From positions 1 through 52,044 of the IMG/VR virus record IMGVR_UViG_3300030329_005741: a stretch of 52,044 bases of DNA; one strand, 5' to 3'. Every line of letters begins with the position of its first letter. Positions within the stretch are counted from its first letter, which is position 1. The notes below the pieces were generated by a model. It did not search any database, had not been told where the DNA came from, and saw nothing but the letters and a program-made list of their open reading frames with translations. A program made the translations under genes and the position numbers. Source of the stretch: a virus. This document shows positions 1-52,044 of the stretch, in pieces.

Positions 1-3000
1 TGGTAGTAGTCGTCGTCGTGGTAGTAGTCGTCGTCGTGGTAGTAGTCGTCGTCGTAGTAGTCGTCGTAGTAGTCGTCGTCGTAGTAGTAGTCGTCGTAGT
101 AGTCGTAGTAGTAGTCGTCGTAGTCGTCGTCGTAGTAGTCGTCGTCGTAGTAGTCGTCGTAGTAGTCGTCGTAGTAGTCGTCGTCGTGGTAGTCGTCGTC
201 GTCGGCGCAACGGTGGTGGTCGAGGTCGGCACGCAATAGCACTCACAGTCTGCTTGAGTTGGGTCAGAGCAGGGTTGCCCTTGATAGCCGCCCGATACAT
301 ATGTGCATTCATAAGAAGACCCCGGAGGACAAGAGGTCGTCGTCGTTGTTGTGCATATTGTGAAATCATCACCATATTTATATCCAACTATATAATCATG
401 AGGCCACTTTCCATCAGCACTGCTTGGATCATCATCCGGATGACCACACCCTCCCACAGCGCCCGTAGCGCTTTCTCCAACTACAGTTAGATAATAAGTC
501 CCCTCTGGCAATGAAACTTCAATTCGCTCAGATCCAAGTCCATCGCTATCAGTGCAAGCTACATAAGCTGTGTTCGGTTCCTCAGTGACATCCCCAGTGG
601 TCGCATCAAGCTTATGAAGGCATAACTGTATATCAAATTTATGCATACCTCCGGAACAACTATTCGGAACTCCCCACCCGCTACAATCTCCATCGGGGCC
701 ATTATCGCAAGCTGTAAATTGGAATTTTTTATTAGCTTGAGCGGCGGCTACGTCGAACTTCCAAACATCAGCACGATTCCAGCCCATTAATGTTTGAATG
801 CCCGTATCTTGCCAGCCGCCACTTGCATCCCACTGGGTTGTGGTAGGCAAATTCAAATCGCTTGCGTCCGTCTTATAAATGTCTACTTCGTTACATTTAA
901 AATCTTCTGGAACGCTTGGAGGTGGCGGACAATTATCGCATGGCCACCATCCTACAGCCATGTATCCAGCGTCACTACGGTGTTGTTGCGCGTTACTTAA
1001 GTCATTCGCATTAAGTCCCGCATCGGTTCTTCTCTTCAACCCTTCCACGCCGGACGTGACCCCCAGCGCGAACAATTCTCTAAGCTGATCTGGCGGATAT
1101 TTATTATTCACAGCGCTAGATGTCGGATCTATGGAAACGTTACACCACAAAGGGTCAACAACAACGAAACACTTGTATGTGTCAGTCTTTTTGCCATTAT
1201 TGTCTACTCTATCTGGGTCATATTTATCACAGGGCAATAATTCACCCTTAAACGTCTTCATAGGATCACCCAATCTTTTGTTATTATCTACAGCAGGAAC
1301 AAAAGGCCCTTGTTCAACTATAGCGGGCTGCGTATCTCCTTTTGCATAACGCTTGACATCGCCTACGGCGGTTTCCCAATGCGTATCTTGCTCCCCCCAT
1401 CCAGCAAATTCTAACATCCATCCATTTTCCACGTTTTGGGTCCATGTATCCGCCGGGGCTACGCCAGCCGAATCATCACGACGACACACAGTGCATACGT
1501 CGCCCATTTGCCAATCCGTCTTTCCATAGCCCTGTAGAATAACTGTACGAGTATCCCAGAAAGGAAATCCTGATCCACACTCAACATCGTTGGTTGTTCT
1601 TTGGGGCTGACTTATTTCTGTACACGAAAGGCTATATCGTTTATCTCCATACGTCCATCCTGCGCCCGCTACAGTCGGATCAGCGACAGGGTTAGTGTCA
1701 AGAGCATGACTTTTATAGCGCACCACCCAATCAGTTGCTTCATCGGGAGTAGCGCCTATAGGAGCGCCCACCATCTCATCGTCTTGGTTACGGTTTGGTC
1801 CTGCGTATGGAAATGCGCAAGCGCATTTGGGATCTGACCAATCAGAGGGGTCGTTCTCGTGCCCGGGGGGCGCTGACCACAATTTAGTATTTGGATCTTG
1901 ATTCCAAGTCGTTGGGGTTCCAAGTCCATATCCCCTGTATTTATGTATCATTTCAGCCTTGGGATCGCCGGGGGGGTGGACAATATCCACTGGTACAAAA
2001 TCGTAAGAAGGAATTCCCAATATTTCGTTTACACCCGGATTCCAATCGCTCGCACTAGTAAGGGTTTCGTTACCCTCGTTATGGCTCCAAGCTTGACTAT
2101 GTCCCATTCCGCCGAAAACAATATATTTTTTATTATTTCCATTTGTATATTGTTTTATGATTTCAGCCCAATGTCGATTAGACCCTCCATTTAATGGTCC
2201 AAAACAACCCGCGCAATTTCCGGCTGTAGCTATATACCCTCTGTTGCTGGCTGTAAGGATGGCATTGTCGATACTAAGCGCGGTGTTGGGACCGCCCATT
2301 TCCAGACACTGCTCACTGTTGTTGAAGTCACGGTTACAATCTATTGGCACTACTTCGATTCCGGCGGCAGCCGCATTTTCTACAAATTTATATAGCCATT
2401 CGTATCCCCAAGGTTCCCAATTTGCCGCGTGGGGCCATGACGACCAGTAGTGACTGTTTGTGGCTTGGTTCACTCTACTGTCCCAATCTACGCCTCCGGT
2501 CATCGTATTGTTTCTTAAAACCAAATCTCCTTGACTAAAATCTCCCACACTTGATCCTTCAGTCGCGAAAAAGTCGAACGCCCATTTTTTGTCTGATTTA
2601 CCCATCTCCGTGAATATATAATCAACGCTAATAGGTATGCTACCGCTTGCTATGTCATTCAATAGATCGTAGGCGGTCATTGTGCCATGGATTTCGCCAA
2701 TAAAAATTCCATTGTGAGCTTGAACGTCGTCAGCCATTTTGCTTATAATGTTTGCTCCACCACATACTGTGGCTTCAGAGCTAATTATTTGGCCTTCGCA
2801 AACGCTCATATTTTTTTCATCAAACCAACCATAGCCAGCTTGTGGCTGCGTACCGCCCGCCCAAGTGCTCCCCATGTAATTAGTATCAAAATAAGCATAA
2901 AATTTTTCTACGACCTCTGCTTCATCGTCTATTTTTGCTTTACCGATGTTCTCGACCATCATGGTCTCCACGCCAGCCGCGAAGTTGAGCGTTACAGAAA

Positions 3001-6000
3001 TACCCCCCACCGTACCCATCGTTCCTTCTCCGCCATCAGGAGAAGCGGGTTCAGTTAAGCCTGATGTTGGTGATGGTGGAGTGCCGTGTCCTTCAAAATC
3101 ATCCTCACTCGCTAAGGCTCCCGGGTCCCCCCCACTAAATCGACTAAAGGTAAAAAGGCCAACTGTTCCCGTCTGCGGGCCATGCCCTATATTTACAATG
3201 CATTTTATTGGCGTAGATAAGTCTCCATGTCTACGGACTTTGAATTTAATTTCCTCTCCTTCTTGAAATTGCTTAAGACCTCTTGGGGGCATAAAGTAGT
3301 CCGAAAAAGGAGGGGGATCTGTGATAGTGTTGGGAAGGGGATCACTATCTGTATCAAAAGTAAACCAACTAGTCATACACGTTGGTTCCTTAAAAGTTTC
3401 TTGGAGCATATTTGCTCCACCCATACCTTGTTTCGCTCCTTCCTCTTCACAATACTGTTGGCCAACATTGTTTGGTACATGCCAATGAGTATTATCATCG
3501 GTGAGCCATTCTGGAAGCCTTACTGGTTTAATCGTCTTACCAATAATTTCTACAGGATCAGGTTCAGAGGTGTAGAGGGGGCTGCCATCTGGTTTGGTAG
3601 CGGCATACCATCGGTACGGCACGGCAAATATATTATGATTACCGTTTATCGCTTGAGCGAAATCCCTATCTCGAAGACCTCGGCTTGCTTGTGGCTGCGG
3701 GATTGACTGCTTATCGTGAGGATGAGGATTAAGGTATATCGGCCTATTATACGTAACTCCGGCTCGGGTAAATTCTTTTAATTTCGGCCCCTGCATTGGA
3801 GTGCCTCGCCACTCATCCACTAACGTTCCATCTTGACCTGAAGGTCCGGGATCATATCCGTACTGCACACCATTTTCATCTTTACATAAATATCCAATGT
3901 AACAACATTGGTGATCTGAACCAGAGATAGCATCGGTTGGCGTTACTACTGGCAATTGATATCCATCCACGGTAGCGCCGTCGCGCACTTGAGCACCGGG
4001 ACCATTCCACGTTGCTTTTGGAGGGTTAACAAACCAATCCATTACAATGTGAGTTGCATCGTTCCCCCCCTGTGGGGTTTGCATGCCATGCGTGGGTATG
4101 TCAAAAGTAGCTGGCATTACTCTGTGTTGATGAAAACTAGATTTAATTCTATCTTTCTTGCCATCTAAAGCCTGTCCGGCGTTGAATATAGGATCAGCGT
4201 CCACAATTTCCCAACCATCTTCCGCTTGCCGTTTAACAAAAGTAAAGAAGCCAGACCCAGAAATGTTCCATGATAACGAAGTGTCTTGTAATAGCATAGA
4301 TCTATACTGCCACTTAGAATTTACTGGACCAGATAAAGCATTCGCTTTAAGAGCGTTCATTTCTAGATAATTTGTGCCGACAGGGTTAACTACAACGTCC
4401 TCATCCCAACAGTTTTTTCCAACATATTCACACCAACTGAAACCTCCCGTCATGGAGGGGCTAGAGCCTTCGTAAACGGCCAGATTTTTCCACCCCGTGG
4501 TATATTGTGTTTGACATTCTCCATTATTGGTGGGAGGGCAAAAAGCTTCTAACGTAGCGGCACGAACATGCAGTCCAGTGAAATATAGTCCTGTACTCGC
4601 AGGAACTGGAGGCATGCCGTTTTCAGTTACGTTGATCGCTCTTCTTTCATCGATGGCCATATTGCTCGAAGGCCGCGCTGCCCCGGCGGTGTATCCAGCA
4701 TGAATAGTATTCCAACTCGCAGTACCGGGACCAAAAGTGACAATGTTATCTTGTAGGTCTGTATTATATGCTGCCATACATGGTCTTCCTTGAAAGCAAT
4801 TACAGTTAACATCATAGCTCTCGATAGCCTTGCTAGCGCAGTTATTATCGTTATTTACAAAAATTACTTGTTTAGTTGCGTAATGAGAAAGAACCTCCGC
4901 GCCGTTTTCCCATTTATGAACTTTTACGGCTTCGTCGGAGTCATTGTTATCCCATTGAAAAAATGTAGGGTTGTGCAGGGGAGCGCCAAGGACCGGATCG
5001 CTTTTTTTATTGCCGGGAAAGAAAAGCATCGGATCTACAACATTACCAATAACATTGCCGTCTGCCATTCCTATGTTATTAAAAATGTGCATATTTTCAC
5101 CGGGACCACATTCGCCCGATTCATAACAACAAGAATCATGAACTTCTATCGCCTTATGACTCTGAGTCCCGTTTTGCCCCACAACCCAAGGAGTACCCAA
5201 CTGACTATAGGGGCGCGTATCTGTTTCGTCGGTAGATTGATTTTTAACAATCGTGCTTACTTGGATGGTTATTACCTCTCCATCATCATTTTCTAATTTA
5301 ATTGCTTTGTGTTTCGTTCCATCATTTGGGTTGTTTGTTACGTCTAGAAGAAGGGCGTCAATATCTGAAGCGGTTACGCCACTCCCGGCGGCTCCCGCCG
5401 AAAAATACCAATACCTAGGCGTCCAAGTTCCATTTACATCTTCTCCCTCTACATCACATCTATAAGCTTTATAAAAACCACAATCCGCAGTATCAATTAC
5501 TACATCACCGCTAGCAGCATCAATATGCCATCTCACTGTTGGGGCTTTGCCGTTACTACCAGTGACAGTGCCGCCATCTATATTATTGTTTGGCGATTTG
5601 TTTGGCCCCATTGGATTATATTGAGCCGCAGTAGTATCTCCATAGTTTTCTGGGTAAGGGTAACCCCAGTTAAACCTCAAAGGCCATGTGCTAGCTCCCT
5701 CCGGCCCGCCTTTTCCTGATTTATGAAAAACGTTGGGCAATTGCGCGGTATTAATATTATCATAATGAGGAATTCCTTGGTCCTTTGAAATGGTGCCTTT
5801 TTTTATTATTATACCGTCAACAGTTCCATCTTCTAAGACTATGTTATGAGTATTGTTTTTTGCTTCTAAGTCTGCCCAACTAACTCCCGGTGCAGTAAAG
5901 TGAACCTTAACACTTACTTCATTATTTGGGTCGTTGGGATCTGTGATCGTTTCTCCACAAACTACCCCCGTATAGTAAACGGGACAAAAGTTACAAGTAT

Positions 6001-8512
6001 CCACATGTGTGCCGCTAGAATCATTCGTATCATTGTCGGTGTCTTGATAAATAAATAAATGTTCAGCATTAACGCCCGCTTGTCCGGGCGTAGTTGGGTC
6101 AGTTTCCCAATTGTAAGCCGCTGCATTGAGTGAACCTAACTGCTTTCCATTTCCATGATTAACGGTGATAGCCTTAGTCGCTATGGCTGTGGAAAAGGGC
6201 GCACTATCTACTAACGTATTTATCTGTGCAATAGTGGGGGTATAATCGACAGCATGAGTTATGTTGCCATGCCTTGGGTCTCTTACGAGTTGTCGCAATC
6301 TAAGAACATGCCGGAGCATGTCATTATCTTTTTCCCATTTTACATATTGAGCGTTTGGAGCTTTATCAGCATGAAAGGCAAGCTGCTTTGGGTATGTGTT
6401 ATTACCGTACGTAAGATGACCAAGGTTAGTGTCAGTCATTGGGGATGCAAAATTATACCTTTGAACGCATGAGTCGATTGGCTGATCGGCGTTAAAAAAA
6501 TCTGGATTGTTGGCTGTTTTTAATCCCAAAACACCTGTGGTGTTTTCGTTAACGCCGTCGAATTTAAACAATATTATATTTTTGTCAAACATTCCAACGC
6601 CTTCTGATGGCTCCCATACAATAGTCCCATCGCCTTGCTTGACATTTAAAATTGGACGCTTAAATCCTATGTAAACATCTTTAGCCAGTGTGTTGATCCA
6701 GATCATTACGACTGCGGTAATACCAATATTGTGATTACCTTGCGGCGAAATTCTCCACCCCACTATGGGTTCTTCTACCCCGATTAATAATTTGCTGGGG
6801 CTACCGTTCGATAACGGAGAGTATCTTTCTTGTATTTCTGACGACGATAAAGTTGCAAAATCATTTGGAGAGGCTCCGGCGGGAGCAATAGACTTTACTA
6901 CAACTATTTCTTCATTTGAGCCATCAACTATTTTTAAGGAATCCCCTACTCGTATATTAGCGCAATTTCCGTTAGTACAATCTATTTCAAAACTTGTATC
7001 TCCCTGAGAAATTTCTTTCGCTACTCGACCCCCTTGAGATGTTCCGCAGACAAAAACATAATTATTTTCATCTATATCATCAACTAAACTAGGAGATATT
7101 TTATATTCTATTTCGCAATTTGCTTTTTCAGTTATTTTTGTTATCCTGTGGTAATAAGTAACAGGGTCAATGTCAGGATCGAGCGAAACTTTAGTAAAAT
7201 AAATACAATCACCTTCTTTTGCTATTTCTGTTAGAGAAGCTCCGACAGTTTGATCACAAAATGTTAAAATATTAGTATTTTTAGTCGCAAGCTTTCGTGT
7301 AACTCCATAAGAATTTCCATTTGACTGATCGCAATTATCGGAGGTACATGCTGGCATATCTTCTATGTTTGTCCCCCAAACAAATTCATCACACCCCGGA
7401 CATCCGGCAGACCCCTTATCTCCTTGATAACCTTTTCCTGCGTAAGATCCAGAAATTCCTTGGTATCCTTGATACCCTGCTTCCCCTGAGGCTCCAGCAA
7501 TACCCGCTCCGCCCGGAACGCCTTGATAACCTTGATATCCATGCCCTTGATAACCTTGGTATCCAGCGCCTTGGTAGCCTTGATAACCTTGTCCAGCGTA
7601 AGCGCCAGAATCTCCTTGATAACCTTGGCTGCCTTGATAGCCTTGGTAGCCTTGAATTCCTGCGTCACCTTGGTAACCTTGATAACCAGCGCCTTGATAA
7701 CCTTGGCTACCTTGGTAGCCTTGATATCCTTGAATTCCTTGGTCTCCTTGATCTCCTTGGTAACCTACAGCGCCCCAGCTACCAGACATACCTTGGTAAC
7801 CTTGATGTCCCACTCCTTGATAGCCTTGATACCCTTGATAACCCTGATGCCCTACTCCTTGGTTGCCTTGATAACCTTGATACCCTCTAAGGTCGCTAGT
7901 TCCATCAGCGCCAGTCATTTTTAATATACCACCCATGTTAGGATGAGTAGTACAGTAATAATGCATATTTTCGTTCACCCCATTAGGTACATCCCACATC
8001 AAATATGAAGAACCATCTCCATCTGTTCCGGATTTAACTAACTCGAAATTAGAAATGCCTGTGTAAGTGCTGTGGCTTTGATGATTTCCATCTTCCCCCG
8101 TAGACAAAGAAAAAATATGAGTGCTGTTAGATGGGTGGCTTAAATTGAACTTATATTTAAAATTAGGTAAAAGCTTTAAGGTGGGCTGTTGAATATTGTC
8201 AATATAATATCTTCCGGCATTTACGGTTACATAAAATTCAATTTCAGCTACGCCCGGATTACCTTGGTGGCCCTGATAGCCTTGATAACCTTGGAATCCT
8301 TGGGGGCCAACATTCCCAATTATTCCTGCTACGCCGATATCCCCCTGATAACCCATGGGGCCTTGCGGTCCGGGCGCTCCCGATCCTGACCCTCCGCTTG
8401 ATGCTGTTCCGCCGCCGGAAGAAGTTGAAGATGTAGACGAAGAACTAGACGATCCTGACCCAGAAGAATAGATCTCGGAGTTGCTATGTAAATTTGTTAT
8501 GACAATCGGCAT
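1..8512 (-). CDS. Giant collagen-like tail fibre / adhesin, C-terminus beyond left edge
   Basis: An uninterrupted frame of at least 2,837 codons starts at ATG 8512, five bases after the preceding stop codon, and runs off the left edge. The order of parts is: Ser/Gly-rich N-terminus (residues 1-45), a short collagen-like block (46-86), a cupredoxin-like domain (about 87-195), a long Gly-Tyr-Gln collagen-like block (about 208-372), a long region with many Asp/Asn/Trp/Gly-rich segments, a Tiki/ChaN-like domain (about 1900-2180), a beta-rich segment resembling a pre-peptidase C-terminal domain (about 2520-2710), a Cys-rich linker and a poly-Thr run. Size, collagen-like repeats and position after the head genes indicate a virion fibre or adhesin that contacts the host. 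This role is inference; the repeats and motifs are read directly. The true length and C-terminal domain are unknown. Confidence 0.85.
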   Translation of the reverse strand, partial: MPIVITNLHSNSEIYSSGSGSSSSSSTSSTSSGGGTASSGGSGSGAPGPQGPMGYQGDIGVAGIIGNVGPQGFQGYQGYQGHQGNPGVAEIEFYVTVNAGRYYIDNIQQPTLKLLPNFKYKFNLSHPSNSTHIFSLSTGEDGNHQSHSTYTGISNFELVKSGTDGDGSSYLMWDVPNGVNENMHYYCTTHPNMGGILKMTGADGTSDLRGYQGYQGNQGVGHQGYQGYQGYQGVGHQGYQGMSGSWGAVGYQGDQGDQGIQGYQGYQGSQGYQGAGYQGYQGDAGIQGYQGYQGSQGYQGDSGAYAGQGYQGYQGAGYQGYQGHGYQGYQGVPGGAGIAGASGEAGYQGYQGISGSYAGKGYQGDKGSAGCPGCDEFVWGTNIEDMPACTSDNCDQSNGNSYGVTRKLATKNTNILTFCDQTVGASLTEIAKEGDCIYFTKVSLDPDIDPVTYYHRITKITEKANCEIEYKISPSLVDDIDENNYVFVCGTSQGGRVAKEISQGDTSFEIDCTNGNCANIRVGDSLKIVDGSNEEIVVVKSIAPAGASPNDFATLSSSEIQERYSPLSNGSPSKLLIGVEEPIVGWRISPQGNHNIGITAVVMIWINTLAKDVYIGFKRPILNVKQGDGTIVWEPSEGVGMFDKNIILFKFDGVNENTTGVLGLKTANNPDFFNADQPIDSCVQRYNFASPMTDTNLGHLTYGNNTYPKQLAFHADKAPNAQYVKWEKDNDMLRHVLRLRQLVRDPRHGNITHAVDYTPTIAQINTLVDSAPFSTAIATKAITVNHGNGKQLGSLNAAAYNWETDPTTPGQAGVNAEHLFIYQDTDNDTNDSSGTHVDTCNFCPVYYTGVVCGETITDPNDPNNEVSVKVHFTAPGVSWADLEAKNNTHNIVLEDGTVDGIIIKKGTISKDQGIPHYDNINTAQLPNVFHKSGKGGPEGASTWPLRFNWGYPYPENYGDTTAAQYNPMGPNKSPNNNIDGGTVTGSNGKAPTVRWHIDAASGDVVIDTADCGFYKAYRCDVEGEDVNGTWTPRYWYFSAGAAGSGVTASDIDALLLDVTNNPNDGTKHKAIKLENDDGEVITIQVSTIVKNQSTDETDTRPYSQLGTPWVVGQNGTQSHKAIEVHDSCCYESGECGPGENMHIFNNIGMADGNVIGNVVDPMLFFPGNKKSDPVLGAPLHNPTFFQWDNNDSDEAVKVHKWENGAEVLSHYATKQVIFVNNDNNCASKAIESYDVNCNCFQGRPCMAAYNTDLQDNIVTFGPGTASWNTIHAGYTAGAARPSSNMAIDERRAINVTENGMPPVPASTGLYFTGLHVRAATLEAFCPPTNNGECQTQYTTGWKNLAVYEGSSPSMTGGFSWCEYVGKNCWDEDVVVNPVGTNYLEMNALKANALSGPVNSKWQYRSMLLQDTSLSWNISGSGFFTFVKRQAEDGWEIVDADPIFNAGQALDGKKDRIKSSFHQHRVMPATFDIPTHGMQTPQGGNDATHIVMDWFVNPPKATWNGPGAQVRDGATVDGYQLPVVTPTDAISGSDHQCCYIGYLCKDENGVQYGYDPGPSGQDGTLVDEWRGTPMQGPKLKEFTRAGVTYNRPIYLNPHPHDKQSIPQPQASRGLRDRDFAQAINGNHNIFAVPYRWYAATKPDGSPLYTSEPDPVEIIGKTIKPVRLPEWLTDDNTHWHVPNNVGQQYCEEEGAKQGMGGANMLQETFKEPTCMTSWFTFDTDSDPLPNTITDPPPFSDYFMPPRGLKQFQEGEEIKFKVRRHGDLSTPIKCIVNIGHGPQTGTVGLFTFSRFSGGDPGALASEDDFEGHGTPPSPTSGLTEPASPDGGEGTMGTVGGISVTLNFAAGVETMMVENIGKAKIDDEAEVVEKFYAYFDTNYMGSTWAGGTQPQAGYGWFDEKNMSVCEGQIISSEATVCGGANIISKMADDVQAHNGIFIGEIHGTMTAYDLLNDIASGSIPISVDYIFTEMGKSDKKWAFDFFATEGSSVGDFSQGDLVLRNNTMTGGVDWDSRVNQATNSHYWSSWPHAANWEPWGYEWLYKFVENAAAAGIEVVPIDCNRDFNNSEQCLEMGGPNTALSIDNAILTASNRGYIATAGNCAGCFGPLNGGSNRHWAEIIKQYTNGNNKKYIVFGGMGHSQAWSHNEGNETLTSASDWNPGVNEILGIPSYDFVPVDIVHPPGDPKAEMIHKYRGYGLGTPTTWNQDPNTKLWSAPPGHENDPSDWSDPKCACAFPYAGPNRNQDDEMVGAPIGATPDEATDWVVRYKSHALDTNPVADPTVAGAGWTYGDKRYSLSCTEISQPQRTTNDVECGSGFPFWDTRTVILQGYGKTDWQMGDVCTVCRRDDSAGVAPADTWTQNVENGWMLEFAGWGEQDTHWETAVGDVKRYAKGDTQPAIVEQGPFVPAVDNNKRLGDPMKTFKGELLPCDKYDPDRVDNNGKKTDTYKCFVVVDPLWCNVSIDPTSSAVNNKYPPDQLRELFALGVTSGVEGLKRRTDAGLNANDLSNAQQHRSDAGYMAVGWWPCDNCPPPPSVPEDFKCNEVDIYKTDASDLNLPTTTQWDASGGWQDTGIQTLMGWNRADVWKFDVAAAQANKKFQFTACDNGPDGDCSGWGVPNSCSGGMHKFDIQLCLHKLDATTGDVTEEPNTAYVACTDSDGLGSERIEVSLPEGTYYLTVVGESATGAVGGCGHPDDDPSSADGKWPHDYIVGYKYGDDFTICTTTTTTSCPPGSSYECTYVSGGYQGQPCSDPTQADCECYCVPTSTTTVAPTTTTTTTTTTTTTTTTTTTTTTTTTTTTTTTTTTTTTTTTTTTTTTTTTTTTTTTTTTTTTTTTTTT
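2..202 (-). repeat. Poly-threonine tract, at least 67 codons, open at the window edge
   Basis: Every codon from 202 down to 2 is ACT, ACG or ACC; no ACA appears. It follows a Cys-rich linker (about ten Cys between residues 2700 and 2760) and a TSTTTVAPTTT segment. Such Thr runs usually form stiff, glycosylation-prone linkers before a terminal domain. The mixed codons argue that the run is kept at protein level and is not only a DNA slippage product. Confidence 0.9.
1972..2812 (-). other. Tiki/ChaN/EreA-like putative hydrolase domain inside the fibre gene
   Basis: Residues about 1900-2180 contain, in order, a hydrophobic strand ending in IGEIHGT (Glu1940, His1942), a strand ending in IFTEMG (Glu1969), IEVVPIDCNRD, and near the end YIVFGGMGHSQ (His2138). 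The order GExHG - strand-E - strand-D - GxxH is that of the Tiki/TraB/ChaN/EreA superfamily, whose members use these His and Glu residues for metal-dependent peptidase or esterase-type chemistry. Assignment is by motif reading only. A role in cutting a host surface polymer is inference. Confidence 0.6.
7398..7890 (-). repeat. Collagen-like GYQGYQG repeat block
   Basis: About 55 Gly-X-Y triplets, mostly GYQ with GNQ, GHQ, GDQ, GSQ and some interruptions such as GAGYQG. Tyr is the usual X residue and proline is rare, unlike classical collagen. It is a low-complexity DNA repeat (CCTTGATAA and CCTTGGTAG units on the plus strand) and likely changes length by slippage. A shorter block with the same pattern lies at about 8255-8375. 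Confidence 0.85.
7930..8254 (-). other. Cupredoxin-like domain inside the fibre gene
   Basis: Residues about 87-195 hold a beta-rich segment with candidate His126/His132 followed by Cys187-x2-His190-x2-Met193, in the local string YYCTTHPNMGG. The C-x2-H-x2-M spacing matches the type 1 copper loop of short cupredoxins. Related domains ending in YYYC..H..MGG are common in marine-phage structural proteins. Copper binding itself is inference. Confidence 0.65.
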
Positions 8513-8517
8513 TGTTT

Positions 8518-8877
8518 TTAGCTATAAGTATCAGATGAAGTTACTTGTGGGCTAATTATTAATTTTCCTCTAACGATTTTTTCTACGTACCCTGTTCCAG
8601 ACAAATCATATTTTTCTATATCATATACTCCTATAGTTACAGGCAAATTGTTTGTTTGGTTGGGGGTCAATAAAATATCCACGAGCCCTCCCGTAGCATC
8701 GTGGATTATCGGATTTAAATTAAGAATAATGTCTGTGTCAGAGTATTTTTGTTTTACTACCCCTCTTATCCCGTAGTTGGTTAAATCTACCGCATTATTA
8801 TTGTCATCAAGACAAGAAATCCTAATGTTAAAAGACGAACCTTGAGTAACGTTTAAGTCTACATTTTCCCCACTCAT
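8518..8877 (-). CDS. Small beta-sandwich virion protein, LtfC/BppU-N-like
   Basis: This 119-residue protein has the layout of a domain common in phage baseplate and fibre-attachment proteins: a start rich in short strands (QGSSFNIRISCLDDNNNAVD), then VDLTNYGIRG, then a Thr/Asn turn and YDIEKY...GKLIISPQVT at the end. Known relatives are all-beta domains that begin baseplate proteins or stand alone next to fibre genes. It ends five bases before the giant fibre start, so the two are probably co-translated, which supports an attachment or assembly role for the fibre. The family link is by pattern, not by search. Confidence 0.6.
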   Translation of the reverse strand: MSGENVDLNVTQGSSFNIRISCLDDNNNAVDLTNYGIRGVVKQKYSDTDIILNLNPIIHDATGGLVDILLTPNQTNNLPVTIGVYDIEKYDLSGTGYVEKIVRGKLIISPQVTSSDTYS

Positions 8878-8927
8878 ACTTATATTATTTACACCTGAGC
8901 GGAGAAAAAATACTTTTTTTTATTGCA

Positions 8928-9320
8928 TTATCTACCTTCTCCCAATATTTTCTTTAACTCGCTTGAAGGTTCGGAGTTTTTTGGGGGGACGATATCTGGC
9001 TTTCTATATCCAGAAATATATCTTTTAAATTCATAAATTAATTTTTTAGTAATAGTTACCCTATCATCCACAGGAATTAGTCCCATTTTATGAGCGTGAG
9101 TTTGTAAATCAGAAGTATTCATAGCATCTAGCTGCTTGATATAGTCATTTACATCAGTAGTACCATATTTTGTATTTCCCTTGTCTCCCCATATTTGATC
9201 AAGAGTCGTCGGTTGATATTTCTCCTCTTTGCCGTGGGTTTGGGAAAGGGATTCTAATGGCTTTTTAGTTTTTTTACTAGCTTTAGCCGTCTTTTTTGAT
9301 GTTTTTTTCTTTTGTGCCAT
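8928..9320 (-). CDS. Lys-rich virion-region protein with SAP/HeH-like C-terminal segment
   Basis: A 130-residue protein. The first 22 residues are almost entirely Lys, Ala, Ser and Thr. Residues about 60-105 (DYIKQLDAMNTSDLQTHAHK ... VTITKKLIYEFKRYI) have the helix-extended-loop-helix pattern of SAP/HeH modules, which often bind nucleic acid. It follows the capsid gene after a strong terminator and has its own -10 hexamer five bases before the ATG, so it is probably transcribed separately. Its function is unknown; a head-completion or DNA-contacting role is a guess. Confidence 0.6.
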   Translation of the reverse strand: MAQKKKTSKKTAKASKKTKKPLESLSQTHGKEEKYQPTTLDQIWGDKGNTKYGTTDVNDYIKQLDAMNTSDLQTHAHKMGLIPVDDRVTITKKLIYEFKRYISGYRKPDIVPPKNSEPSSELKKILGEGR

Positions 9321-9325
9321 AACTT

Positions 9326-9353
9326 ATTATATAAGACTTAATTAAAAAAGCAA
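9326..9353 (-). promoter_or_regulatory. Candidate leaderless promoter for the Lys-rich gene
   Basis: TTGCTT, 16 bases, TATAAT, 5 bases, ATG. It lies just downstream of the capsid terminator. Confidence 0.45.
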
Positions 9354-9363
9354 ATATTTAAAC

Positions 9364-9388
9364 AAAAAATCCCCGCCCGAAGGCGGGG
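9364..9388 (-). terminator. Rho-independent terminator after the major capsid gene
   Basis: Read on the minus strand: CCCCGCC, loop TTCG, GGCGGGG, then A and six T. It lies about 30 bases after the capsid stop codon. The UUCG tetraloop and clean U tract make it one of the clearest terminators in the window. Confidence 0.9.
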
Positions 9389-9416
9389 ATAAGAGCTAAT
9401 TGTCGTAATAACGAGA

Positions 9417-10571
9417 TTACACAATCAAACCGAGGATTGCACGAGCGTCGATGCAAATACGTCCCTCTTCGAGGAATCCGTAAAAGCCAGTCTTCTCAAC
9501 ACGACTTCCGTACATGTTGAACTGCTCATCAGGGAGAGCCCTGAATGTGCCGTCGCCTCCACTGTCATGCTGACGAGCAACAGGACGAATGAATGCGCCA
9601 CGGGAATTATCAATACCTACAAGAATTTGATGAGTATCAACATCCCACGCTTGCGATCCACCAGTGTTAGAATCAACGTCGTCAGTGATTGCTTCCAAGT
9701 TATCGGTAGCAGAAGTGACAGCTAATTCACCGAATAGCTTGTTGTACTTCTTGCTAGCGCCAAACTCTACCAACTCAATGAGGTTAACTCCATAGATGGA
9801 CTGCATACCAGCGTTACGATAGATATCTTCACGGATATTGTCAGACAATGTCTGATCGAAGTCCTGACTCGCACCAGTGGTATTGATCGGGTTGTAAGCA
9901 AACGCCCGAACTTTCTCCATAATCTCAGGGCTGACATATAAATCAGTGATCCCGTTTGAGTAAGGGGCAATCGGAGTGTTTCCGGAATAAGATTCGTTGA
10001 GTCTCTTATTGAGAGTCATCATCTTATTGAGGTCAGCTAAAACAAAGTCGCCAGTAGTGGTTGCGCGAGCAACGTGCTTGAGACTATTTGTTTCTGCGTC
10101 TGCTAGGGATTTCATAACTACTGCCCAAGCATTTCTTTCCTGCTTGATTAGTACCTCGTTAGCCATTCTTTCAATGGCTTTGCTGATTACGTCAAGACGA
10201 GCACGACGAGCATAACGCTTGTTGAAACTCACAGCCGAATCTAAACGATAGGTTGCGATCTTGACTTCTTTCATACCCTCGACTTGCGAAGTGGGTAGAC
10301 CACCAGCCATATGCTGACTCCATACGGTTACATAGCCTTCGCCTTCGCCGTAATAAAGATCGAGAGGATAGCTAGGGCTATCGTCCTCGTCAAACTGAGA
10401 GTCAACAAAGATATTGCTTGCAGTTCCTGCGGTAAGCAAAACCTTCTGAATAACTGGTCCAAGAAAAGCTGCAAAAGCTTCCTGCGCCTCGCGAGCGGTG
10501 GAAGGATCTTTCGATCCCATAGCTTTAACAAGTTCTACTTGTTCTGGAGTATTTTTAAGTTTTAATTTCAT
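9417..10571 (-). CDS. Major capsid protein, HK97-fold type
   Basis: A 384-residue protein in the canonical place after protease/scaffold and a small virion gene. The N-terminal third is helical and charged. The middle has the phage capsid pattern of a conserved Arg-rich helix (SFNKRYARRARLDVISKAIERMANEV) and a region naming a binding loop (DLYVSPEIMEKVRAFAYNP). The C-terminal third is beta-rich and ends in YGFLEEGRICIDARAILGLIV, typical of axial-domain ends. A strong SD (AAGGAG) sits ten bases before the ATG, and a strong terminator follows, as expected for the most abundant virion protein. The HK97 fold is inferred from context and layout. Confidence 0.85.
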   Translation of the reverse strand: MKLKLKNTPEQVELVKAMGSKDPSTAREAQEAFAAFLGPVIQKVLLTAGTASNIFVDSQFDEDDSPSYPLDLYYGEGEGYVTVWSQHMAGGLPTSQVEGMKEVKIATYRLDSAVSFNKRYARRARLDVISKAIERMANEVLIKQERNAWAVVMKSLADAETNSLKHVARATTTGDFVLADLNKMMTLNKRLNESYSGNTPIAPYSNGITDLYVSPEIMEKVRAFAYNPINTTGASQDFDQTLSDNIREDIYRNAGMQSIYGVNLIELVEFGASKKYNKLFGELAVTSATDNLEAITDDVDSNTGGSQAWDVDTHQILVGIDNSRGAFIRPVARQHDSGGDGTFRALPDEQFNMYGSRVEKTGFYGFLEEGRICIDARAILGLIV

Positions 10572-10595
10572 TATATTAATTCTCCTTAATTAGGT

Positions 10596-11204
10596 TTAGT
10601 TACCGTTAGGGGTAATATCTAGTTGTACCAGAACCAAATTCCCTGATGCCGGGTTGTTACCCAAAGTAGTTCCTACGATTGTATCGGAAGTACCAATATT
10701 CAATGAAGTCCACTCACCGTTATTTGCAACAGTAAGAGAGGCTCCAGCGTTAAAGGTTTCCGCAGCAAGTGCAGCACTTTCCAACAAGAAAATACCACGC
10801 GTTACAATAGGAACGGCTTGGCCGGGAATTACAGCTTCCAACTCAGAAGCTTTTCTGGGGTTATATTTAAGTTGCTCACCGTTTTCGTCAACAACAGCTA
10901 CATCATGTAGCAGCATTCCGATAACGGGACCGTTAGCATCAGCAATTTCTACCTTGGCTTTTACACCGTAGCGCTGGCTTGTTACGTTCTGGGGATCTAA
11001 AGTCCCAGCCGATTCGAGCATAGAAAGCTCGTCGTCATTGTGCCATCCGGCGCTCGAAAGCTGAACGAGCGTTCCCTTTGTTACTCTCCCATCCCAAGAT
11101 GTAGAGAGATTTGGGAAACCGTCCACGTTGGTGGCTGTGTCAAGGGCGAATAAATTAATAACGTCCTTTTCATCATAATCTCTAAATGGTCTTAAGTTTG
11201 CCAT
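10596..11204 (-). CDS. Putative head decoration / capsid-stabilising protein
   Basis: A 202-residue, beta-rich, Ala/Gly/Asn/Thr-rich protein with no strong motif. It lies between the protease-scaffold gene and the major capsid gene, a common place for decoration (gpD-like) proteins. The start is supported by AAGGAG ten bases before ATG, the same RBS layout as the capsid gene, which suggests similarly high expression. The segment ELEAVIPGQAVPIVTRGIF resembles small beta-barrel decoration proteins, but the link is weak. The function is inferred from position. Confidence 0.6.
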   Translation of the reverse strand: MANLRPFRDYDEKDVINLFALDTATNVDGFPNLSTSWDGRVTKGTLVQLSSAGWHNDDELSMLESAGTLDPQNVTSQRYGVKAKVEIADANGPVIGMLLHDVAVVDENGEQLKYNPRKASELEAVIPGQAVPIVTRGIFLLESAALAAETFNAGASLTVANNGEWTSLNIGTSDTIVGTTLGNNPASGNLVLVQLDITPNGN

Positions 11205-11227
11205 AATATGTTTTCTCCTTTAAATAA

Positions 11228-11881
11228 TTATTTAAGTTCAAACTGGTCCAAATCAAAAGCTTTACGGTACTTGTCCATAAGGCTTTCGTCCTCGGCCTGA
11301 ATGGAGTTAGGGATTTCGCCATCAACCTTTTCGGCTTCATCAACCGCAGTTTCAACAACGTTTTCCTTCACCTCTTCTTCAGAAGCTTTGGTTTCTTCCA
11401 GTTTCTTATTTTCTTCAGCCTTGGCCTCTTCGGCTTCGGCTTGAGCTTTGATCGCAGCTTTTGACTTACTTTTCAAAAGAACTGAAATTTTCTTTTGGTA
11501 AGATTCAAAACCTTCTTTATCCATATCTTTAATGTCAGAAGCAATGACTTCACGATCTTCATCGTTAAGTTCATATTCTTCGTCGAGCAAAGACATGCGC
11601 TCGTTGAATTTAGCTTCGGCTTCTCTTTTAGCTTTTTCTTCTTCGAGGTCTACCAAAGTTTTTTCAACTTCTGTGAGCTTCGTTTTGAGATCTTCGTGTT
11701 CCTTGGAAAGGGTTTCACGCTGCTCTCTTGACTCTTCGAGATCTGCCTTGAGCTTGTCGCTCTCTTCGGCATATTTCTCAGAGGCTTGCTTTAGCTCTTC
11801 CTCGATAAAGTCAGCCACAACAGAAGCTTCGACTGTTTGCAACAAGTCGTTAGTTATGTCGTTTACTGATTTTATTTTCAT
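11228..11881 (-). CDS. Nested scaffold protein from an internal start
   Basis: ATG at 11881 is in frame with the protease (residue 288) and is preceded by AAAGGAGAA, with AAGGAG about 12 bases upstream, the best SD inside the gene. The resulting 217-residue product starts MKIKSVNDITNDLL and is almost all Glu/Lys/Ala coiled coil ending in MDKYRKAFDLDQFELK. This copies the lambda C/Nu3 arrangement, where a protease-scaffold and a free scaffold share a C-terminus. Production of the short form is inference from the start site. Confidence 0.65.
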   Translation of the reverse strand: MKIKSVNDITNDLLQTVEASVVADFIEEELKQASEKYAEESDKLKADLEESREQRETLSKEHEDLKTKLTEVEKTLVDLEEEKAKREAEAKFNERMSLLDEEYELNDEDREVIASDIKDMDKEGFESYQKKISVLLKSKSKAAIKAQAEAEEAKAEENKKLEETKASEEEVKENVVETAVDEAEKVDGEIPNSIQAEDESLMDKYRKAFDLDQFELK

Positions 11882-12742
11882 AGTAGTAGTGTTCTCCTTT
11901 GAAATTACATTTTTTTCATCGTTTTGTGAAATATTATTGATCTTTTCTGGGGTTTTTGCTAAAGTTTTTTCTTCTTCTTTATCTTCCGTTTTCTCTTCAG
12001 CCTTAGACTCTACGATAACTCCCATTACGTCTGCCGCAGGATTTTCAGTTAAGCCAATCCCCAAGGGAACAACCTCTCCAACAACCTGTCTATAACATTT
12101 TGTATTTTCATCTACCTCTTCACTTCCCCCAAAGGCCTTTAAGCGATCTTGAAGCTTTTCAATATCTTCTTCTCCGGCAATTATTTCTCCATTTTCAATG
12201 TTTTTATCTTCATTTTTTAGTAAAATTATATTAAAATCTGAAAACCCTAATTCCCAGCTTGCAGAAATCGCCATATAATTGTCACTAGTTGGATCGCTGG
12301 CTTCTTCAATTAATTCAGCTAAATCATTATTAACAACTTTCCAAAATACTCCTCCCAAGGTAATGTTAAAAGGTCCGGTGTCCTTAGAAACCTTTTCTAA
12401 GTCTAATGGTCTGTCTGTTCCAAATTCGCTAAACCCAGCAGTTAAAATAACTCCTACGACTCGCTCTCTATTATGCTCAATATTAATTGGCTTATTTACA
12501 AAGTTCTCGTAAATCTTAGCAGCGGTCTCAGTATCAATTACATCCCCGTTCTTATTGACCCGATTTACTACGCAAGCATTAAAGGCTATGGGTAAAAGGT
12601 CTACGTTTTCGTCGGTGTCAACATTTGGAATAAAATCGCCAATATCGGCAAGAGAAGCTAAGGCAAGGTATTTATCTTTCTCTTCAGACACTAAAGGTTT
12701 AATAGTCGAGCTAAAGATTGTTTTATATTTGAAATCTTTCAT
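11228..12742 (-). CDS. Prohead protease fused to scaffold
   Basis: A 504-residue protein. The first about 230 residues form a capsid-maturation serine protease of the S78/herpesvirus-assemblin type: the region NKPINIEHNRERVVGVI carries the likely catalytic His90, and DNYMAISASWELGF carries the likely catalytic Ser (160 or 162). Residues about 240-500 are a highly charged Glu/Lys coiled coil, as in scaffolding proteins. In lambda and relatives the scaffold is also made separately from an internal start; an in-frame ATG with SD is present here (see next entry). The SD AAAGG precedes the ATG by six bases. It would cleave scaffold and capsid N-termini during maturation. Confidence 0.85.
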   Translation of the reverse strand: MKDFKYKTIFSSTIKPLVSEEKDKYLALASLADIGDFIPNVDTDENVDLLPIAFNACVVNRVNKNGDVIDTETAAKIYENFVNKPINIEHNRERVVGVILTAGFSEFGTDRPLDLEKVSKDTGPFNITLGGVFWKVVNNDLAELIEEASDPTSDNYMAISASWELGFSDFNIILLKNEDKNIENGEIIAGEEDIEKLQDRLKAFGGSEEVDENTKCYRQVVGEVVPLGIGLTENPAADVMGVIVESKAEEKTEDKEEEKTLAKTPEKINNISQNDEKNVISKENTTTMKIKSVNDITNDLLQTVEASVVADFIEEELKQASEKYAEESDKLKADLEESREQRETLSKEHEDLKTKLTEVEKTLVDLEEEKAKREAEAKFNERMSLLDEEYELNDEDREVIASDIKDMDKEGFESYQKKISVLLKSKSKAAIKAQAEAEEAKAEENKKLEETKASEEEVKENVVETAVDEAEKVDGEIPNSIQAEDESLMDKYRKAFDLDQFELK

Positions 12743-12751
12743 AATTAACCT

Positions 12752-13504
12752 TTACCAAGGACGGCGCATACCTTCCATAAGTTCTAGCTGATCGGGGGTC
12801 TTTTCTAGAATATCGCCCTTCATCCAATTCATGCCTTCGTTTATAGTTCTATAAGCGAAAACGCAACCCAACTCATCTTCTTCTTCGCTGGGCTTATCGT
12901 TCGCCCTCATCCTTAAGGCTCTTATTTGTCTTACTCCAATAATTTCCCCTTGGCTCCCAAAGTGATCGCAATCAGGGTTAACGTTTTCTACAATATCTCC
13001 AACATTAAACTTATTCATACCCATCATTTTACGAGGTCCAAACGCATTAACTTTATTCCAAAGTTCTGAATAATCTTTATCTTCAGAAGCGTGAGTTCTG
13101 TCGTCATGGCCGATTGGATGATCTACTTCTCTTAGCTCTACAGCATCAGGAACATCTTCCATGGTTCTATTTGAAGAATTTTGAGGTAATTTGACTTCTT
13201 TTTCTGAAATTTCCCATTGCGGGTCAGCAGCTACGGTCTCTACTTCTGATAATTCGGGAAGAACTTTTAAGAGACGAAGTTCGCAGTCAAAATTTGTAAA
13301 TTCATCTTTACCTTCATTACCCCAATCATAACCTAAAGCATTTAAATATCTTTTAAGTTGCTCTTGACTGGAAAAAAGTACTTTTACAAAGGCGTCATTT
13401 TCGTCTTTGGCAAAAAGCGCATAACCATCTCCATAAGGAAAAGGCTTGTGTAAAACATCTTTTTCTTTCATTTGTTTAATATTCTTTGTGAAATCAATAT
13501 GCAT
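12752..13504 (-). CDS. Conserved-type virion-module protein with C-terminal SH3/KOW-like segment
   Basis: A 250-residue protein between the protease and the portal side of the head module. The N-terminal half is mixed, and the middle is acidic. Residues about 165-240 (KFNVGDIVENVNPDCDHFGSQG ... WMKGDILEKTPDQLEL, split here) read as a small beta-barrel of SH3/KOW type: a GDIV strand, a Gly turn, then a hydrophobic strand. GGGGAG eight bases before ATG is a good RBS. I do not recognise the family. A head or neck assembly role is inferred from the operon only. Confidence 0.6.
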   Translation of the reverse strand: MHIDFTKNIKQMKEKDVLHKPFPYGDGYALFAKDENDAFVKVLFSSQEQLKRYLNALGYDWGNEGKDEFTNFDCELRLLKVLPELSEVETVAADPQWEISEKEVKLPQNSSNRTMEDVPDAVELREVDHPIGHDDRTHASEDKDYSELWNKVNAFGPRKMMGMNKFNVGDIVENVNPDCDHFGSQGEIIGVRQIRALRMRANDKPSEEEDELGCVFAYRTINEGMNWMKGDILEKTPDQLELMEGMRRPW

Positions 13505-13507
13505 ATT

Positions 13508-14023
13508 TTAATCTCCCCAAGTTGGTTTTATCGGCTCGTATTCTAAATAAAGATCATCGGGATCTTCATAATTATAATCTAAATTTTTTTCTTCTATTTC
13601 TTTCTGAGCTTTTTCAAAATCTGATTCACTGGGAACCCAAGACTCGGATATGTCGATAAAATTTGAAACAGTTTTACAATTTAAGGACTCCAATTGAAGT
13701 TCGGTCATGGATTCGGATGTTTTGTCGTTAGCTTTTTTGATCATCTTTTCCCCCGCCTTAAGCCTGATAAACATATTCACCCTTGCTAAGGCTGATAGAT
13801 TAATATTGTGAGCCCCCTCTTCTTTTGATAATCTAGCGGAATGACAGTATACTTTTTTAAGCTGAAGCATTGTTAGGGAAGCGTCATTTTCGCTGGAAAA
13901 AGCACCAGCTTTGTCTTGGAGAAGATCTACAAGTCTAGTGGAGAAAGATATCATATCTTCCTCTTTTTTCTGAGCCTCTTTTGGGGGCTCTATTTCTATG
14001 CCTTCAATATCTAATTTTTTCAT
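13508..14023 (-). CDS. Hypothetical head-module protein
   Basis: A 171-residue, mostly helical acidic protein, starting MKKLDIEGIEIEPPKEAQKK. I chose ATG 14023 over an upstream GTG at 14056 because GGGAAG lies upstream of the ATG and the extra residues look like leader. The sequence has long amphipathic helices (about 20-110) and an acidic C-terminus rich in Asp/Tyr. It is four bases from the next gene and shares its operon. The function is not recognised. Confidence 0.6.
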   Translation of the reverse strand: MKKLDIEGIEIEPPKEAQKKEEDMISFSTRLVDLLQDKAGAFSSENDASLTMLQLKKVYCHSARLSKEEGAHNINLSALARVNMFIRLKAGEKMIKKANDKTSESMTELQLESLNCKTVSNFIDISESWVPSESDFEKAQKEIEEKNLDYNYEDPDDLYLEYEPIKPTWGD

Positions 14024-14100
14024 GAAAAAAATCTTCCCTACATATAAGGAATACACTATTTCTTAGTTAAAATGCCTAATATTTTTTTAAAATATTTACC

Positions 14101-14607
14101 TTATTTTTTGATAAGGTATATTTCCTTAATAATCGTTTGTTTTCCAAAAAAAGTTTTTATATTTTTATCCACGGGGAAACACATCCAATGGTAATTTAAG
14201 TCTCCCTTTTGCTTAATTAAAACTAATGCCGTATCCTCATATTTGTTTAGATCCTCTAGCGCTTTAATGTTGACGATAGTAAAGCCATTTTTCTTTAAAA
14301 TCTCTTTTAATTCTTGGGGGAAAGTTATTTTCCTTGCGTCACGCACAAACACAGACATCAGATCTCTCATAAGATTGCTGCAAGATTTATCGCTTTGAAT
14401 TATGTGGCTTATAGTTTCGCGGGAAATATTGACGCCGAATCTTCCGAAAGCTTTCTGAATTGCTTCTGGACCACAGCTATGAACGTGGAGTGGGTCTAAA
14501 TTTGATCGCCTCAAATCTTTGACATACGCGGGGTCTCGGGAACTTTTCAATAATCCGCATCCCGAAAAGAGAAATAAAAAAGCTATTAGGATTGTTGTAA
14601 GTTTCAT
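14101..14607 (-). CDS. Lipoprotein with a C39/papain-like peptidase domain
   Basis: A 168-residue protein. The N-terminus is a lipoprotein signal: Lys2, hydrophobic stretch, then lipobox L13-F-S-G-C17. The mature part has the layout of a C39-type cysteine peptidase: HVHSCGPEAIQKAFGRFG with candidate nucleophile Cys45, then NYHWMCFPVDKN with His140 and Asp147. A lipid anchor would place it in the host envelope after infection, since phage particles carry no lipid. Roles could include cutting of a host envelope peptide or superinfection exclusion; both are inference. SD AAGGTG precedes the ATG. The gene sits in the head operon, an unusual place. Confidence 0.6.
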   Translation of the reverse strand: MKLTTILIAFLFLFSGCGLLKSSRDPAYVKDLRRSNLDPLHVHSCGPEAIQKAFGRFGVNISRETISHIIQSDKSCSNLMRDLMSVFVRDARKITFPQELKEILKKNGFTIVNIKALEDLNKYEDTALVLIKQKGDLNYHWMCFPVDKNIKTFFGKQTIIKEIYLIKK

Positions 14608-14623
14608 CCATAAAAATTACACC

Positions 14624-15412
14624 TTATTTTAACAAGTTTAGTAATTTATTTGGATACTTAAAATCGTATATATTTTTAAAAGCGATTATTTTGTTAGACC
14701 CCCGATAGTCTATATGCGAATTAAAATCTATGTCTTCCAAAAGATTAATTAAATCTCCTTGTGACGCAGGATTTTCTTTTGACAAGTTTTTTATTTCCAT
14801 GTCTAAGGTTTTTATGTCCTGCTTGAAATAATCATAACATTTACTCCTGTAGGTTAAGATCCTATAAAACGCATCTGAATTTTTTTCTTTATATAAATTC
14901 AAAAGTTCTCCTTCGCTTAAGAAAATGTCATGATAGATGGAGGAAGCGTAAGTTATTAAATCTCCCGTGCCAGAGAAGTCTAAGTCAAAAATTCCAACCT
15001 TATCAAAAAAATCTCTATTTACCACGGATGGAGATTTGTGTTTTAGTTTATTATTTAATCTTACTAATTTATATTCTTCCAAAAGCCAAGAAGCTTTTTC
15101 AGCCCAACGGTTGTCTGATATTAATAGATCATTATTAAGCCAAGCTATTTTTTTGTATCGCTGCGGAATCTTTGAAGAAAGTACGTTTAGAGCGTTTCCT
15201 TCTATCAAAGCTGGTAATAAAATCCTTTCTAAAAAATAACCTTCGTCACATATTTTTGAAAGCTTAGGTCTTTCTCCCTCGGGAACAATTTCTATTGTGA
15301 AAAGGGGAACGCCTTGAGATTCTAACTTTTCCTTAAACTCAATGAAGTTTTTTACTTTGCTAGAGTCATTGCAAAAATCAAAGAAGCAAGTTATTGCGGC
15401 GAGATCATTCAT
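14624..15412 (-). CDS. Glycosyltransferase-like protein (GT-A type)
   Basis: A 262-residue protein. The core QRYKKIAWLNNDLLISDNRW followed by AEKASWLLEEYKLVRL has the pattern of a phage GT-A family in which the D-x-D-like element follows a hydrophobic strand (WLNNDLLI). The region VGIFDLDFSGTGD resembles the second acceptor-side motif (G-x-GD) of the same family. The N-terminus, AAITCFFDFCN, is a first beta strand. It overlaps the PAP2 gene by eight bases, so the two are translationally coupled. It likely adds a sugar to a virion or host-surface target; donor and acceptor are unknown. Confidence 0.55.
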   Translation of the reverse strand: MNDLAAITCFFDFCNDSSKVKNFIEFKEKLESQGVPLFTIEIVPEGERPKLSKICDEGYFLERILLPALIEGNALNVLSSKIPQRYKKIAWLNNDLLISDNRWAEKASWLLEEYKLVRLNNKLKHKSPSVVNRDFFDKVGIFDLDFSGTGDLITYASSIYHDIFLSEGELLNLYKEKNSDAFYRILTYRSKCYDYFKQDIKTLDMEIKNLSKENPASQGDLINLLEDIDFNSHIDYRGSNKIIAFKNIYDFKYPNKLLNLLK

Positions 15413-16091
15413 TTAGCGAGTAGCTTAAATAAGCTGGCATTAAAACCTGATTAACTAAAATCTTCGAATATTCGTTATCACTTTGAAAATGGACTCCTTC
15501 TTTTATTCTAGATTTGCCGACTGTTTCAGCTATTCTTAAAAATTCTTTTTCTGCCGCAGGGTGAAAATAACCACAGATATTAGCAGCCAAAAAGGCAGAC
15601 GCAGTATGACCGCTTGGGTATGAGGGGGTATTTGCAGTGCCCTTGTTTTGCATTTTTTTATCAAAGTTTATATCAATCTCGTGATATTCAGACAATTGAT
15701 ACGGCCTTGCTCTTTTGTAAAACATTTTCATCCTCATAATGAAAACATTTACGTCTTCCATTACTTGGGAAATTTTATATTCTTTTTTGCTATCTCCTCC
15801 GTATATTTTATCGCAAAAGTCTGTAACTATTCCATCAGGATAATCATCACATTTTTTTAATAAGCTTTCTGATGGAGTCCACTCTTCTTGAAATGATTTT
15901 ATAAAATAAAGCTCTTCTTTGGTAGAAGTGCTAGAATTTTTTGGAGGTTCAATAATTGGAACTTCATCAAAATTGATTTTCAAAACTTGAAAAGAATTAT
16001 TGGCTTGTTTGGATAACTCTTCCCTAGTTTCTTCGTAAGTGATTTTATCTACATCAAAGGCGCGTATCTTAGATGTAAAGTCAATTTCCAT
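15405..16091 (-). CDS. PAP2-superfamily phosphatase
   Basis: A 228-residue protein with all three active-site motifs of the PAP2/acid phosphatase superfamily: K122-x6-R129-P130 (KMFYKRARP), P159-S-G-H162 (SYPSGHTAS) and S194-R-x5-H201-x3-D205 (KSRIKEGVHFQSD). No transmembrane helices are seen, so it resembles soluble class A acid phosphatases or vanadium haloperoxidase-like members, not membrane lipid phosphatases. It would release phosphate from a small or lipid-head substrate. It lies between a tubulin-like gene and a glycosyltransferase-like gene inside the head operon and overlaps the latter by eight bases. Confidence 0.85.
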   Translation of the reverse strand: MEIDFTSKIRAFDVDKITYEETREELSKQANNSFQVLKINFDEVPIIEPPKNSSTSTKEELYFIKSFQEEWTPSESLLKKCDDYPDGIVTDFCDKIYGGDSKKEYKISQVMEDVNVFIMRMKMFYKRARPYQLSEYHEIDINFDKKMQNKGTANTPSYPSGHTASAFLAANICGYFHPAAEKEFLRIAETVGKSRIKEGVHFQSDNEYSKILVNQVLMPAYLSYSLNE

Positions 16092-16099
16092 AAAAGCCC

Positions 16100-17233
16100 T
16101 TATCTATAAGTTGGATTATTTAATCCACCAATAGCGGTAAAGATCATTAAGTTCGGTTTATCTCCACTATAAATCCCTCTATGCACCATACTTCCTTGTC
16201 TAAGTATTCTGTTTAACTGGTCAAGCGCTTGATCAATATGGCTCTGGGGAAGTTTGTCTAATATTTCTTTTCCAGCTATAACTATAGTTCCAGCTACGTT
16301 GCCCGTGGATATATCCACGCTTCCAGATAATAAACTATTTTTTAGATTATCTCTAACTACTCTAGATAAAGCTACAGGATCTTCCCAGTTTTTAACGGGG
16401 GATACTCCAAAAGCTACGGTCCCAGAATCTAAGATCGTTTTATAATCGTTTTTATCGAAAGATGAATAAGAACTATCTTTGCTGGAAGTTAAATTGTATA
16501 AATTAAAAAGTCCAGCCATGCTAGAATTTGCGGTAGTCCAAAATTTAGATATAGGAAGATTGGGGTATAATTGACTTATTTTTTCGTTATCTAAAATTAT
16601 GAGGGGAGAAACTAGCCCCTTAGCTTTAAGATTATTAACTTGAGCCAAAGCGCTTACCGCGTTCTGGTGAACCTTTTGCCCTTCCGATTTTCTCGGTAAA
16701 GTTAAAATCACCCCGACCTTTTTCGAGCCAGTGTTTAAACTAACTTGAAGATCATGGGCTGTCTCAATTAGCGGCCCAACGGTTCCTGATCCAGAACCTC
16801 CGCCAGCACCAGCACAAACGAATATCCTATCGAATTCCTCTCCAAAAGAATAACGCATAAAATCTAAAACATCTTCTTTCTTTTCTAAAAATTTTTCTCT
16901 AGCCAATTCTGGTTGTTTGCCCGCGCCACCGTCGCCAATGCAAAGCTTATTCTCCAAAGAAACAGTGTTGAGATCTTGTTCTGCCGTATTAAGAACGGCG
17001 ACTCTATTGTAACCCAAGCTCTTGAACGTTTCCGCTATTCTTGACCCGCCTTGCCCTGCTCCAATAAAAGCAAACTTAAAAGAAACATTAATATCGTCCT
17101 CTATGACATTTTTGTATACAGCTTCTTGTTCTTCATTTGGCTCAGGCATAACCATTCCATCAGAAAAAGAAATATCCACATCTTCATTGTACATATTTTT
17201 AATTTGATTGTCTTTATCTAGATTTTCTTCCAT
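16100..17233 (-). CDS. Tubulin/FtsZ-like GTPase
   Basis: A 377-residue protein with the tubulin-family signature GGGSGSG at residues 144-150 (CAGAGGGSGSGTVGP) and an early nucleotide-loop GAGQGGSR (58-65), each after a hydrophobic strand. The first 50 residues are an acidic extension. Phage tubulins such as PhuZ form filaments that place the replicating DNA or move capsids in the cell. Here the gene lies directly next to the portal gene (the ATG lies one base past the portal stop codon), so it may act in capsid placement or DNA delivery to heads; this is inference. SD AGAAGGA precedes the ATG. Confidence 0.85.
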   Translation of the reverse strand: MEENLDKDNQIKNMYNEDVDISFSDGMVMPEPNEEQEAVYKNVIEDDINVSFKFAFIGAGQGGSRIAETFKSLGYNRVAVLNTAEQDLNTVSLENKLCIGDGGAGKQPELAREKFLEKKEDVLDFMRYSFGEEFDRIFVCAGAGGGSGSGTVGPLIETAHDLQVSLNTGSKKVGVILTLPRKSEGQKVHQNAVSALAQVNNLKAKGLVSPLIILDNEKISQLYPNLPISKFWTTANSSMAGLFNLYNLTSSKDSSYSSFDKNDYKTILDSGTVAFGVSPVKNWEDPVALSRVVRDNLKNSLLSGSVDISTGNVAGTIVIAGKEILDKLPQSHIDQALDQLNRILRQGSMVHRGIYSGDKPNLMIFTAIGGLNNPTYR

Positions 17234-17234
17234 A

Positions 17235-19292
17235 CTATTTTCCTTCTTCTTTAATTACACTATGCAATAGAATACTGGCCATAAAAGTATCAACCTGATG
17301 TTTTAAAGCAATTTCTTCTACTTGTTTTAATTGTTCCTCGTTATGGTCCGTGGGGGTAACGCAATATTTTGATACTGACTTTTTCCATTCTTCTGGTGAT
17401 TCATTGGCAATAATAATGCTGCTAATAGTTTTTGCTATTTCTTTTTGTTGCTTGGATAGCCTTTTCTTTTTATGTATTTTTCTTAACTCTTTCTCCACTT
17501 CTTTTTCTAAGTTCTGAGATTGAACTATATTTTCGACCACCCTTGTATAACTAAAGCTCTCTGATGATGCGTTCCTTTCTTGAGGTATACCATCAGTCCC
17601 TTCAGGTCTTCCGTTATTGGGGGAAGTAGTTTGGCTTTTCTTTGGGGCAGCTTTTTTAGGGTTAGCTTTTTTGTTCGGGGTAGTAACAGATTTCCTTAAT
17701 TCGGGATGAGCAACTTCTTGAGGAACCCATTCTTCCATCGCTGGATTTTCTACTGGTGATCCTCCGACTAACGGAAAGTAAAGGCCTTCATCCCTTTCGT
17801 TTATATATTTTTTCTGAGACTCCATTGAGTCTTCCTTATTAGGGAGTCTGTTAGAATTTAGCGCTTCGAAAAGTTCGTCAGGAGTTAGTAATCCAAGCTC
17901 AGCCATCCTTGTATATACTCTATATTTTTGAGTATTGTCTCTTAATAAAATTTCTTCAAATTTTGGAACAGGGTAGTTTTTAAAACCAAGACTTTTAGAA
18001 ACTCTTTTAATTTCTGGAAGAAGAAAATCGTTTATGAAAGCTTTTCTAGCTTGGCGTAATCTAGCTATAAATACTTCAACCTTGGAAGAGATATTCGCAA
18101 ATTTTTCCCCGCCCGAGCTTCCTACACCCGTAAGCATGTTGTTGAGGCCAGAATTAATGTCCGCGTTTACAACGTCATATTTTTTGGGGTCAAGAATATC
18201 TTGAACCTGAGGGATAACGAATTGAGCTTTAGTCGTATAGTCTGCGATTAAAACTCTGCCCACAGATTGGTTCTCAAAAAGAGCTTGCATTTTCATTAAG
18301 TTTTCTTGATTGATGCCCCCCTTGTCAGGTTCTGCGCCCATGGTAACCAAAAGTATGGCTTGCTGTACTGTCCTTGTAATAGCCATGTCCATTCTTTTTA
18401 ATTCTGCTTTATGATTTAAATCTTCCAACACGGGGTAACCCATGGGAACGGAGTATGGCTCGTAGTCTTGTTTTTTATAAAAGACAGCAAAGAATCTTTC
18501 TCCATCTAATTCTATCGTAATTGAAGTAGAAAGCGGTGAGCTTTTAATTGCCTTTTTAGTTTGGCTAGGAAGACTTTCATATATCTCCCTATCTTCTTCT
18601 GTCTTAGGATTCCTAATTTTTTCTAGCTCGTAGTCTGTAAGAACTTTGTGATATTTTTTAGTATCATTAAAATTCAACGAGCCAGCTATCGATATATCTG
18701 CCGGATTCAAAATTACATACCTATACGGAATTTCTACTTTTGTAGATTTACCTCCAAAGGTTTGGGTAATTTTTTTAACGTCTGCTGGTTTTAACTTAGC
18801 GTCAAACCTGTAAAGAAAAACGTTTCCTGATCTATAATATTCTCTAAAAAATCTATCTTGTAAGTCCCAAAGATTTAGCTTTTCAAACAAAGATTCAAAA
18901 AAGTTCCTAGATTTTTTGCTGCCCCCCTCAAAATATATGCCGCTAGTAGAAAACTCGGTCATTAAATCGATAGTGTTTCTAAATACTGAAAAATTATAAT
19001 AAGCTTTCTGGCATAAAATGACTGCGTCTCTAATAGAGATTCCGCTTTGTCCTGCCCCACTATAAGTTTTAAAAGGGATAAGCCCCTTTTCTATATTTGA
19101 AAATTTGTCTGTTCTTTCTATAGAGCCAGACTTATTTCTTCTATATCTAGTGTCTGAAGAATGAGCTATGGATTCGTAAGAAGAGGCGGAGGAAGTCATC
19201 AACGGTTCTCCAGAGACCGAGGATGTGGATTTCTTCCTTGTTCTGCGCGTCTTTTTGGGCGCGCTCTTTTCGTTTCCTTTACTTTCGTTCAT
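17235..19292 (-). CDS. Portal protein
   Basis: A 685-residue protein directly downstream of the terminase. The core (about 70-470) has the usual portal layout: an N-terminal helical wing (SIRDAVILCQKAYYNFSVFRN), a beta-rich region (VEIPYRYVILNPADISIAG), a long helical stretch (ELKRMDMAITRTVQQAILLV) and LTPDELFEALNSNRLPNKED near residue 500. The first 40 residues are Lys/Arg/Ser-rich, and the C-terminal about 180 residues are a low-complexity and helical tail. The gene order terminase - portal - protease - capsid supports this. No clear SD is seen; the leader is A/T only. Confidence 0.85.
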   Translation of the reverse strand: MNESKGNEKSAPKKTRRTRKKSTSSVSGEPLMTSSASSYESIAHSSDTRYRRNKSGSIERTDKFSNIEKGLIPFKTYSGAGQSGISIRDAVILCQKAYYNFSVFRNTIDLMTEFSTSGIYFEGGSKKSRNFFESLFEKLNLWDLQDRFFREYYRSGNVFLYRFDAKLKPADVKKITQTFGGKSTKVEIPYRYVILNPADISIAGSLNFNDTKKYHKVLTDYELEKIRNPKTEEDREIYESLPSQTKKAIKSSPLSTSITIELDGERFFAVFYKKQDYEPYSVPMGYPVLEDLNHKAELKRMDMAITRTVQQAILLVTMGAEPDKGGINQENLMKMQALFENQSVGRVLIADYTTKAQFVIPQVQDILDPKKYDVVNADINSGLNNMLTGVGSSGGEKFANISSKVEVFIARLRQARKAFINDFLLPEIKRVSKSLGFKNYPVPKFEEILLRDNTQKYRVYTRMAELGLLTPDELFEALNSNRLPNKEDSMESQKKYINERDEGLYFPLVGGSPVENPAMEEWVPQEVAHPELRKSVTTPNKKANPKKAAPKKSQTTSPNNGRPEGTDGIPQERNASSESFSYTRVVENIVQSQNLEKEVEKELRKIHKKKRLSKQQKEIAKTISSIIIANESPEEWKKSVSKYCVTPTDHNEEQLKQVEEIALKHQVDTFMASILLHSVIKEEGK

Positions 19293-19337
19293 TTTTTTTA
19301 ATTTTAAGTTATTTTTTTGTTTAAAGCTTAATTTTAA

Positions 19338-21164
19338 TTACACCATTCTAGGAACAAAAGTCCCACTTCCTTCGTTTAGTTTATAATTTTGCATGTCAAA
19401 GTAACATTTTACCCCCCAATTAGCAAGAAGCAACCCTGTATAGTTATCTTTTCTAGCTCTATTTGCGCTAGTATTTCGCTTTAAATGCTGGGGTAAATCA
19501 AAAGTTTGAGTTCCTCTAGCTGTAGTCTTAACCTCGACCAACGCGCATTGTTTTTTAACTTGATATACTAAATTATCTTGGGACTCTATGAATTCACCAA
19601 GATTTTCTTCGTTTACATGTTTTAAGTTGATTTTATACATGCTTTGCTTATTAAATTCTGATCCATTAGCTGAAGTCCTAGAGGCAAACCATATTTTTTT
19701 ATAATCTATATTAGCCTGAAGAAGCTCATTTGCTTTTCTGATCCAGTTGCTTGAAAAAACTTGGTTGATAATTATCTGATGATTTTCTTTATTGTAGGCT
19801 CTTTTCATATCTCTCACTTCTTTAGTATAATCAACGCCTTCTTTTTCTGAGTTAAATTCTATCGTTTTTAAATTAAGTCTATTATCTATAAATAGCTTGG
19901 AATTGTTAGCTGCGTCGATAAACATATCTGCGCCAGCGTTATCAATGCATATTAAATCAGGATTAAAGCTCTCAACTATGTAGTGTAAATATTTTACATG
20001 ATTGTTTAAATTACCTAGTCCGGCATAGTTATGAACTAATGTAGCCGTTTCTTTTTCTTCGTCCAACTCCATTACAGACATAGCAAAGTAATCTGCGCTT
20101 GGACTATCACTCATGTTAGGGTCAATTCCTATTACATATTTTTTATCACTTTTCCCTTTTATTAGTGTTGTGGGTTCTTCTCCGTCTGGAATGGTGCAGT
20201 TGTGCATTTTTATTGCACTAAAATAACTATCGCTTCCATCAGTAAACATAGCGCAATACTCGCGTTGAAAAGAAGCGTTAGATGAGCCTCCATCTTGAGC
20301 AGCTTCAATGACTGTTTGATCTATCATATGTTCTGGCAACGCTTCGTACCCCATTTGTGATATGAAATAACTAGATTCACTAACTTCTTTTTCGTAAATT
20401 TTATTCGTCCAATCTGAATAAGTTTTATATAAATTTTCAAACGTATAACTTGCAGAAGAAAGGGCTATCATTTTGCTATCATTGTCAAAAACCATCCTCT
20501 CTTCTTCTTTTAGGTGTCCGGACTCAATTAATTTATCTTCCATTTCTCTTATTTCTATACGCTCTTTCATGTTTTGGGGCGCAACCAAGAAGGGCATGAG
20601 AACGGTATTGATCAAATCTTCAGGAAGCAAAAGATACTCGTCAAGAAGAAGTACGTTAGCGCGAAAACCACGAATTTTTTCTCCGTTAAGTGGAATAGCA
20701 GTTATTGTGCCTCCGTTAATTGACCATTCAAATTGATCATTACGCTTTGCTTTTGCGCCAAAACATTGGGCGAGCAACTCTGCGCCCTTAGATTCAACTA
20801 GCTTTTCTAAGTTATTGAATATAAATCTAGCAGTACGAAACGTTGGTCCCGCAACTAAGATTTTTGTCCCCGGATTAAAGATGCATTGTAAAAAACAAAA
20901 TACAGAAGCGATAAAAGTCTTACCACAGCCACGGCCCCAAACGCACATACTGAAGTTCCTGTTCATCATGCCTCTTAGGGTTACTTCCTGAAATGGTGCT
21001 AATTTTATTCCAGAGATTAATTCTGTAGTAAAACCTAAATTGGCATGCAAAAATTTTGCCAAACTTATTTTAGCATCTCTATCAGATAAGAAGCCCTCAA
21101 TTTCCATCATTTGTTTATTGATGTTTTCGGGTTCAATTTCGTATTTTTCAGGACAGTACCACAT
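19338..21164 (-). CDS. terL: Terminase large subunit
   Basis: A 608-residue packaging motor. The ATPase carries Walker A at G77-R-G-C-G-K-T83 (CVWGRGCGKTFIA) and Walker B at VLLLDEY (Asp175, Glu176), followed by a coupling-type region ALSSASY. The RNase H-like nuclease starts at YVIGIDPNMSD (Asp348), and a second acidic site lies in LICIDNAGADMF (Asp408). It cuts and packages phage DNA through the portal. The ATG overlaps the stop codon of the ERCC4 gene by one base (TAATG), giving translational coupling. The length is typical. Confidence 0.93.
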   Translation of the reverse strand: MWYCPEKYEIEPENINKQMMEIEGFLSDRDAKISLAKFLHANLGFTTELISGIKLAPFQEVTLRGMMNRNFSMCVWGRGCGKTFIASVFCFLQCIFNPGTKILVAGPTFRTARFIFNNLEKLVESKGAELLAQCFGAKAKRNDQFEWSINGGTITAIPLNGEKIRGFRANVLLLDEYLLLPEDLINTVLMPFLVAPQNMKERIEIREMEDKLIESGHLKEEERMVFDNDSKMIALSSASYTFENLYKTYSDWTNKIYEKEVSESSYFISQMGYEALPEHMIDQTVIEAAQDGGSSNASFQREYCAMFTDGSDSYFSAIKMHNCTIPDGEEPTTLIKGKSDKKYVIGIDPNMSDSPSADYFAMSVMELDEEKETATLVHNYAGLGNLNNHVKYLHYIVESFNPDLICIDNAGADMFIDAANNSKLFIDNRLNLKTIEFNSEKEGVDYTKEVRDMKRAYNKENHQIIINQVFSSNWIRKANELLQANIDYKKIWFASRTSANGSEFNKQSMYKINLKHVNEENLGEFIESQDNLVYQVKKQCALVEVKTTARGTQTFDLPQHLKRNTSANRARKDNYTGLLLANWGVKCYFDMQNYKLNEGSGTFVPRMV

Positions 21165-22123
21165 TATAAAACTTTTGTATCGTACGCATATTGAAGGTCA
21201 ATTTTTTTGTAAAAACACCCACTAAAGAAAATCTTTTGAATTACCCTCTCAGCCTCTTTCCTTCCGTTGACAAAAAGAAACTGTATGTGAGGATACTTTT
21301 GAATTAACTGTCTCGTATTGTGAAATATATATTCAGGTGTAGCTTTTATTTTTTTCGATATATGAGGCAAATATTTAAAGCTGACAGCGTGATGGAGAGT
21401 ATCTTCAATCATGATAATTAAATTAATTTTTAAGTCTTTTGCTTTTGTAATTTCTCTTTCAAATCTATCAAGATTTTTGACGCTCATAGTAGATATAAAA
21501 TCAGCTAAAGATTTCCTTTCTATAAAACAATTGCATGTTAACTTGGGCTCGCTAAACGTATAATCTCCGACAGGGAGGGTTTTCATTTCCGTTGTATAAT
21601 TATTAAATTTTAAAGGAAGTTGTTCTCTTGTGTCGATATGTATCGAATATTGAGGCTTTTGGTATTCTTTACCTTCAACAATCTCACTGGGAAGCTGGTA
21701 TTTATCTTCGAATCCGATTTCTCTACAAAGCTTATAATAATCTCCAAAAATATCGTTCATGTACTGAATAGGCGGAGAGAGTATCGTCCTTAATTCTACC
21801 TGTGTGGGGGGGTAAATTAATTGCTTCTCCTCTTTTCTTTTTAACAAAAGTTCTTCGCAAAACTTTTTAGACTCTTCTTTTGGCACAGACTTAAGCCAAA
21901 GACGTAAGTTGGTGCGGGAGTTAAAATCCGTAGAGAAGTATTGTTCTAAAGATTTATATTTTATGATTTCTTTGTCATGCAAATCATAACGTGGAAAATA
22001 TTTTTGATAATATCCCACTACTCTTAAATCATGAGCTTTAAGGTGAGCATGAAGTTGCCTGTGAGTTTCAAATTGTTTCTCACAGGCTTGGCATTTCGGA
22101 GATGGAATTTCCCCTTTATTCAT
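21164..22123 (-). CDS. C2H2 zinc finger + ERCC4-type nuclease
   Basis: A 319-residue protein. Residues 11-31 form a C2H2 finger (Cys11, Cys14, His27, His31). Residues about 158-260 form an ERCC4/XPF nuclease core: IDTREQ (Asp164), VGDY (185-188) and IERKSLADF (Glu202, Arg203, Lys204, Asp208), the ERKx3D hallmark. The family cuts branched or flap DNA. The overlap with the terminase (one base) and with the upstream gene (eight bases) puts it in the packaging operon, so it may trim branches before packaging, a job done in T4 by an unrelated enzyme (endonuclease VII). That role is inference. Confidence 0.8.
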   Translation of the reverse strand: MNKGEIPSPKCQACEKQFETHRQLHAHLKAHDLRVVGYYQKYFPRYDLHDKEIIKYKSLEQYFSTDFNSRTNLRLWLKSVPKEESKKFCEELLLKRKEEKQLIYPPTQVELRTILSPPIQYMNDIFGDYYKLCREIGFEDKYQLPSEIVEGKEYQKPQYSIHIDTREQLPLKFNNYTTEMKTLPVGDYTFSEPKLTCNCFIERKSLADFISTMSVKNLDRFEREITKAKDLKINLIIMIEDTLHHAVSFKYLPHISKKIKATPEYIFHNTRQLIQKYPHIQFLFVNGRKEAERVIQKIFFSGCFYKKIDLQYAYDTKVL

Positions 22124-23213
22124 CTAAAACTTCCCCCTCGCTTATCCCCATAATCCTACATTTGACTTCATCCATTCCTGTTAAGTTTTGAATTTCATCA
22201 GCCACAGCTTTCTTTCTTAAATCAGCAAGAGCAATAAGCTTTCTCCTACTCTCTTCTTCTTTCCACATTTGAACTAGATTTAATACGCTTGCGTTTTCTT
22301 GTATTTTGTTTTTAAGTACGTCACTTCTTTTTTGCTTTAGGTCTCCAAGAAGTTTGTGCTGCCTATTTATACATTGATTATACTCCGTTTGAGCGGAACT
22401 AATCGCTTCCACCAAAGACATAGCCATTCTTCTACCCTCTGTGTCTTCTGCGGCTGCGTCTAATAATTCCTGAAGTCTACGGGTTCTAGCTTGGATTCCT
22501 GAGGCAATAATAATTTCCGTACAAAGAACTATATATTGGTCTACCTCTTCTTGTGATAAATCTGCTTTATCATGAGTATATCTCACGAAACTACTTTCAA
22601 ACAATTCTCTATCAGTTTGAGAATCGTAGGTATTTATTTGATGACAAAATCTATGAGTACTTAAGTACGATATTATTGAATCAATATTCTTTTTAACTGA
22701 ACTAGTAATTTTGTTTTTATCTATAGCATCAGAAACGTATTTATTTACTCTAGCTACAGCTAGGTGAAATGTGGTTGGAGGCTTGTATCCTGAACTGGGA
22801 ACTTCATCCGTATTTTCAAAAGGAATAACGTTTAAAGTTTTAACATAGTCATTAACAGTCCTTGTTTCTTGATTTAGATTAGTTAAGCTTGGGTTATTAA
22901 AAATAACTTTAGCCATTTCCAAGGACTTCATCATAGAGCTATTGTTTTCTATGAATTGTTTTTGTTCTTCTGTTAAATCTATTTTTTCTTTAGCTTGGTA
23001 TTCATGAGCCCCTTTTGCTTTTATTTTTCTCGTAGCCAAAAAAGTTTTAATTTCTCTCCCCTCTTTGCTTCTACCATCTAATTCTGGGTTATCTGGATAA
23101 GAAAGCTTTATTAACTCTAATAATGAAGGAGGGTTTTCTAGTCTAGAATTCCACTCGTTAAGAATTTTTTCTTTTTGATCTTCAGAAAGAGAACTGTGTT
23201 TGGGTGAGCTCAT
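22116..23213 (-). CDS. Helical DNA-binding-type protein, possible small terminase
   Basis: A 365-residue, mostly helical protein. The first 140 residues hold two helix-turn-helix-like stretches (PSLLELIKLSYPDNPELDGR and EMAKVIFNNPSLTNLNQET). The remainder is coiled coil with many Arg/Lys/Glu. It is encoded upstream of the nuclease and large terminase in the same operon with overlapping ends, the place where a small terminase is expected. Length and helix pattern differ from standard small terminases, so the call is tentative. Confidence 0.45.
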   Translation of the reverse strand: MSSPKHSSLSEDQKEKILNEWNSRLENPPSLLELIKLSYPDNPELDGRSKEGREIKTFLATRKIKAKGAHEYQAKEKIDLTEEQKQFIENNSSMMKSLEMAKVIFNNPSLTNLNQETRTVNDYVKTLNVIPFENTDEVPSSGYKPPTTFHLAVARVNKYVSDAIDKNKITSSVKKNIDSIISYLSTHRFCHQINTYDSQTDRELFESSFVRYTHDKADLSQEEVDQYIVLCTEIIIASGIQARTRRLQELLDAAAEDTEGRRMAMSLVEAISSAQTEYNQCINRQHKLLGDLKQKRSDVLKNKIQENASVLNLVQMWKEEESRRKLIALADLRKKAVADEIQNLTGMDEVKCRIMGISEGEVLDE

Positions 23214-23214
23214 T

Positions 23215-23922
23215 TTATAAAATATCTATTTCCCCTTTGTTAAGAACTTTCTTTACTTTTTCTAATATTTTTTTTCTGATGTTCTTAATTTGTTTATATC
23301 CCGGTTTACGATTAGTTTCGTTAGACTTAAATCCCAACAAAGAAGCAACCTCATCTTCCTCTTTGTTGTGTATGAAAAGTCCTTCATAAACAGTCCATTC
23401 ATTGGGTTTTAAAATCATCTTCATTTTATCATGCAGCTTGTTTGCCATTTCCTCTATGTTTACGCTCTGTTCAAAATTGACGGAATCAACTTCATGAGCA
23501 TGGTCATCTAAGGCTAAGGGTATTTTTACGTCATGAGCCTTTTTTTTAGTTTTTTCCCACTTCGCGTACAAAGGACAGTCTGAGCATTGTTTTTCATATA
23601 TTTTACATAAATTATTAGGCTCCGAAGCCTCGCACCTTAGACATGGTCTACTAAAGTTTCCATAATTATTTCTTATAAGGTTTTTTATTTGATTTGATAT
23701 AATCCTATTAACCCAAGGGCCTAAAGGTTTTTCTGGATTGTATAAATGCCATTTTTCATGAATATGAATTCTTATAATTTGAGATACATCATCATAATCC
23801 ATCCAATGCAGAGAAGTTAAACTCCACTTGCTTCTTCTTTTAGATATTTCTATATCTATAAAACCAATACACTCTTCGAAGGCGGGTTTCTCAGTTGTGG
23901 GTTTCTTCTCATTACGAGGCAT
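23215..23922 (-). CDS. Sigma-70-family-like factor with Cys-rich insert
   Basis: A 235-residue protein. Residues about 38-90 (DYDDVSQIIRIHIHEKWHLY, then PWVNRIISNQIKNLIRNNYG) match sigma region 2 layout. Residues about 165-228 (PNEWTVYEGLFIHNKEEDEV and ASLLGF) match a region 4 helix-turn-helix. Between them are five Cys (94, 97, 106, 113, 116), spaced as a possible zinc site. T4 gp55-like sigma factors direct late transcription, and this gene, next to the structural genes, likely does the same. It overlaps the zinc-ribbon gene by 11 bases. Confidence 0.7.
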   Translation of the reverse strand: MPRNEKKPTTEKPAFEECIGFIDIEISKRRSKWSLTSLHWMDYDDVSQIIRIHIHEKWHLYNPEKPLGPWVNRIISNQIKNLIRNNYGNFSRPCLRCEASEPNNLCKIYEKQCSDCPLYAKWEKTKKKAHDVKIPLALDDHAHEVDSVNFEQSVNIEEMANKLHDKMKMILKPNEWTVYEGLFIHNKEEDEVASLLGFKSNETNRKPGYKQIKNIRKKILEKVKKVLNKGEIDIL

Positions 23923-24298
23923 CTTCCTCCGTTAATTTATTTTGTTTTAAAGAACCCGCTTCTTTTCTAAACTCTTCTTTAAAGTTTCCGTCAGCAGTTT
24001 TTGTTTGTTTCGGGGGCTTGTAATTGCTTATTTGAGAGCCGTCTAAAGTGCCTACGACGGAACCTATTTTTTGCCCTTTCACTTGTGTCAATGAGCTATC
24101 AAATTCAAAATCTAAAGCTTCGATAGACAAATCAGTAAGAACACTGTCAATATCATCATCTTCTTCGATGGTAGTATTCTGAACCTCCTGTGGGTTAGCA
24201 GAAGATTCTAGGGGTGTACCACAATTTGGGCAAAATTTTGGCTTATTAGCAGCCGAGAATTCCATTTTTCCACCACAATTAAAACAGTATTTCTTCAT
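23912..24298 (-). CDS. Zinc-ribbon protein
   Basis: A 128-residue protein. The N-terminus has two CxxC knuckles, YCFNCGGK and FCPNCGTP (Cys5, Cys8, Cys22, Cys25), forming a zinc ribbon of the rubredoxin-like type. The rest is acidic and probably disordered. It overlaps the sigma-like gene by 11 bases and starts the transcription unit. A joint role in phage transcription with the sigma-like factor, itself carrying a Cys-rich insert, is plausible but inferred. Confidence 0.75.
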   Translation of the reverse strand: MKKYCFNCGGKMEFSAANKPKFCPNCGTPLESSANPQEVQNTTIEEDDDIDSVLTDLSIEALDFEFDSSLTQVKGQKIGSVVGTLDGSQISNYKPPKQTKTADGNFKEEFRKEAGSLKQNKLTEEDAS

Positions 24299-24304
24299 AT
24301 CTAA

Positions 24305-24310
24305 ATTATA
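24305..24310 (-). promoter_or_regulatory. -10 element six bases before the zinc-ribbon ATG
   Basis: TATAAT, 6 bases, ATG. No TTGACA is present at 16-17 bases upstream. The spacing predicts a leaderless mRNA for the zinc-ribbon/sigma/terminase unit. Confidence 0.45.
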
Positions 24311-24378
24311 TCTAAAAATCTATTTTTTTAAAATAAAAAACTTCTTTTATATAGGTGTAATAAAAGTTGGACGGCTAG

Positions 24379-24564
24379 ATGAAAAAAATACTAAAAAATA
24401 TAATGTCTTTAAGTTACCCCTTTTGCAAACATGGTAGCGCAAATGAAGAAATTGTGGATGTTTTTAGAAAAATAAACAATTTAGCTCACGAAGCGGAAAT
24501 TCTTATCGATAGAAAAAAATCTAACGATTATATATCAAATGGTTCAAAAGAACGGGATAACTAA
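24379..24564 (+). CDS. Possible small plus-strand gene
   Basis: A 61-codon ORF in the gap between two minus-strand units, overlapping the 3' end of the next gene by 44 bases. The product starts MKKILKNIMSLSYPFCKHGS and has balanced composition with a helical middle. No clear SD is seen (weak GGACGG ten bases from ATG). It would be the only plus-strand gene in the window, so I give it low confidence. Confidence 0.25.
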   Translation: MKKILKNIMSLSYPFCKHGSANEEIVDVFRKINNLAHEAEILIDRKKSNDYISNGSKERDN

Positions 24565-24868
24565 CCGCTTCTACAACTTCGTGAATTATTTCAGAAAAGT
24601 GATCTCCTTCAGCGAAACCTTCGGCCTCCGCCCATTCCCATTTTTTAAGATTTACTTTAAAATGACCTATTATTTCTCCGTAAACTTCATGATCTGATTT
24701 CATCAACATCGCAACCCTGCTATCGCACGCAATTATAATAACATGTTCAACGAAAGTTTTTTGAACCGCAAATCCTACGTCATTTTCTTTAGCTAATTTT
24801 TCTATTTTTTTAGCTTCTCTTTTTAGATCTGGGTCCACTTTTTTTGCTTTCTTCAAGTTTCTTAACAA
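24521..24868 (-). CDS. Hypothetical protein after phoH
   Basis: A 115-codon frame, overlapping the phoH gene by 59 bases. The start is uncertain: TTG 24868 or GTG 24838 (residue 11), since no ATG lies near. The product has a Lys-rich start and then alternating strands and helices (VEHVIIIACDSRVAMLMKSD), ending in HEVVEAVSYPVLLNHLIYNR. The function is not recognised. The overlap suggests co-expression with phoH. Confidence 0.5.
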   Translation of the reverse strand: MLRNLKKAKKVDPDLKREAKKIEKLAKENDVGFAVQKTFVEHVIIIACDSRVAMLMKSDHEVYGEIIGHFKVNLKKWEWAEAEGFAEGDHFSEIIHEVVEAVSYPVLLNHLIYNR

Positions 24869-25634
24869 TGAATTTAACCAAATCAGATCTCATGATATCT
24901 TCTTCAGTGAAGCTAAAAGTGTAAACGCCCATAGACATGCTTTCTTCGTCCGAGAAAATTTTATTTAAATTTTCAAACCCCCCTTGAGAAGCTTCACTTT
25001 TTAAATCTGTTTGCATTGGGTCGGCCAAAATAAAACACCTAGATCCTTCTCCCATTCTAGTCAAGACTGTTACGATTTCTTTAATAGAACTATTTTGAGC
25101 TTCGTCAAGAATTATGCACTTATGCTTCCAGTTCATTCCTCTAGCAAAATTTACAGGAAACATTGATATTCTTTTTTGTTCTTCAAGCTTTTCAGCCCTA
25201 GTTTCTAAGAGTAATTCGTCTAGCTTGTCTAAAAAGGGGAGGTTATAAAATCTAAGTTTTTCTTCTGCCGTTCCCGGCAAAAATCCTAAACTTTTATCAG
25301 AACTCTCAACGGCAGAACGTAAATACATTATATCGTCAATATTCTTCATGTTTAGCAACTGTAATGCGCAGTATACGGAAAGCAGTGTTTTAGATGTTCC
25401 TGCTGGACCATTCACGAAAACTATTTTAGTTGAATAGTCTAACGCGACCTTAAAAAACTCTTTTTGTCTTTCCGTCCAAGGAAATTGATGGAGTTTAATT
25501 TGCTTTTTAATGGGGTTTGGTGAGTGCGGGTTTTTGGTTTCCGATAATTCGCCAGCTAATTTTCTGGCTCCTCGAATCTTTACTTTCCCCTTCGAACTTG
25601 CCGAAGAGTCATTAGTATTATTCTTATTTTGCAT
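24810..25634 (-). CDS. phoH: PhoH-like P-loop ATPase
   Basis: A 274-residue protein. The PhoH core begins at WTERQKEFFKVAL; Walker A is FVNGPAGTSKTLLS (G76-x4-S-K82-T83) and Walker B is KCIILDEAQNSS, with RMGEGSRCFILADPMQTD as the following conserved strand. The first 45 residues are Lys/Ser-rich. PhoH proteins are common in marine phages; an RNA-helicase-like role is known for some, but the phage function is unsettled. Confidence 0.88.
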   Translation of the reverse strand: MQNKNNTNDSSASSKGKVKIRGARKLAGELSETKNPHSPNPIKKQIKLHQFPWTERQKEFFKVALDYSTKIVFVNGPAGTSKTLLSVYCALQLLNMKNIDDIMYLRSAVESSDKSLGFLPGTAEEKLRFYNLPFLDKLDELLLETRAEKLEEQKRISMFPVNFARGMNWKHKCIILDEAQNSSIKEIVTVLTRMGEGSRCFILADPMQTDLKSEASQGGFENLNKIFSDEESMSMGVYTFSFTEEDIMRSDLVKFIVKKLEESKKSGPRSKKRS

Positions 25635-25663
25635 AGCTAATAGAGATTACACTCTCTTTAGCC

Positions 25664-26311
25664 TTATTTCTTAAGAAAATCTGTATAGATTGGGTTAGAC
25701 ATGATGTCGTCTATTATAGAGAAATTACTTGAGTAAGAAGTAAAGTAACTTATTTTTATATTTGTTTTCAGAAATTTGCTTTCATTAAACTCCCCCTTAT
25801 GTCTTGCGAACGTATAATAAGTGTCAGCTTTTTCTTTTTTTGCAATTTCCACAATCTTGTCGTGGTATTTACCTTTTATATTTCCATGACTTATTGATGA
25901 AAACGTAAACTCCGTGCCAAAATTTAATTGATCGCATATTCTAAAAACGCTATAAGCGGAAATGTGACAAACGTTATCAATTGGTAAATTTATTATTTCT
26001 TCTAAAAGAGGGTATACTAAATTGAAGTTAATTTCATTTTTGTATTGAACCCGGATAAGCTTCAAAAATTTATTTTTCCATTTGTCGTTTTTGAATTTAA
26101 TTTCTTTGGTGGGGACAAATTTACCCTCCTTATAGTCAACAGGAATCCTAAAATAGTAGTTAGAAGAGTTTAATTTTATAAGAGTTTTGTTTACCCAATT
26201 CTTCGAATTATAGTTGGTGTCGTCCAAGAATATAAATTTATCGACCTTTTTTGCTAAATCATAATAAGATTTATAAGGGAAAAAATTAGGCTGTACAATG
26301 GCTAGCTTCAC
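25664..26311 (-). CDS. WbqC-family protein
   Basis: A 215-residue protein starting at GTG 26311, with AAGGG seven bases upstream; an earlier GTG at 26341 adds residues unlike the family. The start KLAIVQPNFFPYKSYYDLAK with KVDKFIFLDDTNYNSKNWVN is the WbqC signature. Members occur in surface-polysaccharide loci and are linked to amino-sugar or dTDP-sugar modification; the exact reaction is not established. The gene is last in the sugar cluster. Base composition is very AT-rich, like its neighbours. Confidence 0.75.
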   Translation of the reverse strand: MKLAIVQPNFFPYKSYYDLAKKVDKFIFLDDTNYNSKNWVNKTLIKLNSSNYYFRIPVDYKEGKFVPTKEIKFKNDKWKNKFLKLIRVQYKNEINFNLVYPLLEEIINLPIDNVCHISAYSVFRICDQLNFGTEFTFSSISHGNIKGKYHDKIVEIAKKEKADTYYTFARHKGEFNESKFLKTNIKISYFTSYSSNFSIIDDIMSNPIYTDFLKK

Positions 26312-26341
26312 AATTAAACCCTTAAGACAAGTATAAAACAC

Positions 26342-27295
26342 CTATGAATATTTTTTTTCATAATATTTTATAGTTTTTTGCAAACCCCTCTTTAAATTTG
26401 TGGAAGGCTTCCATTTTAAATTTTTAGAAATTTTGTCATTATTAATGGCATATCTAAAGTCGTGACCCAAACGATCTTTAACAAACGATATAAAATCATT
26501 AGGCTCCTTTTTTAATATTTTACAAATTTCGTAGATTATTTCCAAATTTGTTTTCTCGCAATTTGCTCCCACCAAGTATGTTTCTCCCACTTTGCCCTTT
26601 GTTAAGATTTTCCATACGGCAGAACAGTGATCTTCGACGTATATCCAATCTCTTACATTATCTCCCTTGCCGTAAACAGGGATAATGGCTTCGTGCAATA
26701 AAGCATCTATAATGGTGGGTATAAATTTTTCTTTATGCTGATTTGGGCCGTAATTATTGCTACAATTTGAGATGGTTATAGGTAGATTATGAGTGTGAAA
26801 ATAAGATCTCACAAGAAAGTCAGACGCAGCTTTTGACGCTGAGTAAGGGTTTCTTGGGTCATAGGGTGTATCTTCCGAGAATTTTTCATCTTCTTTATTT
26901 AAGTGCCCATATACTTCGTCTGTAGATACGTGATGAAATCGTTTTATTTTAAATTTTAATGCTGATTTAATTAAGTTATATGTCCCGATAATGTTTGAAT
27001 CTAAAAATGCGTCTGCATCAGATATAGAATTATCTACATGAGTTTCAGCCGCAAAATGAACTACGTGGGTTATATCATGCTTGTAGAACGTATCGTATAC
27101 ATGCCTAAAGTTGGATAAATTATAATTTTGAAAAATATACTTAGGGCTTTCTTTAAAGCCGTCCGTATTCTCTAAAGAGCCCGCGTAAGATAGACGGTCA
27201 ATATTAACGAGCTTGCTGACTCGCTTTTTGTTTATAGCATATTTTATAAAGTTAGAGCCAATAAATCCGCATCCTCCTGTTACTAGTAAGTTCAT
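26342..27295 (-). CDS. rmlB: dTDP-glucose 4,6-dehydratase
   Basis: A 317-residue extended short-chain dehydrogenase. The NAD site is TGGCGFIGSN (G7-x2-G-x2-G13), the substrate motif is HVSTDEVYGHL, and the catalytic YSASKAASD carries Tyr and Lys of YxxxK. WIYVEDHCSAVW is typical of RmlB. It turns dTDP-glucose into dTDP-4-keto-6-deoxyglucose. It follows the SET gene by three bases. With RmlA upstream in the same operon, the phage can make this activated sugar, but RmlC is absent. Confidence 0.92.
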   Translation of the reverse strand: MNLLVTGGCGFIGSNFIKYAINKKRVSKLVNIDRLSYAGSLENTDGFKESPKYIFQNYNLSNFRHVYDTFYKHDITHVVHFAAETHVDNSISDADAFLDSNIIGTYNLIKSALKFKIKRFHHVSTDEVYGHLNKEDEKFSEDTPYDPRNPYSASKAASDFLVRSYFHTHNLPITISNCSNNYGPNQHKEKFIPTIIDALLHEAIIPVYGKGDNVRDWIYVEDHCSAVWKILTKGKVGETYLVGANCEKTNLEIIYEICKILKKEPNDFISFVKDRLGHDFRYAINNDKISKNLKWKPSTNLKRGLQKTIKYYEKKYS

Positions 27296-27298
27296 AAA

Positions 27299-27670
27299 TC
27301 AATCTTTCAAGTCTTTAAAGCAAGTTCTCCATTCTTTGGAAAAGTATTTACTCGTTAATTCTTCATCCTTCTGTATATTTCTTAGGGCAACAATTTTCAT
27401 TTTGTCATTAGGTAAATCTCCGACTTTTTTTACATTTGGGTTTTCTGAGTGATTGTAGAATGGCAAGCATCCACTCCCTCCTGCCCAAGTTTTTTTATCA
27501 TCGCTCCAAGTAAAAAGGTGGGGATTCTCATTTCCGTCTACGTTATTTAACCTATACATAACTCCCGTCTCTATGACTTCTCCCTCTTTAAAATCCGATT
27601 CAGCGAAAACGCCTAAACCATAAATAGATTTTTCAACATAAACTTTTTGACAATCTATATATTTTTTCAT
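27299..27670 (-). CDS. SET-domain protein
   Basis: A 123-residue stand-alone SET domain. GLGVFAESDFKEGEVIE is the first motif, LPFYNHSENPNV the NHSxxPN motif, and KIVALRNIQKDEELTSKY the final motif with the conserved Tyr. It would transfer a methyl group to a Lys of a protein target. I use ATG 27670; GTG 27673 is one codon upstream, and both overlap the previous stop codon. The target is unknown and could be host or virion protein. SET proteins are uncommon in phages. Confidence 0.78.
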   Translation of the reverse strand: MKKYIDCQKVYVEKSIYGLGVFAESDFKEGEVIETGVMYRLNNVDGNENPHLFTWSDDKKTWAGGSGCLPFYNHSENPNVKKVGDLPNDKMKIVALRNIQKDEELTSKYFSKEWRTCFKDLKD

Positions 27671-28185
27671 CACAATAGTTCTTTTAAATGCGTTGCGTTA
27701 AAGTAGATAACAAGTAGATATACAATAATAGAGTTTATAACGGCAAATTCTACGATTTTTTCTATTATATTTTCTCCCCCACTTTTTATATTATCATGCT
27801 CGAATAAAGCTTTTTGATATGTAAAGTATCCCAAAAACACAAACAAGCTAATTAAACAAGCTCCTATTGAGTACGTTAAATCGCCTGTTATCGCCCATGT
27901 TACCACACCGCAGTATGGAGCCATTAGCGTAACATCGCTTATCGTGTCTAAATATCCTCCAAGCTTGCTTGTTTTATTATATTTTCTTGCTACCCCTCCA
28001 TCCAGACAGTCACAAAAATATTTGATTATTAAGAGCAAATTAGCCCAGTGAATATAGCCTTTAAGTAACAATGTAATAATAAACACATTGCATACCATAC
28101 CAGTTAAGGTTATTGAATTCGGATGGATTTTTTTAAACGGACATAACATCCATTCTCGGTTAACTATATAGTCGTCTAATTTCAT
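27670..28185 (-). CDS. CDP-alcohol phosphatidyltransferase
   Basis: A 171-residue membrane enzyme with the full family signature D59-x2-D-G-x2-A-R-x8-G-x3-D-x3-D84 (DCLDGGVARKY ... GGYLDTISD). At least four hydrophobic segments follow. Members swap CMP of a CDP-activated alcohol (for example CDP-diacylglycerol or CDP-choline-like) for another alcohol. Start ATG 28185 overlaps the LicD-like stop codon as ATGA, so the two are translationally coupled and probably act on the same headgroup. Confidence 0.85.
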   Translation of the reverse strand: MKLDDYIVNREWMLCPFKKIHPNSITLTGMVCNVFIITLLLKGYIHWANLLLIIKYFCDCLDGGVARKYNKTSKLGGYLDTISDVTLMAPYCGVVTWAITGDLTYSIGACLISLFVFLGYFTYQKALFEHDNIKSGGENIIEKIVEFAVINSIIVYLLVIYFNATHLKELL

Positions 28186-28787
28186 TTTATAATAATACTT
28201 GGGTGATTGCTGACAGATCTCCATTCATACTCTTTTTCTTTCAGTTTTCGAATAAATTTTGTTCCGTATGACCATTCCATTAAAGCTATTGGATTATTAG
28301 GTATATTGACTTTGCATTTTTTAAAATTGGCAAGCCTGAACGGAAAAAAATAATTTTTCGGTATATGTAAGTCCTCTTTATCCTCGGTTGCTTTTTTTAT
28401 GGTTTTTTTTAAATGGTAGGGGGCATGGTTATAGTAATCTATGACGTAGTCTAAGTTGGTATTTTTGTAGGGGTAAAAATCAATGAAGACTTTAGTATTT
28501 TCAATTATTTTTATAAATTGAAGGATATTGTATGGTGTCGCTATAGGGGAGTGGATATGTCTAAAAGTGAAATCATTTTCTATAAAAATTTTTTTTACAT
28601 TTTGAACTTCGTTAGAATCGATATAAAAATCTAAATCGTCATCATCCTCGATAATATCACCATCCCTAACACATCCTAAAAGGGTTCCCCAACTTATACA
28701 ATATTTAATTTTGTTTTCATTTAGTAAGAGAGAAGCTAAAAGCAAGCATTTACTAAGGATTTTTTTATTTCCGGGGGGTTTTAGCAT
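28182..28787 (-). CDS. LicD-like nucleotidyl/phosphoryl-transferase
   Basis: A 201-residue protein. W33-G-T-L-L-G-C-V-R and then IIEDDDDLDF (Asp48-53) form the LicD/nucleotidyltransferase-fold active site. LicD proteins move phosphocholine or a like group onto cell-surface sugars. The four-base overlap with the CDP-alcohol transferase suggests a two-step headgroup pathway. The donor is unknown. Confidence 0.8.
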   Translation of the reverse strand: MLKPPGNKKILSKCLLLASLLLNENKIKYCISWGTLLGCVRDGDIIEDDDDLDFYIDSNEVQNVKKIFIENDFTFRHIHSPIATPYNILQFIKIIENTKVFIDFYPYKNTNLDYVIDYYNHAPYHLKKTIKKATEDKEDLHIPKNYFFPFRLANFKKCKVNIPNNPIALMEWSYGTKFIRKLKEKEYEWRSVSNHPSIIIK

Positions 28788-28791
28788 ATGG

Positions 28792-29655
28792 CTATCTCCA
28801 ATTTGAAAGGGATTCGTCTATAGCCTCTTGAACGCTTCTTATTTTAACGCCAGCGGATATCAATTTTGAGTTGTCAAGAAGACAATTAGATCTTGGAGCC
28901 TTCGCTCCAAGTTTGTAAAATGTTTGCTCATCTGAAAAAAAACTAAAATCATTTTTAATATTATACTCAGCCATCTTCTGCGCAACCCAAGAGGTTGTCA
29001 CGGAACCTGTGTTGACCACGTTATAAATGCCTGTAGGGCAATCATTTTCGTATAAATCTAAACAAGCTTTGACAAAATCACCCCTATGAGTAATAGAATT
29101 TTCTGCGTTCAATAATTTATCATAATTAATTAATTTTGAAATATAATTGCGTGGGCTATCGATTTCATCGAAAGGAATCCTTAATCTACAAATATAGGAA
29201 TTATTTTTATTGACCAAATCTTCCGCTAAAGCTTTGCATCCAGAATAAAAAGAACCATTATTAGTTTTAAAACAAAAATTAGGTGGGTCTTCCTCGGTAT
29301 ACGTCTTGTCATATCCGTCATAGATACAACCAGAAGAAATATGCATATATTTTATATTCAAGTCAGAACATATGTCTGAAATCATTTTGGGTAATACAAC
29401 ATTCCCCTCTATAGTCTCTGCCTTATGGTCTTCACAAGCATCTACATTTGGTTTCCCTATATAGCCAGCGCAATTAATAACTAAATCAAAAGCTCTATAA
29501 GAATCAGTTGTTAAAAGGGTATATAAATGAGAAAAGTTAGTATAATCTATATTTACCCGCGATATACCTCTATATGATAAATTCCTTTTATTTAACTCAT
29601 TTATGAATTGAGTTCCTATATAACCCGTTTCCCCTAATACTAAAACCTTTTTCAT
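28792..29655 (-). CDS. RmlD-like dTDP-4-keto-sugar reductase
   Basis: A 287-residue short-chain dehydrogenase-like protein. GETGYIGTQF is the NAD(P) loop, INCAGYIGKPNVDACEDHK the substrate strand, SSGCIYDG the Ser site and FYSGCKALAED the YxxxK site. It is closest in layout to RmlD/dTDP-4-dehydrorhamnose reductase. Since RmlC is missing, the product may be another 6-deoxyhexose and not rhamnose. It overlaps RmlA by four bases. Confidence 0.75.
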   Translation of the reverse strand: MKKVLVLGETGYIGTQFINELNKRNLSYRGISRVNIDYTNFSHLYTLLTTDSYRAFDLVINCAGYIGKPNVDACEDHKAETIEGNVVLPKMISDICSDLNIKYMHISSGCIYDGYDKTYTEEDPPNFCFKTNNGSFYSGCKALAEDLVNKNNSYICRLRIPFDEIDSPRNYISKLINYDKLLNAENSITHRGDFVKACLDLYENDCPTGIYNVVNTGSVTTSWVAQKMAEYNIKNDFSFFSDEQTFYKLGAKAPRSNCLLDNSKLISAGVKIRSVQEAIDESLSNWR

Positions 29656-30515
29656 AATAGTCCTAATAAGTAATCTTTATAATCGCTGTTAGGCATTTTG
29701 TCTACAATCGCGGTTAATTGAGTTTTATTGATAAATTTTCTATTATATGCAGCCTCTTCAATGCATCCTATTTTGATTCCTTGTCTTTCTTCTATTACTT
29801 TAATATACTCAGATGAATCATGCAAAGATTTAGGAGTCCCTGCGTCAAGCCATGCACAACCTCTATTAATTTTTACTAATTTTACTGATTTTCTTGCAAT
29901 ATATTGATTAATAACAGAAGTAATTTCATATTCCCCCCTTTTAGAAAGCTTAACATGTTCACCAACAATTTTTACAACATCTTTATCAAATATGTATAGC
30001 CCCGGAACTGCATAGTTGCTCATCGGTTCCTCCGGCTTTTCTTCAACAGACATTAATTTGTTAGGGTTTTCTGGCTCAAAGTTAACAACTCCATATCTAG
30101 AAGGGTTTTTTACCTCATATCCAAATATTGTACCCCCAGATCTAAACCCCCTAAAGGCTCTACCAAATACGCGACTTCCATAAAAGATGTTATCCCCTAG
30201 AATTAGCGCAACTTTTTGATCTTTAATGAAAGTTCTAGCAATTAAAAATGCTTGCGCGATCCCTTCGGGCTTTTTTTGAACTTTATAACAAATTTTAATA
30301 CCTAATCTAGATCCATTACCTAATAATGTCTTATAATTATTAATTTGATCAGGAGAAGAAATAATACAAATGTCTTTTATTCCGTTTTCAATTAACGTAC
30401 ATAGAGGATAGTATATCATAGGCTTATCATATACAGGTAATAATCCTTTATTATTTACCAGCGCTGTAGGATATAGCCTCGAACTTGTTCCTCCCGTTAG
30501 TATTATTCCCTTCAT
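29652..30515 (-). CDS. rmlA: Glucose-1-phosphate thymidylyltransferase
   Basis: A 287-residue protein with the RmlA signature GIILTGGTSSRLYPT, then KGLLPVYDKPMIYYPL, ILGDNIFYG, EEKPEEP and GCAWLDAGTP. It makes dTDP-glucose from glucose-1-phosphate and dTTP. I chose ATG 30515 and not an upstream TTG at 30533, because a TATTAT -10 ends six bases before this ATG. It is first in the sugar operon. Confidence 0.92.
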   Translation of the reverse strand: MKGIILTGGTSSRLYPTALVNNKGLLPVYDKPMIYYPLCTLIENGIKDICIISSPDQINNYKTLLGNGSRLGIKICYKVQKKPEGIAQAFLIARTFIKDQKVALILGDNIFYGSRVFGRAFRGFRSGGTIFGYEVKNPSRYGVVNFEPENPNKLMSVEEKPEEPMSNYAVPGLYIFDKDVVKIVGEHVKLSKRGEYEITSVINQYIARKSVKLVKINRGCAWLDAGTPKSLHDSSEYIKVIEERQGIKIGCIEEAAYNRKFINKTQLTAIVDKMPNSDYKDYLLGLL

Positions 30516-30521
30516 TTCTCT

Positions 30522-30549
30522 ATAATAGTCCAAAAAAGCGCAATTTCAA
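30522..30549 (-). promoter_or_regulatory. Candidate leaderless promoter of the sugar operon
   Basis: TTGAAA, 16 bases, TATTAT, six bases, ATG of rmlA. Confidence 0.5.
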
Positions 30550-30738
30550 TTAAATACCCCGCGAATAAATTTAAATAATTATTAATATATATTCACCTAG
30601 GGATAATTTTCTCGGGCAGATAAATTTTCATCCCCTCCCCCGCATTATGTTAATAACTTGTTAATAACTTTTCTTTAAAAGGGGGGGGTGGTATTAGCGC
30701 ACTTCTTAGTTCGCATAAGCCTCCCCCCCTTGGCTGTG
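30550..30738. other. Intergenic region between sugar operon and early genes
   Basis: This holds the AT-rich direct repeat, two TTATTAACA boxes in tandem (about 30650-30675) and two G/C-rich tracts (eight-base C or G runs near 30683 and 30722). A 12-codon ORF with a GGGGAGGGG start is present (about 30600-30638) but too short to support. Confidence 0.5.
30573..30594. repeat. 22-bp AT-rich direct repeat, left copy
   Basis: Plus strand AAATAATTATTAATAT then A-TATTC. It matches 43514-43535 at 21 of 22 positions. The two copies lie on each side of the early-gene region. Confidence 0.75.
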
Positions 30739-30951
30739 TTAGTAGTCTCGCTCTACGATGTTGCGGGCGTGCTTGGTGTTAATGTACATGTCCATTGTGA
30801 AGAACTGAAAACCCTGTTGGGTTATGTCCCTTAGCTTTTCGTCATCATCTTTTGAAAAACTGTCGAACAGTTCCAATAATGCCGCCTTGTGTTCTGACAA
30901 CCACTCTGGATAAGTGAGGTCGTCCCGATACTTTAGTAGTCTGTTGTTCAT
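30739..30951 (-). CDS. Small hypothetical early protein
   Basis: A 70-residue acidic, helical protein beginning MNNRLLKYRDDLTYPEWLSE. AAGGAT five bases before ATG is a good SD and overlaps the end of the preceding gene. The first residues MNN-LLK are shared with the GP88-like gene at 38677, which may reflect common start-region duplication. The function is not recognised. Confidence 0.55.
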   Translation of the reverse strand: MNNRLLKYRDDLTYPEWLSEHKAALLELFDSFSKDDDEKLRDITQQGFQFFTMDMYINTKHARNIVERDY

Positions 30952-30957
30952 AGATCC

Positions 30958-31239
30958 TTAAACGTAGAGGGTTTCTTCTTCGCCCGTTTCGATATTCTTC
31001 AGCGTGAAGCTGTAAGGCTCGTCGCCTGACCAAGCTGATTCTCCGTCTGATTCCATACGCGTCTGGCATTCTGTGATGCGATAGAGTGCGCCTTCGTGTT
31101 CGACAATAGAGCCAACGTCCCAATGATCGTCAACGGTTACTCCCGTATCGTCTTGGTCGGTGTCGGTTCCAGTCTCTACGCCTTCGCAAATCTGGTCTAG
31201 AAGGCGTGTGGTTTGTTCGTCGTATTCGTTTTCGTTCAT
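30958..31239 (-). CDS. Acidic early protein
   Basis: A 93-residue, strongly acidic protein starting MNENEYDEQTTRLLDQICEG. The C-terminal half (VGSIVEHEGALYRITECQTR) is a small beta-rich, SH3-like segment. I use ATG 31239; the upstream frame translates promoter and leader. The leader AACGAACGAAAGACTAAAG matches that of the genes at 39936 and 41183. The degenerate promoter sits at about 31255-31300. Confidence 0.55.
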   Translation of the reverse strand: MNENEYDEQTTRLLDQICEGVETGTDTDQDDTGVTVDDHWDVGSIVEHEGALYRITECQTRMESDGESAWSGDEPYSFTLKNIETGEEETLYV

Positions 31240-31316
31240 CTTTAGTCTTTCGTTCGTTGTTACACAACAAAGTAACACACAAAAAGGGTTAGCGCAAGCA
31301 ATTGTGAATAACTTTC

Positions 31317-31589
31317 TTAAATCCCATCCTTTACCAAATGGTTCGCGATTGGGCCAAGGCTTTGGGGAGTCTTGGCGAATTGCGTAGGTTCTTGAATCTC
31401 ACTAACAAAAGTAACGTCGAGAAAGACGTTCTTACCATCTGACATCTTAACGTCTAACGTGCGACCATCCGCCATGATAGCCTCAACGATTCCACGCTTC
31501 TTCCAAAGAAAGGAGATGCGTGTGCTTGTTACCTCAACCTCTTGGTTTAGTAAGAGTTGAGCTTCCTGCTCTACTGTTAGTTCTTTCAT
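31317..31589 (-). CDS. Small hypothetical early protein
   Basis: A 90-residue, mixed alpha/beta protein (VEVTSTRISFLWKKRGIVEA is a strand-rich middle). AAAGAG before ATG is a fair SD. It is third in the unit that starts at 31792. The function is unknown. Confidence 0.55.
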   Translation of the reverse strand: MKELTVEQEAQLLLNQEVEVTSTRISFLWKKRGIVEAIMADGRTLDVKMSDGKNVFLDVTFVSEIQEPTQFAKTPQSLGPIANHLVKDGI

Positions 31590-31596
31590 AATCTCT

Positions 31597-31704
31597 TTAG
31601 TGTGTTGCGAGGAAGATAGCTAGTTGCTCCTCTTCCCACTTGGTTAGCTTAATGCCTTTTGCTACGGCTTCCAGCAGTAGTCTTGCTTGGTCTTCGTTTA
31701 TCAT
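31597..31704 (-). CDS. Tiny early protein, 35 residues
   Basis: MINEDQARLLLEAVAKGIKL then TKWEEEQLAIFLATH. It starts five bases after the preceding stop codon and ends eight bases before the next start. The helical, acidic-basic pattern and tight packing support a real gene. Confidence 0.5.
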   Translation of the reverse strand: MINEDQARLLLEAVAKGIKLTKWEEEQLAIFLATH

Positions 31705-31708
31705 AGTC

Positions 31709-31792
31709 TTAATGAGCTAGGGACATGAGTGCGATCACGAGCGAGGTCGTAAAGGTTATCAGGAAGATTAGGTCAGCGATGTTCTCTTTCAT
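31709..31792 (-). CDS. Tiny membrane protein, 27 residues
   Basis: MKENIADLIFLITFTTSLVI then ALMSLAH: one predicted transmembrane helix. It starts at the ATG five bases after the TATATT of a strong promoter, which supports expression. It is the first gene of a three-gene unit. Confidence 0.55.
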   Translation of the reverse strand: MKENIADLIFLITFTTSLVIALMSLAH

Positions 31793-31797
31793 GCCTA

Positions 31798-31826
31798 AAT
31801 ATAACCCAAGAAAGTTACTTTGTCAA
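31798..31826 (-). promoter_or_regulatory. Leaderless cassette promoter for the 27-residue gene
   Basis: TTGACA, 17 bases, TATATT, 5 bases, ATG. Two TTATTCACA boxes lie upstream (31832-31840 and 31852-31860). Confidence 0.8.
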
Positions 31827-31868
31827 GTCATTGTGAATAACTTCCCCATTTTGTGAATAACTTCGCAT

Positions 31869-31915
31869 GAGTAAGTTGGCATGGTGCGTGCGGCACGTTT
31901 TATGCCAAGTTACTC
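31869..31915. repeat. 47-bp palindrome, copy 1
   Basis: GAGTAAGTTGGCAT arm, TGCGGCA core at the exact centre, ATGCCAAGTTACTC arm. It begins right at the stop codon of the gene at 31916. Confidence 0.85.
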
Positions 31916-32068
31916 TTACTGCTCCATCTCCTTGAGGTAAGCGGTATATTCGCGCTCATACTCGTCACGCTCGTCAGGGGTCATGCCGTTCTCGTCGAGA
32001 GGCGCGGGGGCCATGTCGGCGTAGAATTCTTGGCTGGTGGGCATCATGTCTCTAAAGTCATCGTTCAT
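31916..32068 (-). CDS. Acidic early protein, 50 residues
   Basis: MNDDFRDMMPTSQEFYADMA then PAPLDENGMTPDERDEYERE and YTAYLKEMEQ. ATG 32068 is six bases from a TACATT -10; the upstream in-frame extension only translates the promoter. It is strongly acidic and Met-rich. The function is unknown. Confidence 0.6.
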   Translation of the reverse strand: MNDDFRDMMPTSQEFYADMAPAPLDENGMTPDERDEYEREYTAYLKEMEQ

Positions 32069-32074
32069 GAGATA

Positions 32075-32103
32075 AATGTAACAGAGAAAAAGGTGATTGT
32101 CAA
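32075..32103 (-). promoter_or_regulatory. Leaderless cassette promoter
   Basis: TTGACA, 17 bases, TACATT, 6 bases, ATG. A TTATTCACA box lies upstream in inverted orientation (32112-32120). Confidence 0.75.
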
Positions 32104-32115
32104 GGGGCAAGTTAT

Positions 32116-32547
32116 TCACAGGGAGCAAAGCTCCCCGATGGTGAATGATGGGGAGGGCTTCAATGCCTCCTTGACTGCGGCAGTATGCTCGCCCTCAAGC
32201 TGCCGCTGATACTCACGCTCCGCCTCCTCGCGTTCCTCCTCCTCACGCATATCCGCAGAGGCTTGGTCTATGCGCTTCTGCATCCACTCGATGCTGGCCT
32301 CAAGGGCTGCATCGGTGGTAGGCATATCGGGCCAGTATGGTTTATGGCCATAGGCAGACTTGTAGACATCCACATGACAGCACGCTTGCAGATGCCAATC
32401 TAATTGCAGGGGTGTGTGGATGCCGTACTCGGCCCAATGGTCAAGGTCTTCAACGAGGGTAGTGGCCCAGCGTCCTTCTCCTGCATCTACCCATGCACGG
32501 GTCTTGGCGTTGATGGTGGCGATGTGGTTGCGTAGGTCGTTGTTCAT
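32116..32547 (-). CDS. Hypothetical early protein
   Basis: A 143-residue protein starting at MNNDLRNHIATINAKTRAWV. It has a central His/Cys/Trp-rich stretch (LDWHLQACCHVDVYKS) and a long Glu/Arg helix near the C-terminus (REEEEREEAEREYQRQLEGE). G+C is higher than in its neighbours. The ATG is chosen by the promoter six bases away. The function is not recognised. Confidence 0.6.
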   Translation of the reverse strand: MNNDLRNHIATINAKTRAWVDAGEGRWATTLVEDLDHWAEYGIHTPLQLDWHLQACCHVDVYKSAYGHKPYWPDMPTTDAALEASIEWMQKRIDQASADMREEEEREEAEREYQRQLEGEHTAAVKEALKPSPSFTIGELCSL

Positions 32548-32553
32548 ATAAGT

Positions 32554-32582
32554 AATATAGCCCAAGAATGTTACTTTGTCAA
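32554..32582 (-). promoter_or_regulatory. Leaderless cassette promoter
   Basis: TTGACA, 17 bases, TATATT, 6 bases, ATG of the gene at 32547. A TTATTAACA box lies just upstream. Confidence 0.85.
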
Positions 32583-32603
32583 GAAATGTTAATAACTTTT
32601 TCA

Positions 32604-32650
32604 GAGTAAGTTGGCATCAAAGCGGCGGCACTTCCCATGCCAAGTTACTC
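32604..32650. repeat. 47-bp palindrome, copy 2
   Basis: Same arms and length; core GGCGGCA. It lies between the stop codon of the gene at 32695 and the promoter at 32554. Confidence 0.85.
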
Positions 32651-32661
32651 AGCGTGGGGGA

Positions 32662-32682
32662 GTGGGACATCTGTAGTCCTAC
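32662..32682. repeat. 21-bp hairpin repeat, copy A
   Basis: Minus strand GTAGGAC-TACAGAT-GTCCCAC. It is identical to 33653-33673. Arms pair at six of seven positions around a seven-base loop. Confidence 0.7.
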
Positions 32683-32694
32683 CTAATAACTTTT

Positions 32695-32949
32695 TTACAA
32701 TACGTACAAGTCGTAGGCTAGTGAAGTTAAAGGCTTGATATCTAACACGGTTGGATGCTCTTCGTGAATGATTTTTTCTTGCGTATCATTCACATCAATC
32801 ACTTGCATTACTTTATCCCTGTATAAATCAAGTTTGGTTGCCTCAAGTAAGTCAAATACTTTCTTTTTTGCCTTTGCGCGTTCCGCTTCGCAGCTATAAC
32901 TAAAGGCTGCGACCTTTTCGTAATCTGCTTTTAGTTCAAAGTAATTCAT
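32695..32949 (-). CDS. Hypothetical early protein
   Basis: An 84-residue, helical protein starting MNYFELKADYEKVAAFSYSC. A perfect GAGGAGGT sits four bases before the ATG. The ATG overlaps the stop codon of the gene at 32946-33248 (ATGA). The function is unknown. Confidence 0.6.
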   Translation of the reverse strand: MNYFELKADYEKVAAFSYSCEAERAKAKKKVFDLLEATKLDLYRDKVMQVIDVNDTQEKIIHEEHPTVLDIKPLTSLAYDLYVL

Positions 32950-33248
32950 TTTACCTCCTCATATACTGGAAAGCTGCGTCCCTTGTGATAGTCATAAGCG
33001 GGAGACATAACGGACACAGGCTCGCTACCTGTCTGCACCATTAGCTTGCCAATGGCATAGTCTACCCAACCACGTTTTTGTTGGTTCCAGTAGAAGTCAA
33101 TTGCTTCTTTCATGTCTTTGACAAACTCAGGGGTTGCTGGCTTGTGTTCGCTTCTAAAGTGAGCGCAGACAGATTCTCTTGCGTAGTGCTTGGCACTGTC
33201 TTTAATCTCCGTTGCGTGGAGTTTGATATAATAATGTTGTTGTTCCAT
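32946..33248 (-). CDS. Hypothetical early protein
   Basis: A 100-residue protein with a His/Lys-rich helical first half (QQHYYIKLHATEIKDSAKHY) and a C-terminal segment naming VSVMSPAYDYHKGRSFPVYE. It is coupled to the gene at 32695 by a four-base overlap and follows the gene at 33260 by 11 bases. The function is unknown. Confidence 0.55.
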   Translation of the reverse strand: MEQQHYYIKLHATEIKDSAKHYARESVCAHFRSEHKPATPEFVKDMKEAIDFYWNQQKRGWVDYAIGKLMVQTGSEPVSVMSPAYDYHKGRSFPVYEEVK

Positions 33249-33259
33249 AATCTTTTTTG

Positions 33260-33457
33260 TTAGTCCCTGTCTCTAATGTCATTCCCATCATTGTCATTAT
33301 AATAACCTGACACGCCCCACATCTCGTCATAGTTGGGGGAGTTGTTTACCACTGGTCGCACGGGGGTAACTTCCAGCGCGGCTGCTTGTTTGGCTTCTTC
33401 TTTGTCTTTCATCTTATCTCTTATCCTTAAAATGTTTAACCAGTCTGCTCTTTTCAT
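33260..33457 (-). CDS. Hypothetical early protein
   Basis: A 65-residue protein starting MKRADWLNILRIRDKMKDKE and ending Asp/Asn-rich. I prefer ATG 33457, two bases after the preceding stop (TAGCATG), over ATG 33487, which would overlap the earlier gene by 29 bases. It is a Lys/Glu helix then an acidic tail. The function is unknown. Confidence 0.5.
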   Translation of the reverse strand: MKRADWLNILRIRDKMKDKEEAKQAAALEVTPVRPVVNNSPNYDEMWGVSGYYNDNDGNDIRDRD

Positions 33458-33458
33458 G

Positions 33459-33632
33459 CTATTCCATTTCCCGCCAGCTTTCGCCATCGTCGTAAGAAAT
33501 CAAATCCAATTCGTGAATCACACTTGCTTCTTGTCCTTCGTGGTCAAATCCACGTACTTCGTACTCTTTACCGTCAACAACGGCGTTTCCGTTTTCGTTT
33601 AGTTCTATGTCTTTTATAACGTTCATAATCAT
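33459..33632 (-). CDS. Small acidic early protein, 57 residues
   Basis: MIMNVIKDIELNENGNAVVD then GKEYEVRGFDHEGQEASVIH and the tail ELDLISYDDGESWREME. It starts five bases after a TATATT -10. Strand-turn-strand composition suggests a small beta protein. It is the first gene of a four-gene unit. Confidence 0.55.
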   Translation of the reverse strand: MIMNVIKDIELNENGNAVVDGKEYEVRGFDHEGQEASVIHELDLISYDDGESWREME

Positions 33633-33637
33633 GTCTT

Positions 33638-33643
33638 AATATA
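33638..33643 (-). promoter_or_regulatory. -10 element without TTGACA; -35 site occupied by a hairpin repeat
   Basis: TATATT, 5 bases, ATG. At the -35 position lies copy B of the 21-bp hairpin repeat and not TTGACA. This may be a regulated variant of the cassette. Confidence 0.45.
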
Positions 33644-33652
33644 CCATAGAGG

Positions 33653-33673
33653 GTGGGACATCTGTAGTCCTAC
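33653..33673. repeat. 21-bp hairpin repeat, copy B
   Basis: Identical to copy A. It overlaps the stop codon of the gene at 33670 and covers the expected -35 site of the next promoter. Confidence 0.7.
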
Positions 33674-33870
33674 CACTCACTTTCTACCAATAAACCCTTT
33701 AACATTTTAATCCGTCTTGGCGGGATATCCCCACCCTGTGGAAGGCTGGGATAATGCTCTACCTCTACCCAACCATTTACGGGATGCCTTGGACTGAGAT
33801 CACTGGTGACGATTCCTAGCCATCCACCATTGTCACGGTGACGTACTTTAGTTCCTGCCTTAATCTTCAT
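33670..33870 (-). CDS. Small KOW/SH3-like early protein
   Basis: A 66-residue protein: MKIKAGTKVRHRDNGGWLGI followed by VTSDLSPRHPVNGWVEVEHY. The pattern GTKVRHRDNGGWLGIV...WVEVEH fits a small SH3-like barrel. ATG 33870 is six bases from TATATT; the longer frame upstream is promoter sequence. Confidence 0.6.
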   Translation of the reverse strand: MKIKAGTKVRHRDNGGWLGIVTSDLSPRHPVNGWVEVEHYPSLPQGGDIPPRRIKMLKGLLVESEW

Positions 33871-33876
33871 TGATAC

Positions 33877-33905
33877 AATATACCACAAGAATGTTACTTT
33901 GTCAA
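33877..33905 (-). promoter_or_regulatory. Leaderless cassette promoter
   Basis: TTGACA, 17 bases, TATATT, 6 bases, ATG. Confidence 0.85.
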
Positions 33906-34141
33906 GCGGTTTTTTTAACTTTCTTAAATCCGTTTTCACAGTAGTCCGTGAGTCCCTGCTTGTTAATGAAATGCTCTGCCAATTCGTCAAAGTCATCCTC
34001 ACCTGTTCCCATGTCGTTAGCGTACTGCAACGCCCGAAACAAGCTGCAAGCTGTGTAGTGGTCATCGCAAGCCTTGGCGGCTGCGAGATTCTGCTTGCGG
34101 GTGGTGGGAACTACGTTTTGGACTTTACCGTTCTTAATCAT
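33902..34141 (-). CDS. Hypothetical early protein
   Basis: A 79-residue protein starting MIKNGKVQNVVPTTRKQNLA. The middle is helical and acidic (DMGTGEDDFDELAEHFINKQ), ending in Lys-rich FKKVKKTA. The last codons overlap the -35 of the next promoter. The function is unknown. Confidence 0.6.
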   Translation of the reverse strand: MIKNGKVQNVVPTTRKQNLAAAKACDDHYTACSLFRALQYANDMGTGEDDFDELAEHFINKQGLTDYCENGFKKVKKTA

Positions 34142-34147
34142 GGGTAT

Positions 34148-34176
34148 AATATAACACACAAGGAGCCGTTTGTCAA
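34148..34176 (-). promoter_or_regulatory. Leaderless cassette promoter
   Basis: TTGACA, 17 bases, TATATT, 6 bases, ATG. An inverted TTATTCACA box lies at 34195-34203. Confidence 0.85.
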
Positions 34177-34400
34177 TGGCTTTCTTGATAAAAGTTATTC
34201 ACAGGCTGAGCCCCTGTTGTAATCCCTTTAATGCTTTTTGCAAGACGCTCGGTTAGGTTAATCTTACCAAGAGCTTTTGCTGCTGGCGTTGGGTTTACTG
34301 CTGCCCAATCGTTCCAATAAGGAGACATAGGATCTGGGGCTGGTTCTCCGCCTACATAGATGCGCTTGGGGATTTCAGGAAGTTGATTTTCGTCTTTCAT
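34173..34400 (-). CDS. Hypothetical early protein
   Basis: A 75-residue protein starting MKDENQLPEIPKRIYVGGEP, Pro/Ala-rich, with PDPMSPYWNDWAAVNPTPAA in the middle. The ATG is seven bases from TATATT; the upstream frame is promoter. The function is unknown. Confidence 0.6.
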   Translation of the reverse strand: MKDENQLPEIPKRIYVGGEPAPDPMSPYWNDWAAVNPTPAAKALGKINLTERLAKSIKGITTGAQPVNNFYQESH

Positions 34401-34407
34401 TAGATAC

Positions 34408-34436
34408 AATATAACACAGGTTAAGTTGTTTGTCAA
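34408..34436 (-). promoter_or_regulatory. Leaderless cassette promoter
   Basis: TTGACA, 17 bases, TATATT, 7 bases, ATG. TTATTCACA box at 34441-34449, four bases from the -35, then the palindrome. Confidence 0.85.
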
Positions 34437-34458
34437 GGGTTGTGAATAACTTTCTTCA

Positions 34459-34505
34459 GAGTAAGTTGGCACGATGGCTGCGGCAGCTTCTATGCCAAGT
34501 TACTA
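34459..34505. repeat. 47-bp palindrome, copy 3
   Basis: Same length and arms (right end TTACTA); core TGCGGCA. It overlaps the stop codon of the gene at 34503. Confidence 0.85.
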
Positions 34506-34724
34506 ATCATAGCCTTCGGGGGGTATGAAAATTTTTGAGATATCTTTCATCGTCGCCTTAACGTTTGGCGAATTCCTCAAGAGGTCTGCTACCACGGCAA
34601 TAGCAAGATATTCGTCAGGCTGACAATTGCGCCAACCAACTTGTTTAGTCCATATCGCAGATTGACGTGTTCTGCTATTTTGAAAAATACAAAAGTCTGG
34701 TACTTCTTTATCTGTCATGTCCAT
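34503..34724 (-). CDS. Hypothetical early protein
   Basis: A 73-residue protein starting MDMTDKEVPDFCIFQNSRTR. It has a Trp-containing middle (AIWTKQVGWRNCQPDEYLAI) and an acidic/Lys C-terminus. The start overlaps the previous stop by ten bases (ATG 34724), or by four bases if ATG 34718 is used. The function is unknown. Confidence 0.55.
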   Translation of the reverse strand: MDMTDKEVPDFCIFQNSRTRQSAIWTKQVGWRNCQPDEYLAIAVVADLLRNSPNVKATMKDISKIFIPPEGYD

Positions 34725-34897
34725 TGCCCGTTAATGAATGCTGGCCCCTGAGGTATCTCAAGCACCAAGCCGTTATCCCTGAGGTATCCATCTATCCTAT
34801 CAAGGTCACTGGTTACTTGGCCCTCGCTCATAAGAGTCTTATACTCTTGAGGTGTTAACTTTATAGATACTAGCTCTGCTGTTAATGGTTCGTTCAT
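34715..34897 (-). CDS. Hypothetical early protein
   Basis: A 60-residue protein starting MNEPLTAELVSIKLTPQEYK. The leader is AACCAACCTACTATT, with no SD. Similar ACCTAC leaders occur before the AAA+ and rIIA genes. The function is unknown. Confidence 0.5.
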   Translation of the reverse strand: MNEPLTAELVSIKLTPQEYKTLMSEGQVTSDLDRIDGYLRDNGLVLEIPQGPAFINGQWT

Positions 34898-34910
34898 AAT
34901 AGTAGGTTGG

Positions 34911-35006
34911 TTAATGTGATATGCTCCACGCAGTAATTACTGCGCTAATCCAAAAGAGGACAGTGATATATGCTGCGATTTCTGTTTTGTCGTAGGTTCG
35001 TTTCAT
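34911..35006 (-). CDS. Tiny membrane protein, 31 residues
   Basis: MKRTYDKTEIAAYITVLFWI then SAVITAWSISH: one transmembrane helix with a basic N-terminus. It starts five bases after the TATATT of a strong promoter and heads a unit. It is too short for usual gene callers. Confidence 0.6.
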   Translation of the reverse strand: MKRTYDKTEIAAYITVLFWISAVITAWSISH

Positions 35007-35011
35007 AATAC

Positions 35012-35040
35012 AATATAGCACTAAATAGGTTGTTTGTCAA
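35012..35040 (-). promoter_or_regulatory. Leaderless cassette promoter
   Basis: TTGACA, 17 bases, TATATT, 5 bases, ATG. Confidence 0.85.
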
Positions 35041-35046
35041 GTCGAG

Positions 35047-35310
35047 TTAGAGCTTTTTAATGACGTTTATCCAATCTTGTACATCACTTTCATTCTGCCA
35101 ACCTTTGACGGTATCACCCCAATCAGCAGGGTCAACCATATGATTGTTAAAGAATACACCAATCTCATACAAACCTTTTTCGCTGCCGTATGAAAACTTG
35201 TGCTTCACAACAGAAACGTCATAGCCATTTGGCAATTCCACATACGCCTGAATCGCGCCTTCTCCATGCGTTTCAGAGATGTCATCAAATTTTAAATCTG
35301 TGAATTTCAT
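35047..35310 (-). CDS. Hypothetical early protein
   Basis: An 87-residue protein starting MKFTDLKFDDISETHGEGAI; beta-rich middle (AYVELPNGYDVSVVKHKFSY), then a helix ending in NVIKKL. It is the last of a five-gene unit. No strong SD is seen. The function is unknown. Confidence 0.55.
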   Translation of the reverse strand: MKFTDLKFDDISETHGEGAIQAYVELPNGYDVSVVKHKFSYGSEKGLYEIGVFFNNHMVDPADWGDTVKGWQNESDVQDWINVIKKL

Positions 35311-35338
35311 ATAGTATTAGCCTATTTTCTTATTCGCA

Positions 35339-35542
35339 TTAGAATGTTCTATGTTTCAAGTCTTCTGGCGTGGTGGTGGGTGGTCGCCAACCCTCATCAC
35401 ACTTGCAATACTTGGGGCAATCATCCTCGTCACTTCCTTCTTTGCTTGCTGTCTCGTGACAAGTCGGGCATAGGTGCAACAAGCGCATCTGTGGATGGTC
35501 ATTACAAAACTTTTTTGTTAGTGGGCCGAATTTAGTTGTCAT
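35339..35542 (-). CDS. Small Cys-rich, zinc-finger-like protein
   Basis: A 67-residue protein with LCPTCHETAS and a later CPKYCKCDEG: five Cys (plus His) spaced as a possible zinc site. The start overlaps the previous stop codon by 11 bases. A nucleic-acid or protein-binding role is inferred from the Cys layout. Confidence 0.55.
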   Translation of the reverse strand: MTTKFGPLTKKFCNDHPQMRLLHLCPTCHETASKEGSDEDDCPKYCKCDEGWRPPTTTPEDLKHRTF

Positions 35543-35750
35543 TTTTTTCGTTGTAATTAAATTCAGGGTAAGGAACTGGTGAGGTTCCTCTTAATCCGTC
35601 AATCAGCTTCTGCATCAAAAGAATATAACGCTCATTGTTTAGCCCAACCTCATCGGGTTCTAATTCTTTAGGCTCAACAATTCTTTCCCATTCAAGCAAT
35701 GCGTCAATGAGATTCCTTGTTTCTTCTCTAGTTAATTCAATGGTTTGCAT
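35532..35750 (-). CDS. Hypothetical early protein
   Basis: A 72-residue helical, acidic protein (MQTIELTREETRNLIDALLE start). AAAGGAG lies eight bases before ATG, and the ATG overlaps the previous stop codon (TAATG). The function is unknown. Confidence 0.6.
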   Translation of the reverse strand: MQTIELTREETRNLIDALLEWERIVEPKELEPDEVGLNNERYILLMQKLIDGLRGTSPVPYPEFNYNEKNDN

Positions 35751-35911
35751 TATACTAACTCCTTTGTTGCCGTTGGTTCTTTGCCTTCGCGGATAAGGTT
35801 AACGTCAAACGCGAACGCGCTTAATAGTTCGCCCTTGTCTGCGCCCCTGTTGCTGGCAATGATTGCCCACGTTAGGATTGCGTCAATTTGTTTTGATTCT
35901 TTAGTTGTCAT
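35750..35911 (-). CDS. Small early protein, 53 residues
   Basis: MTTKESKQIDAILTWAIIAS then NRGADKGELLSAFAFDVNLI and REGKEPTATKELV. It overlaps both neighbours (11 bases upstream, one base downstream), so it is embedded in a translationally coupled chain. Helical. The function is unknown. Confidence 0.55.
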   Translation of the reverse strand: MTTKESKQIDAILTWAIIASNRGADKGELLSAFAFDVNLIREGKEPTATKELV

Positions 35912-36143
35912 AGTTATGATTCTCCAATCCGTACATGCGTTTCACTTTCTTGTTGTCCTCAACAATCTCAAGTTTACCAACAGAATTTCCGTTGATGTCG
36001 ATAGCAAAAACAGCATCACCCGCATACTGAAGGCAATGCTCGTCTACATCCTGTGCCATGTTTCTCAAGATGCGAGCCAATTCCGTGGCGGGACGTTCGC
36101 CAAAAGCCGCATTACCCATGTTAATCTGAAGTGTCGCTTTCAT
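35901..36143 (-). CDS. Hypothetical early protein
   Basis: An 80-residue protein starting MKATLQINMGNAAFGERPAT. Strand-helix-strand pattern with an extended segment VFAIDINGNSVGKLEIVED. It is the first gene of a five-gene chain, with ATG six bases from TATATT. The function is unknown. Confidence 0.6.
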   Translation of the reverse strand: MKATLQINMGNAAFGERPATELARILRNMAQDVDEHCLQYAGDAVFAIDINGNSVGKLEIVEDNKKVKRMYGLENHNYDN

Positions 36144-36149
36144 TGTTAT

Positions 36150-36178
36150 AATATAGCACGGAAACCCGTGCTTGTCAA
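36150..36178 (-). promoter_or_regulatory. Leaderless cassette promoter
   Basis: TTGACA, 17 bases, TATATT, 6 bases, ATG; TTATTAACA box at 36183-36191. Confidence 0.85.
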
Positions 36179-36184
36179 GGGTTG

Positions 36185-36457
36185 TTAATAAGTTTCTTCA
36201 TCCTCCCACACATAGTCAGCGGGGGGCATTACTTCATCAAGTGCAGTTCCCTTGGCTTGGCTGATGATGTAGGGCTTAATCTCGTTCATGTCAACATCAC
36301 CCCATTCATTTTCAAAGCCCATGACAAAACCAAACGCAATTCCGTTTTCGTTTGGTGCGCCAAGATAATACTCCCAAAAATTACTGAGGATGATATGTTG
36401 GTGTACTGCGAAGGTTTGCCCTTTTCCGTCTACGTGTTTAATCAATCTCGGTTTCAT
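36185..36457 (-). CDS. Hypothetical early protein
   Basis: A 90-residue protein starting MKPRLIKHVDGKGQTFAVHQ; aromatic and acidic C-terminal half (VMPPADYVWEDEETY). The 3' end runs into the TTATTAACA box of the next promoter. The function is unknown. Confidence 0.6.
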   Translation of the reverse strand: MKPRLIKHVDGKGQTFAVHQHIILSNFWEYYLGAPNENGIAFGFVMGFENEWGDVDMNEIKPYIISQAKGTALDEVMPPADYVWEDEETY

Positions 36458-36463
36458 TAGTAC

Positions 36464-36492
36464 AATATAGCACCAAAGAATGTAATTGTCAA
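36464..36492 (-). promoter_or_regulatory. Leaderless cassette promoter
   Basis: TTGACA, 17 bases, TATATT, 6 bases, ATG. TTATTCACA box at 36497-36505, then palindrome copy 4. Confidence 0.85.
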
Positions 36493-36514
36493 GCGTTGTG
36501 AATAACTTTTTTCA

Positions 36515-36561
36515 GAGTAAGTTGGCACAAACACTGCGGCAAGACCCATGCCAAGTTACTC
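36515..36561. repeat. 47-bp palindrome, copy 4
   Basis: Same arms and length; core TGCGGCA. It lies just downstream of the 59-residue gene. Confidence 0.85.
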
Positions 36562-36587
36562 GGCGTGGGGTGTAGGTTGTTTACCAC

Positions 36588-36767
36588 TTACTTGGCCGTC
36601 AGGTGACGAACCAAGATCGGCAAAGCTGCCTTGATTTGGAAAAGGCGATAAGCCTCTGCCTTGGCAGTCTCATGCGCCACGCCCAATTTCTTTTGGGCGA
36701 TGATGTGGTTGGTGACTTGCGCGGCCTTGACCGCGTTGCGAGCTTGATATGTTTTGTAGGTTTTCAT
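36588..36767 (-). CDS. Small early protein, 59 residues
   Basis: MKTYKTYQARNAVKAAQVTN then HIIAQKKLGVAHETAKAEAY and the tail RLFQIKAALPILVRHLTAK. Basic, Ala-rich, helical. G+C is above its neighbours. A clear promoter ends nine bases from the ATG. The function is unknown. Confidence 0.6.
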   Translation of the reverse strand: MKTYKTYQARNAVKAAQVTNHIIAQKKLGVAHETAKAEAYRLFQIKAALPILVRHLTAK

Positions 36768-36776
36768 TATGTTTTA

Positions 36777-36804
36777 ATTATAGCACTCTTTTTTTTGTTG
36801 TCAA
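36777..36804 (-). promoter_or_regulatory. Near-leaderless promoter with consensus TATAAT
   Basis: TTGACA, 16 bases, TATAAT, 9 bases, ATG. It is the best match to consensus in the region. Confidence 0.8.
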
Positions 36805-37346
36805 TTAGATTCTTGCGCTTCTGGCGTCTGAACTTGTGCCCACACCTTATCTGTGATAATCACCTTGCGAGCGGTAAAGATTGGTTCGATAACATTCTCT
36901 ATGACACCCGTGACATCGTTGAATGTCTGGCGAAATGGATTGGTGTCGATACTCACGAAGGTGCGATACTTGTAAGGGTTGTAAGTGACTTCCATCCACT
37001 CGTACCCCTCGCGCTCATCCATCTCACGCTGCTTCATTTCCTTGGCTGCATCATTGGCCCAGCCCAATTCAAACGCATCCATGTCATCGTAACGCCACAC
37101 AGCGTTAATCATGCAACCACGAATCACAGCATGGACATTCTTACGCTCTTCATCACGCACACGTTGACAGCCCTTGTCACCCACGGCAAATTTCACAGGG
37201 TACTTGGTAGTGCCATCCATCACAACGCACAGGGCAGTACCCTCAACAAGGCCATCCTTACGCACGGAGTAAACGTGTTCGTCACGGTAGCGAAGGTTGC
37301 GATATACTTCACGTTTGAATAACTTGATTGTTTCTTTTGCGTTCAT
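36801..37346 (-). CDS. Hypothetical early protein
   Basis: A 181-residue protein starting MNAKETIKLFKREVYRNLRY. The middle has short strands (KYPVKFAVGDKGCQRVRDEE, split) and a basic/acidic mix; the last third is beta-rich (EWMEVTYNPYKYRTFVSIDT). The last codons overlap the -35 of the next promoter. The function is unknown. Confidence 0.65.
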   Translation of the reverse strand: MNAKETIKLFKREVYRNLRYRDEHVYSVRKDGLVEGTALCVVMDGTTKYPVKFAVGDKGCQRVRDEERKNVHAVIRGCMINAVWRYDDMDAFELGWANDAAKEMKQREMDEREGYEWMEVTYNPYKYRTFVSIDTNPFRQTFNDVTGVIENVIEPIFTARKVIITDKVWAQVQTPEAQESN

Positions 37347-37354
37347 CTTGATAC

Positions 37355-37383
37355 AATATAGCCTATAAACGTCACTTTGTCAA
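37355..37383 (-). promoter_or_regulatory. Cassette promoter, leader about 2 bases
   Basis: TTGACA, 17 bases, TATATT, 8 bases, ATG; TTATTAACA box at 37388-37396. Confidence 0.8.
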
Positions 37384-37401
37384 GGGTTGTTAATAACTTT
37401 T

Positions 37402-37566
37402 TTATTCGTAGTCATCGTGGCAAGAAAACTCCACCCGAACGACTAACCCAAGATTCATTGTGCGAGCTATGCGTGTAGCGTGTGCCTCATCGTAAGCCTT
37501 GATGGGGATTATGGACATTTGTGGGCCGTCAACCATTGTTACTTTGTAGATACTTTCCGTTTTCAT
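37402..37566 (-). CDS. Small early protein, 54 residues
   Basis: MKTESIYKVTMVDGPQMSII then PIKAYDEAHATRIARTMNLG and LVVRVEFSCHDDYE. Strand-helix-strand pattern of a small alpha/beta protein. The longer upstream frame is only promoter sequence. The function is unknown. Confidence 0.6.
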   Translation of the reverse strand: MKTESIYKVTMVDGPQMSIIPIKAYDEAHATRIARTMNLGLVVRVEFSCHDDYE

Positions 37567-37572
37567 TGTTAC

Positions 37573-37601
37573 AATATACCACATAAACGATGGTTTGTCA
37601 A
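37573..37601 (-). promoter_or_regulatory. Leaderless cassette promoter
   Basis: TTGACA, 17 bases, TATATT, 6 bases, ATG; TTATTAACA box at 37606-37614. Confidence 0.85.
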
Positions 37602-37627
37602 GGGTTGTTAATAACTTTTTAAATTGT

Positions 37628-38137
37628 GAGATGCTTCTTGTGAGGGTGCATCCCAACCCACGACCACTTAAGTTTATTCTGGTTGGCCGCTTAACCGCGT
37701 TTAGGTTTCTTACTCGCTCCAGTTACCTTTTTCCTTTCTGGTCTTGTTACCTCGCCACGGCTTTCCACATTGCCGACAGAAGGATTACTTATCTGCGTCC
37801 GGTTGAGGCGAGGGTAAATTGCTGCTGGTGTGAGGGGCTCGAACCCTCCCCCGTCCCTATCGTGTCACCGTCTAGTTTCAATGCATCTCCACTAGGGGCT
37901 TTCAGCCACGGGCGGTATTGCGGTACTTAACGCCTTGTAGGCCCGATACCCGTGATGGGGCGGTAACCGTGCGTCAGAGGTTATAACCGAATACTTCCAG
38001 TCTCACCAACATAAATTGTTGTCCTCCTAATCATCACGCTGTTTTCTTGTCTTGGTCGCACCAAGGGGTCTTGCCCCAAACATGGCCTTGCCGCGTCAAG
38101 CGTAGGTTTTCGGAGAACTAAATCTCTCTCAAAGAAC
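37628..38137 (-). ncRNA. Candidate large structured RNA, about 0.5 kb
   Basis: A strong cassette promoter points into about 510 bases with no minus-strand ORF over 60 codons. The stretch is G+C-richer than its neighbours and full of local pairing: GGGG-loop-CCCC (38065-38077), CTTGGT-GCG-ACCAAG (38051-38065), a tRNA T-arm look-alike GAGGG-TTCGAGC-CCCTC (37832-37848), and a last GATGC/GCATC hairpin (37630-37652). The other copies of this promoter start proteins, so an RNA product here stands out. By size, phage location and promoter it resembles large ornate phage RNAs such as ROOL or GOLLD; I cannot assign a family by eye. The 3' end is estimated. It contains AGGAGG followed by a 12-codon ORF, probably not translated, since a small hairpin covers the start. 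Confidence 0.55.
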
Positions 38138-38143
38138 TAATAC

Positions 38144-38172
38144 AATATAACACACAAACCCCCATCTGTCAA
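38144..38172 (-). promoter_or_regulatory. Cassette promoter for the structured RNA
   Basis: TTGACA, 17 bases, TATATT; no ATG follows within 100 bases. Expected RNA start near 38137. Confidence 0.8.
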
Positions 38173-38191
38173 ATGGTTTTTTAACTTTTTT

Positions 38192-38370
38192 TTAATTACC
38201 CTAATTAATCGCATTTAATTACCTTAATTGTTTGTCGCTCATCTGTGATTGGCAAATCATTTTGTCGCTCATTATAGAGGCTTTTTGATCGGCAACAGTT
38301 GATAGTCACTTTTAAGTTTCGTGAAAAGGGGTGTTTTCTCCGATGCAAAATTCGTCGTTTTTACGAAACT
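38192..38370. repeat. Direct and inverted repeats upstream of the RNA promoter
   Basis: TTTGTCGCTCAT occurs at 38231-38242 and 38261-38272 (30-base step). TTAATTACCYTAATT occurs at 38192-38206 and 38215-38229 (23-base step). AGTTTCGT at 38315-38322 pairs with ACGAAACT at 38363-38370. No gene is seen in 38173-38370, so this looks like a regulatory region. Confidence 0.6.
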
Positions 38371-38417
38371 GAGTAAGTTGGCATAAAAGCTGCCGCACGC
38401 CCCGTGCCAAGTTACTC
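38371..38417. repeat. 47-bp palindrome, copy 5
   Basis: Same arms and length; core TGCCGCA. It lies 16 bases after the stop of the gene at 38433. Confidence 0.85.
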
Positions 38418-38432
38418 ACGGGGGTGGGGATT

Positions 38433-38591
38433 TTATTCGCGGGGAATAAATCCCTCTTCTATTAGATAATAGGCCAACATTTCTATTTCTTCTTCTTGGT
38501 AGGGTTCGGGAAAGACTATTTCATGATTGTTAGTGTCAAGAAAAATTTTTCTTCCCATGATTGTTATTTCCTTTAGTGTGTCCGCTTTCAT
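38433..38591 (-). CDS. Small early protein, 52 residues
   Basis: MKADTLKEITIMGRKIFLDT then NNHEIVFPEPYQEEEIEMLA and the tail YYLIEEGFIPRE. GAGGAG lies ten bases before ATG. The ATG overlaps the previous stop codon (TAATG). Acidic, helix-strand mix. The function is unknown. Confidence 0.6.
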   Translation of the reverse strand: MKADTLKEITIMGRKIFLDTNNHEIVFPEPYQEEEIEMLAYYLIEEGFIPRE

Positions 38592-38662
38592 TACATTTTG
38601 CTCCTCATTTTATATAAGATTGCCCCGACTGTAACCACGGACATAATGGCGATGACTTCCAT
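38591..38662 (-). CDS. Tiny membrane protein, 23 residues
   Basis: MEVIAIMSVVTVGAILYKMR-SKM: one transmembrane helix with a basic C-terminus. It sits 14 bases after the GP88-like stop codon and is coupled to the next gene by TAATG. It resembles, in start and layout, the tiny membrane protein at 51001 (MIEVIAIIIP). Confidence 0.55.
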   Translation of the reverse strand: MEVIAIMSVVTVGAILYKMRSKM

Positions 38663-38676
38663 ATCTTTACTTTCTC

Positions 38677-39429
38677 TTAGAGGGTTTTTTGTTTGTTTGC
38701 TTTTTTGATTGCAGATAGAGCGACACTCGCCGCACTACCTTTTGGTTGGGTTCCGTGAATCAATAGAGCAAAGTTTTCGTGTCCAAATGCCGCGTGGGTG
38801 TCGTCGTGGTCAATTTCCAAGTCACGTTCTTCTGCCTCTTGTTCGCTGTAAACAACGAGAGCCTCTTTCCATCCGTGCTGGTCAATCAATTCGTCATGCT
38901 TGCCACCACGAGAAGCAGTTAACACAAGGTTTTCTGGTCTCGCAACATCCGCAAAGAAATGCAAGCTTTTTGAATAGGAGTAAAAAATCTTGTCGGGATT
39001 GCGTGTCGCTACTTCTACCCACGCCTTCAGATAGTCTTTACTGAAATAATCGCCGCCAACGTGAACGCGCATAATGTCAAAATCTTTTGGAAGTGACTCG
39101 CATATGAGATCCGCCAAGGCTTGCACCTTGTCGCGCTTGTATCGCCACGCGTTTGTCATGGTGCTTCGAATCAAATCCAAGTTATGCCAAACAAGTTTAC
39201 GCAAAGACGGAGAGCGAGCTTCTGCGCTTGCCATAAAGCAGCGAAACACAGTTTCGTCCCCGTCTTGAACCTTGCCCGTAATTCTATCTGACTTGGAAAG
39301 ACAATCTTTTGCACCGGGGCAAGTATGCCCTGCGGGAAGTGTGAAGGTTTTAAGCTTAAGCTTTAACTTCTTAAGCATTTTTTTTAGTTTAGCGTTCGGA
39401 TCTCCAAACTTTAGTAGGTTGTTGTTCAT
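38677..39429 (-). CDS. GP88-like phage protein
   Basis: A 250-residue protein. LPAGHTCPGAKDCLSKSDR, then ETVFRCFMASAEAR and IMRVHVGGDYFSKDYLKAWV, then FYSYSKSLHF and LVLTASRGGKHDELID are the ordered motifs of the Gene product 88 family known from actinophages and other phages. The Cys and His/Asp motifs suggest a metal site. Its role is not established; a nucleic-acid function has been suggested for the family. It heads a three-gene unit with a leaderless promoter. Confidence 0.7.
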   Translation of the reverse strand: MNNNLLKFGDPNAKLKKMLKKLKLKLKTFTLPAGHTCPGAKDCLSKSDRITGKVQDGDETVFRCFMASAEARSPSLRKLVWHNLDLIRSTMTNAWRYKRDKVQALADLICESLPKDFDIMRVHVGGDYFSKDYLKAWVEVATRNPDKIFYSYSKSLHFFADVARPENLVLTASRGGKHDELIDQHGWKEALVVYSEQEAEERDLEIDHDDTHAAFGHENFALLIHGTQPKGSAASVALSAIKKANKQKTL

Positions 39430-39435
39430 AATAAT

Positions 39436-39464
39436 AATATAACACAGGTTGTTGGTTTTGTCAA
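39436..39464 (-). promoter_or_regulatory. Leaderless cassette promoter for the GP88-like gene
   Basis: TTGACA, 17 bases, TATATT, 6 bases, ATG. Confidence 0.85.
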
Positions 39465-39465
39465 G

Positions 39466-39936
39466 TCACCCAAGGCGTTTCGCTGAAGTAGACTGTAAGG
39501 TTTCAACAGCTTTACTTTTCCACGCTTCCTCATCGTTAGCAATGCCATCGAGTTGCACAACAAGAGATTCACTCTTGGAAACGGAATAGTCATAATTGAC
39601 AAGGGAGGTGGAATAAAAAACTTCGGTGTTTTCCTTTAATTCTTCAAACCTACGTTTGGCAAGTTTTCTCGCGTCCTCCATAACGCCGCCTTTTATGCCC
39701 TTATACTTTTCGGGGAACTTGTTTAAAAGTAAATGAAAAGAGGAGTTAAGAAAATAACGCTCCAACTTTTCGTCACTGGTCGTTATGTAATGAAAGTTTT
39801 CGCTCATCTCGTGAAGCTTACCTGACGTTGCGCCGTGGTTCCAGAACGACCAATACTGCTCTGTTCGTTCGGTTTCGTCGTTGGTTTCAATTCCTACGAG
39901 AGAGGATGTTCCAAGTGGTTGATAAATAAGTTTCAT
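39466..39936 (-). CDS. Hypothetical early protein
   Basis: A 156-residue protein starting MKLIYQPLGTSSLVGIETND. ATG 39936 is chosen since the upstream frame is leader. Beta-rich first third, then a helical basic part (EDARKLAKRRFEELKENTEV). The leader CTAACAACGAACGAAAAGCT is about 17 bases, so this unit is not leaderless. The function is unknown. Confidence 0.6.
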   Translation of the reverse strand: MKLIYQPLGTSSLVGIETNDETERTEQYWSFWNHGATSGKLHEMSENFHYITTSDEKLERYFLNSSFHLLLNKFPEKYKGIKGGVMEDARKLAKRRFEELKENTEVFYSTSLVNYDYSVSKSESLVVQLDGIANDEEAWKSKAVETLQSTSAKRLG

Positions 39937-39959
39937 AGCTTTTCGTTCGTTGTTAGTAC

Positions 39960-39988
39960 AATATAACACACAAACGCCTACTTGTCAA
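39960..39988 (-). promoter_or_regulatory. Cassette promoter with a short leader
   Basis: TTGACA, 17 bases, TATATT, then 23 bases to ATG. The leader shares AACGAACGAAA with two other units (31239 and, as AAACGAAA, 41183). Confidence 0.8.
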
Positions 39989-40124
39989 GGGGGCGACGGT
40001 GTTTTTTTCTTCTTTTGTAAGACCCTTTTCCTTTTTTTGCGCGGTGGACGCGAGACGCGCTGCCCATCAAGCCATCTTTGTTGACTCTACCGCGAATGCG
40101 TTTTGCTTTCTTTCTGCGCCTCAT
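39978..40124 (-). CDS. ArfA-like ribosome-rescue peptide, 48 residues
   Basis: A short, very basic protein: MRRRKKAKRIRGRVNKDGLM, then GSASRVHRAKKGKGSYKRRK and KHRRPLDK. The core RVxxxKKGKGSYxRxxKH matches the ribosome-binding tail of bacterial ArfA (E. coli RVEKNKKGKGSYMRKGKH), including the KKGKGSY heptad that enters the mRNA channel. ArfA frees stalled ribosomes with release factor 2. The usual hydrophobic N-terminal segment is replaced by an Arg/Lys stretch. The stop codon is intact, unlike the truncated host mRNA mode. The ATG is five bases from TACATT, so it is leaderless. The activity is inference. Confidence 0.5.
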   Translation of the reverse strand: MRRRKKAKRIRGRVNKDGLMGSASRVHRAKKGKGSYKRRKKHRRPLDK

Positions 40125-40129
40125 ACAAC

Positions 40130-40158
40130 AATGTAACACACAAATGCGAATCTGTCAA
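40130..40158 (-). promoter_or_regulatory. Leaderless cassette promoter for the ArfA-like gene
   Basis: TTGACA, 17 bases, TACATT, 5 bases, ATG; TTATTCACA box at 40164-40172. Confidence 0.8.
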
Positions 40159-40180
40159 CCCATTGTGAATAACTTTTTTT

Positions 40181-40227
40181 GAGTAAGTTGGCACAAAAGC
40201 TGCCGCACGCCGCATGCCAAGTTACTC
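40181..40227. repeat. 47-bp palindrome, copy 6
   Basis: Same arms and length; core TGCCGCA. A perfect TTATCCACA DnaA box lies right beside it (40230-40238). Confidence 0.85.
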
Positions 40228-40247
40228 GTTGTGGATAACTTGTGGAC

Positions 40248-40275
40248 AAAAAAAATCCCCCCGACTAGCGGGGGG
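40248..40275 (-). terminator. Rho-independent terminator after the DUF932 gene
   Basis: Minus strand CCCCCC, loop, GGGGGG, A, eight T. It ends the 41183 unit before palindrome copy 6. Confidence 0.9.
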
Positions 40276-40295
40276 CGATGAACAACAAACGGAAC

Positions 40296-41183
40296 TTATT
40301 CAGCTACAACTACAACAGCGTTGGACTTGGCGGGAGTCCAGAGTTTTTCCAAACGCCCCTTGTTACGCGCTGCCATATCAAAACGCTTTAGCACGTTAGT
40401 GGTCACGCGGTTAGCGTACTCAAAACGCTCGTCAGCAACTTCGTGAGTCATGTGTTGAGTCACGGCGTTGTTAAGGTTGTACAGGTTGCGATCCTTGTCC
40501 TCTTCGTGGGTTGGGTTGTTCCAGATAAGTGCGATGGACTCGCGAACCTTTTCAGAAATCACCTTGGCGTTAGCAAGGTTTTGCAGAATGTTCAAGCCCT
40601 GCTCCTGCTCCAAAGAAACACCAGCGAGGCGACCATACACGTTTACGCTGTTGGATAACTTGGCAAGCGCACCGTCCAGAGCGTCATCGCTGATGATGTC
40701 GCCAATGCGGATTTGTGTGGAGTGCTTTTTGACCATCTCCACTTCTTTTTCCATTGTGGTCATACCGTTGGTGCAAACCAACCGCATAAGACCCAAGGCG
40801 AAAGACACACGCAGCGAGCGGTCAAACGAATTTTGGGCGGTGAGACGGTAAGCCATAGTGTCGCCTACTTGGGGAACATCAGCGCGGAACATATCACCAG
40901 AAAGGTCGTACTGCGCTCGCATTTTTGCCCCGCCTTCGGTTATGATAACCTTGCGAGTAACGTCGATACCGCGATCCTCAAAAGCCTTGTCGGCGCGGTC
41001 AAGTAAATCACCGTTTTGCACAAGGCCGTAACGGTCACTTGTCCAGCCCAGAATCTCATCGTTATCCTCGCGGATGTTCATAAAATAGCCGGACTTGTTT
41101 CCGGTTTCGGGATGCGGAACTTCAACTTGCTTCACGCGGTAGTCAAATCCATCATTCACTTTTTGGTTTGCTGTAATAGGCAT
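40296..41183 (-). CDS. DUF932 family phage/plasmid protein
   Basis: A 295-residue protein. The start KVNDGFDYRVKQVEVPHPET, the strand DNDEILGWTSDRYGLVQNGD, and MAYRLTAQNSFDRSLRVSFA with LMRLVCTNGMTTMEKE are DUF932 landmarks, widespread in phages and plasmids. The family role is not known; it often lies near replication or recombination genes. The leader is about 45 bases long. The strong terminator after it suggests high expression. Confidence 0.8.
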   Translation of the reverse strand: MPITANQKVNDGFDYRVKQVEVPHPETGNKSGYFMNIREDNDEILGWTSDRYGLVQNGDLLDRADKAFEDRGIDVTRKVIITEGGAKMRAQYDLSGDMFRADVPQVGDTMAYRLTAQNSFDRSLRVSFALGLMRLVCTNGMTTMEKEVEMVKKHSTQIRIGDIISDDALDGALAKLSNSVNVYGRLAGVSLEQEQGLNILQNLANAKVISEKVRESIALIWNNPTHEEDKDRNLYNLNNAVTQHMTHEVADERFEYANRVTTNVLKRFDMAARNKGRLEKLWTPAKSNAVVVVAE

Positions 41184-41228
41184 TTTTTAGTCTTTCGTTT
41201 AGTTGTTTATCTCTCTCTTACTAATAAC

Positions 41229-41256
41229 AATATAACACACATTTCAGAAAAGTCAA
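41229..41256 (-). promoter_or_regulatory. Promoter of the DUF932 gene, long leader
   Basis: TTGACT, 16 bases, TATATT, then 45 bases to ATG. The leader ends CTAAACGAAAGACTAAAAA. Confidence 0.7.
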
Positions 41257-41266
41257 GCGGTAAACC

Positions 41267-41443
41267 TCACTTTCTTGCATTTTCTTTCTTACAATGTTCA
41301 CACTCGCACCCCTCTATAACCCCAAAAGGCTCCTTGGGTGGAGTAGGGAACAGGCAGGACAGGCAAGCGCCGCCATTACCCTCTAACAGTAAGGCATCAT
41401 TCCCGCATTGGTTGCAAGGCTCAAATGTGGTTTGCGTTGTCAT
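41267..41443 (-). CDS. Small double-zinc-knuckle protein, 58 residues
   Basis: MTTQTTFEPCNQCGNDALLL then EGNGGACLSCLFPTPPKEPF and GVIEGCECEHCKKENARK. CNQC with CLSC forms a zinc ribbon; CECEHC is a second Cys cluster. ATG is six bases from TATATT; the longer frame upstream is promoter. A DNA- or RNA-binding role is possible. Confidence 0.65.
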   Translation of the reverse strand: MTTQTTFEPCNQCGNDALLLEGNGGACLSCLFPTPPKEPFGVIEGCECEHCKKENARK

Positions 41444-41449
41444 TGGTAT

Positions 41450-41478
41450 AATATACCCCATAAAAGTCACTTTGTCAA
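41450..41478 (-). promoter_or_regulatory. Leaderless cassette promoter
   Basis: TTGACA, 17 bases, TATATT, 6 bases, ATG; TTATTCACA box at 41483-41491. Confidence 0.85.
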
Positions 41479-41498
41479 TGGTTGTGAATAACTTTCTT

Positions 41499-41545
41499 GA
41501 GTAAGTTGGCATGGTCGCTGCTGCGCATTTTTTACCAAGTTACAA
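41499..41545. repeat. 47-bp palindrome, copy 7 (degenerate)
   Basis: The left arm is intact; core TGCTGCG and the right arm (ACCAAGTTACAA) are changed. Length is still 47. Confidence 0.75.
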
Positions 41546-41570
41546 GCGAAAAAATCAAAAACTTACTCAC

Positions 41571-41599
41571 AAAAAAATCCCACCCTGTTACAGATGGGA
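41571..41599 (-). terminator. Terminator after the AAA+ gene
   Basis: Minus strand TCCCA, loop of 12, TGGGA, seven T. It ends the AAA+ unit. Confidence 0.75.
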
Positions 41600-41605
41600 C
41601 TTTAT

Positions 41606-41682
41606 TTATTATTTAGCTATTATTTATTTGTCTGGTATTTATTTGCCTACTATTAAACTATTATTTATTTAGATGATATTTA
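41606..41682. repeat. AT-rich tandem TATTTATT repeats
   Basis: Degenerate TATTTATTT units repeat about six times (minus strand AAATAAATA). They lie between the AAA+ stop codon and its terminator. The function is unknown; this could be a protein-loading or melting site. Confidence 0.5.
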
Positions 41683-42642
41683 TTATTCCTCCTCTTCATC
41701 TAATGCTTTAAGGTAGTTGTGTCCAACGCTAGTGAGTGAGCGACCACCAGTGTTAATCTCCATTAGGTTATGCTTCTGAATATATAATTCAAAGTCCTGA
41801 CGGATACACTGTACGGTTAACCCCGTCTTTGCAGATAGGTTGGTAAGGCTCGACTCCTTTTTCTCTGCTAGTGCGCGGAGTATCTGAATCTCAATGCGAT
41901 TCAAGCCAAGAGGAAGAATACCGAGAGCGTGTTTAAGATCGTCCCAATGTTTCCTTACGAACTTGTTTGCCTTTTTACGTTGTAAATAGCTTTTCATGTT
42001 TTGCGCCATCTTCTGCGCTGCGCGAGCATTGCCACGGAGAACGGGAGCAATCTCACCAAGAAGATCACGGTCACAATCTAATTCGATAGACTCAAGGTTG
42101 CGCTGCATAATCTCACCAAGCTCATCGTATGTGTATTCCTCCAAATCAATACGGTCACAACGATCAATCAAAGCATGAAACATCTTGTGTGCTTCGGTGG
42201 TGGCGAACATAAAGGACTGACGCCTAAAATCAAAATCCATCACATAATCCTCGAAAGAAAATGTGGTGCGATTCTCTGGATTCGGATTCAACACGGTCAA
42301 GAGCATCATAGTAACGCTCTTGGGCAGTTCGCTCGATTCGTCGAACAACACGGTCACTTCCTTGTCGTGAATGTGGGGTACAACAACTTGGTTGATAAAT
42401 TGAGGAACGGACTTGAGAGTAGAACAGTTAATCTCCAAGAACGTCTTTGGCTTGCCCGTCTCATCATTCATAAGGTTCTGCCCTGCTGCTTTAGCCAAGG
42501 TAGTCTTACCGCAACCCTTTGGTGCAATAAACAATAGGTGTGGAATGACGTTGGACGCTTGATAGTTATCCAAGTGAAAACCGAGCTTACGCTTGGCAGC
42601 ATCTTGGCCCACGATATGCGGGAATCTGTTAGGTTGTTTCAT
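41683..42642 (-). CDS. RuvB-like AAA+ ATPase
   Basis: A 319-residue protein. The start FPHIVGQDAAKRKLGFHLDN is the RuvB-type N-terminal helix; Walker A is APKGCGKTTLA (Lys46, Thr47), Walker B VTVLFDES (Asp101, Glu102), sensor-type strand FMFATTEAHKM and Arg-finger-type LIDRCDRIDLEEY. The C-terminal about 80 residues read as a winged helix (RIEIQILRALAEKKESSLTN), as in RuvB. It likely moves Holliday junctions or acts as a DNA motor; no RuvA or RuvC is in the window. The leader ACAACCTACT before ATG has no SD. Confidence 0.8.
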   Translation of the reverse strand: MKQPNRFPHIVGQDAAKRKLGFHLDNYQASNVIPHLLFIAPKGCGKTTLAKAAGQNLMNDETGKPKTFLEINCSTLKSVPQFINQVVVPHIHDKEVTVLFDESSELPKSVTMMLLTVLNPNPENRTTFSFEDYVMDFDFRRQSFMFATTEAHKMFHALIDRCDRIDLEEYTYDELGEIMQRNLESIELDCDRDLLGEIAPVLRGNARAAQKMAQNMKSYLQRKKANKFVRKHWDDLKHALGILPLGLNRIEIQILRALAEKKESSLTNLSAKTGLTVQCIRQDFELYIQKHNLMEINTGGRSLTSVGHNYLKALDEEEE

Positions 42643-42669
42643 AGTAGGTTGTTTATGTTAATAGCTTTC

Positions 42670-42912
42670 TTACCAGTTATCTTTTGTTACCTTCACCTCC
42701 GCAACAGGCTCAAGTTCTTCAGTCTTAACTTTAACTGGAGTTTGAGCTTCGATGTTGGTGGTGGTAGCAGCAAAATTTTCAGTATCCAAAGATAGCGTCT
42801 CTGCAAATCTGCGCGATACGATAACAGTAGCATCTTCTTTTAGAACGCGGTTGAGTTCGCGTAGGTTTACTTGAACGAAACTCCCCGCACCTTTTGTCTT
42901 TCCTCTTGCCAT
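42670..42912 (-). CDS. Small hypothetical protein
   Basis: An 80-residue protein starting MARGKTKGAGSFVQVNLREL. Residues 12-45 form strand-helix-strand (FVQVNLRELNRVLKEDATVI); the C-terminal half is Thr/Glu/Val-rich and likely extended. It is first in the AAA+ unit, with ATG six bases from TATATT. The function is unknown. Confidence 0.6.
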   Translation of the reverse strand: MARGKTKGAGSFVQVNLRELNRVLKEDATVIVSRRFAETLSLDTENFAATTTNIEAQTPVKVKTEELEPVAEVKVTKDNW

Positions 42913-42918
42913 ACTCTT

Positions 42919-42946
42919 AATATAACAGGTTTTTTAAGAAAGTCAA
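42919..42946 (-). promoter_or_regulatory. Leaderless promoter, 16-base spacer
   Basis: TTGACT, 16 bases, TATATT, 6 bases, ATG. Confidence 0.75.
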
Positions 42947-42985
42947 CCCCTAATCAATAAATAGTTAAAAATAATTTAAAATAGT

Positions 42986-43174
42986 TTAAGAATCACTTTT
43001 AACAATTTGGTCTTGTATAAGTCTATCTACCTTATCGTTGAATCTAATAGCTGTATTGGATTCTGGTTTGTCAATTACAATCTCTCTAATCTCATGGTCG
43101 AGACTATCAAGCTCTTTGAAGTATATTTCTTTGTGGAAGTCCCAATATTTGGGATGCAGTTTATTAGTTTTCAT
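42986..43174 (-). CDS. Hypothetical early protein
   Basis: A 62-residue helical, charged protein starting MKTNKLHPKYWDFHKEIYFK. It starts four bases after the previous stop codon. The function is unknown. Confidence 0.5.
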   Translation of the reverse strand: MKTNKLHPKYWDFHKEIYFKELDSLDHEIREIVIDKPESNTAIRFNDKVDRLIQDQIVKSDS

Positions 43175-43178
43175 TTGT

Positions 43179-43394
43179 CTAAAATGGAGATTCAGTGGTG
43201 GTCTTTGGAGCTTTCTCCCTCTCCCACCTCTCCGCTAACCTAATAGCTTCTTTCACTACGTCGTCAGCAACGCGCTTATCAGAAGGATCATCATAAGGAA
43301 AATTATTAATAATAATATTCTTTTTCCAATCTGGTTGGTTGCTTACGATTTCGTTCCAAGCCTTTTCATATAGTTTTGCCATTAGTTCGCTCAT
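43179..43394 (-). CDS. Hypothetical early protein
   Basis: A 71-residue helical protein starting MSELMAKLYEKAWNEIVSNQ. GGAGG five bases before ATG is a strong SD. It is first in a two-gene unit. The function is unknown. Confidence 0.55.
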   Translation of the reverse strand: MSELMAKLYEKAWNEIVSNQPDWKKNIIINNFPYDDPSDKRVADDVVKEAIRLAERWEREKAPKTTTESPF

Positions 43395-43513
43395 AGTACC
43401 TCCATAGTAAGGGTTATTTCATAAAATGCAACTCTAAAATATATTAAAATTGCTTCTATATAATAATTACATTCAAAATCATCATTATAACAATAAAAAA
43501 CGCAAAAATACTC

Positions 43514-43535
43514 AAATAATTATTAATATTTATTC
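43514..43535. repeat. 22-bp AT-rich direct repeat, right copy
   Basis: Plus strand AAATAATTATTAATAT then T-TATTC. One mismatch to 30573-30594. The minus strand reads GAATAAATATTAATAATTAT, with a late-promoter-like TAAATA core. Confidence 0.75.
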
Positions 43536-43552
43536 GGCGGTATGAGTATTAC

Positions 43553-43588
43553 AATTAAAAAACCCTCCAACCTGTTAGAGTCGAAGGG
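43553..43588 (-). terminator. Terminator after the secreted thioredoxin-like gene
   Basis: Minus strand CCCTTC, loop, GGAGGG, six T. It ends the 44154 unit. Confidence 0.75.
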
Positions 43589-43608
43589 CTATATTAAGAC
43601 AGTACCTA

Positions 43609-44154
43609 TTATTTGGCACTTTTGTCTTTAACTTTGGGGAGATGTTCTGAATAATTTTTAATTAATCCACTTACATTCATATTTGTAAGTTGCATCCATG
43701 ACTCCTTACCATCTACCATCCATTTATATTTAGTAGTATCATTTCTTAATACCTTACCTTCACCATCAAGTAGTACAAGATTAGGGTGAGATAGATTGAG
43801 CTTATTTGCAACAGGGCTATTAGAATCTACTGTTAAAGAAATAAGATTATCATCTTTAAACTTATTAAATCTATTATTATCAAGAATAGCTGACTTAACA
43901 AGAACAGATGTCAAACTAGCTGGGCCTACTCCAAAAGGATTAAGTTCTGCATGACTAATATTTGGAGTTTCGATAACTACAAGAACCAGCTTATTTGCCT
44001 TTTTTGCTTTCGCAATGGCTTGATTAAGGGAGTCTAGTGGGTCAACTTTCGCTTCTACCTTTTCAGGTGTTTCGCGAACGGGGAGTGGGGCGCGTTCAGC
44101 ACCAATAACATTAAGTGTGAACAACGCGGTTAGGATGAATAGTGTTGCTTTCAT
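43609..44154 (-). CDS. Secreted thioredoxin-fold-like protein without CxxC
   Basis: A 181-residue protein. The N-terminus is a signal peptide (MKATLFILTALFTLNVIGAE, cut near Ala19). Residues about 40-145 follow a thioredoxin-like order: helix SLNQAIAKAKKANKLVLVVI, strand with ETPNISH, helix, strand NLISLTVDS, and NLVLLDGEGKV. The usual CxxC is absent, so redox activity is unlikely. It would work in the periplasm. The gene is alone between two terminators. The role is unknown. Confidence 0.6.
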   Translation of the reverse strand: MKATLFILTALFTLNVIGAERAPLPVRETPEKVEAKVDPLDSLNQAIAKAKKANKLVLVVIETPNISHAELNPFGVGPASLTSVLVKSAILDNNRFNKFKDDNLISLTVDSNSPVANKLNLSHPNLVLLDGEGKVLRNDTTKYKWMVDGKESWMQLTNMNVSGLIKNYSEHLPKVKDKSAK

Positions 44155-44160
44155 ATTTAT

Positions 44161-44188
44161 AATATACCACTTATTTCATTAATGTCAA
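44161..44188 (-). promoter_or_regulatory. Leaderless promoter of the secreted protein
   Basis: TTGACA, 16 bases, TATATT, 6 bases, ATG. Confidence 0.8.
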
Positions 44189-44202
44189 CACATTATTTTA
44201 AT

Positions 44203-44231
44203 AAAAAAAACCCCCCCGCCACGACAGCGGG
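44203..44231 (-). terminator. Terminator upstream of the secreted-protein promoter
   Basis: Minus strand CCCGC, loop, GCGGG followed by GG and eight T. Confidence 0.75.
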
Positions 44232-44849
44232 AGAGTTAGCTATGATGAACGAACAACAAACAAGGGCATAACCCTCATATATAGTCTACCAGTATTTTCT
44301 GAAAATGCAAGAAAAAATCCAAAAAGAATTTAACAATTATGAATATTTATTTATATTTATTCGCGGCTATTTGGCTTTATCTTTATTACTATTATATTTC
44401 GCTTTCAAATCATTTGTATTTGATTTTTTTTAATTGACATAAGATAAACTATATTTTAATTTATATTTAGTTTTAAATTATTAGTATTTGAGTTGTAGTA
44501 GGAGGGGTAGAAGGTAAATATAATATATAAATAAGTAAAAAAATGCTTGATATTTGATTAAATAAATGTTAAAGACAACCCACATACCTCCACTTTCCTC
44601 CATTTCGACCCCTACCTTCTGAATAAAAATAACTAATTATTTATAAAAAAAACAATATATTTGACCCCTTTTTATCCCTTACTCATCTTATATAGATGCC
44701 AGATAGTTCCAAGCACAAACCACCACATTACTATTGCAAAAAATAACATAACAACTTAACTTTTATATATTACAAAGGATGCTTTTGTATATTAGAAAAG
44801 ACCCTTTTAGCGTAGGTTGCTATATTATGTAGGTTGTATTTAAATTATA
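44232..44849. other. AT-rich gene-poor stretch of about 0.6 kb
   Basis: The longest gene-poor stretch on the right. It has an AATATTTATTTATATTTATTCGCGG motif family member (about 44340-44366; related to the 22-bp repeat), poly-A/T tracts and a short G/C island (44499-44515 and 44590-44618, TACCTCC-type and GGAGGGG-type). It could be an origin, a late-promoter hub or decayed coding sequence. Confidence 0.5.
44481..44603 (-). CDS. Possible tiny membrane protein, 40 residues
   Basis: MEESGGMWVVFNIYLIKYQA then FFYLFIYYIYLLPLLLQLKY. AAGGTAGGGG lies five bases before ATG. The hydrophobic tail could be membrane-spanning, but the AT-rich background makes chance ORFs of this kind likely. Confidence 0.25.
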   Translation of the reverse strand: MEESGGMWVVFNIYLIKYQAFFYLFIYYIYLLPLLLQLKY

Positions 44850-45140
44850 TTACATAGAATCTATACCTTCAACTTGCTTACCGTTCCAATACCAAGAGCC
44901 ATCATATTCTTCAAGAACCTTTAGCTGTTTGTTCATTCTGATATATTGAAACCATCCCATAACGCCTTCAAAACATTTAAAATCTGCAAGAGGAAGTACC
45001 GCGACTTTTGGCTTACCGTTTTGGCGTAATTGATTTTCGCAAACCAAACGTGCATGGGTAGCGTGTTTCGGAGGATTAGGAACGCGAACTTCCCAATCCT
45101 TTTTTCCCACTGTTACTACTGGCTTTCTTTCAAACGGCAT
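44850..45140 (-). CDS. Hypothetical protein
   Basis: A 96-residue protein starting MPFERKPVVTVGKKDWEVRV. Basic and beta-rich at the start, then a helix and an aromatic end (YDGSWYWNGKQVEG). It starts three bases after the previous stop codon. The function is unknown. Confidence 0.55.
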   Translation of the reverse strand: MPFERKPVVTVGKKDWEVRVPNPPKHATHARLVCENQLRQNGKPKVAVLPLADFKCFEGVMGWFQYIRMNKQLKVLEEYDGSWYWNGKQVEGIDSM

Positions 45141-45143
45141 CGT

Positions 45144-45344
45144 CTAATCTCCACGTTGCGAGTACCAATCATCTATCGCAGACTTCGCCTGTTTAGGCGT
45201 AAGAGAATATATTTCGGAAAATTCTGCAATGGATTTTTGGTCGTACATCATGTGGTATAGACCTTTTTCGTGCCGCTTTTTTTCTAGCCATCTAGTCATG
45301 TCACTGGATAAAATTAACGACTGCATATTTTCGATTACACTCAT
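45144..45344 (-). CDS. Hypothetical protein
   Basis: A 66-residue helical protein starting MSVIENMQSLILSSDMTRWL. The C-terminal part (IAEFSEIYSLTPKQAKSAID) has a helix-turn-helix-like pattern. It is the first gene of a two-gene unit following the rIIB terminator. The function is unknown. Confidence 0.55.
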   Translation of the reverse strand: MSVIENMQSLILSSDMTRWLEKKRHEKGLYHMMYDQKSIAEFSEIYSLTPKQAKSAIDDWYSQRGD

Positions 45345-45374
45345 GTTACGATAAAATTTAAAAAAATATTCAGC

Positions 45375-45407
45375 AAAAAAAAGAGGCGGCGAGGTTTTAC
45401 CCCCGCC
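45375..45407 (-). terminator. Terminator after rIIB
   Basis: Minus strand GGCGGGG, loop, CCTCGCC, then GCCTC and eight T. One G-U pair in the stem. Confidence 0.8.
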
Positions 45408-45421
45408 ACACTCCCTCCTGA

Positions 45422-46246
45422 CTAATATCCAAGCTCCTCCTTGGCAGCTTTATAGCCTTCGTCGTAACCTTGGTCGTAATCTGACTCATATTGGTCATCC
45501 CAAGAGACATAATCCTCATTACCATCATCAAGAGGTGGAGCATCAATAGTCTCGTAATGACCTACTACCTTATACTCTGAAGTACGCAGTTTTTGGCACT
45601 CACAATCGTAAGGAACACTTACTACATCGGCAGGATCAATTTCTACCACCATTAGATTCCCACCGTTATGAGCGTAGCCTTTAGCGTAATCATAGCTTCC
45701 AGCATGAAAACCAGCGGAACAACCATGACGAGCATCATCGTCTACGCCGCTACGGCGCATTTTAAGGACTTGACCAACGGAATTATCAAACTTACCGCTG
45801 TAATTGTCCGTGAAGTCGTGATTTACCCCCTTGTAGGCAAGGAAGTTGCCTTCTGGAGTAATTGGCATATTCTTATGCTCCAAAAAGGAGTATAATTCAT
45901 CTACCGCACGATGAGAAGGGTTATCCATGAGCTTACCAAGGAATTTTACCAGAGGCTTGTAAGGCAAGCCTTTACGCATGAACGAAAGGATTCGCTCAAC
46001 AACTAGGTTATGAATGGGTTCACCTTGAAAGTGAACATTGCCATCTTTAACCTCGATTTCCGCTTCAGCATCGAAATAATCATCGACTGCTTTATCAACC
46101 TCAAAGAGATTGGTTAAACGGTTCCAATCTTCATCTTGCAAAGCGACTTTTGCTTGCTGCCATGCAGGATGGTCGTGGTTCATTGTGTGTGCCTTGCCGT
46201 CAATTACGACTGTCAAGGATTCGTCTGTCAGGATATAAGGATTCAT
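45422..46246 (-). CDS. rIIB: rIIB-like protein
   Basis: A 274-residue protein in the pattern of T4 rIIB: KGLPYKPLVKFLGKLMDNPS, then RAVDELYSFLEHKNMPITPE, GNFLAYKGVNHDFTDNYSGK, VDDDARHGCSAGFHAGSYDY, and ADVVSVPYDCECQKLRTSEY. The C-terminal about 35 residues are acidic and Tyr-rich. With rIIA it lets T4 grow in cells carrying some exclusion systems. It lies downstream of rIIA with two small genes between, and has its own promoter. Confidence 0.88.
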   Translation of the reverse strand: MNPYILTDESLTVVIDGKAHTMNHDHPAWQQAKVALQDEDWNRLTNLFEVDKAVDDYFDAEAEIEVKDGNVHFQGEPIHNLVVERILSFMRKGLPYKPLVKFLGKLMDNPSHRAVDELYSFLEHKNMPITPEGNFLAYKGVNHDFTDNYSGKFDNSVGQVLKMRRSGVDDDARHGCSAGFHAGSYDYAKGYAHNGGNLMVVEIDPADVVSVPYDCECQKLRTSEYKVVGHYETIDAPPLDDGNEDYVSWDDQYESDYDQGYDEGYKAAKEELGY

Positions 46247-46278
46247 TTCTTTTTGTCTTTCTTTAATATCTCCTATAC

Positions 46279-46506
46279 TTATAATATAACACTTTTTTCA
46301 CTTTTGTCAACCCCTTTTTTAAGATTTTTTAAATCTTTTACAATCAAATTTACCATGTTCATTTGTCCACCGTCATAGTCATCCATTACAATCATGTTTT
46401 GTTGAATGTTTTTATACTTTTTTTCCATTTTAGTAAGATTTTCAAAGGTTTTAGAGATACGATATAGTTCCTCTACCGAAAATTCGTTATTTTTTTGCAA
46501 TTTCAT
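46279..46506 (-). CDS. Small helical protein between rIIA and rIIB
   Basis: A 75-residue Lys/Asn/Met-rich protein starting MKLQKNNEFSVEELYRISKT. AAGGAG lies six bases before ATG. It starts two bases from the previous stop codon. The rIIB promoter lies inside its 3' end. Coiled-coil-like. The function is unknown. Confidence 0.6.
   Translation of the reverse strand: MKLQKNNEFSVEELYRISKTFENLTKMEKKYKNIQQNMIVMDDYDGGQMNMVNLIVKDLKNLKKGVDKSEKSVIL
46283..46310 (-). promoter_or_regulatory. Promoter of rIIB
   Basis: TTGACA, 16 bases, TATATT, then about 36 bases to ATG, with AGGAGA in the leader. Confidence 0.75.
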
Positions 46507-46507
46507 T

Positions 46508-46996
46508 TTATTCTCCTTTTTGTGTATCTATACTTTTTGAGATTGATTCAAGCATTTTCATTTCAGATGAAATCAAGAATGTTACTTTCTCCTGCATATT
46601 GATTGCCTTGTCTATTGAATCTTTGTAACTTTCAAGAAACTCCTCCCTTTCGAGGCTATCTTCAAAATTCAAATCTTCATCCACAATGTTCGACGATAAA
46701 TCTTTCATCATGTTTAATTCTGTCAAAAATTTTCCAGCTATGGTCATGTAACTTTTTCCTTCGCTCAAGGCTGCCGAAAAAATATTTAAATTTATTCGTC
46801 GAGAAATTGAAAGATCATATTGCGCGGTATTTGGCTTGAATCCTTTTTTTTCGACCTCTTGCGTTACTCTTTCCATTTCTTTGCCACATAATTCAGCTTT
46901 TGCAAAAAAAACTTTTTCCTTTTCTCTAGTTTTCATTAGAAAAAATTCATAGCTTTCTGAATTTAGTAGCATTTGGTTTTTGATTTCTTCGTTCAT
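46508..46996 (-). CDS. Coiled-coil protein between rIIA and rIIB
   Basis: A 162-residue, almost fully helical, Glu/Lys/Met-rich protein starting MNEEIKNQMLLNSESYEFFL. Long heptad-type helices cover about 20-160. It sits in the rIIA-rIIB unit, so it may join the same membrane-linked complex; this is inference. Confidence 0.6.
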   Translation of the reverse strand: MNEEIKNQMLLNSESYEFFLMKTREKEKVFFAKAELCGKEMERVTQEVEKKGFKPNTAQYDLSISRRINLNIFSAALSEGKSYMTIAGKFLTELNMMKDLSSNIVDEDLNFEDSLEREEFLESYKDSIDKAINMQEKVTFLISSEMKMLESISKSIDTQKGE

Positions 46997-47094
46997 AATA
47001 TTTTTAATATGTTAAATTTTAATTGGGCGATGCGAGCCAACCTACTCAACCCGCACCGCCCGTTGTCCCTAGCGAGAACAACCTACAAGCCCCA

Positions 47095-49359
47095 CTAGGA
47101 ATTTTTGTTAGCGTTACAAACGTCGATTACGTTTATGTAGTTAGCTAAATCTTCTACCTTTTCTGGCTCAACTCTGTAACCAAAGAAGTTGTAAGTGTCG
47201 AGGTGCTTCAGCATGGTGTATTTACTGTCGATCTTCTTCGCCATGCCTTTAAGGTCGAACGTAGGAGTAATACCGTCAAGGTCTAACTCAACCTTCAAAT
47301 CTTCAACCAAAACATCGTTAATTTTGTCAATGCTATCGGCAGACTTGTTGGTTTTAACCTGTTTGTCCATTTTGATTTTGCAATCGTAGAACATTTTGAA
47401 GTCGCTATCTTTCGTGAGTTTGTTTAACAACTTCTTTGTACCTTTCTCCCAGCACTCCGAGCCTTCATTGGTAACGAACTTGTATTCGCCGCGAACGAAT
47501 TGAGACTCCTTCCAATCAACCAAGTCTTGCTTTATGTTTTCTACATGAGGTGCAATCTCTTGACGAATCCAATCTAAAACGTCAACCCAACCATCTTTAC
47601 CTTCGACTTTGCGAGCGTGAGATTTTTTAACACCGATAACTTGCGGAAGGTTGATGTCAAACGATTCCAAGAATTTCTTTATCTTGCTCCAATGTCCAAG
47701 ATCATTCAGTCTGTAACTATGATCTCTACCTTGCCAATCGGGCTGGAATCTGTCGATAATCATGTAGACTCCACTTTCGTTATCAAAGTCTACAAGTTTT
47801 TTACTCCAGCGATCTGACGCTTTGTTGTTCCAGCCTCCAACTTCATCCCATTTTAGCTCAAAGACATTGCTTGAGTGCTTGGAGTCTTTATCCTTCTGCC
47901 ATGAACCATCTACACTTGGGGTGCGTCCATAACCCTCAAACTCATTGAGCTTGCGAGATGGAAGTTCGGAAAACTTCTGGATGCTTGGGCAATCGAAACC
48001 TGTTTCTTTTGCAAACTTTTTCTTTGCCTTATTGTCTTTGTAAGTTATGAGGTAAACCTTGCGTCCTTGCTCAAGTTCAAGAGCGAGAAGTTTATTCATC
48101 AAACCCCGTGAAGCTCCTTCGTCGTTTTCGACTACCAAGGTTTCCTTTTTGCAATGAATCGCGTGAGCGTGTTCCAATTTGAGCTTCTGCGACCTTTGAG
48201 TTTTAGTAAAACGCTTCAAGGTCACTTCTTCTTCTTCCATTTTGTTAGCGGAGAAGTTGTCGCTATCAACTAATTTGCCTTTGACCTTAATATTTTTGTT
48301 AATTAATTCGCGGAATTGATAAAGCCCACTTGCCATATCGTCCATTGTGCCGACAAGGCACTTGGCTTCGTAGAGCGTTTCGCATCCATCAAAATCTGTT
48401 TTGATTTTCTCTATGATTTCCTTGCGTACAGATTTGAGTTTGTTGATAACACTCTTTATAGTGTGGTCGGTGTATTGCAACTGTTCCCGTGATGCAGAAA
48501 TTTCTAATCCACCAATCGGAATTTCCAATCGCAAGTTATCTTTAGCAATTTTTTCCAGTTCGCCAACATCTTCCCCTTTGTAATTCAAAGAATCAAAGTC
48601 GATTGGGTATCCAATGTTGCCCATTACCGCAACAGCTTCACCTGTTCCGTTTCTTGAGTAATAAGAGGAATAGCCTTCTGAATTTTTGAACCAAGTCCAA
48701 TCGTCTCCCTCAAAAACCATTTCTCTATCCTTATCAAATTCAACCTTTTGGCCTTTGATTACAGGACGAACTTTGAAATACTTGAAGATTTCTGAAGCAG
48801 TTTCCCTAAAGGTTTCAACGTCATCTTCTTTTACAGGGATCGAAATTTCAACCCCATTTTCCTCATCACTTTCTTCTTCGCCAAGTTTGGCAATTTGTCC
48901 AACTTGAGAGGGGTCGATGAAAGCGTTGTAAGTGTGCTTTAACCCATCAACAAAAGAAGTAATCACAAAGTTATCACCATATGCAAAGGCACTCTTTGAG
49001 CCGATGCCAAGCATACCAGTTTGGCTGTTTGTGTTTCGCTTTGTGCTTTCTCCGTAGAAAGCATAAATCTCATGGACTTCTTGCTCCGTAAGAGCAGAAC
49101 CAAAGTCTCTTATCTTCAAGAGAGGACTCAACAGCGTTGGCAGAGTCACTTCAATAGGACGTTCGGGGATTCCCGCTTCAACGTGTGCGTCTACACCGTT
49201 AGTTGAATACTCGCGCAATACCGCTTTATACTTATCGGAATAAAGTTGGTTGCGTAGTACGTTGAAAATGTGTGCGAATCCACCTTCTTTGATTCCAAAG
49301 GAGACAGTGTTTTTGATTCCGCTTGAAGCGAGATTTCTTATAGTAGGTTGAGCTTTCAT
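47095..49359 (-). CDS. rIIA: rIIA-like protein with GHKL ATPase core
   Basis: A 754-residue protein of T4 rIIA size. The GHKL ATP site has LREYSTNGVDAH (Glu, Asn, Asp-Ala), IRDFGSALTEQEV (D-x-G) and GMLGIGSKSAFAY (G-x-G-x-S). The C-terminal half is long and mostly helical. rIIA/rIIB proteins counter prophage exclusion in T4 and associate with the membrane. The leader (about 34 bases, ACAAAAACAAACCTACAAA) has no SD. Confidence 0.88.
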   Translation of the reverse strand: MKAQPTIRNLASSGIKNTVSFGIKEGGFAHIFNVLRNQLYSDKYKAVLREYSTNGVDAHVEAGIPERPIEVTLPTLLSPLLKIRDFGSALTEQEVHEIYAFYGESTKRNTNSQTGMLGIGSKSAFAYGDNFVITSFVDGLKHTYNAFIDPSQVGQIAKLGEEESDEENGVEISIPVKEDDVETFRETASEIFKYFKVRPVIKGQKVEFDKDREMVFEGDDWTWFKNSEGYSSYYSRNGTGEAVAVMGNIGYPIDFDSLNYKGEDVGELEKIAKDNLRLEIPIGGLEISASREQLQYTDHTIKSVINKLKSVRKEIIEKIKTDFDGCETLYEAKCLVGTMDDMASGLYQFRELINKNIKVKGKLVDSDNFSANKMEEEEVTLKRFTKTQRSQKLKLEHAHAIHCKKETLVVENDEGASRGLMNKLLALELEQGRKVYLITYKDNKAKKKFAKETGFDCPSIQKFSELPSRKLNEFEGYGRTPSVDGSWQKDKDSKHSSNVFELKWDEVGGWNNKASDRWSKKLVDFDNESGVYMIIDRFQPDWQGRDHSYRLNDLGHWSKIKKFLESFDINLPQVIGVKKSHARKVEGKDGWVDVLDWIRQEIAPHVENIKQDLVDWKESQFVRGEYKFVTNEGSECWEKGTKKLLNKLTKDSDFKMFYDCKIKMDKQVKTNKSADSIDKINDVLVEDLKVELDLDGITPTFDLKGMAKKIDSKYTMLKHLDTYNFFGYRVEPEKVEDLANYINVIDVCNANKNS

Positions 49360-49399
49360 TTTGTAGGTTTGTTTTTGTTTGTGTTTCGTCTATGTTCTT

Positions 49400-49427
49400 A
49401 ATATACTCTCTTTTTTTGTTTTGTCAA
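49400..49427 (-). promoter_or_regulatory. Promoter of rIIA
   Basis: TTGACA, 16 bases, TATATT, with a 34-base A/C-rich leader before ATG. Confidence 0.8.
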
Positions 49428-49456
49428 GCGACTTTTTTAAGTTTTTTAATTTGGGG

Positions 49457-49480
49457 GAAAACGAGTCCGAGAGGACTCGT
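49457..49480 (-). terminator. Hairpin after the gene at 49495, probable terminator
   Basis: Minus strand ACGAGTCC, loop TCTC, GGACTCGT, then four T. The stem is perfect; the U tract is short. Confidence 0.65.
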
Positions 49481-49494
49481 TCTTTCAAATAATT

Positions 49495-49887
49495 TTAAAT
49501 AATTTCAGATACATAATCAATTACTTCCATTATTCTTTTTAGCTCATCTCTGCTATACCTCGTCCGATTAAAATCAATAAAATCATCTTCAGTGTTTATA
49601 GAAACAGTTAAACTATTTTTGATTCTCCAAGATTTAGTAATCCATCGTCCGTTTCGAGTCCTCTCTTTTCGAGAAGATGTTTCCGTTTTGCTTGGAAATC
49701 CTATATTTACAGTGGGATACTTTTTAGAAGAATTTTTCATAGTCACAACCACATCGCTGTCTTGTGCGTCAGATTCTTTTTCAATCACATCCCAAGGTTG
49801 AATCTTGCGATTTCTTTTTACCCTGCTATTTTTTACCCATTTTATTTTAGGCAAAACAGAGGTATCCATTTGATAACACTGTTCCAT
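49495..49887 (-). CDS. Hypothetical protein
   Basis: A 130-residue basic protein starting MEQCYQMDTSVLPKIKWVKN. The first half has Lys/Arg clusters; the middle is Ser/Thr-rich, followed by RWITKSWRIKNSLTVSINTE and a helix at the end. The function is unknown. Confidence 0.55.
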   Translation of the reverse strand: MEQCYQMDTSVLPKIKWVKNSRVKRNRKIQPWDVIEKESDAQDSDVVVTMKNSSKKYPTVNIGFPSKTETSSRKERTRNGRWITKSWRIKNSLTVSINTEDDFIDFNRTRYSRDELKRIMEVIDYVSEII

Positions 49888-49902
49888 TATATTTATTAAT
49901 AT

Positions 49903-50100
49903 TTATTCAGAAGTTTGATTAAGCAAAGCGGTAATTTCGTCTGCCGTTTCTTTTACTGGCATAGCGTGACCATTATCATAAGCTATTTCAGTATAATCTT
50001 CCCCCAAATTGGAAGATGTTTCTGCCGCGAAAAGAGCTTGATTCCAATTAACTACGACCTTTTTACCGCTTTGATTATGAGTGAGTGTAATGATTTTCAT
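49903..50100 (-). CDS. Small FlbD/SwrD-like protein
   Basis: A 65-residue protein: MKIITLTHNQSGKKVVVNWN, then YTEIAYDNGHAMPVKETADE and ITALLNQTSE. The order strand - Gly - strand - IxLxNG...VKEt.dEI resembles the FlbD/SwrD small beta-alpha family. The match is weak and function in phage is not known. Confidence 0.5.
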   Translation of the reverse strand: MKIITLTHNQSGKKVVVNWNQALFAAETSSNLGEDYTEIAYDNGHAMPVKETADEITALLNQTSE

Positions 50101-50140
50101 ATTGTTATTATTTTGGTTTAAATAACTTAATTTTACAAGT

Positions 50141-51001
50141 TTATTTTTCTGGCGTTAGGATTCCGCTACCCGCCTGTGGCATTACAACTGATGGTTTCAG
50201 CGGTATCGGCTGTCCAGTTAGCGGATCAATATGAACAGGCTTGTTTGAAGCTGGAGGAATAGCACGTTCAAGCATATCTTCTATCGAATTTTTTGGCATA
50301 ACAAGAGTTCCGTCACTGTTCGTTTTTGGCGTTGGAGGAATAAGCCCTTTTAATTGAGGTACGAGTGGTTTAAACGCTTTCTCTAAACTATGGCTTTCTA
50401 TTGAAAATAATATTGAACCTAAAAGCATTTTATTTTCAATATATTTAATCCTACTTTCTGGTGACATTGCCTTTATTTTTTCCTCAACGCTCATTGGGCG
50501 AGTACGTTTAGCAATAGGGCCATGCGTGGTTCGTTTTCTTTCAGCCCGTGCCTCTCCCTCTTTTAATAGTTTATTATTTTCTGCCTCAATTTCAAGATAA
50601 CGATGACGAATGGTGTAATCTTTTCCTGCCATATTTCGTAACACTCTCATCTGTTGAACAATTTTAGTGTAAACTGTAAGGAGGTTTTCATTTTTTCTTC
50701 CTGCATCGTGTAATTTACTAATGAACCTTTCGCGGTCACTCAAGTGGCTCTTGGCGAGGTGGAAGCGACTCCTTAATTCTTTTATTTCTTTATCTTTATT
50801 AGCGAGTTCGATTTGTTGATTCCCGTTTGCAATAATCAATTCTTTAAGTTGGTCATTGATAACAATATCTGTTGATTTAACCTCTGGCTTAACCTCCGCT
50901 ACAACCTGTTGAGGCTTATCTTTAATGATCGTTCCAATAACGAATCCTGCTCCAAGTATGGCAGCAGAAATAACAATAGTATGAATTATTTGATCTTTCA
51001 T
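50141..51001 (-). CDS. Membrane-anchored coiled-coil protein
   Basis: A 286-residue protein. Residues 6-26 form one membrane helix (IHTIVISAAILGAGFVIGTI); 45-180 is coiled coil (IANGNQQIELANKDKEIKEL and onward) with Arg/Lys; the C-terminal about 80 residues are Pro-rich. This layout is like an anchored periplasmic or cytoplasmic rod, and could be a spanin-type or scaffold protein; no cassette of lysis genes is seen. Confidence 0.6.
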   Translation of the reverse strand: MKDQIIHTIVISAAILGAGFVIGTIIKDKPQQVVAEVKPEVKSTDIVINDQLKELIIANGNQQIELANKDKEIKELRSRFHLAKSHLSDRERFISKLHDAGRKNENLLTVYTKIVQQMRVLRNMAGKDYTIRHRYLEIEAENNKLLKEGEARAERKRTTHGPIAKRTRPMSVEEKIKAMSPESRIKYIENKMLLGSILFSIESHSLEKAFKPLVPQLKGLIPPTPKTNSDGTLVMPKNSIEDMLERAIPPASNKPVHIDPLTGQPIPLKPSVVMPQAGSGILTPEK

Positions 51002-51123
51002 TATTTTAACTTTCTTTTAAAGTGACCCAATGTTTCCAGCAAATCACCAATTAAATCTACAAACATTAAAACCAGAAAAGGTAACATTAATAATGGTATT
51101 ATTATGGCAATAACTTCTATCAT
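51001..51123 (-). CDS. Tiny membrane protein, 40 residues
   Basis: MIEVIAIIIPLLMLPFLVLM then FVDLIGDLLETLGHFKRKLK. One or two membrane helices and a basic tail. GGAGA lies nine bases before ATG. Both ends are tied to neighbours (TAATG downstream). Confidence 0.6.
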   Translation of the reverse strand: MIEVIAIIIPLLMLPFLVLMFVDLIGDLLETLGHFKRKLK

Positions 51124-51125
51124 AT

Positions 51126-51476
51126 TTATTTCTCCAAGGCTTCTTTTACTCTTGAAACCACATCGTCAACATCTTTAAAGTTTAATGTATCACAAAGCTC
51201 ACCATTAACAGTGTCTCCTGACCAATCCCTGCCAAACGATACTCTCATGGTCTTTGCGTAGTTTCCGGTTCCCCAATGGTGCATCTGTTTTCGCACTTCA
51301 CCATTAATATGGACAGTCACCCAAGGCTTCTTCTCTCTGACATATTGAAGTCGTACTGTCGCAGCTTCAACGGGGAAGTTGGCTGTGGTTGTGCGTGGAA
51401 TAACATCCTCATGGTTAATGGCTCCTTCTACTGCCAAGCGTTTTACTCTGCTATTTGTTTCCCATAGTAATCTCAT
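51126..51476 (-). CDS. Hypothetical protein
   Basis: A 116-residue beta-rich protein starting MRLLWETNSRVKRLAVEGAI. Middle strands RLQYVREKKPWVTVHINGEV and a helix at the end (DDVVSRVKEALEK). ATG is six bases from TATATT. It heads a three-gene unit. The function is unknown. Confidence 0.6.
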   Translation of the reverse strand: MRLLWETNSRVKRLAVEGAINHEDVIPRTTTANFPVEAATVRLQYVREKKPWVTVHINGEVRKQMHHWGTGNYAKTMRVSFGRDWSGDTVNGELCDTLNFKDVDDVVSRVKEALEK

Positions 51477-51482
51477 AATTTC

Positions 51483-51510
51483 AATATACTGAATTTTTTA
51501 AATAAGTCAA
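51483..51510 (-). promoter_or_regulatory. Leaderless promoter
   Basis: TTGACT, 16 bases, TATATT, 6 bases, ATG. Confidence 0.75.
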
Positions 51511-51513
51511 CAC

Positions 51514-51747
51514 TTATTTTGCTCTGCCTAAATGTCCACGCAGATAAAGTCTTTGAAATGTTTTATTTTTACAGGTTTTACATTCAAAGCAAAGAATAAA
51601 GTTACCTTTATCACCGTGTAGCTCTTTGGGAATTATATCAAAAAACTCGACTTTTTTACCATCAATAAGTATTTCAAAAGATTGTGGAGCTTCAGCGTTA
51701 GACATTAGCCCCGTCAGAATAAATATTAAAAAATATTTCTTACACAT
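51514..51747 (-). CDS. Small secreted Cys-rich protein
   Basis: A 77-residue protein. Signal peptide MCKKYFLIFILTGLMSNAEA with a cut after Ala20. The mature part has ILCFECKTCKNKTF, three Cys that may bind metal or form a disulfide. Exported early proteins of this kind may act on the host envelope; the role is unknown. Confidence 0.55.
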   Translation of the reverse strand: MCKKYFLIFILTGLMSNAEAPQSFEILIDGKKVEFFDIIPKELHGDKGNFILCFECKTCKNKTFQRLYLRGHLGRAK

Positions 51748-51751
51748 TTAA

Positions 51752-51970
51752 TTAATCCATGTGATTATCTTGGTGGGGGTGCTTCCTCATTTCTTCCATC
51801 TTACTTTCATGCGTAGGTAGCTTCCCTGCTATTTCTGGACGGTGCAATTCAATCATGTCTATAATATCTTGTGTTCTGTCAAATATCTGGTCGATAGAAA
51901 GCTCTTTGGGGTACTTTGCCATGTTGGGGCATCGTTCGTATATTGCCTTAATTAATTCGTAATTTCTCAT
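51752..51970 (-). CDS. Hypothetical protein
   Basis: A 72-residue helical protein starting MRNYELIKAIYERCPNMAKY, with a His-rich tail (KMEEMRKHPHQDNHMD). AAGATAGAACG before ATG is a weak RBS. It lies four bases upstream of the secreted Cys-rich gene and is transcribed with it. Positions 51971-52044 hold no gene that I can support. Confidence 0.5.
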   Translation of the reverse strand: MRNYELIKAIYERCPNMAKYPKELSIDQIFDRTQDIIDMIELHRPEIAGKLPTHESKMEEMRKHPHQDNHMD

Positions 51971-52044
51971 CGTTCTATCTTTTCAAAGTTTAATCCTTTC
52001 GGAAACCCACAAACCAGCAAACCCAAAGTAACGTAAGGCTAAAT

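Follow-up and report, generated by a model that had tools for sequence, protein, structure and literature searches.

The TIKI superfamily is built on a five-stranded parallel β-sheet with flanking helices, as in ChaN, the Ere esterases and HopBA1, and its members are functionally diverse, acting on macrolides, Wnt or Ras, or binding haem. Structures include 2G5G for ChaN, 6XCQ for EreC and 5W6L, 6A8J and 5T09 for RRSP and HopBA1, and a conserved basic residue stands 28–29 positions before the last His (R261 in EreC, R4001 in RRSP). Fibre-borne enzymes help to set the host reach of a phage, and few folds are known for such a role: some phage fibres and tailspikes carry enzymatic domains (depolymerases, deacetylases), and the examples that we know of all have folds other than TIKI. 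In RRSP, E3900, H3902, E3930 and H4030 are each essential (PMC6254334). In EreC, E47, H50, E78 and H289 position and activate water, and R261 has been proposed to stabilize the transition state; haem is bound by ChaN, another protein of the TIKI fold (PMC7979712).

We analysed the entire 52,044-base record of an uncultured phage (IMGVR_UViG_3300030329_005741; here, the window). Its minus strand carries a giant fibre gene (2–8512), a single open frame of 2837 codons that reaches the end of the record still open, so that the C terminus is missing and the last part is a threonine stretch (a long poly-threonine trinucleotide repeat at 2–204, minus strand). Collagen-like GYQG repeats sit near the start of the frame, the collagen repeats match PF01391 (E = 1.8e-13) and PHROG tail-fibre families match the same part; the frame thus combines triple-helix repeats with similarity to tail-fibre families, bearing out the first-pass annotation, which had described the carrier as a giant collagen-like phage fibre. 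Within the collagen region lies a cupredoxin-like stretch, HYYCTTHPNMGG (7901–8251, minus strand). The C-terminal part resembles, weakly and under the cut-off, a PPC β-sandwich domain (293–1000, minus strand; PF04151, E = 0.077); a by-eye impression of a Calx-beta sandwich before the domain described below found no Pfam support and was dropped. The adjoining small gene (8518–8877, minus strand) matches phrog_1084, of unknown function (E = 1.3e-20), and phrog_3304, an L-shaped tail fiber protein assembly family (E = 4.9e-5), and its product is probably an adaptor or an assembly protein of the fibre. Past it come the genes for capsid, cement, portal and terminase. Attachment of the fibre to the head instead of the tail is conceivable.

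Residues of about 1914–2187 of the fibre (1952–2773, minus strand; boundaries approximate) very probably belong to the TIKI superfamily, an assignment made from profile ranks, alignments, HHalign and a profile search of the PDB. The first-pass annotation had proposed a Tiki/ChaN/EreA-like domain at 1972–2812, which corresponds to residues 1901–2181, with motifs in superfamily order at about residues 1939–2140, and all of them were found. Motif 1 is Glu1940-x-His1942 (2687–2695, minus strand) in GEIHG (1939–1943), both residues falling in invariant alignment columns. The second catalytic Glu, E1969 (2606–2608, minus strand) in FTEMG (1967–1971), is also in an invariant column and follows E1940 by 29 residues (family median, 30). 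A strand Asp, D2058 (2339–2341, minus strand), lies in GIEVVPIDC, within VVPIDCN (2054–2060); in a local alignment, 39 of 52 bacterial members have Asp at this position, and the strand is common to the two further phage copies described below. The second catalytic His, H2138 (2099–2101, minus strand), lies in GGMGH, within GGMGHSQ (2134–2140), is invariant and is present in all three phage copies. The 2Glu/2His set is therefore complete, in the order Glu-x(1-2)-His, Glu, His, and the 198 residues from first Glu to last His fall within the range of the ChaN set (172–201). The basic residue is displaced: the family column holds Ser, and the nearest Arg, R2113, is 25 positions before the last His, compared with 28–29 in the family. 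A single-sequence AlphaFold model of the domain gave no confident fold (pLDDT 32).

Direct searches with the window domain gave nothing meaningful in Pfam, PHROGs, NCBIfam or PDB sequences. The PF04187 (ChaN) model did not match it even at E = 10, placing it outside that Pfam family as modelled, and the PF01963 (TraB) model had no match in the window record. Collections of viral contigs and genome contigs contained no real relative; a phage collection returned ribonucleotide reductase noise only, plasmids returned Ku noise only, and matches in 395 Bacteroidota genomes proved on inspection to be noise (HemW, phosphofructokinase and citrate synthase). A single-sequence search of 50 terminase-related records likewise yielded nothing real. 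The direct searches found no TIKI-type domain in the phage records and contigs that they covered, and no TIKI-type domain in a phage fibre was found in the databases or in the literature searched, the coverage of which was incomplete; this agrees with the earlier remark that no described fibre with the domain was known.

One alternative is that the motifs resemble TIKI motifs by chance and belong to a domain of a different fold. In its favour, the family libraries gave no match to the window domain, and the stretch following motif 2, when scored by itself with a ChaN-only profile, reached only rank 32 of 5003. Motif 1 by itself is also uninformative. We assembled bacterial proteins in which GE-x-HGT comes after a hydrophobic strand, 53 of which were recognised as members of sufficient length; PF04187, whose ChaN family belongs to the Tiki superfamily, matched five of six scanned members, four of them above the cut-off. 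In a control, random open frames with a chance GExHGT scored approximately like the window domain against the first family profiles, so the GEIHGT motif alone proves nothing, and scores driven by GExHGT were discarded as evidence. ChaN proteins were added through the Pfam model, independently of the GEIHGT pattern, and bacterial sequences were trimmed around their motifs before alignment.

The alignment of the window domain to the combined ChaN and GExHGT profile took in motif 1, the Asp strand and the GxxH motif. Against shuffled versions that preserved only motif 1, the real domain came third of 4001. At 16.3 bits it came first against natural pieces outside the family; random GExHGT frames reached 12.5 bits, as did YbaP of E. 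coli, a genuine member of the TraB family. With the bacterial profile alone, the domain ranked first among 3873 natural protein pieces (E = 9.7e-4; E-values from these local searches derive from small databases). In the PDB, the bacterial profile matched TIKI members only (EreC, RRSP, ChaN, HopBA1 and Bcr135 types). Similarity of the window domain to known TIKI members thus extends beyond motif 1.

Further copies of the domain were found in the fibres of related phages. We scanned 29 terminase relatives, present whole or in large part, with the combined profile, beginning with two records (G007 and G009) chosen for the N-terminal part that their fibres have in common with the window fibre. The giant collagen fibre of G007 (IMGVR_UViG_3300009173_002997), which like the window fibre adjoins the major capsid gene, contains a second copy that was top of 2056 pieces at 16.2 bits, the next scoring 6.0. 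Its motifs read GIMIAEASHS, LFLEH, IDIVGIN and KRNIHWAKKINGYLSTHPTAKFLIVGGAAHATG, and its residues are E2713-x-x-H2716, E2740 and H2900, with an Arg 28 positions before H2900. The only Pfam match of this copy is to TraB/PrgY/gumN (PF01963; E = 0.0018, under the curated cut-off), on the GxxH region. The two fibres are also related elsewhere: their N-terminal parts are 69% identical over 155 residues, with the cupredoxin-like stretch and its flanks conserved at 69%, and the post-collagen base domain (residues 360–617; 6662–7435, minus strand) is kept across 267 aligned columns at 38% identity (E = 1e-45). Residues 2289–2353 (1454–1648, minus strand), downstream of the TIKI domain, form a block that is related in the G007 fibre (blastp, 29% identity, E = 0.006) and lies there in the same order relative to the TIKI domain. 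YIATAGNCAG, suggested as motif 4 by one blastp alignment, was rejected because it contains no His; NIHWAKK...GGAAH of G007 instead aligns with NRHWAEI...GGMGH of the window. The giant frame of G009 contains a weak GGNVHH stretch, which lies in a LamG-like region and is not a further copy.

A third copy, in the 2980-amino-acid collagen fibre of G013 (IMGVR_UViG_3300035204_001410), was found with a profile including the window and G007 copies. The three copies are about 25% identical to one another. Scored with only the bacterial profile, the copies of the window and of G007 ranked first but that of G013 came 17th; with leave-one-out profiles, each phage copy ranked first of 3873 (window, E = 2e-7; G007, E = 4.3e-5; G013, E = 0.0063). 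An HHalign comparison of the three-copy profile with the bacterial family spanned motif 1 to motif 4 (probability 96.3%, E = 1.7e-9), and the best match of the phage-only profile in the whole PDB was the TIKI-fold protein HopBA1 (E = 0.039; next, E = 1.2). Recovery of the domain in two related giant fibres, the leave-one-out ranks and these profile matches make chance resemblance very improbable. We base the assignment to the superfamily on the bacterial-profile rank, the two further phage copies, the HHalign and PDB matches and the spacing within the ChaN range, and not on GEIHGT alone; the earlier proposal of a Tiki/ChaN/EreA-like domain is borne out by the same evidence.

In the G013 copy, Asp, Phe and Gly replace the first Glu, first His and second Glu, and the last His alone is kept. 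With three of the four catalytic residues lost, this copy is probably inactive, and the domain is likely to serve a non-catalytic function in some phages at least. The loss bears on a second alternative, that the TIKI fold serves purely as a binding module that holds a host-surface ligand without turnover, its catalytic residues being relics or ligand contacts. Fibres are chiefly binding devices, the inactive-looking copy is carried by a fibre of the same type, and the copies have diverged to about a quarter identity. Four catalytic residues are nevertheless kept in the window copy, and four plus the Arg in the G007 copy, despite strong divergence elsewhere, and such retention is not what one would expect of a module that only binds. 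We consider a binding-only role rather unlikely, although it is the main rival to catalysis.

The explanation that we favour as a whole, with a confidence only slightly better than even, is a TIKI-type 2Glu/2His hydrolase carried on a collagen stalk and acting on the host surface. Residues of about 1914–2187 would fold as a parallel β-sheet core flanked by helices, in which E1940, H1942, E1969 and H2138 would form a single 2Glu/2His pocket. The collagen stalk would keep the domain clear of the particle and, on contact with the host, the pocket would hydrolyse a bond of ester or amide type on the host's envelope or glycan coat through an activated water, much as proposed for EreC. Cleavage could then free the phage from decoy sites or allow it to reach its receptor. 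We infer fold, pocket geometry, catalysis, substrate and infection role, and for these jointly the prospects are about evenly balanced. The likeliest function would be to hydrolyse a bond on the host surface, and the receptor-cleaving or receptor-modifying role raised in the first-pass annotation is plausible. The complete catalytic set, together with diverged copies in two related phages, suggests that a hydrolase type new to phage fibres may act on the host surface. The roles of the corresponding residues in RRSP and EreC, the profile evidence, the EreC layout and TraB match of the G007 copy and the relationship of the neighbouring gene to tail-fibre assembly favour the explanation as a whole. 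Points against it are the low confidence of the structure model, the conceivable attachment to the head, the off-column basic residue, the loss of residues in G013 and the haem binding of ChaN, a protein of the same fold.

The last of these points suggests a third alternative, in which the domain binds haem or metal and docks the phage to a host iron-uptake route. ChaN, the family nearest to the window domain in residue spacing, is a haem binder (PMC7979712). A complete 2Glu/2His set, however, typifies the hydrolases, and the superfamily is functionally diverse; we regard haem or metal binding as improbable. A broader version of the hydrolase reading is offered tentatively, at a little below even confidence: that the giant collagen fibres of this group of uncultured phages bear a virion-borne hydrolase of a new class, of TIKI 2Glu/2His type, which cleaves a host-surface bond during adsorption, the ExH, ExxH and dead copies of close relatives marking natural steps between an enzyme and a binding module. 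Catalysis and binding are separable by experiment, because two copies have a complete active site and one does not.

Several other genes of the window and related contigs were recorded. A Tubulin/FtsZ-family GTPase (16100–17233, minus strand; PF00091, E = 5e-10) adjoins the portal gene and has a homologue at the same place in G009 (L313 69–1235), and a PAP2-superfamily phosphatase (15405–16091, minus strand; PF01569, E = 1.3e-11) lies amid structural genes. A surface-biosynthesis cluster (25664–30533, minus strand) encodes WbqC-like, dTDP-glucose dehydratase-like, SET, CDP-alcohol phosphatidyltransferase, LicD, NAD-epimerase-like and nucleotidyltransferase-like proteins, the SET-domain protein (27299–27673, minus strand; PF00856, E = 7.5e-13) being situated inside this sugar/envelope cluster; the cluster may alter the host envelope or decorate the virion. 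In a related 57-kb phage contig (IMGVR_UViG_2785510824_000057), a frame of 10,932 codons (bases 1–32797, minus strand) lies by the major capsid gene, with collagen-like repeats at its start and a LamG-like region inside; to our knowledge it is among the longest phage genes.

Among the described systems, ChaN (PF04187), a family of haem-binding uptake proteins, shares with the window domain the Glu-x-His, a second Glu about 30 residues on, a strand ending in Asp or Asn and GxxH. ChaN proteins are, however, stand-alone bacterial proteins, whereas the phage copies are internal to giant fibres. The window and G007 copies share a catalytic set with the Ere esterases, which also have a helical minor lobe, and the G007 copy has the layout of EreC (ExxH, Glu, Arg at −28 and His); the window copy differs in having ExH. 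In its 2Glu/2His set and ExH spacing the window domain is instead like RRSP, and HopBA1 is the closest to the phage-only profile in the PDB. Unlike RRSP and HopBA1, which are delivered bacterial effectors, the phage domain shows no sign of delivery into a cell. TraB/PrgY/GumN proteins (PF01963) resemble the G007 copy, under the Pfam cut-off, and have no match to the window copy. If our reading is correct, a TIKI-superfamily hydrolase would be an added fold among fibre-borne enzymes, and the arrangement is like that of phage depolymerase and deacetylase fibres and tailspikes, in which an enzyme-type domain is borne on the fibre that contacts the receptor.

Follow-up and report, generated by a model that had tools for sequence, protein, structure and literature searches.

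The window analysed in this study, a stretch of 52,044 nucleotides, is a 52-kb phage contig from an IMG/VR record that carries terminase and rIIA-like genes, and the RNA considered here lies on its minus strand. A sigma70-type promoter with an extended TG (TTGACA-17-TATATT; 38172-38144, minus strand) matches the consensus at 11/12 positions and gives a predicted +1 at 38137, the same coordinate at which the original prediction had ended its region. On its 3′ side lie ~510 nt of non-coding DNA with a GC content of 0.518, compared with 0.394 for the window. An ORF of 40 or more codons is found within 200 nt downstream of 15 of the 16 cassette promoters (33-44 kb), and this promoter is the sole exception, which bears out the claim of a promoter without an ORF. 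At 12 of the 16 (minus strand, 33000-43000), a start codon occurs 5-9 nt past the -10 box, mostly at 6 nt; those cassette genes are therefore leaderless, which seems to be usual for mRNAs from this part of the phage genome. The gene that comes next (start 37566) is preceded by a strong promoter of its own (37601-37573). We also observed a 48-nt imperfect inverted repeat (GAGTAAGTTGGCA..TGCCAAGTTACTC) in five intergenic copies (34458, 36514, 38370, 40180 and 41498), which are present on both strands as near-complements and are possibly terminators or protein sites.

Conserved protein coding in relatives, the outcome that the original prediction had set against itself, was looked for in all frames of the transcript and none was found. 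Among antisense frames, the longest (100 aa) undergoes a frameshift and meets a stop in relative L004. The sense frame that crosses the conserved core lacks a start codon in most members and runs into stops in L010, L051 and L060. In the L007-like group, the few core changes occur at third codon positions of a single open frame, as they would in a coding sequence. That frame nevertheless lacks starts and is closed by stops in three members, and a coding reading of the region was rejected. Single-sequence folding energy is unexceptional (z = 0.69 for the whole transcript and 0.37 for the core), and thus structure can be demonstrated only by comparison with relatives. The many hairpins described earlier are accordingly chance-like if folding energy alone is considered, but structure does emerge from the comparison described below. 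The suggested Rfam search yielded no gathering match in the window and, with the threshold relaxed to E = 10, no meaningful one either, in agreement with the proposal of a structured non-coding phage RNA of ~500 nt without an Rfam 15 family. The region is almost certainly a real structured non-coding RNA, and our computational analysis shows a phage promoter that would give rise to an untranslated minus-strand transcript of ~510 nt made of separable structured modules.

A tRNA-like domain and its relatives

The central domain (TLS; 38011-37823, minus strand, as are all features below) scores 119.8 bits with covariance model R1, with G1 at 38010 and A73 at 37823. Its acceptor-like stem pairs GUUGGUG (38010-38004) with CACCAGC (37830-37824) at 7/7 positions and has changes on both sides in relatives, and A73 is invariant. 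What had been described as a T-arm look-alike is a true T-arm (GAGGG-UUCGAGC-CCCUC, 5 bp; 37848-37832), paired with the acceptor-like stem; the corresponding stems in relatives are UCAGG/CCUGA, UCGGG/CCCGA and UGAGG/CCUCG with a UUCRANY loop. The domain also includes an AYUGG (A-Y-U-G-G) element, the GG of which lies outside the D-side stem. The D-side helix, P2, is formed by GUAUU (37994-37990) and AAUAC (37919-37915), and in the window an extra motif, GGUUAUAACC..CGUUAAGUACCGC, is nested within it that is free-standing downstream of the TLS in L053. P3, the "anticodon-side" helix, pairs CCCGU (37912-37908) with ACGGG (37854-37850), is seen as CCCGU/ACGGG, CUGAC/GUCGG or CCCUC/GAGGG among relatives, and encloses a nearly invariant core of ~45 nt (AAGCCCCUAG...CUAGACGGUGAYACGAUA; 37901-37858) that contains the P4 hairpin GCC-CUAG / CUAG-GGU. 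In a 10-sequence alignment, the invariant columns inside P3 read AAAGCC-P4-GGUGAYACGAUA, and P4 itself changes from CUAG/CUAG to CCAG/CUGG in L052 and to an ACGC/GCGU-type stem in L047 and L100.

Most members share what is generally expected of a tRNA-like structure, a 7-bp acceptor (7/7 pairs) and a 5-bp T-arm (5/5 pairs) with a 7-nt UUCRANY loop. The tRNA geometry is imperfect since one extra base lies between T-stem and acceptor stem in the window, L045, L047, L051, L010 and L100. Acceptor pairing falls to 6/7 in L007, L048 and L056, and to 5/7 in L052. None of the 15 members encodes a CCA after A73, where mostly RCAAUUU-type linkers are found, and no aminoacylation signal was recognised in the domain. 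The central domain is very probably tRNA-like.

The structure was defined from the 10-sequence alignment and R1, and covarying stems among relatives, which the original prediction had proposed as its own test, were found. In a 15-member alignment fitted to the covariance model, 94.3% of cells are paired and 57 cells differ at both partner positions. The covariation score of this alignment is 0.440 compared with 0.154 in shuffles (0/500 reach it), and slid partners give at most 0.105. The counts of pairs and of pair types, the measures least inflated by relatedness, are not above shuffles in the fitted alignment (72/500 and 116/500); they exceeded shuffles (0/500 and 2/500) in an earlier alignment that included the weak member L024. 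A MAFFT alignment gives the same pair table, and from it RNAalifold recovered the same helices unaided; in a hand alignment P2 is paired in 40/40 cases with 8 distinct strand combinations (0/10000 shuffles). A geometry-only scan for acceptor, T-arm and TGG, which used no model, found ten distinct places in 734 kb (13 rows, with two registers for three of the places), all of them already-known members except L024, and found none in the reversed sequence. Four members outside the model training set (L010, L051, L059 and L100) score 64-123 bits.

Relatives were gathered via neighbouring genes and short DNA patterns, and the related domain is present in 15 other IMG/VR phage contigs, all uncultured, for a total of 16 contigs with the window, a count that includes both L052 and L054, whose sequences do not differ here. 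In L004 and L007, the RNA occupies the same place beside a Gp88-like gene, and L004 is 87% identical over 462 nt. Further members are found in other contigs (L045, L047, L048, L049, L051, L052/L054, L053, L056, L059, L060, L010 and L099/L100); the 5′ end of L059 is at the contig start, and the acceptor assignment made there by the model is not trusted. L005 and L006 have the neighbouring genes and no RNA operon in that place, and the operon is therefore gained or lost as a unit. The L024 domain (L024:5753-5903), picked up by the geometry scan, is more distant with a weak score of 20 bits. Its acceptor GGCGGGA/UCCCGUC is followed by GCCA, an encoded CCA, and it lies behind a promoter and directly upstream of a Gp88-like gene. 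Pattern matches in L055, L057, L058 and L061 were rejected as they have no other part of the domain.

Beyond these contigs, the DNA of the stretch has no real match among known phages, and the tRNA-like RNA has no match among ~50,700 phage records. A pattern scan of 84,980 bacterial species returned 13 matches, with no T-arm or GGTGAYACGATA in the flanks shown; this is about or below the number expected by chance and the matches were taken as such. R1 found nothing in 591 genomes from two phyla, the ones to which a Leptolyngbya and an alphaproteobacterial MAG belong, under strict filters and with no positive control, nor in stretches of S-CREM1, S-SRM01 and AG-345-A17. No description of this RNA was found among open-licence papers. 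Since neither that literature nor any Rfam family accounts for it, we regard the RNA as a new family within the tRNA-like structures, a general kind already known.

A mosaic of separable modules

The window transcript consists, in order, of a boxA-like leader, a leader module, the tRNA-like domain, module D and a 3′ module. The leader, GTTCTTTGAGA (38137-38127), forms the predicted 5′ terminus of the transcript and is called boxA-like for its resemblance to rRNA leaders. TTCTTTGARA occurs a single time in the 52-kb window, where this RNA begins; about one occurrence is expected by chance, and therefore it is the position rather than the count that is informative. The same motif is found in the array leaders of seven other distinct contigs. 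Of 8 distinct arrays, most have it just past the promoter, among them L004, L007, L009, L011, L048 and L056. Neither a promoter nor a boxA was found near the domain in L045 and L047.

The leader module, compared among the window, L004, L007 and L009, is closed by ACGCU (38103-38099) and AGCGU (38040-38036), and its interior varies among relatives. Module D (37813-37750) is a CCUCGCC/GGCGAGG stem around CUCAACCGG...CGGCAAUG...AGCCGUGG. Over 7 relatives it is 93.5% paired, with both partners altered in 7 pairs and a covariation of 0.476 (0/500 shuffles), and the pattern is present in 5 viral contigs, following another motif, GGTGCTGGGTTA, in L051 and L011. The 3′-terminal module, GGTAACTGGAGCGAGTAAG... 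(37727-37628), ends in the hairpin GGGAUGC/GCAUCUC (37654-37628); here 103 nt are identical between the window and L004, the module is also present in L007, and a U-run follows it in L004 and not in the window. These modules of ~60-190 nt are separable, being shuffled, nested or lost among relatives. Two additional observations were made in the arrays. In L099, module D comes after a short ORF, and a long gene-free stretch with apparent hairpins (~7370-7130; L099:6500-7500, minus strand) lies downstream of the tRNA-like domain. L045, L049 and L053 share a motif, GAGAGAAACATACTCGTTG...GCCGAAAGGTGGGGAAACGGGAAACCGCCGATG, closed by GAGAG/CUCUC, 3′ of the domain.

A second family of phage RNA takes part in the arrays. 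The manA (RF01745) and wcaG RNAs of marine phages and cyanophages are likewise structured RNAs, and manA RNA adjoins the domain in L048, L052 and L056, and below the cut-off also in L045 and L047. The two thus share arrays in five contigs, although they differ in fold and sequence, and the window has no match to the Rfam model of manA. L009 and L011 are boxA-led arrays without the tRNA-like domain, with sequence close to the manA stretches of L048 and L056. In the cyanophage S-CREM1 (L096, 1633-2002), manA lies flush between tRNA-Leu and tRNA-Asn, which fits an array reading, and the tRNA cluster also holds wcaG and abiF RNAs. This placement in S-CREM1 favours the view that manA is processed from a longer RNA over the view that it leads an mRNA.

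Competing readings and a proposed mechanism

The position of the domain relative to a promoter differs among phages. In L060 and L010, the promoter scan places the end of the -10 box exactly 6 nt before G1, such that the predicted +1 is the first acceptor-stem base, and a reading of the L051 and L100 sequences gives the same fit for extended TGn -10 boxes that the scan did not call; elsewhere the domain is internal. The 6-nt spacing matches that between -10 box and ATG in the leaderless genes of the window phage. A domain that begins at the predicted +1 could also be a cis-acting leader, one that sits at an mRNA 5′ end and regulates the gene that follows at the level of translation or stability. 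L060, where ACAATTTATG and a short ORF follow directly, fits such a role, and manA was earlier proposed to be cis-regulatory (PMC2864571). The next gene varies among phages, however, several arrays have no gene for hundreds of bases downstream, and a separate promoter serves that gene both in the window (37601-37573) and in L004. Because of that promoter a leader role is implausible for the window; it is plausible for L060, and as a general explanation we regard it as unlikely.

Among known RNAs, tmRNA is close in build. The tRNA-like domain of tmRNA (RF00023) also combines an acceptor stem and a T-arm with a UUCGA loop, lacks a normal D-stem, follows the acceptor strand with an A/U-UGG element, and has an expanded anticodon-side helix. 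A degenerate or divergent tmRNA that rescues or hijacks stalled ribosomes with a short tag frame would account for the T-arm, the acceptor-like stem, the AYUGG where a D-stem would be expected and the expanded helix at the anticodon position, as well as for the one frame across the core that is open, albeit with no start codon, in most members. Against this, Rfam has no tmRNA match in the window (searched to E up to 10) or in relatives, and ARAGORN finds neither tmRNA nor tRNA in them. No conserved tag is encoded: the members share neither a start nor a stop for the frame, which continues into the T-arm or, in L010, L051 and L060, terminates. Positions 3-70 are U-A or U-G in members with GUUGGUG and another pair elsewhere, so that G3:U70, the pair that marks alanine acceptance, is absent. 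Unlike tmRNA, the phage domain has no pseudoknot ring and no encoded CCA, has ~60 nt between D-side hairpin and T-arm, and holds the ~45-nt conserved core inside its long helix. A degenerate or divergent tmRNA is thus very improbable.

No better placed is the proposal, made in the original prediction, of a single large ornate RNA of ROOL/GOLLD type with its modules in one fold or cage. These are likewise long non-coding phage RNAs, and the phage location, the ~500 nt with no ORF and the high sequence constraint in the 3′ module agree with it, but neither Rfam model matches and the transcript is a mosaic of small shuffled units. As the modules are apart, nested or missing among relatives, no fixed overall fold is conserved, and this part of the proposal was set aside as very doubtful. 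An intron-interrupted tRNA gene with the core as intron, suggested by an insert where the anticodon arm should be, can practically be dismissed, given that no group I or II intron model of Rfam matches in the window, the shortest members (125-128 nt) are too small for a self-splicing intron, the GG element is outside the D-side stem, and no anticodon stem-loop was found.

The explanation that we favour, with a probability of roughly 0.6 for the whole, is a modular non-coding RNA with a tRNA-like domain, tRNA-type processing and a trans-acting core. Phage tRNA gene arrays, in which tRNA-shaped units with short AU-rich linkers are punctuated out of one transcript, offer a precedent, with the difference that the unit here is not a tRNA (ARAGORN and RF00005 negative) and that the spacers are structured RNAs themselves. 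The boxA-like leader would let RNA polymerase transcribe the RNA untranslated, as in rRNA and tRNA operons. The T-loop would contact the GG of the AYUGG element to form a tRNA-type elbow, and host tRNA enzymes would release an internal domain, RNase P at G1 and RNase Z after A73. In other phages, transcription may start at G1 itself, which would give the identical 5′ end; the L060 RNA would be 128 nt. The tRNA-like shell would define, punctuate and protect the ends of a stable RNA, while the conserved P3-P4 core (~45 nt) would do the actual work in trans, on a partner from host or phage whose usual task may be the handling of tRNA. Non-translated transcription and a tRNA-like shell point to stable-RNA biogenesis, and the invariance of the core suggests that its partner is a specific one. 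The processing and punctuation steps, read from sequence and structure, are tentative and somewhat less probable than their opposite. A broader version, in which polycistronic operons of structured non-coding RNA in some uncultured phages are assembled from an exchangeable kit of the tRNA-like RNA, manA and several other modules, rely on boxA antitermination and cutting by tRNA enzymes, and carry a tRNA-like RNA whose core targets the host translation or tRNA machinery as a new trans-acting class, is more speculative still, and we consider it rather unlikely.

The RNA described here adds a tRNA-like class that is neither tRNA nor tmRNA and is missing from Rfam 15. Its context may unlock the puzzle of manA, an orphan riboswitch candidate since 2010, since the occurrence of manA in gene-free arrays and between tRNA genes suggests that it may be a processed, trans-acting RNA and not a leader. 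Should the reading in terms of boxA and tRNA processing hold, phages would run whole non-coding operons on the stable-RNA machinery of their hosts.
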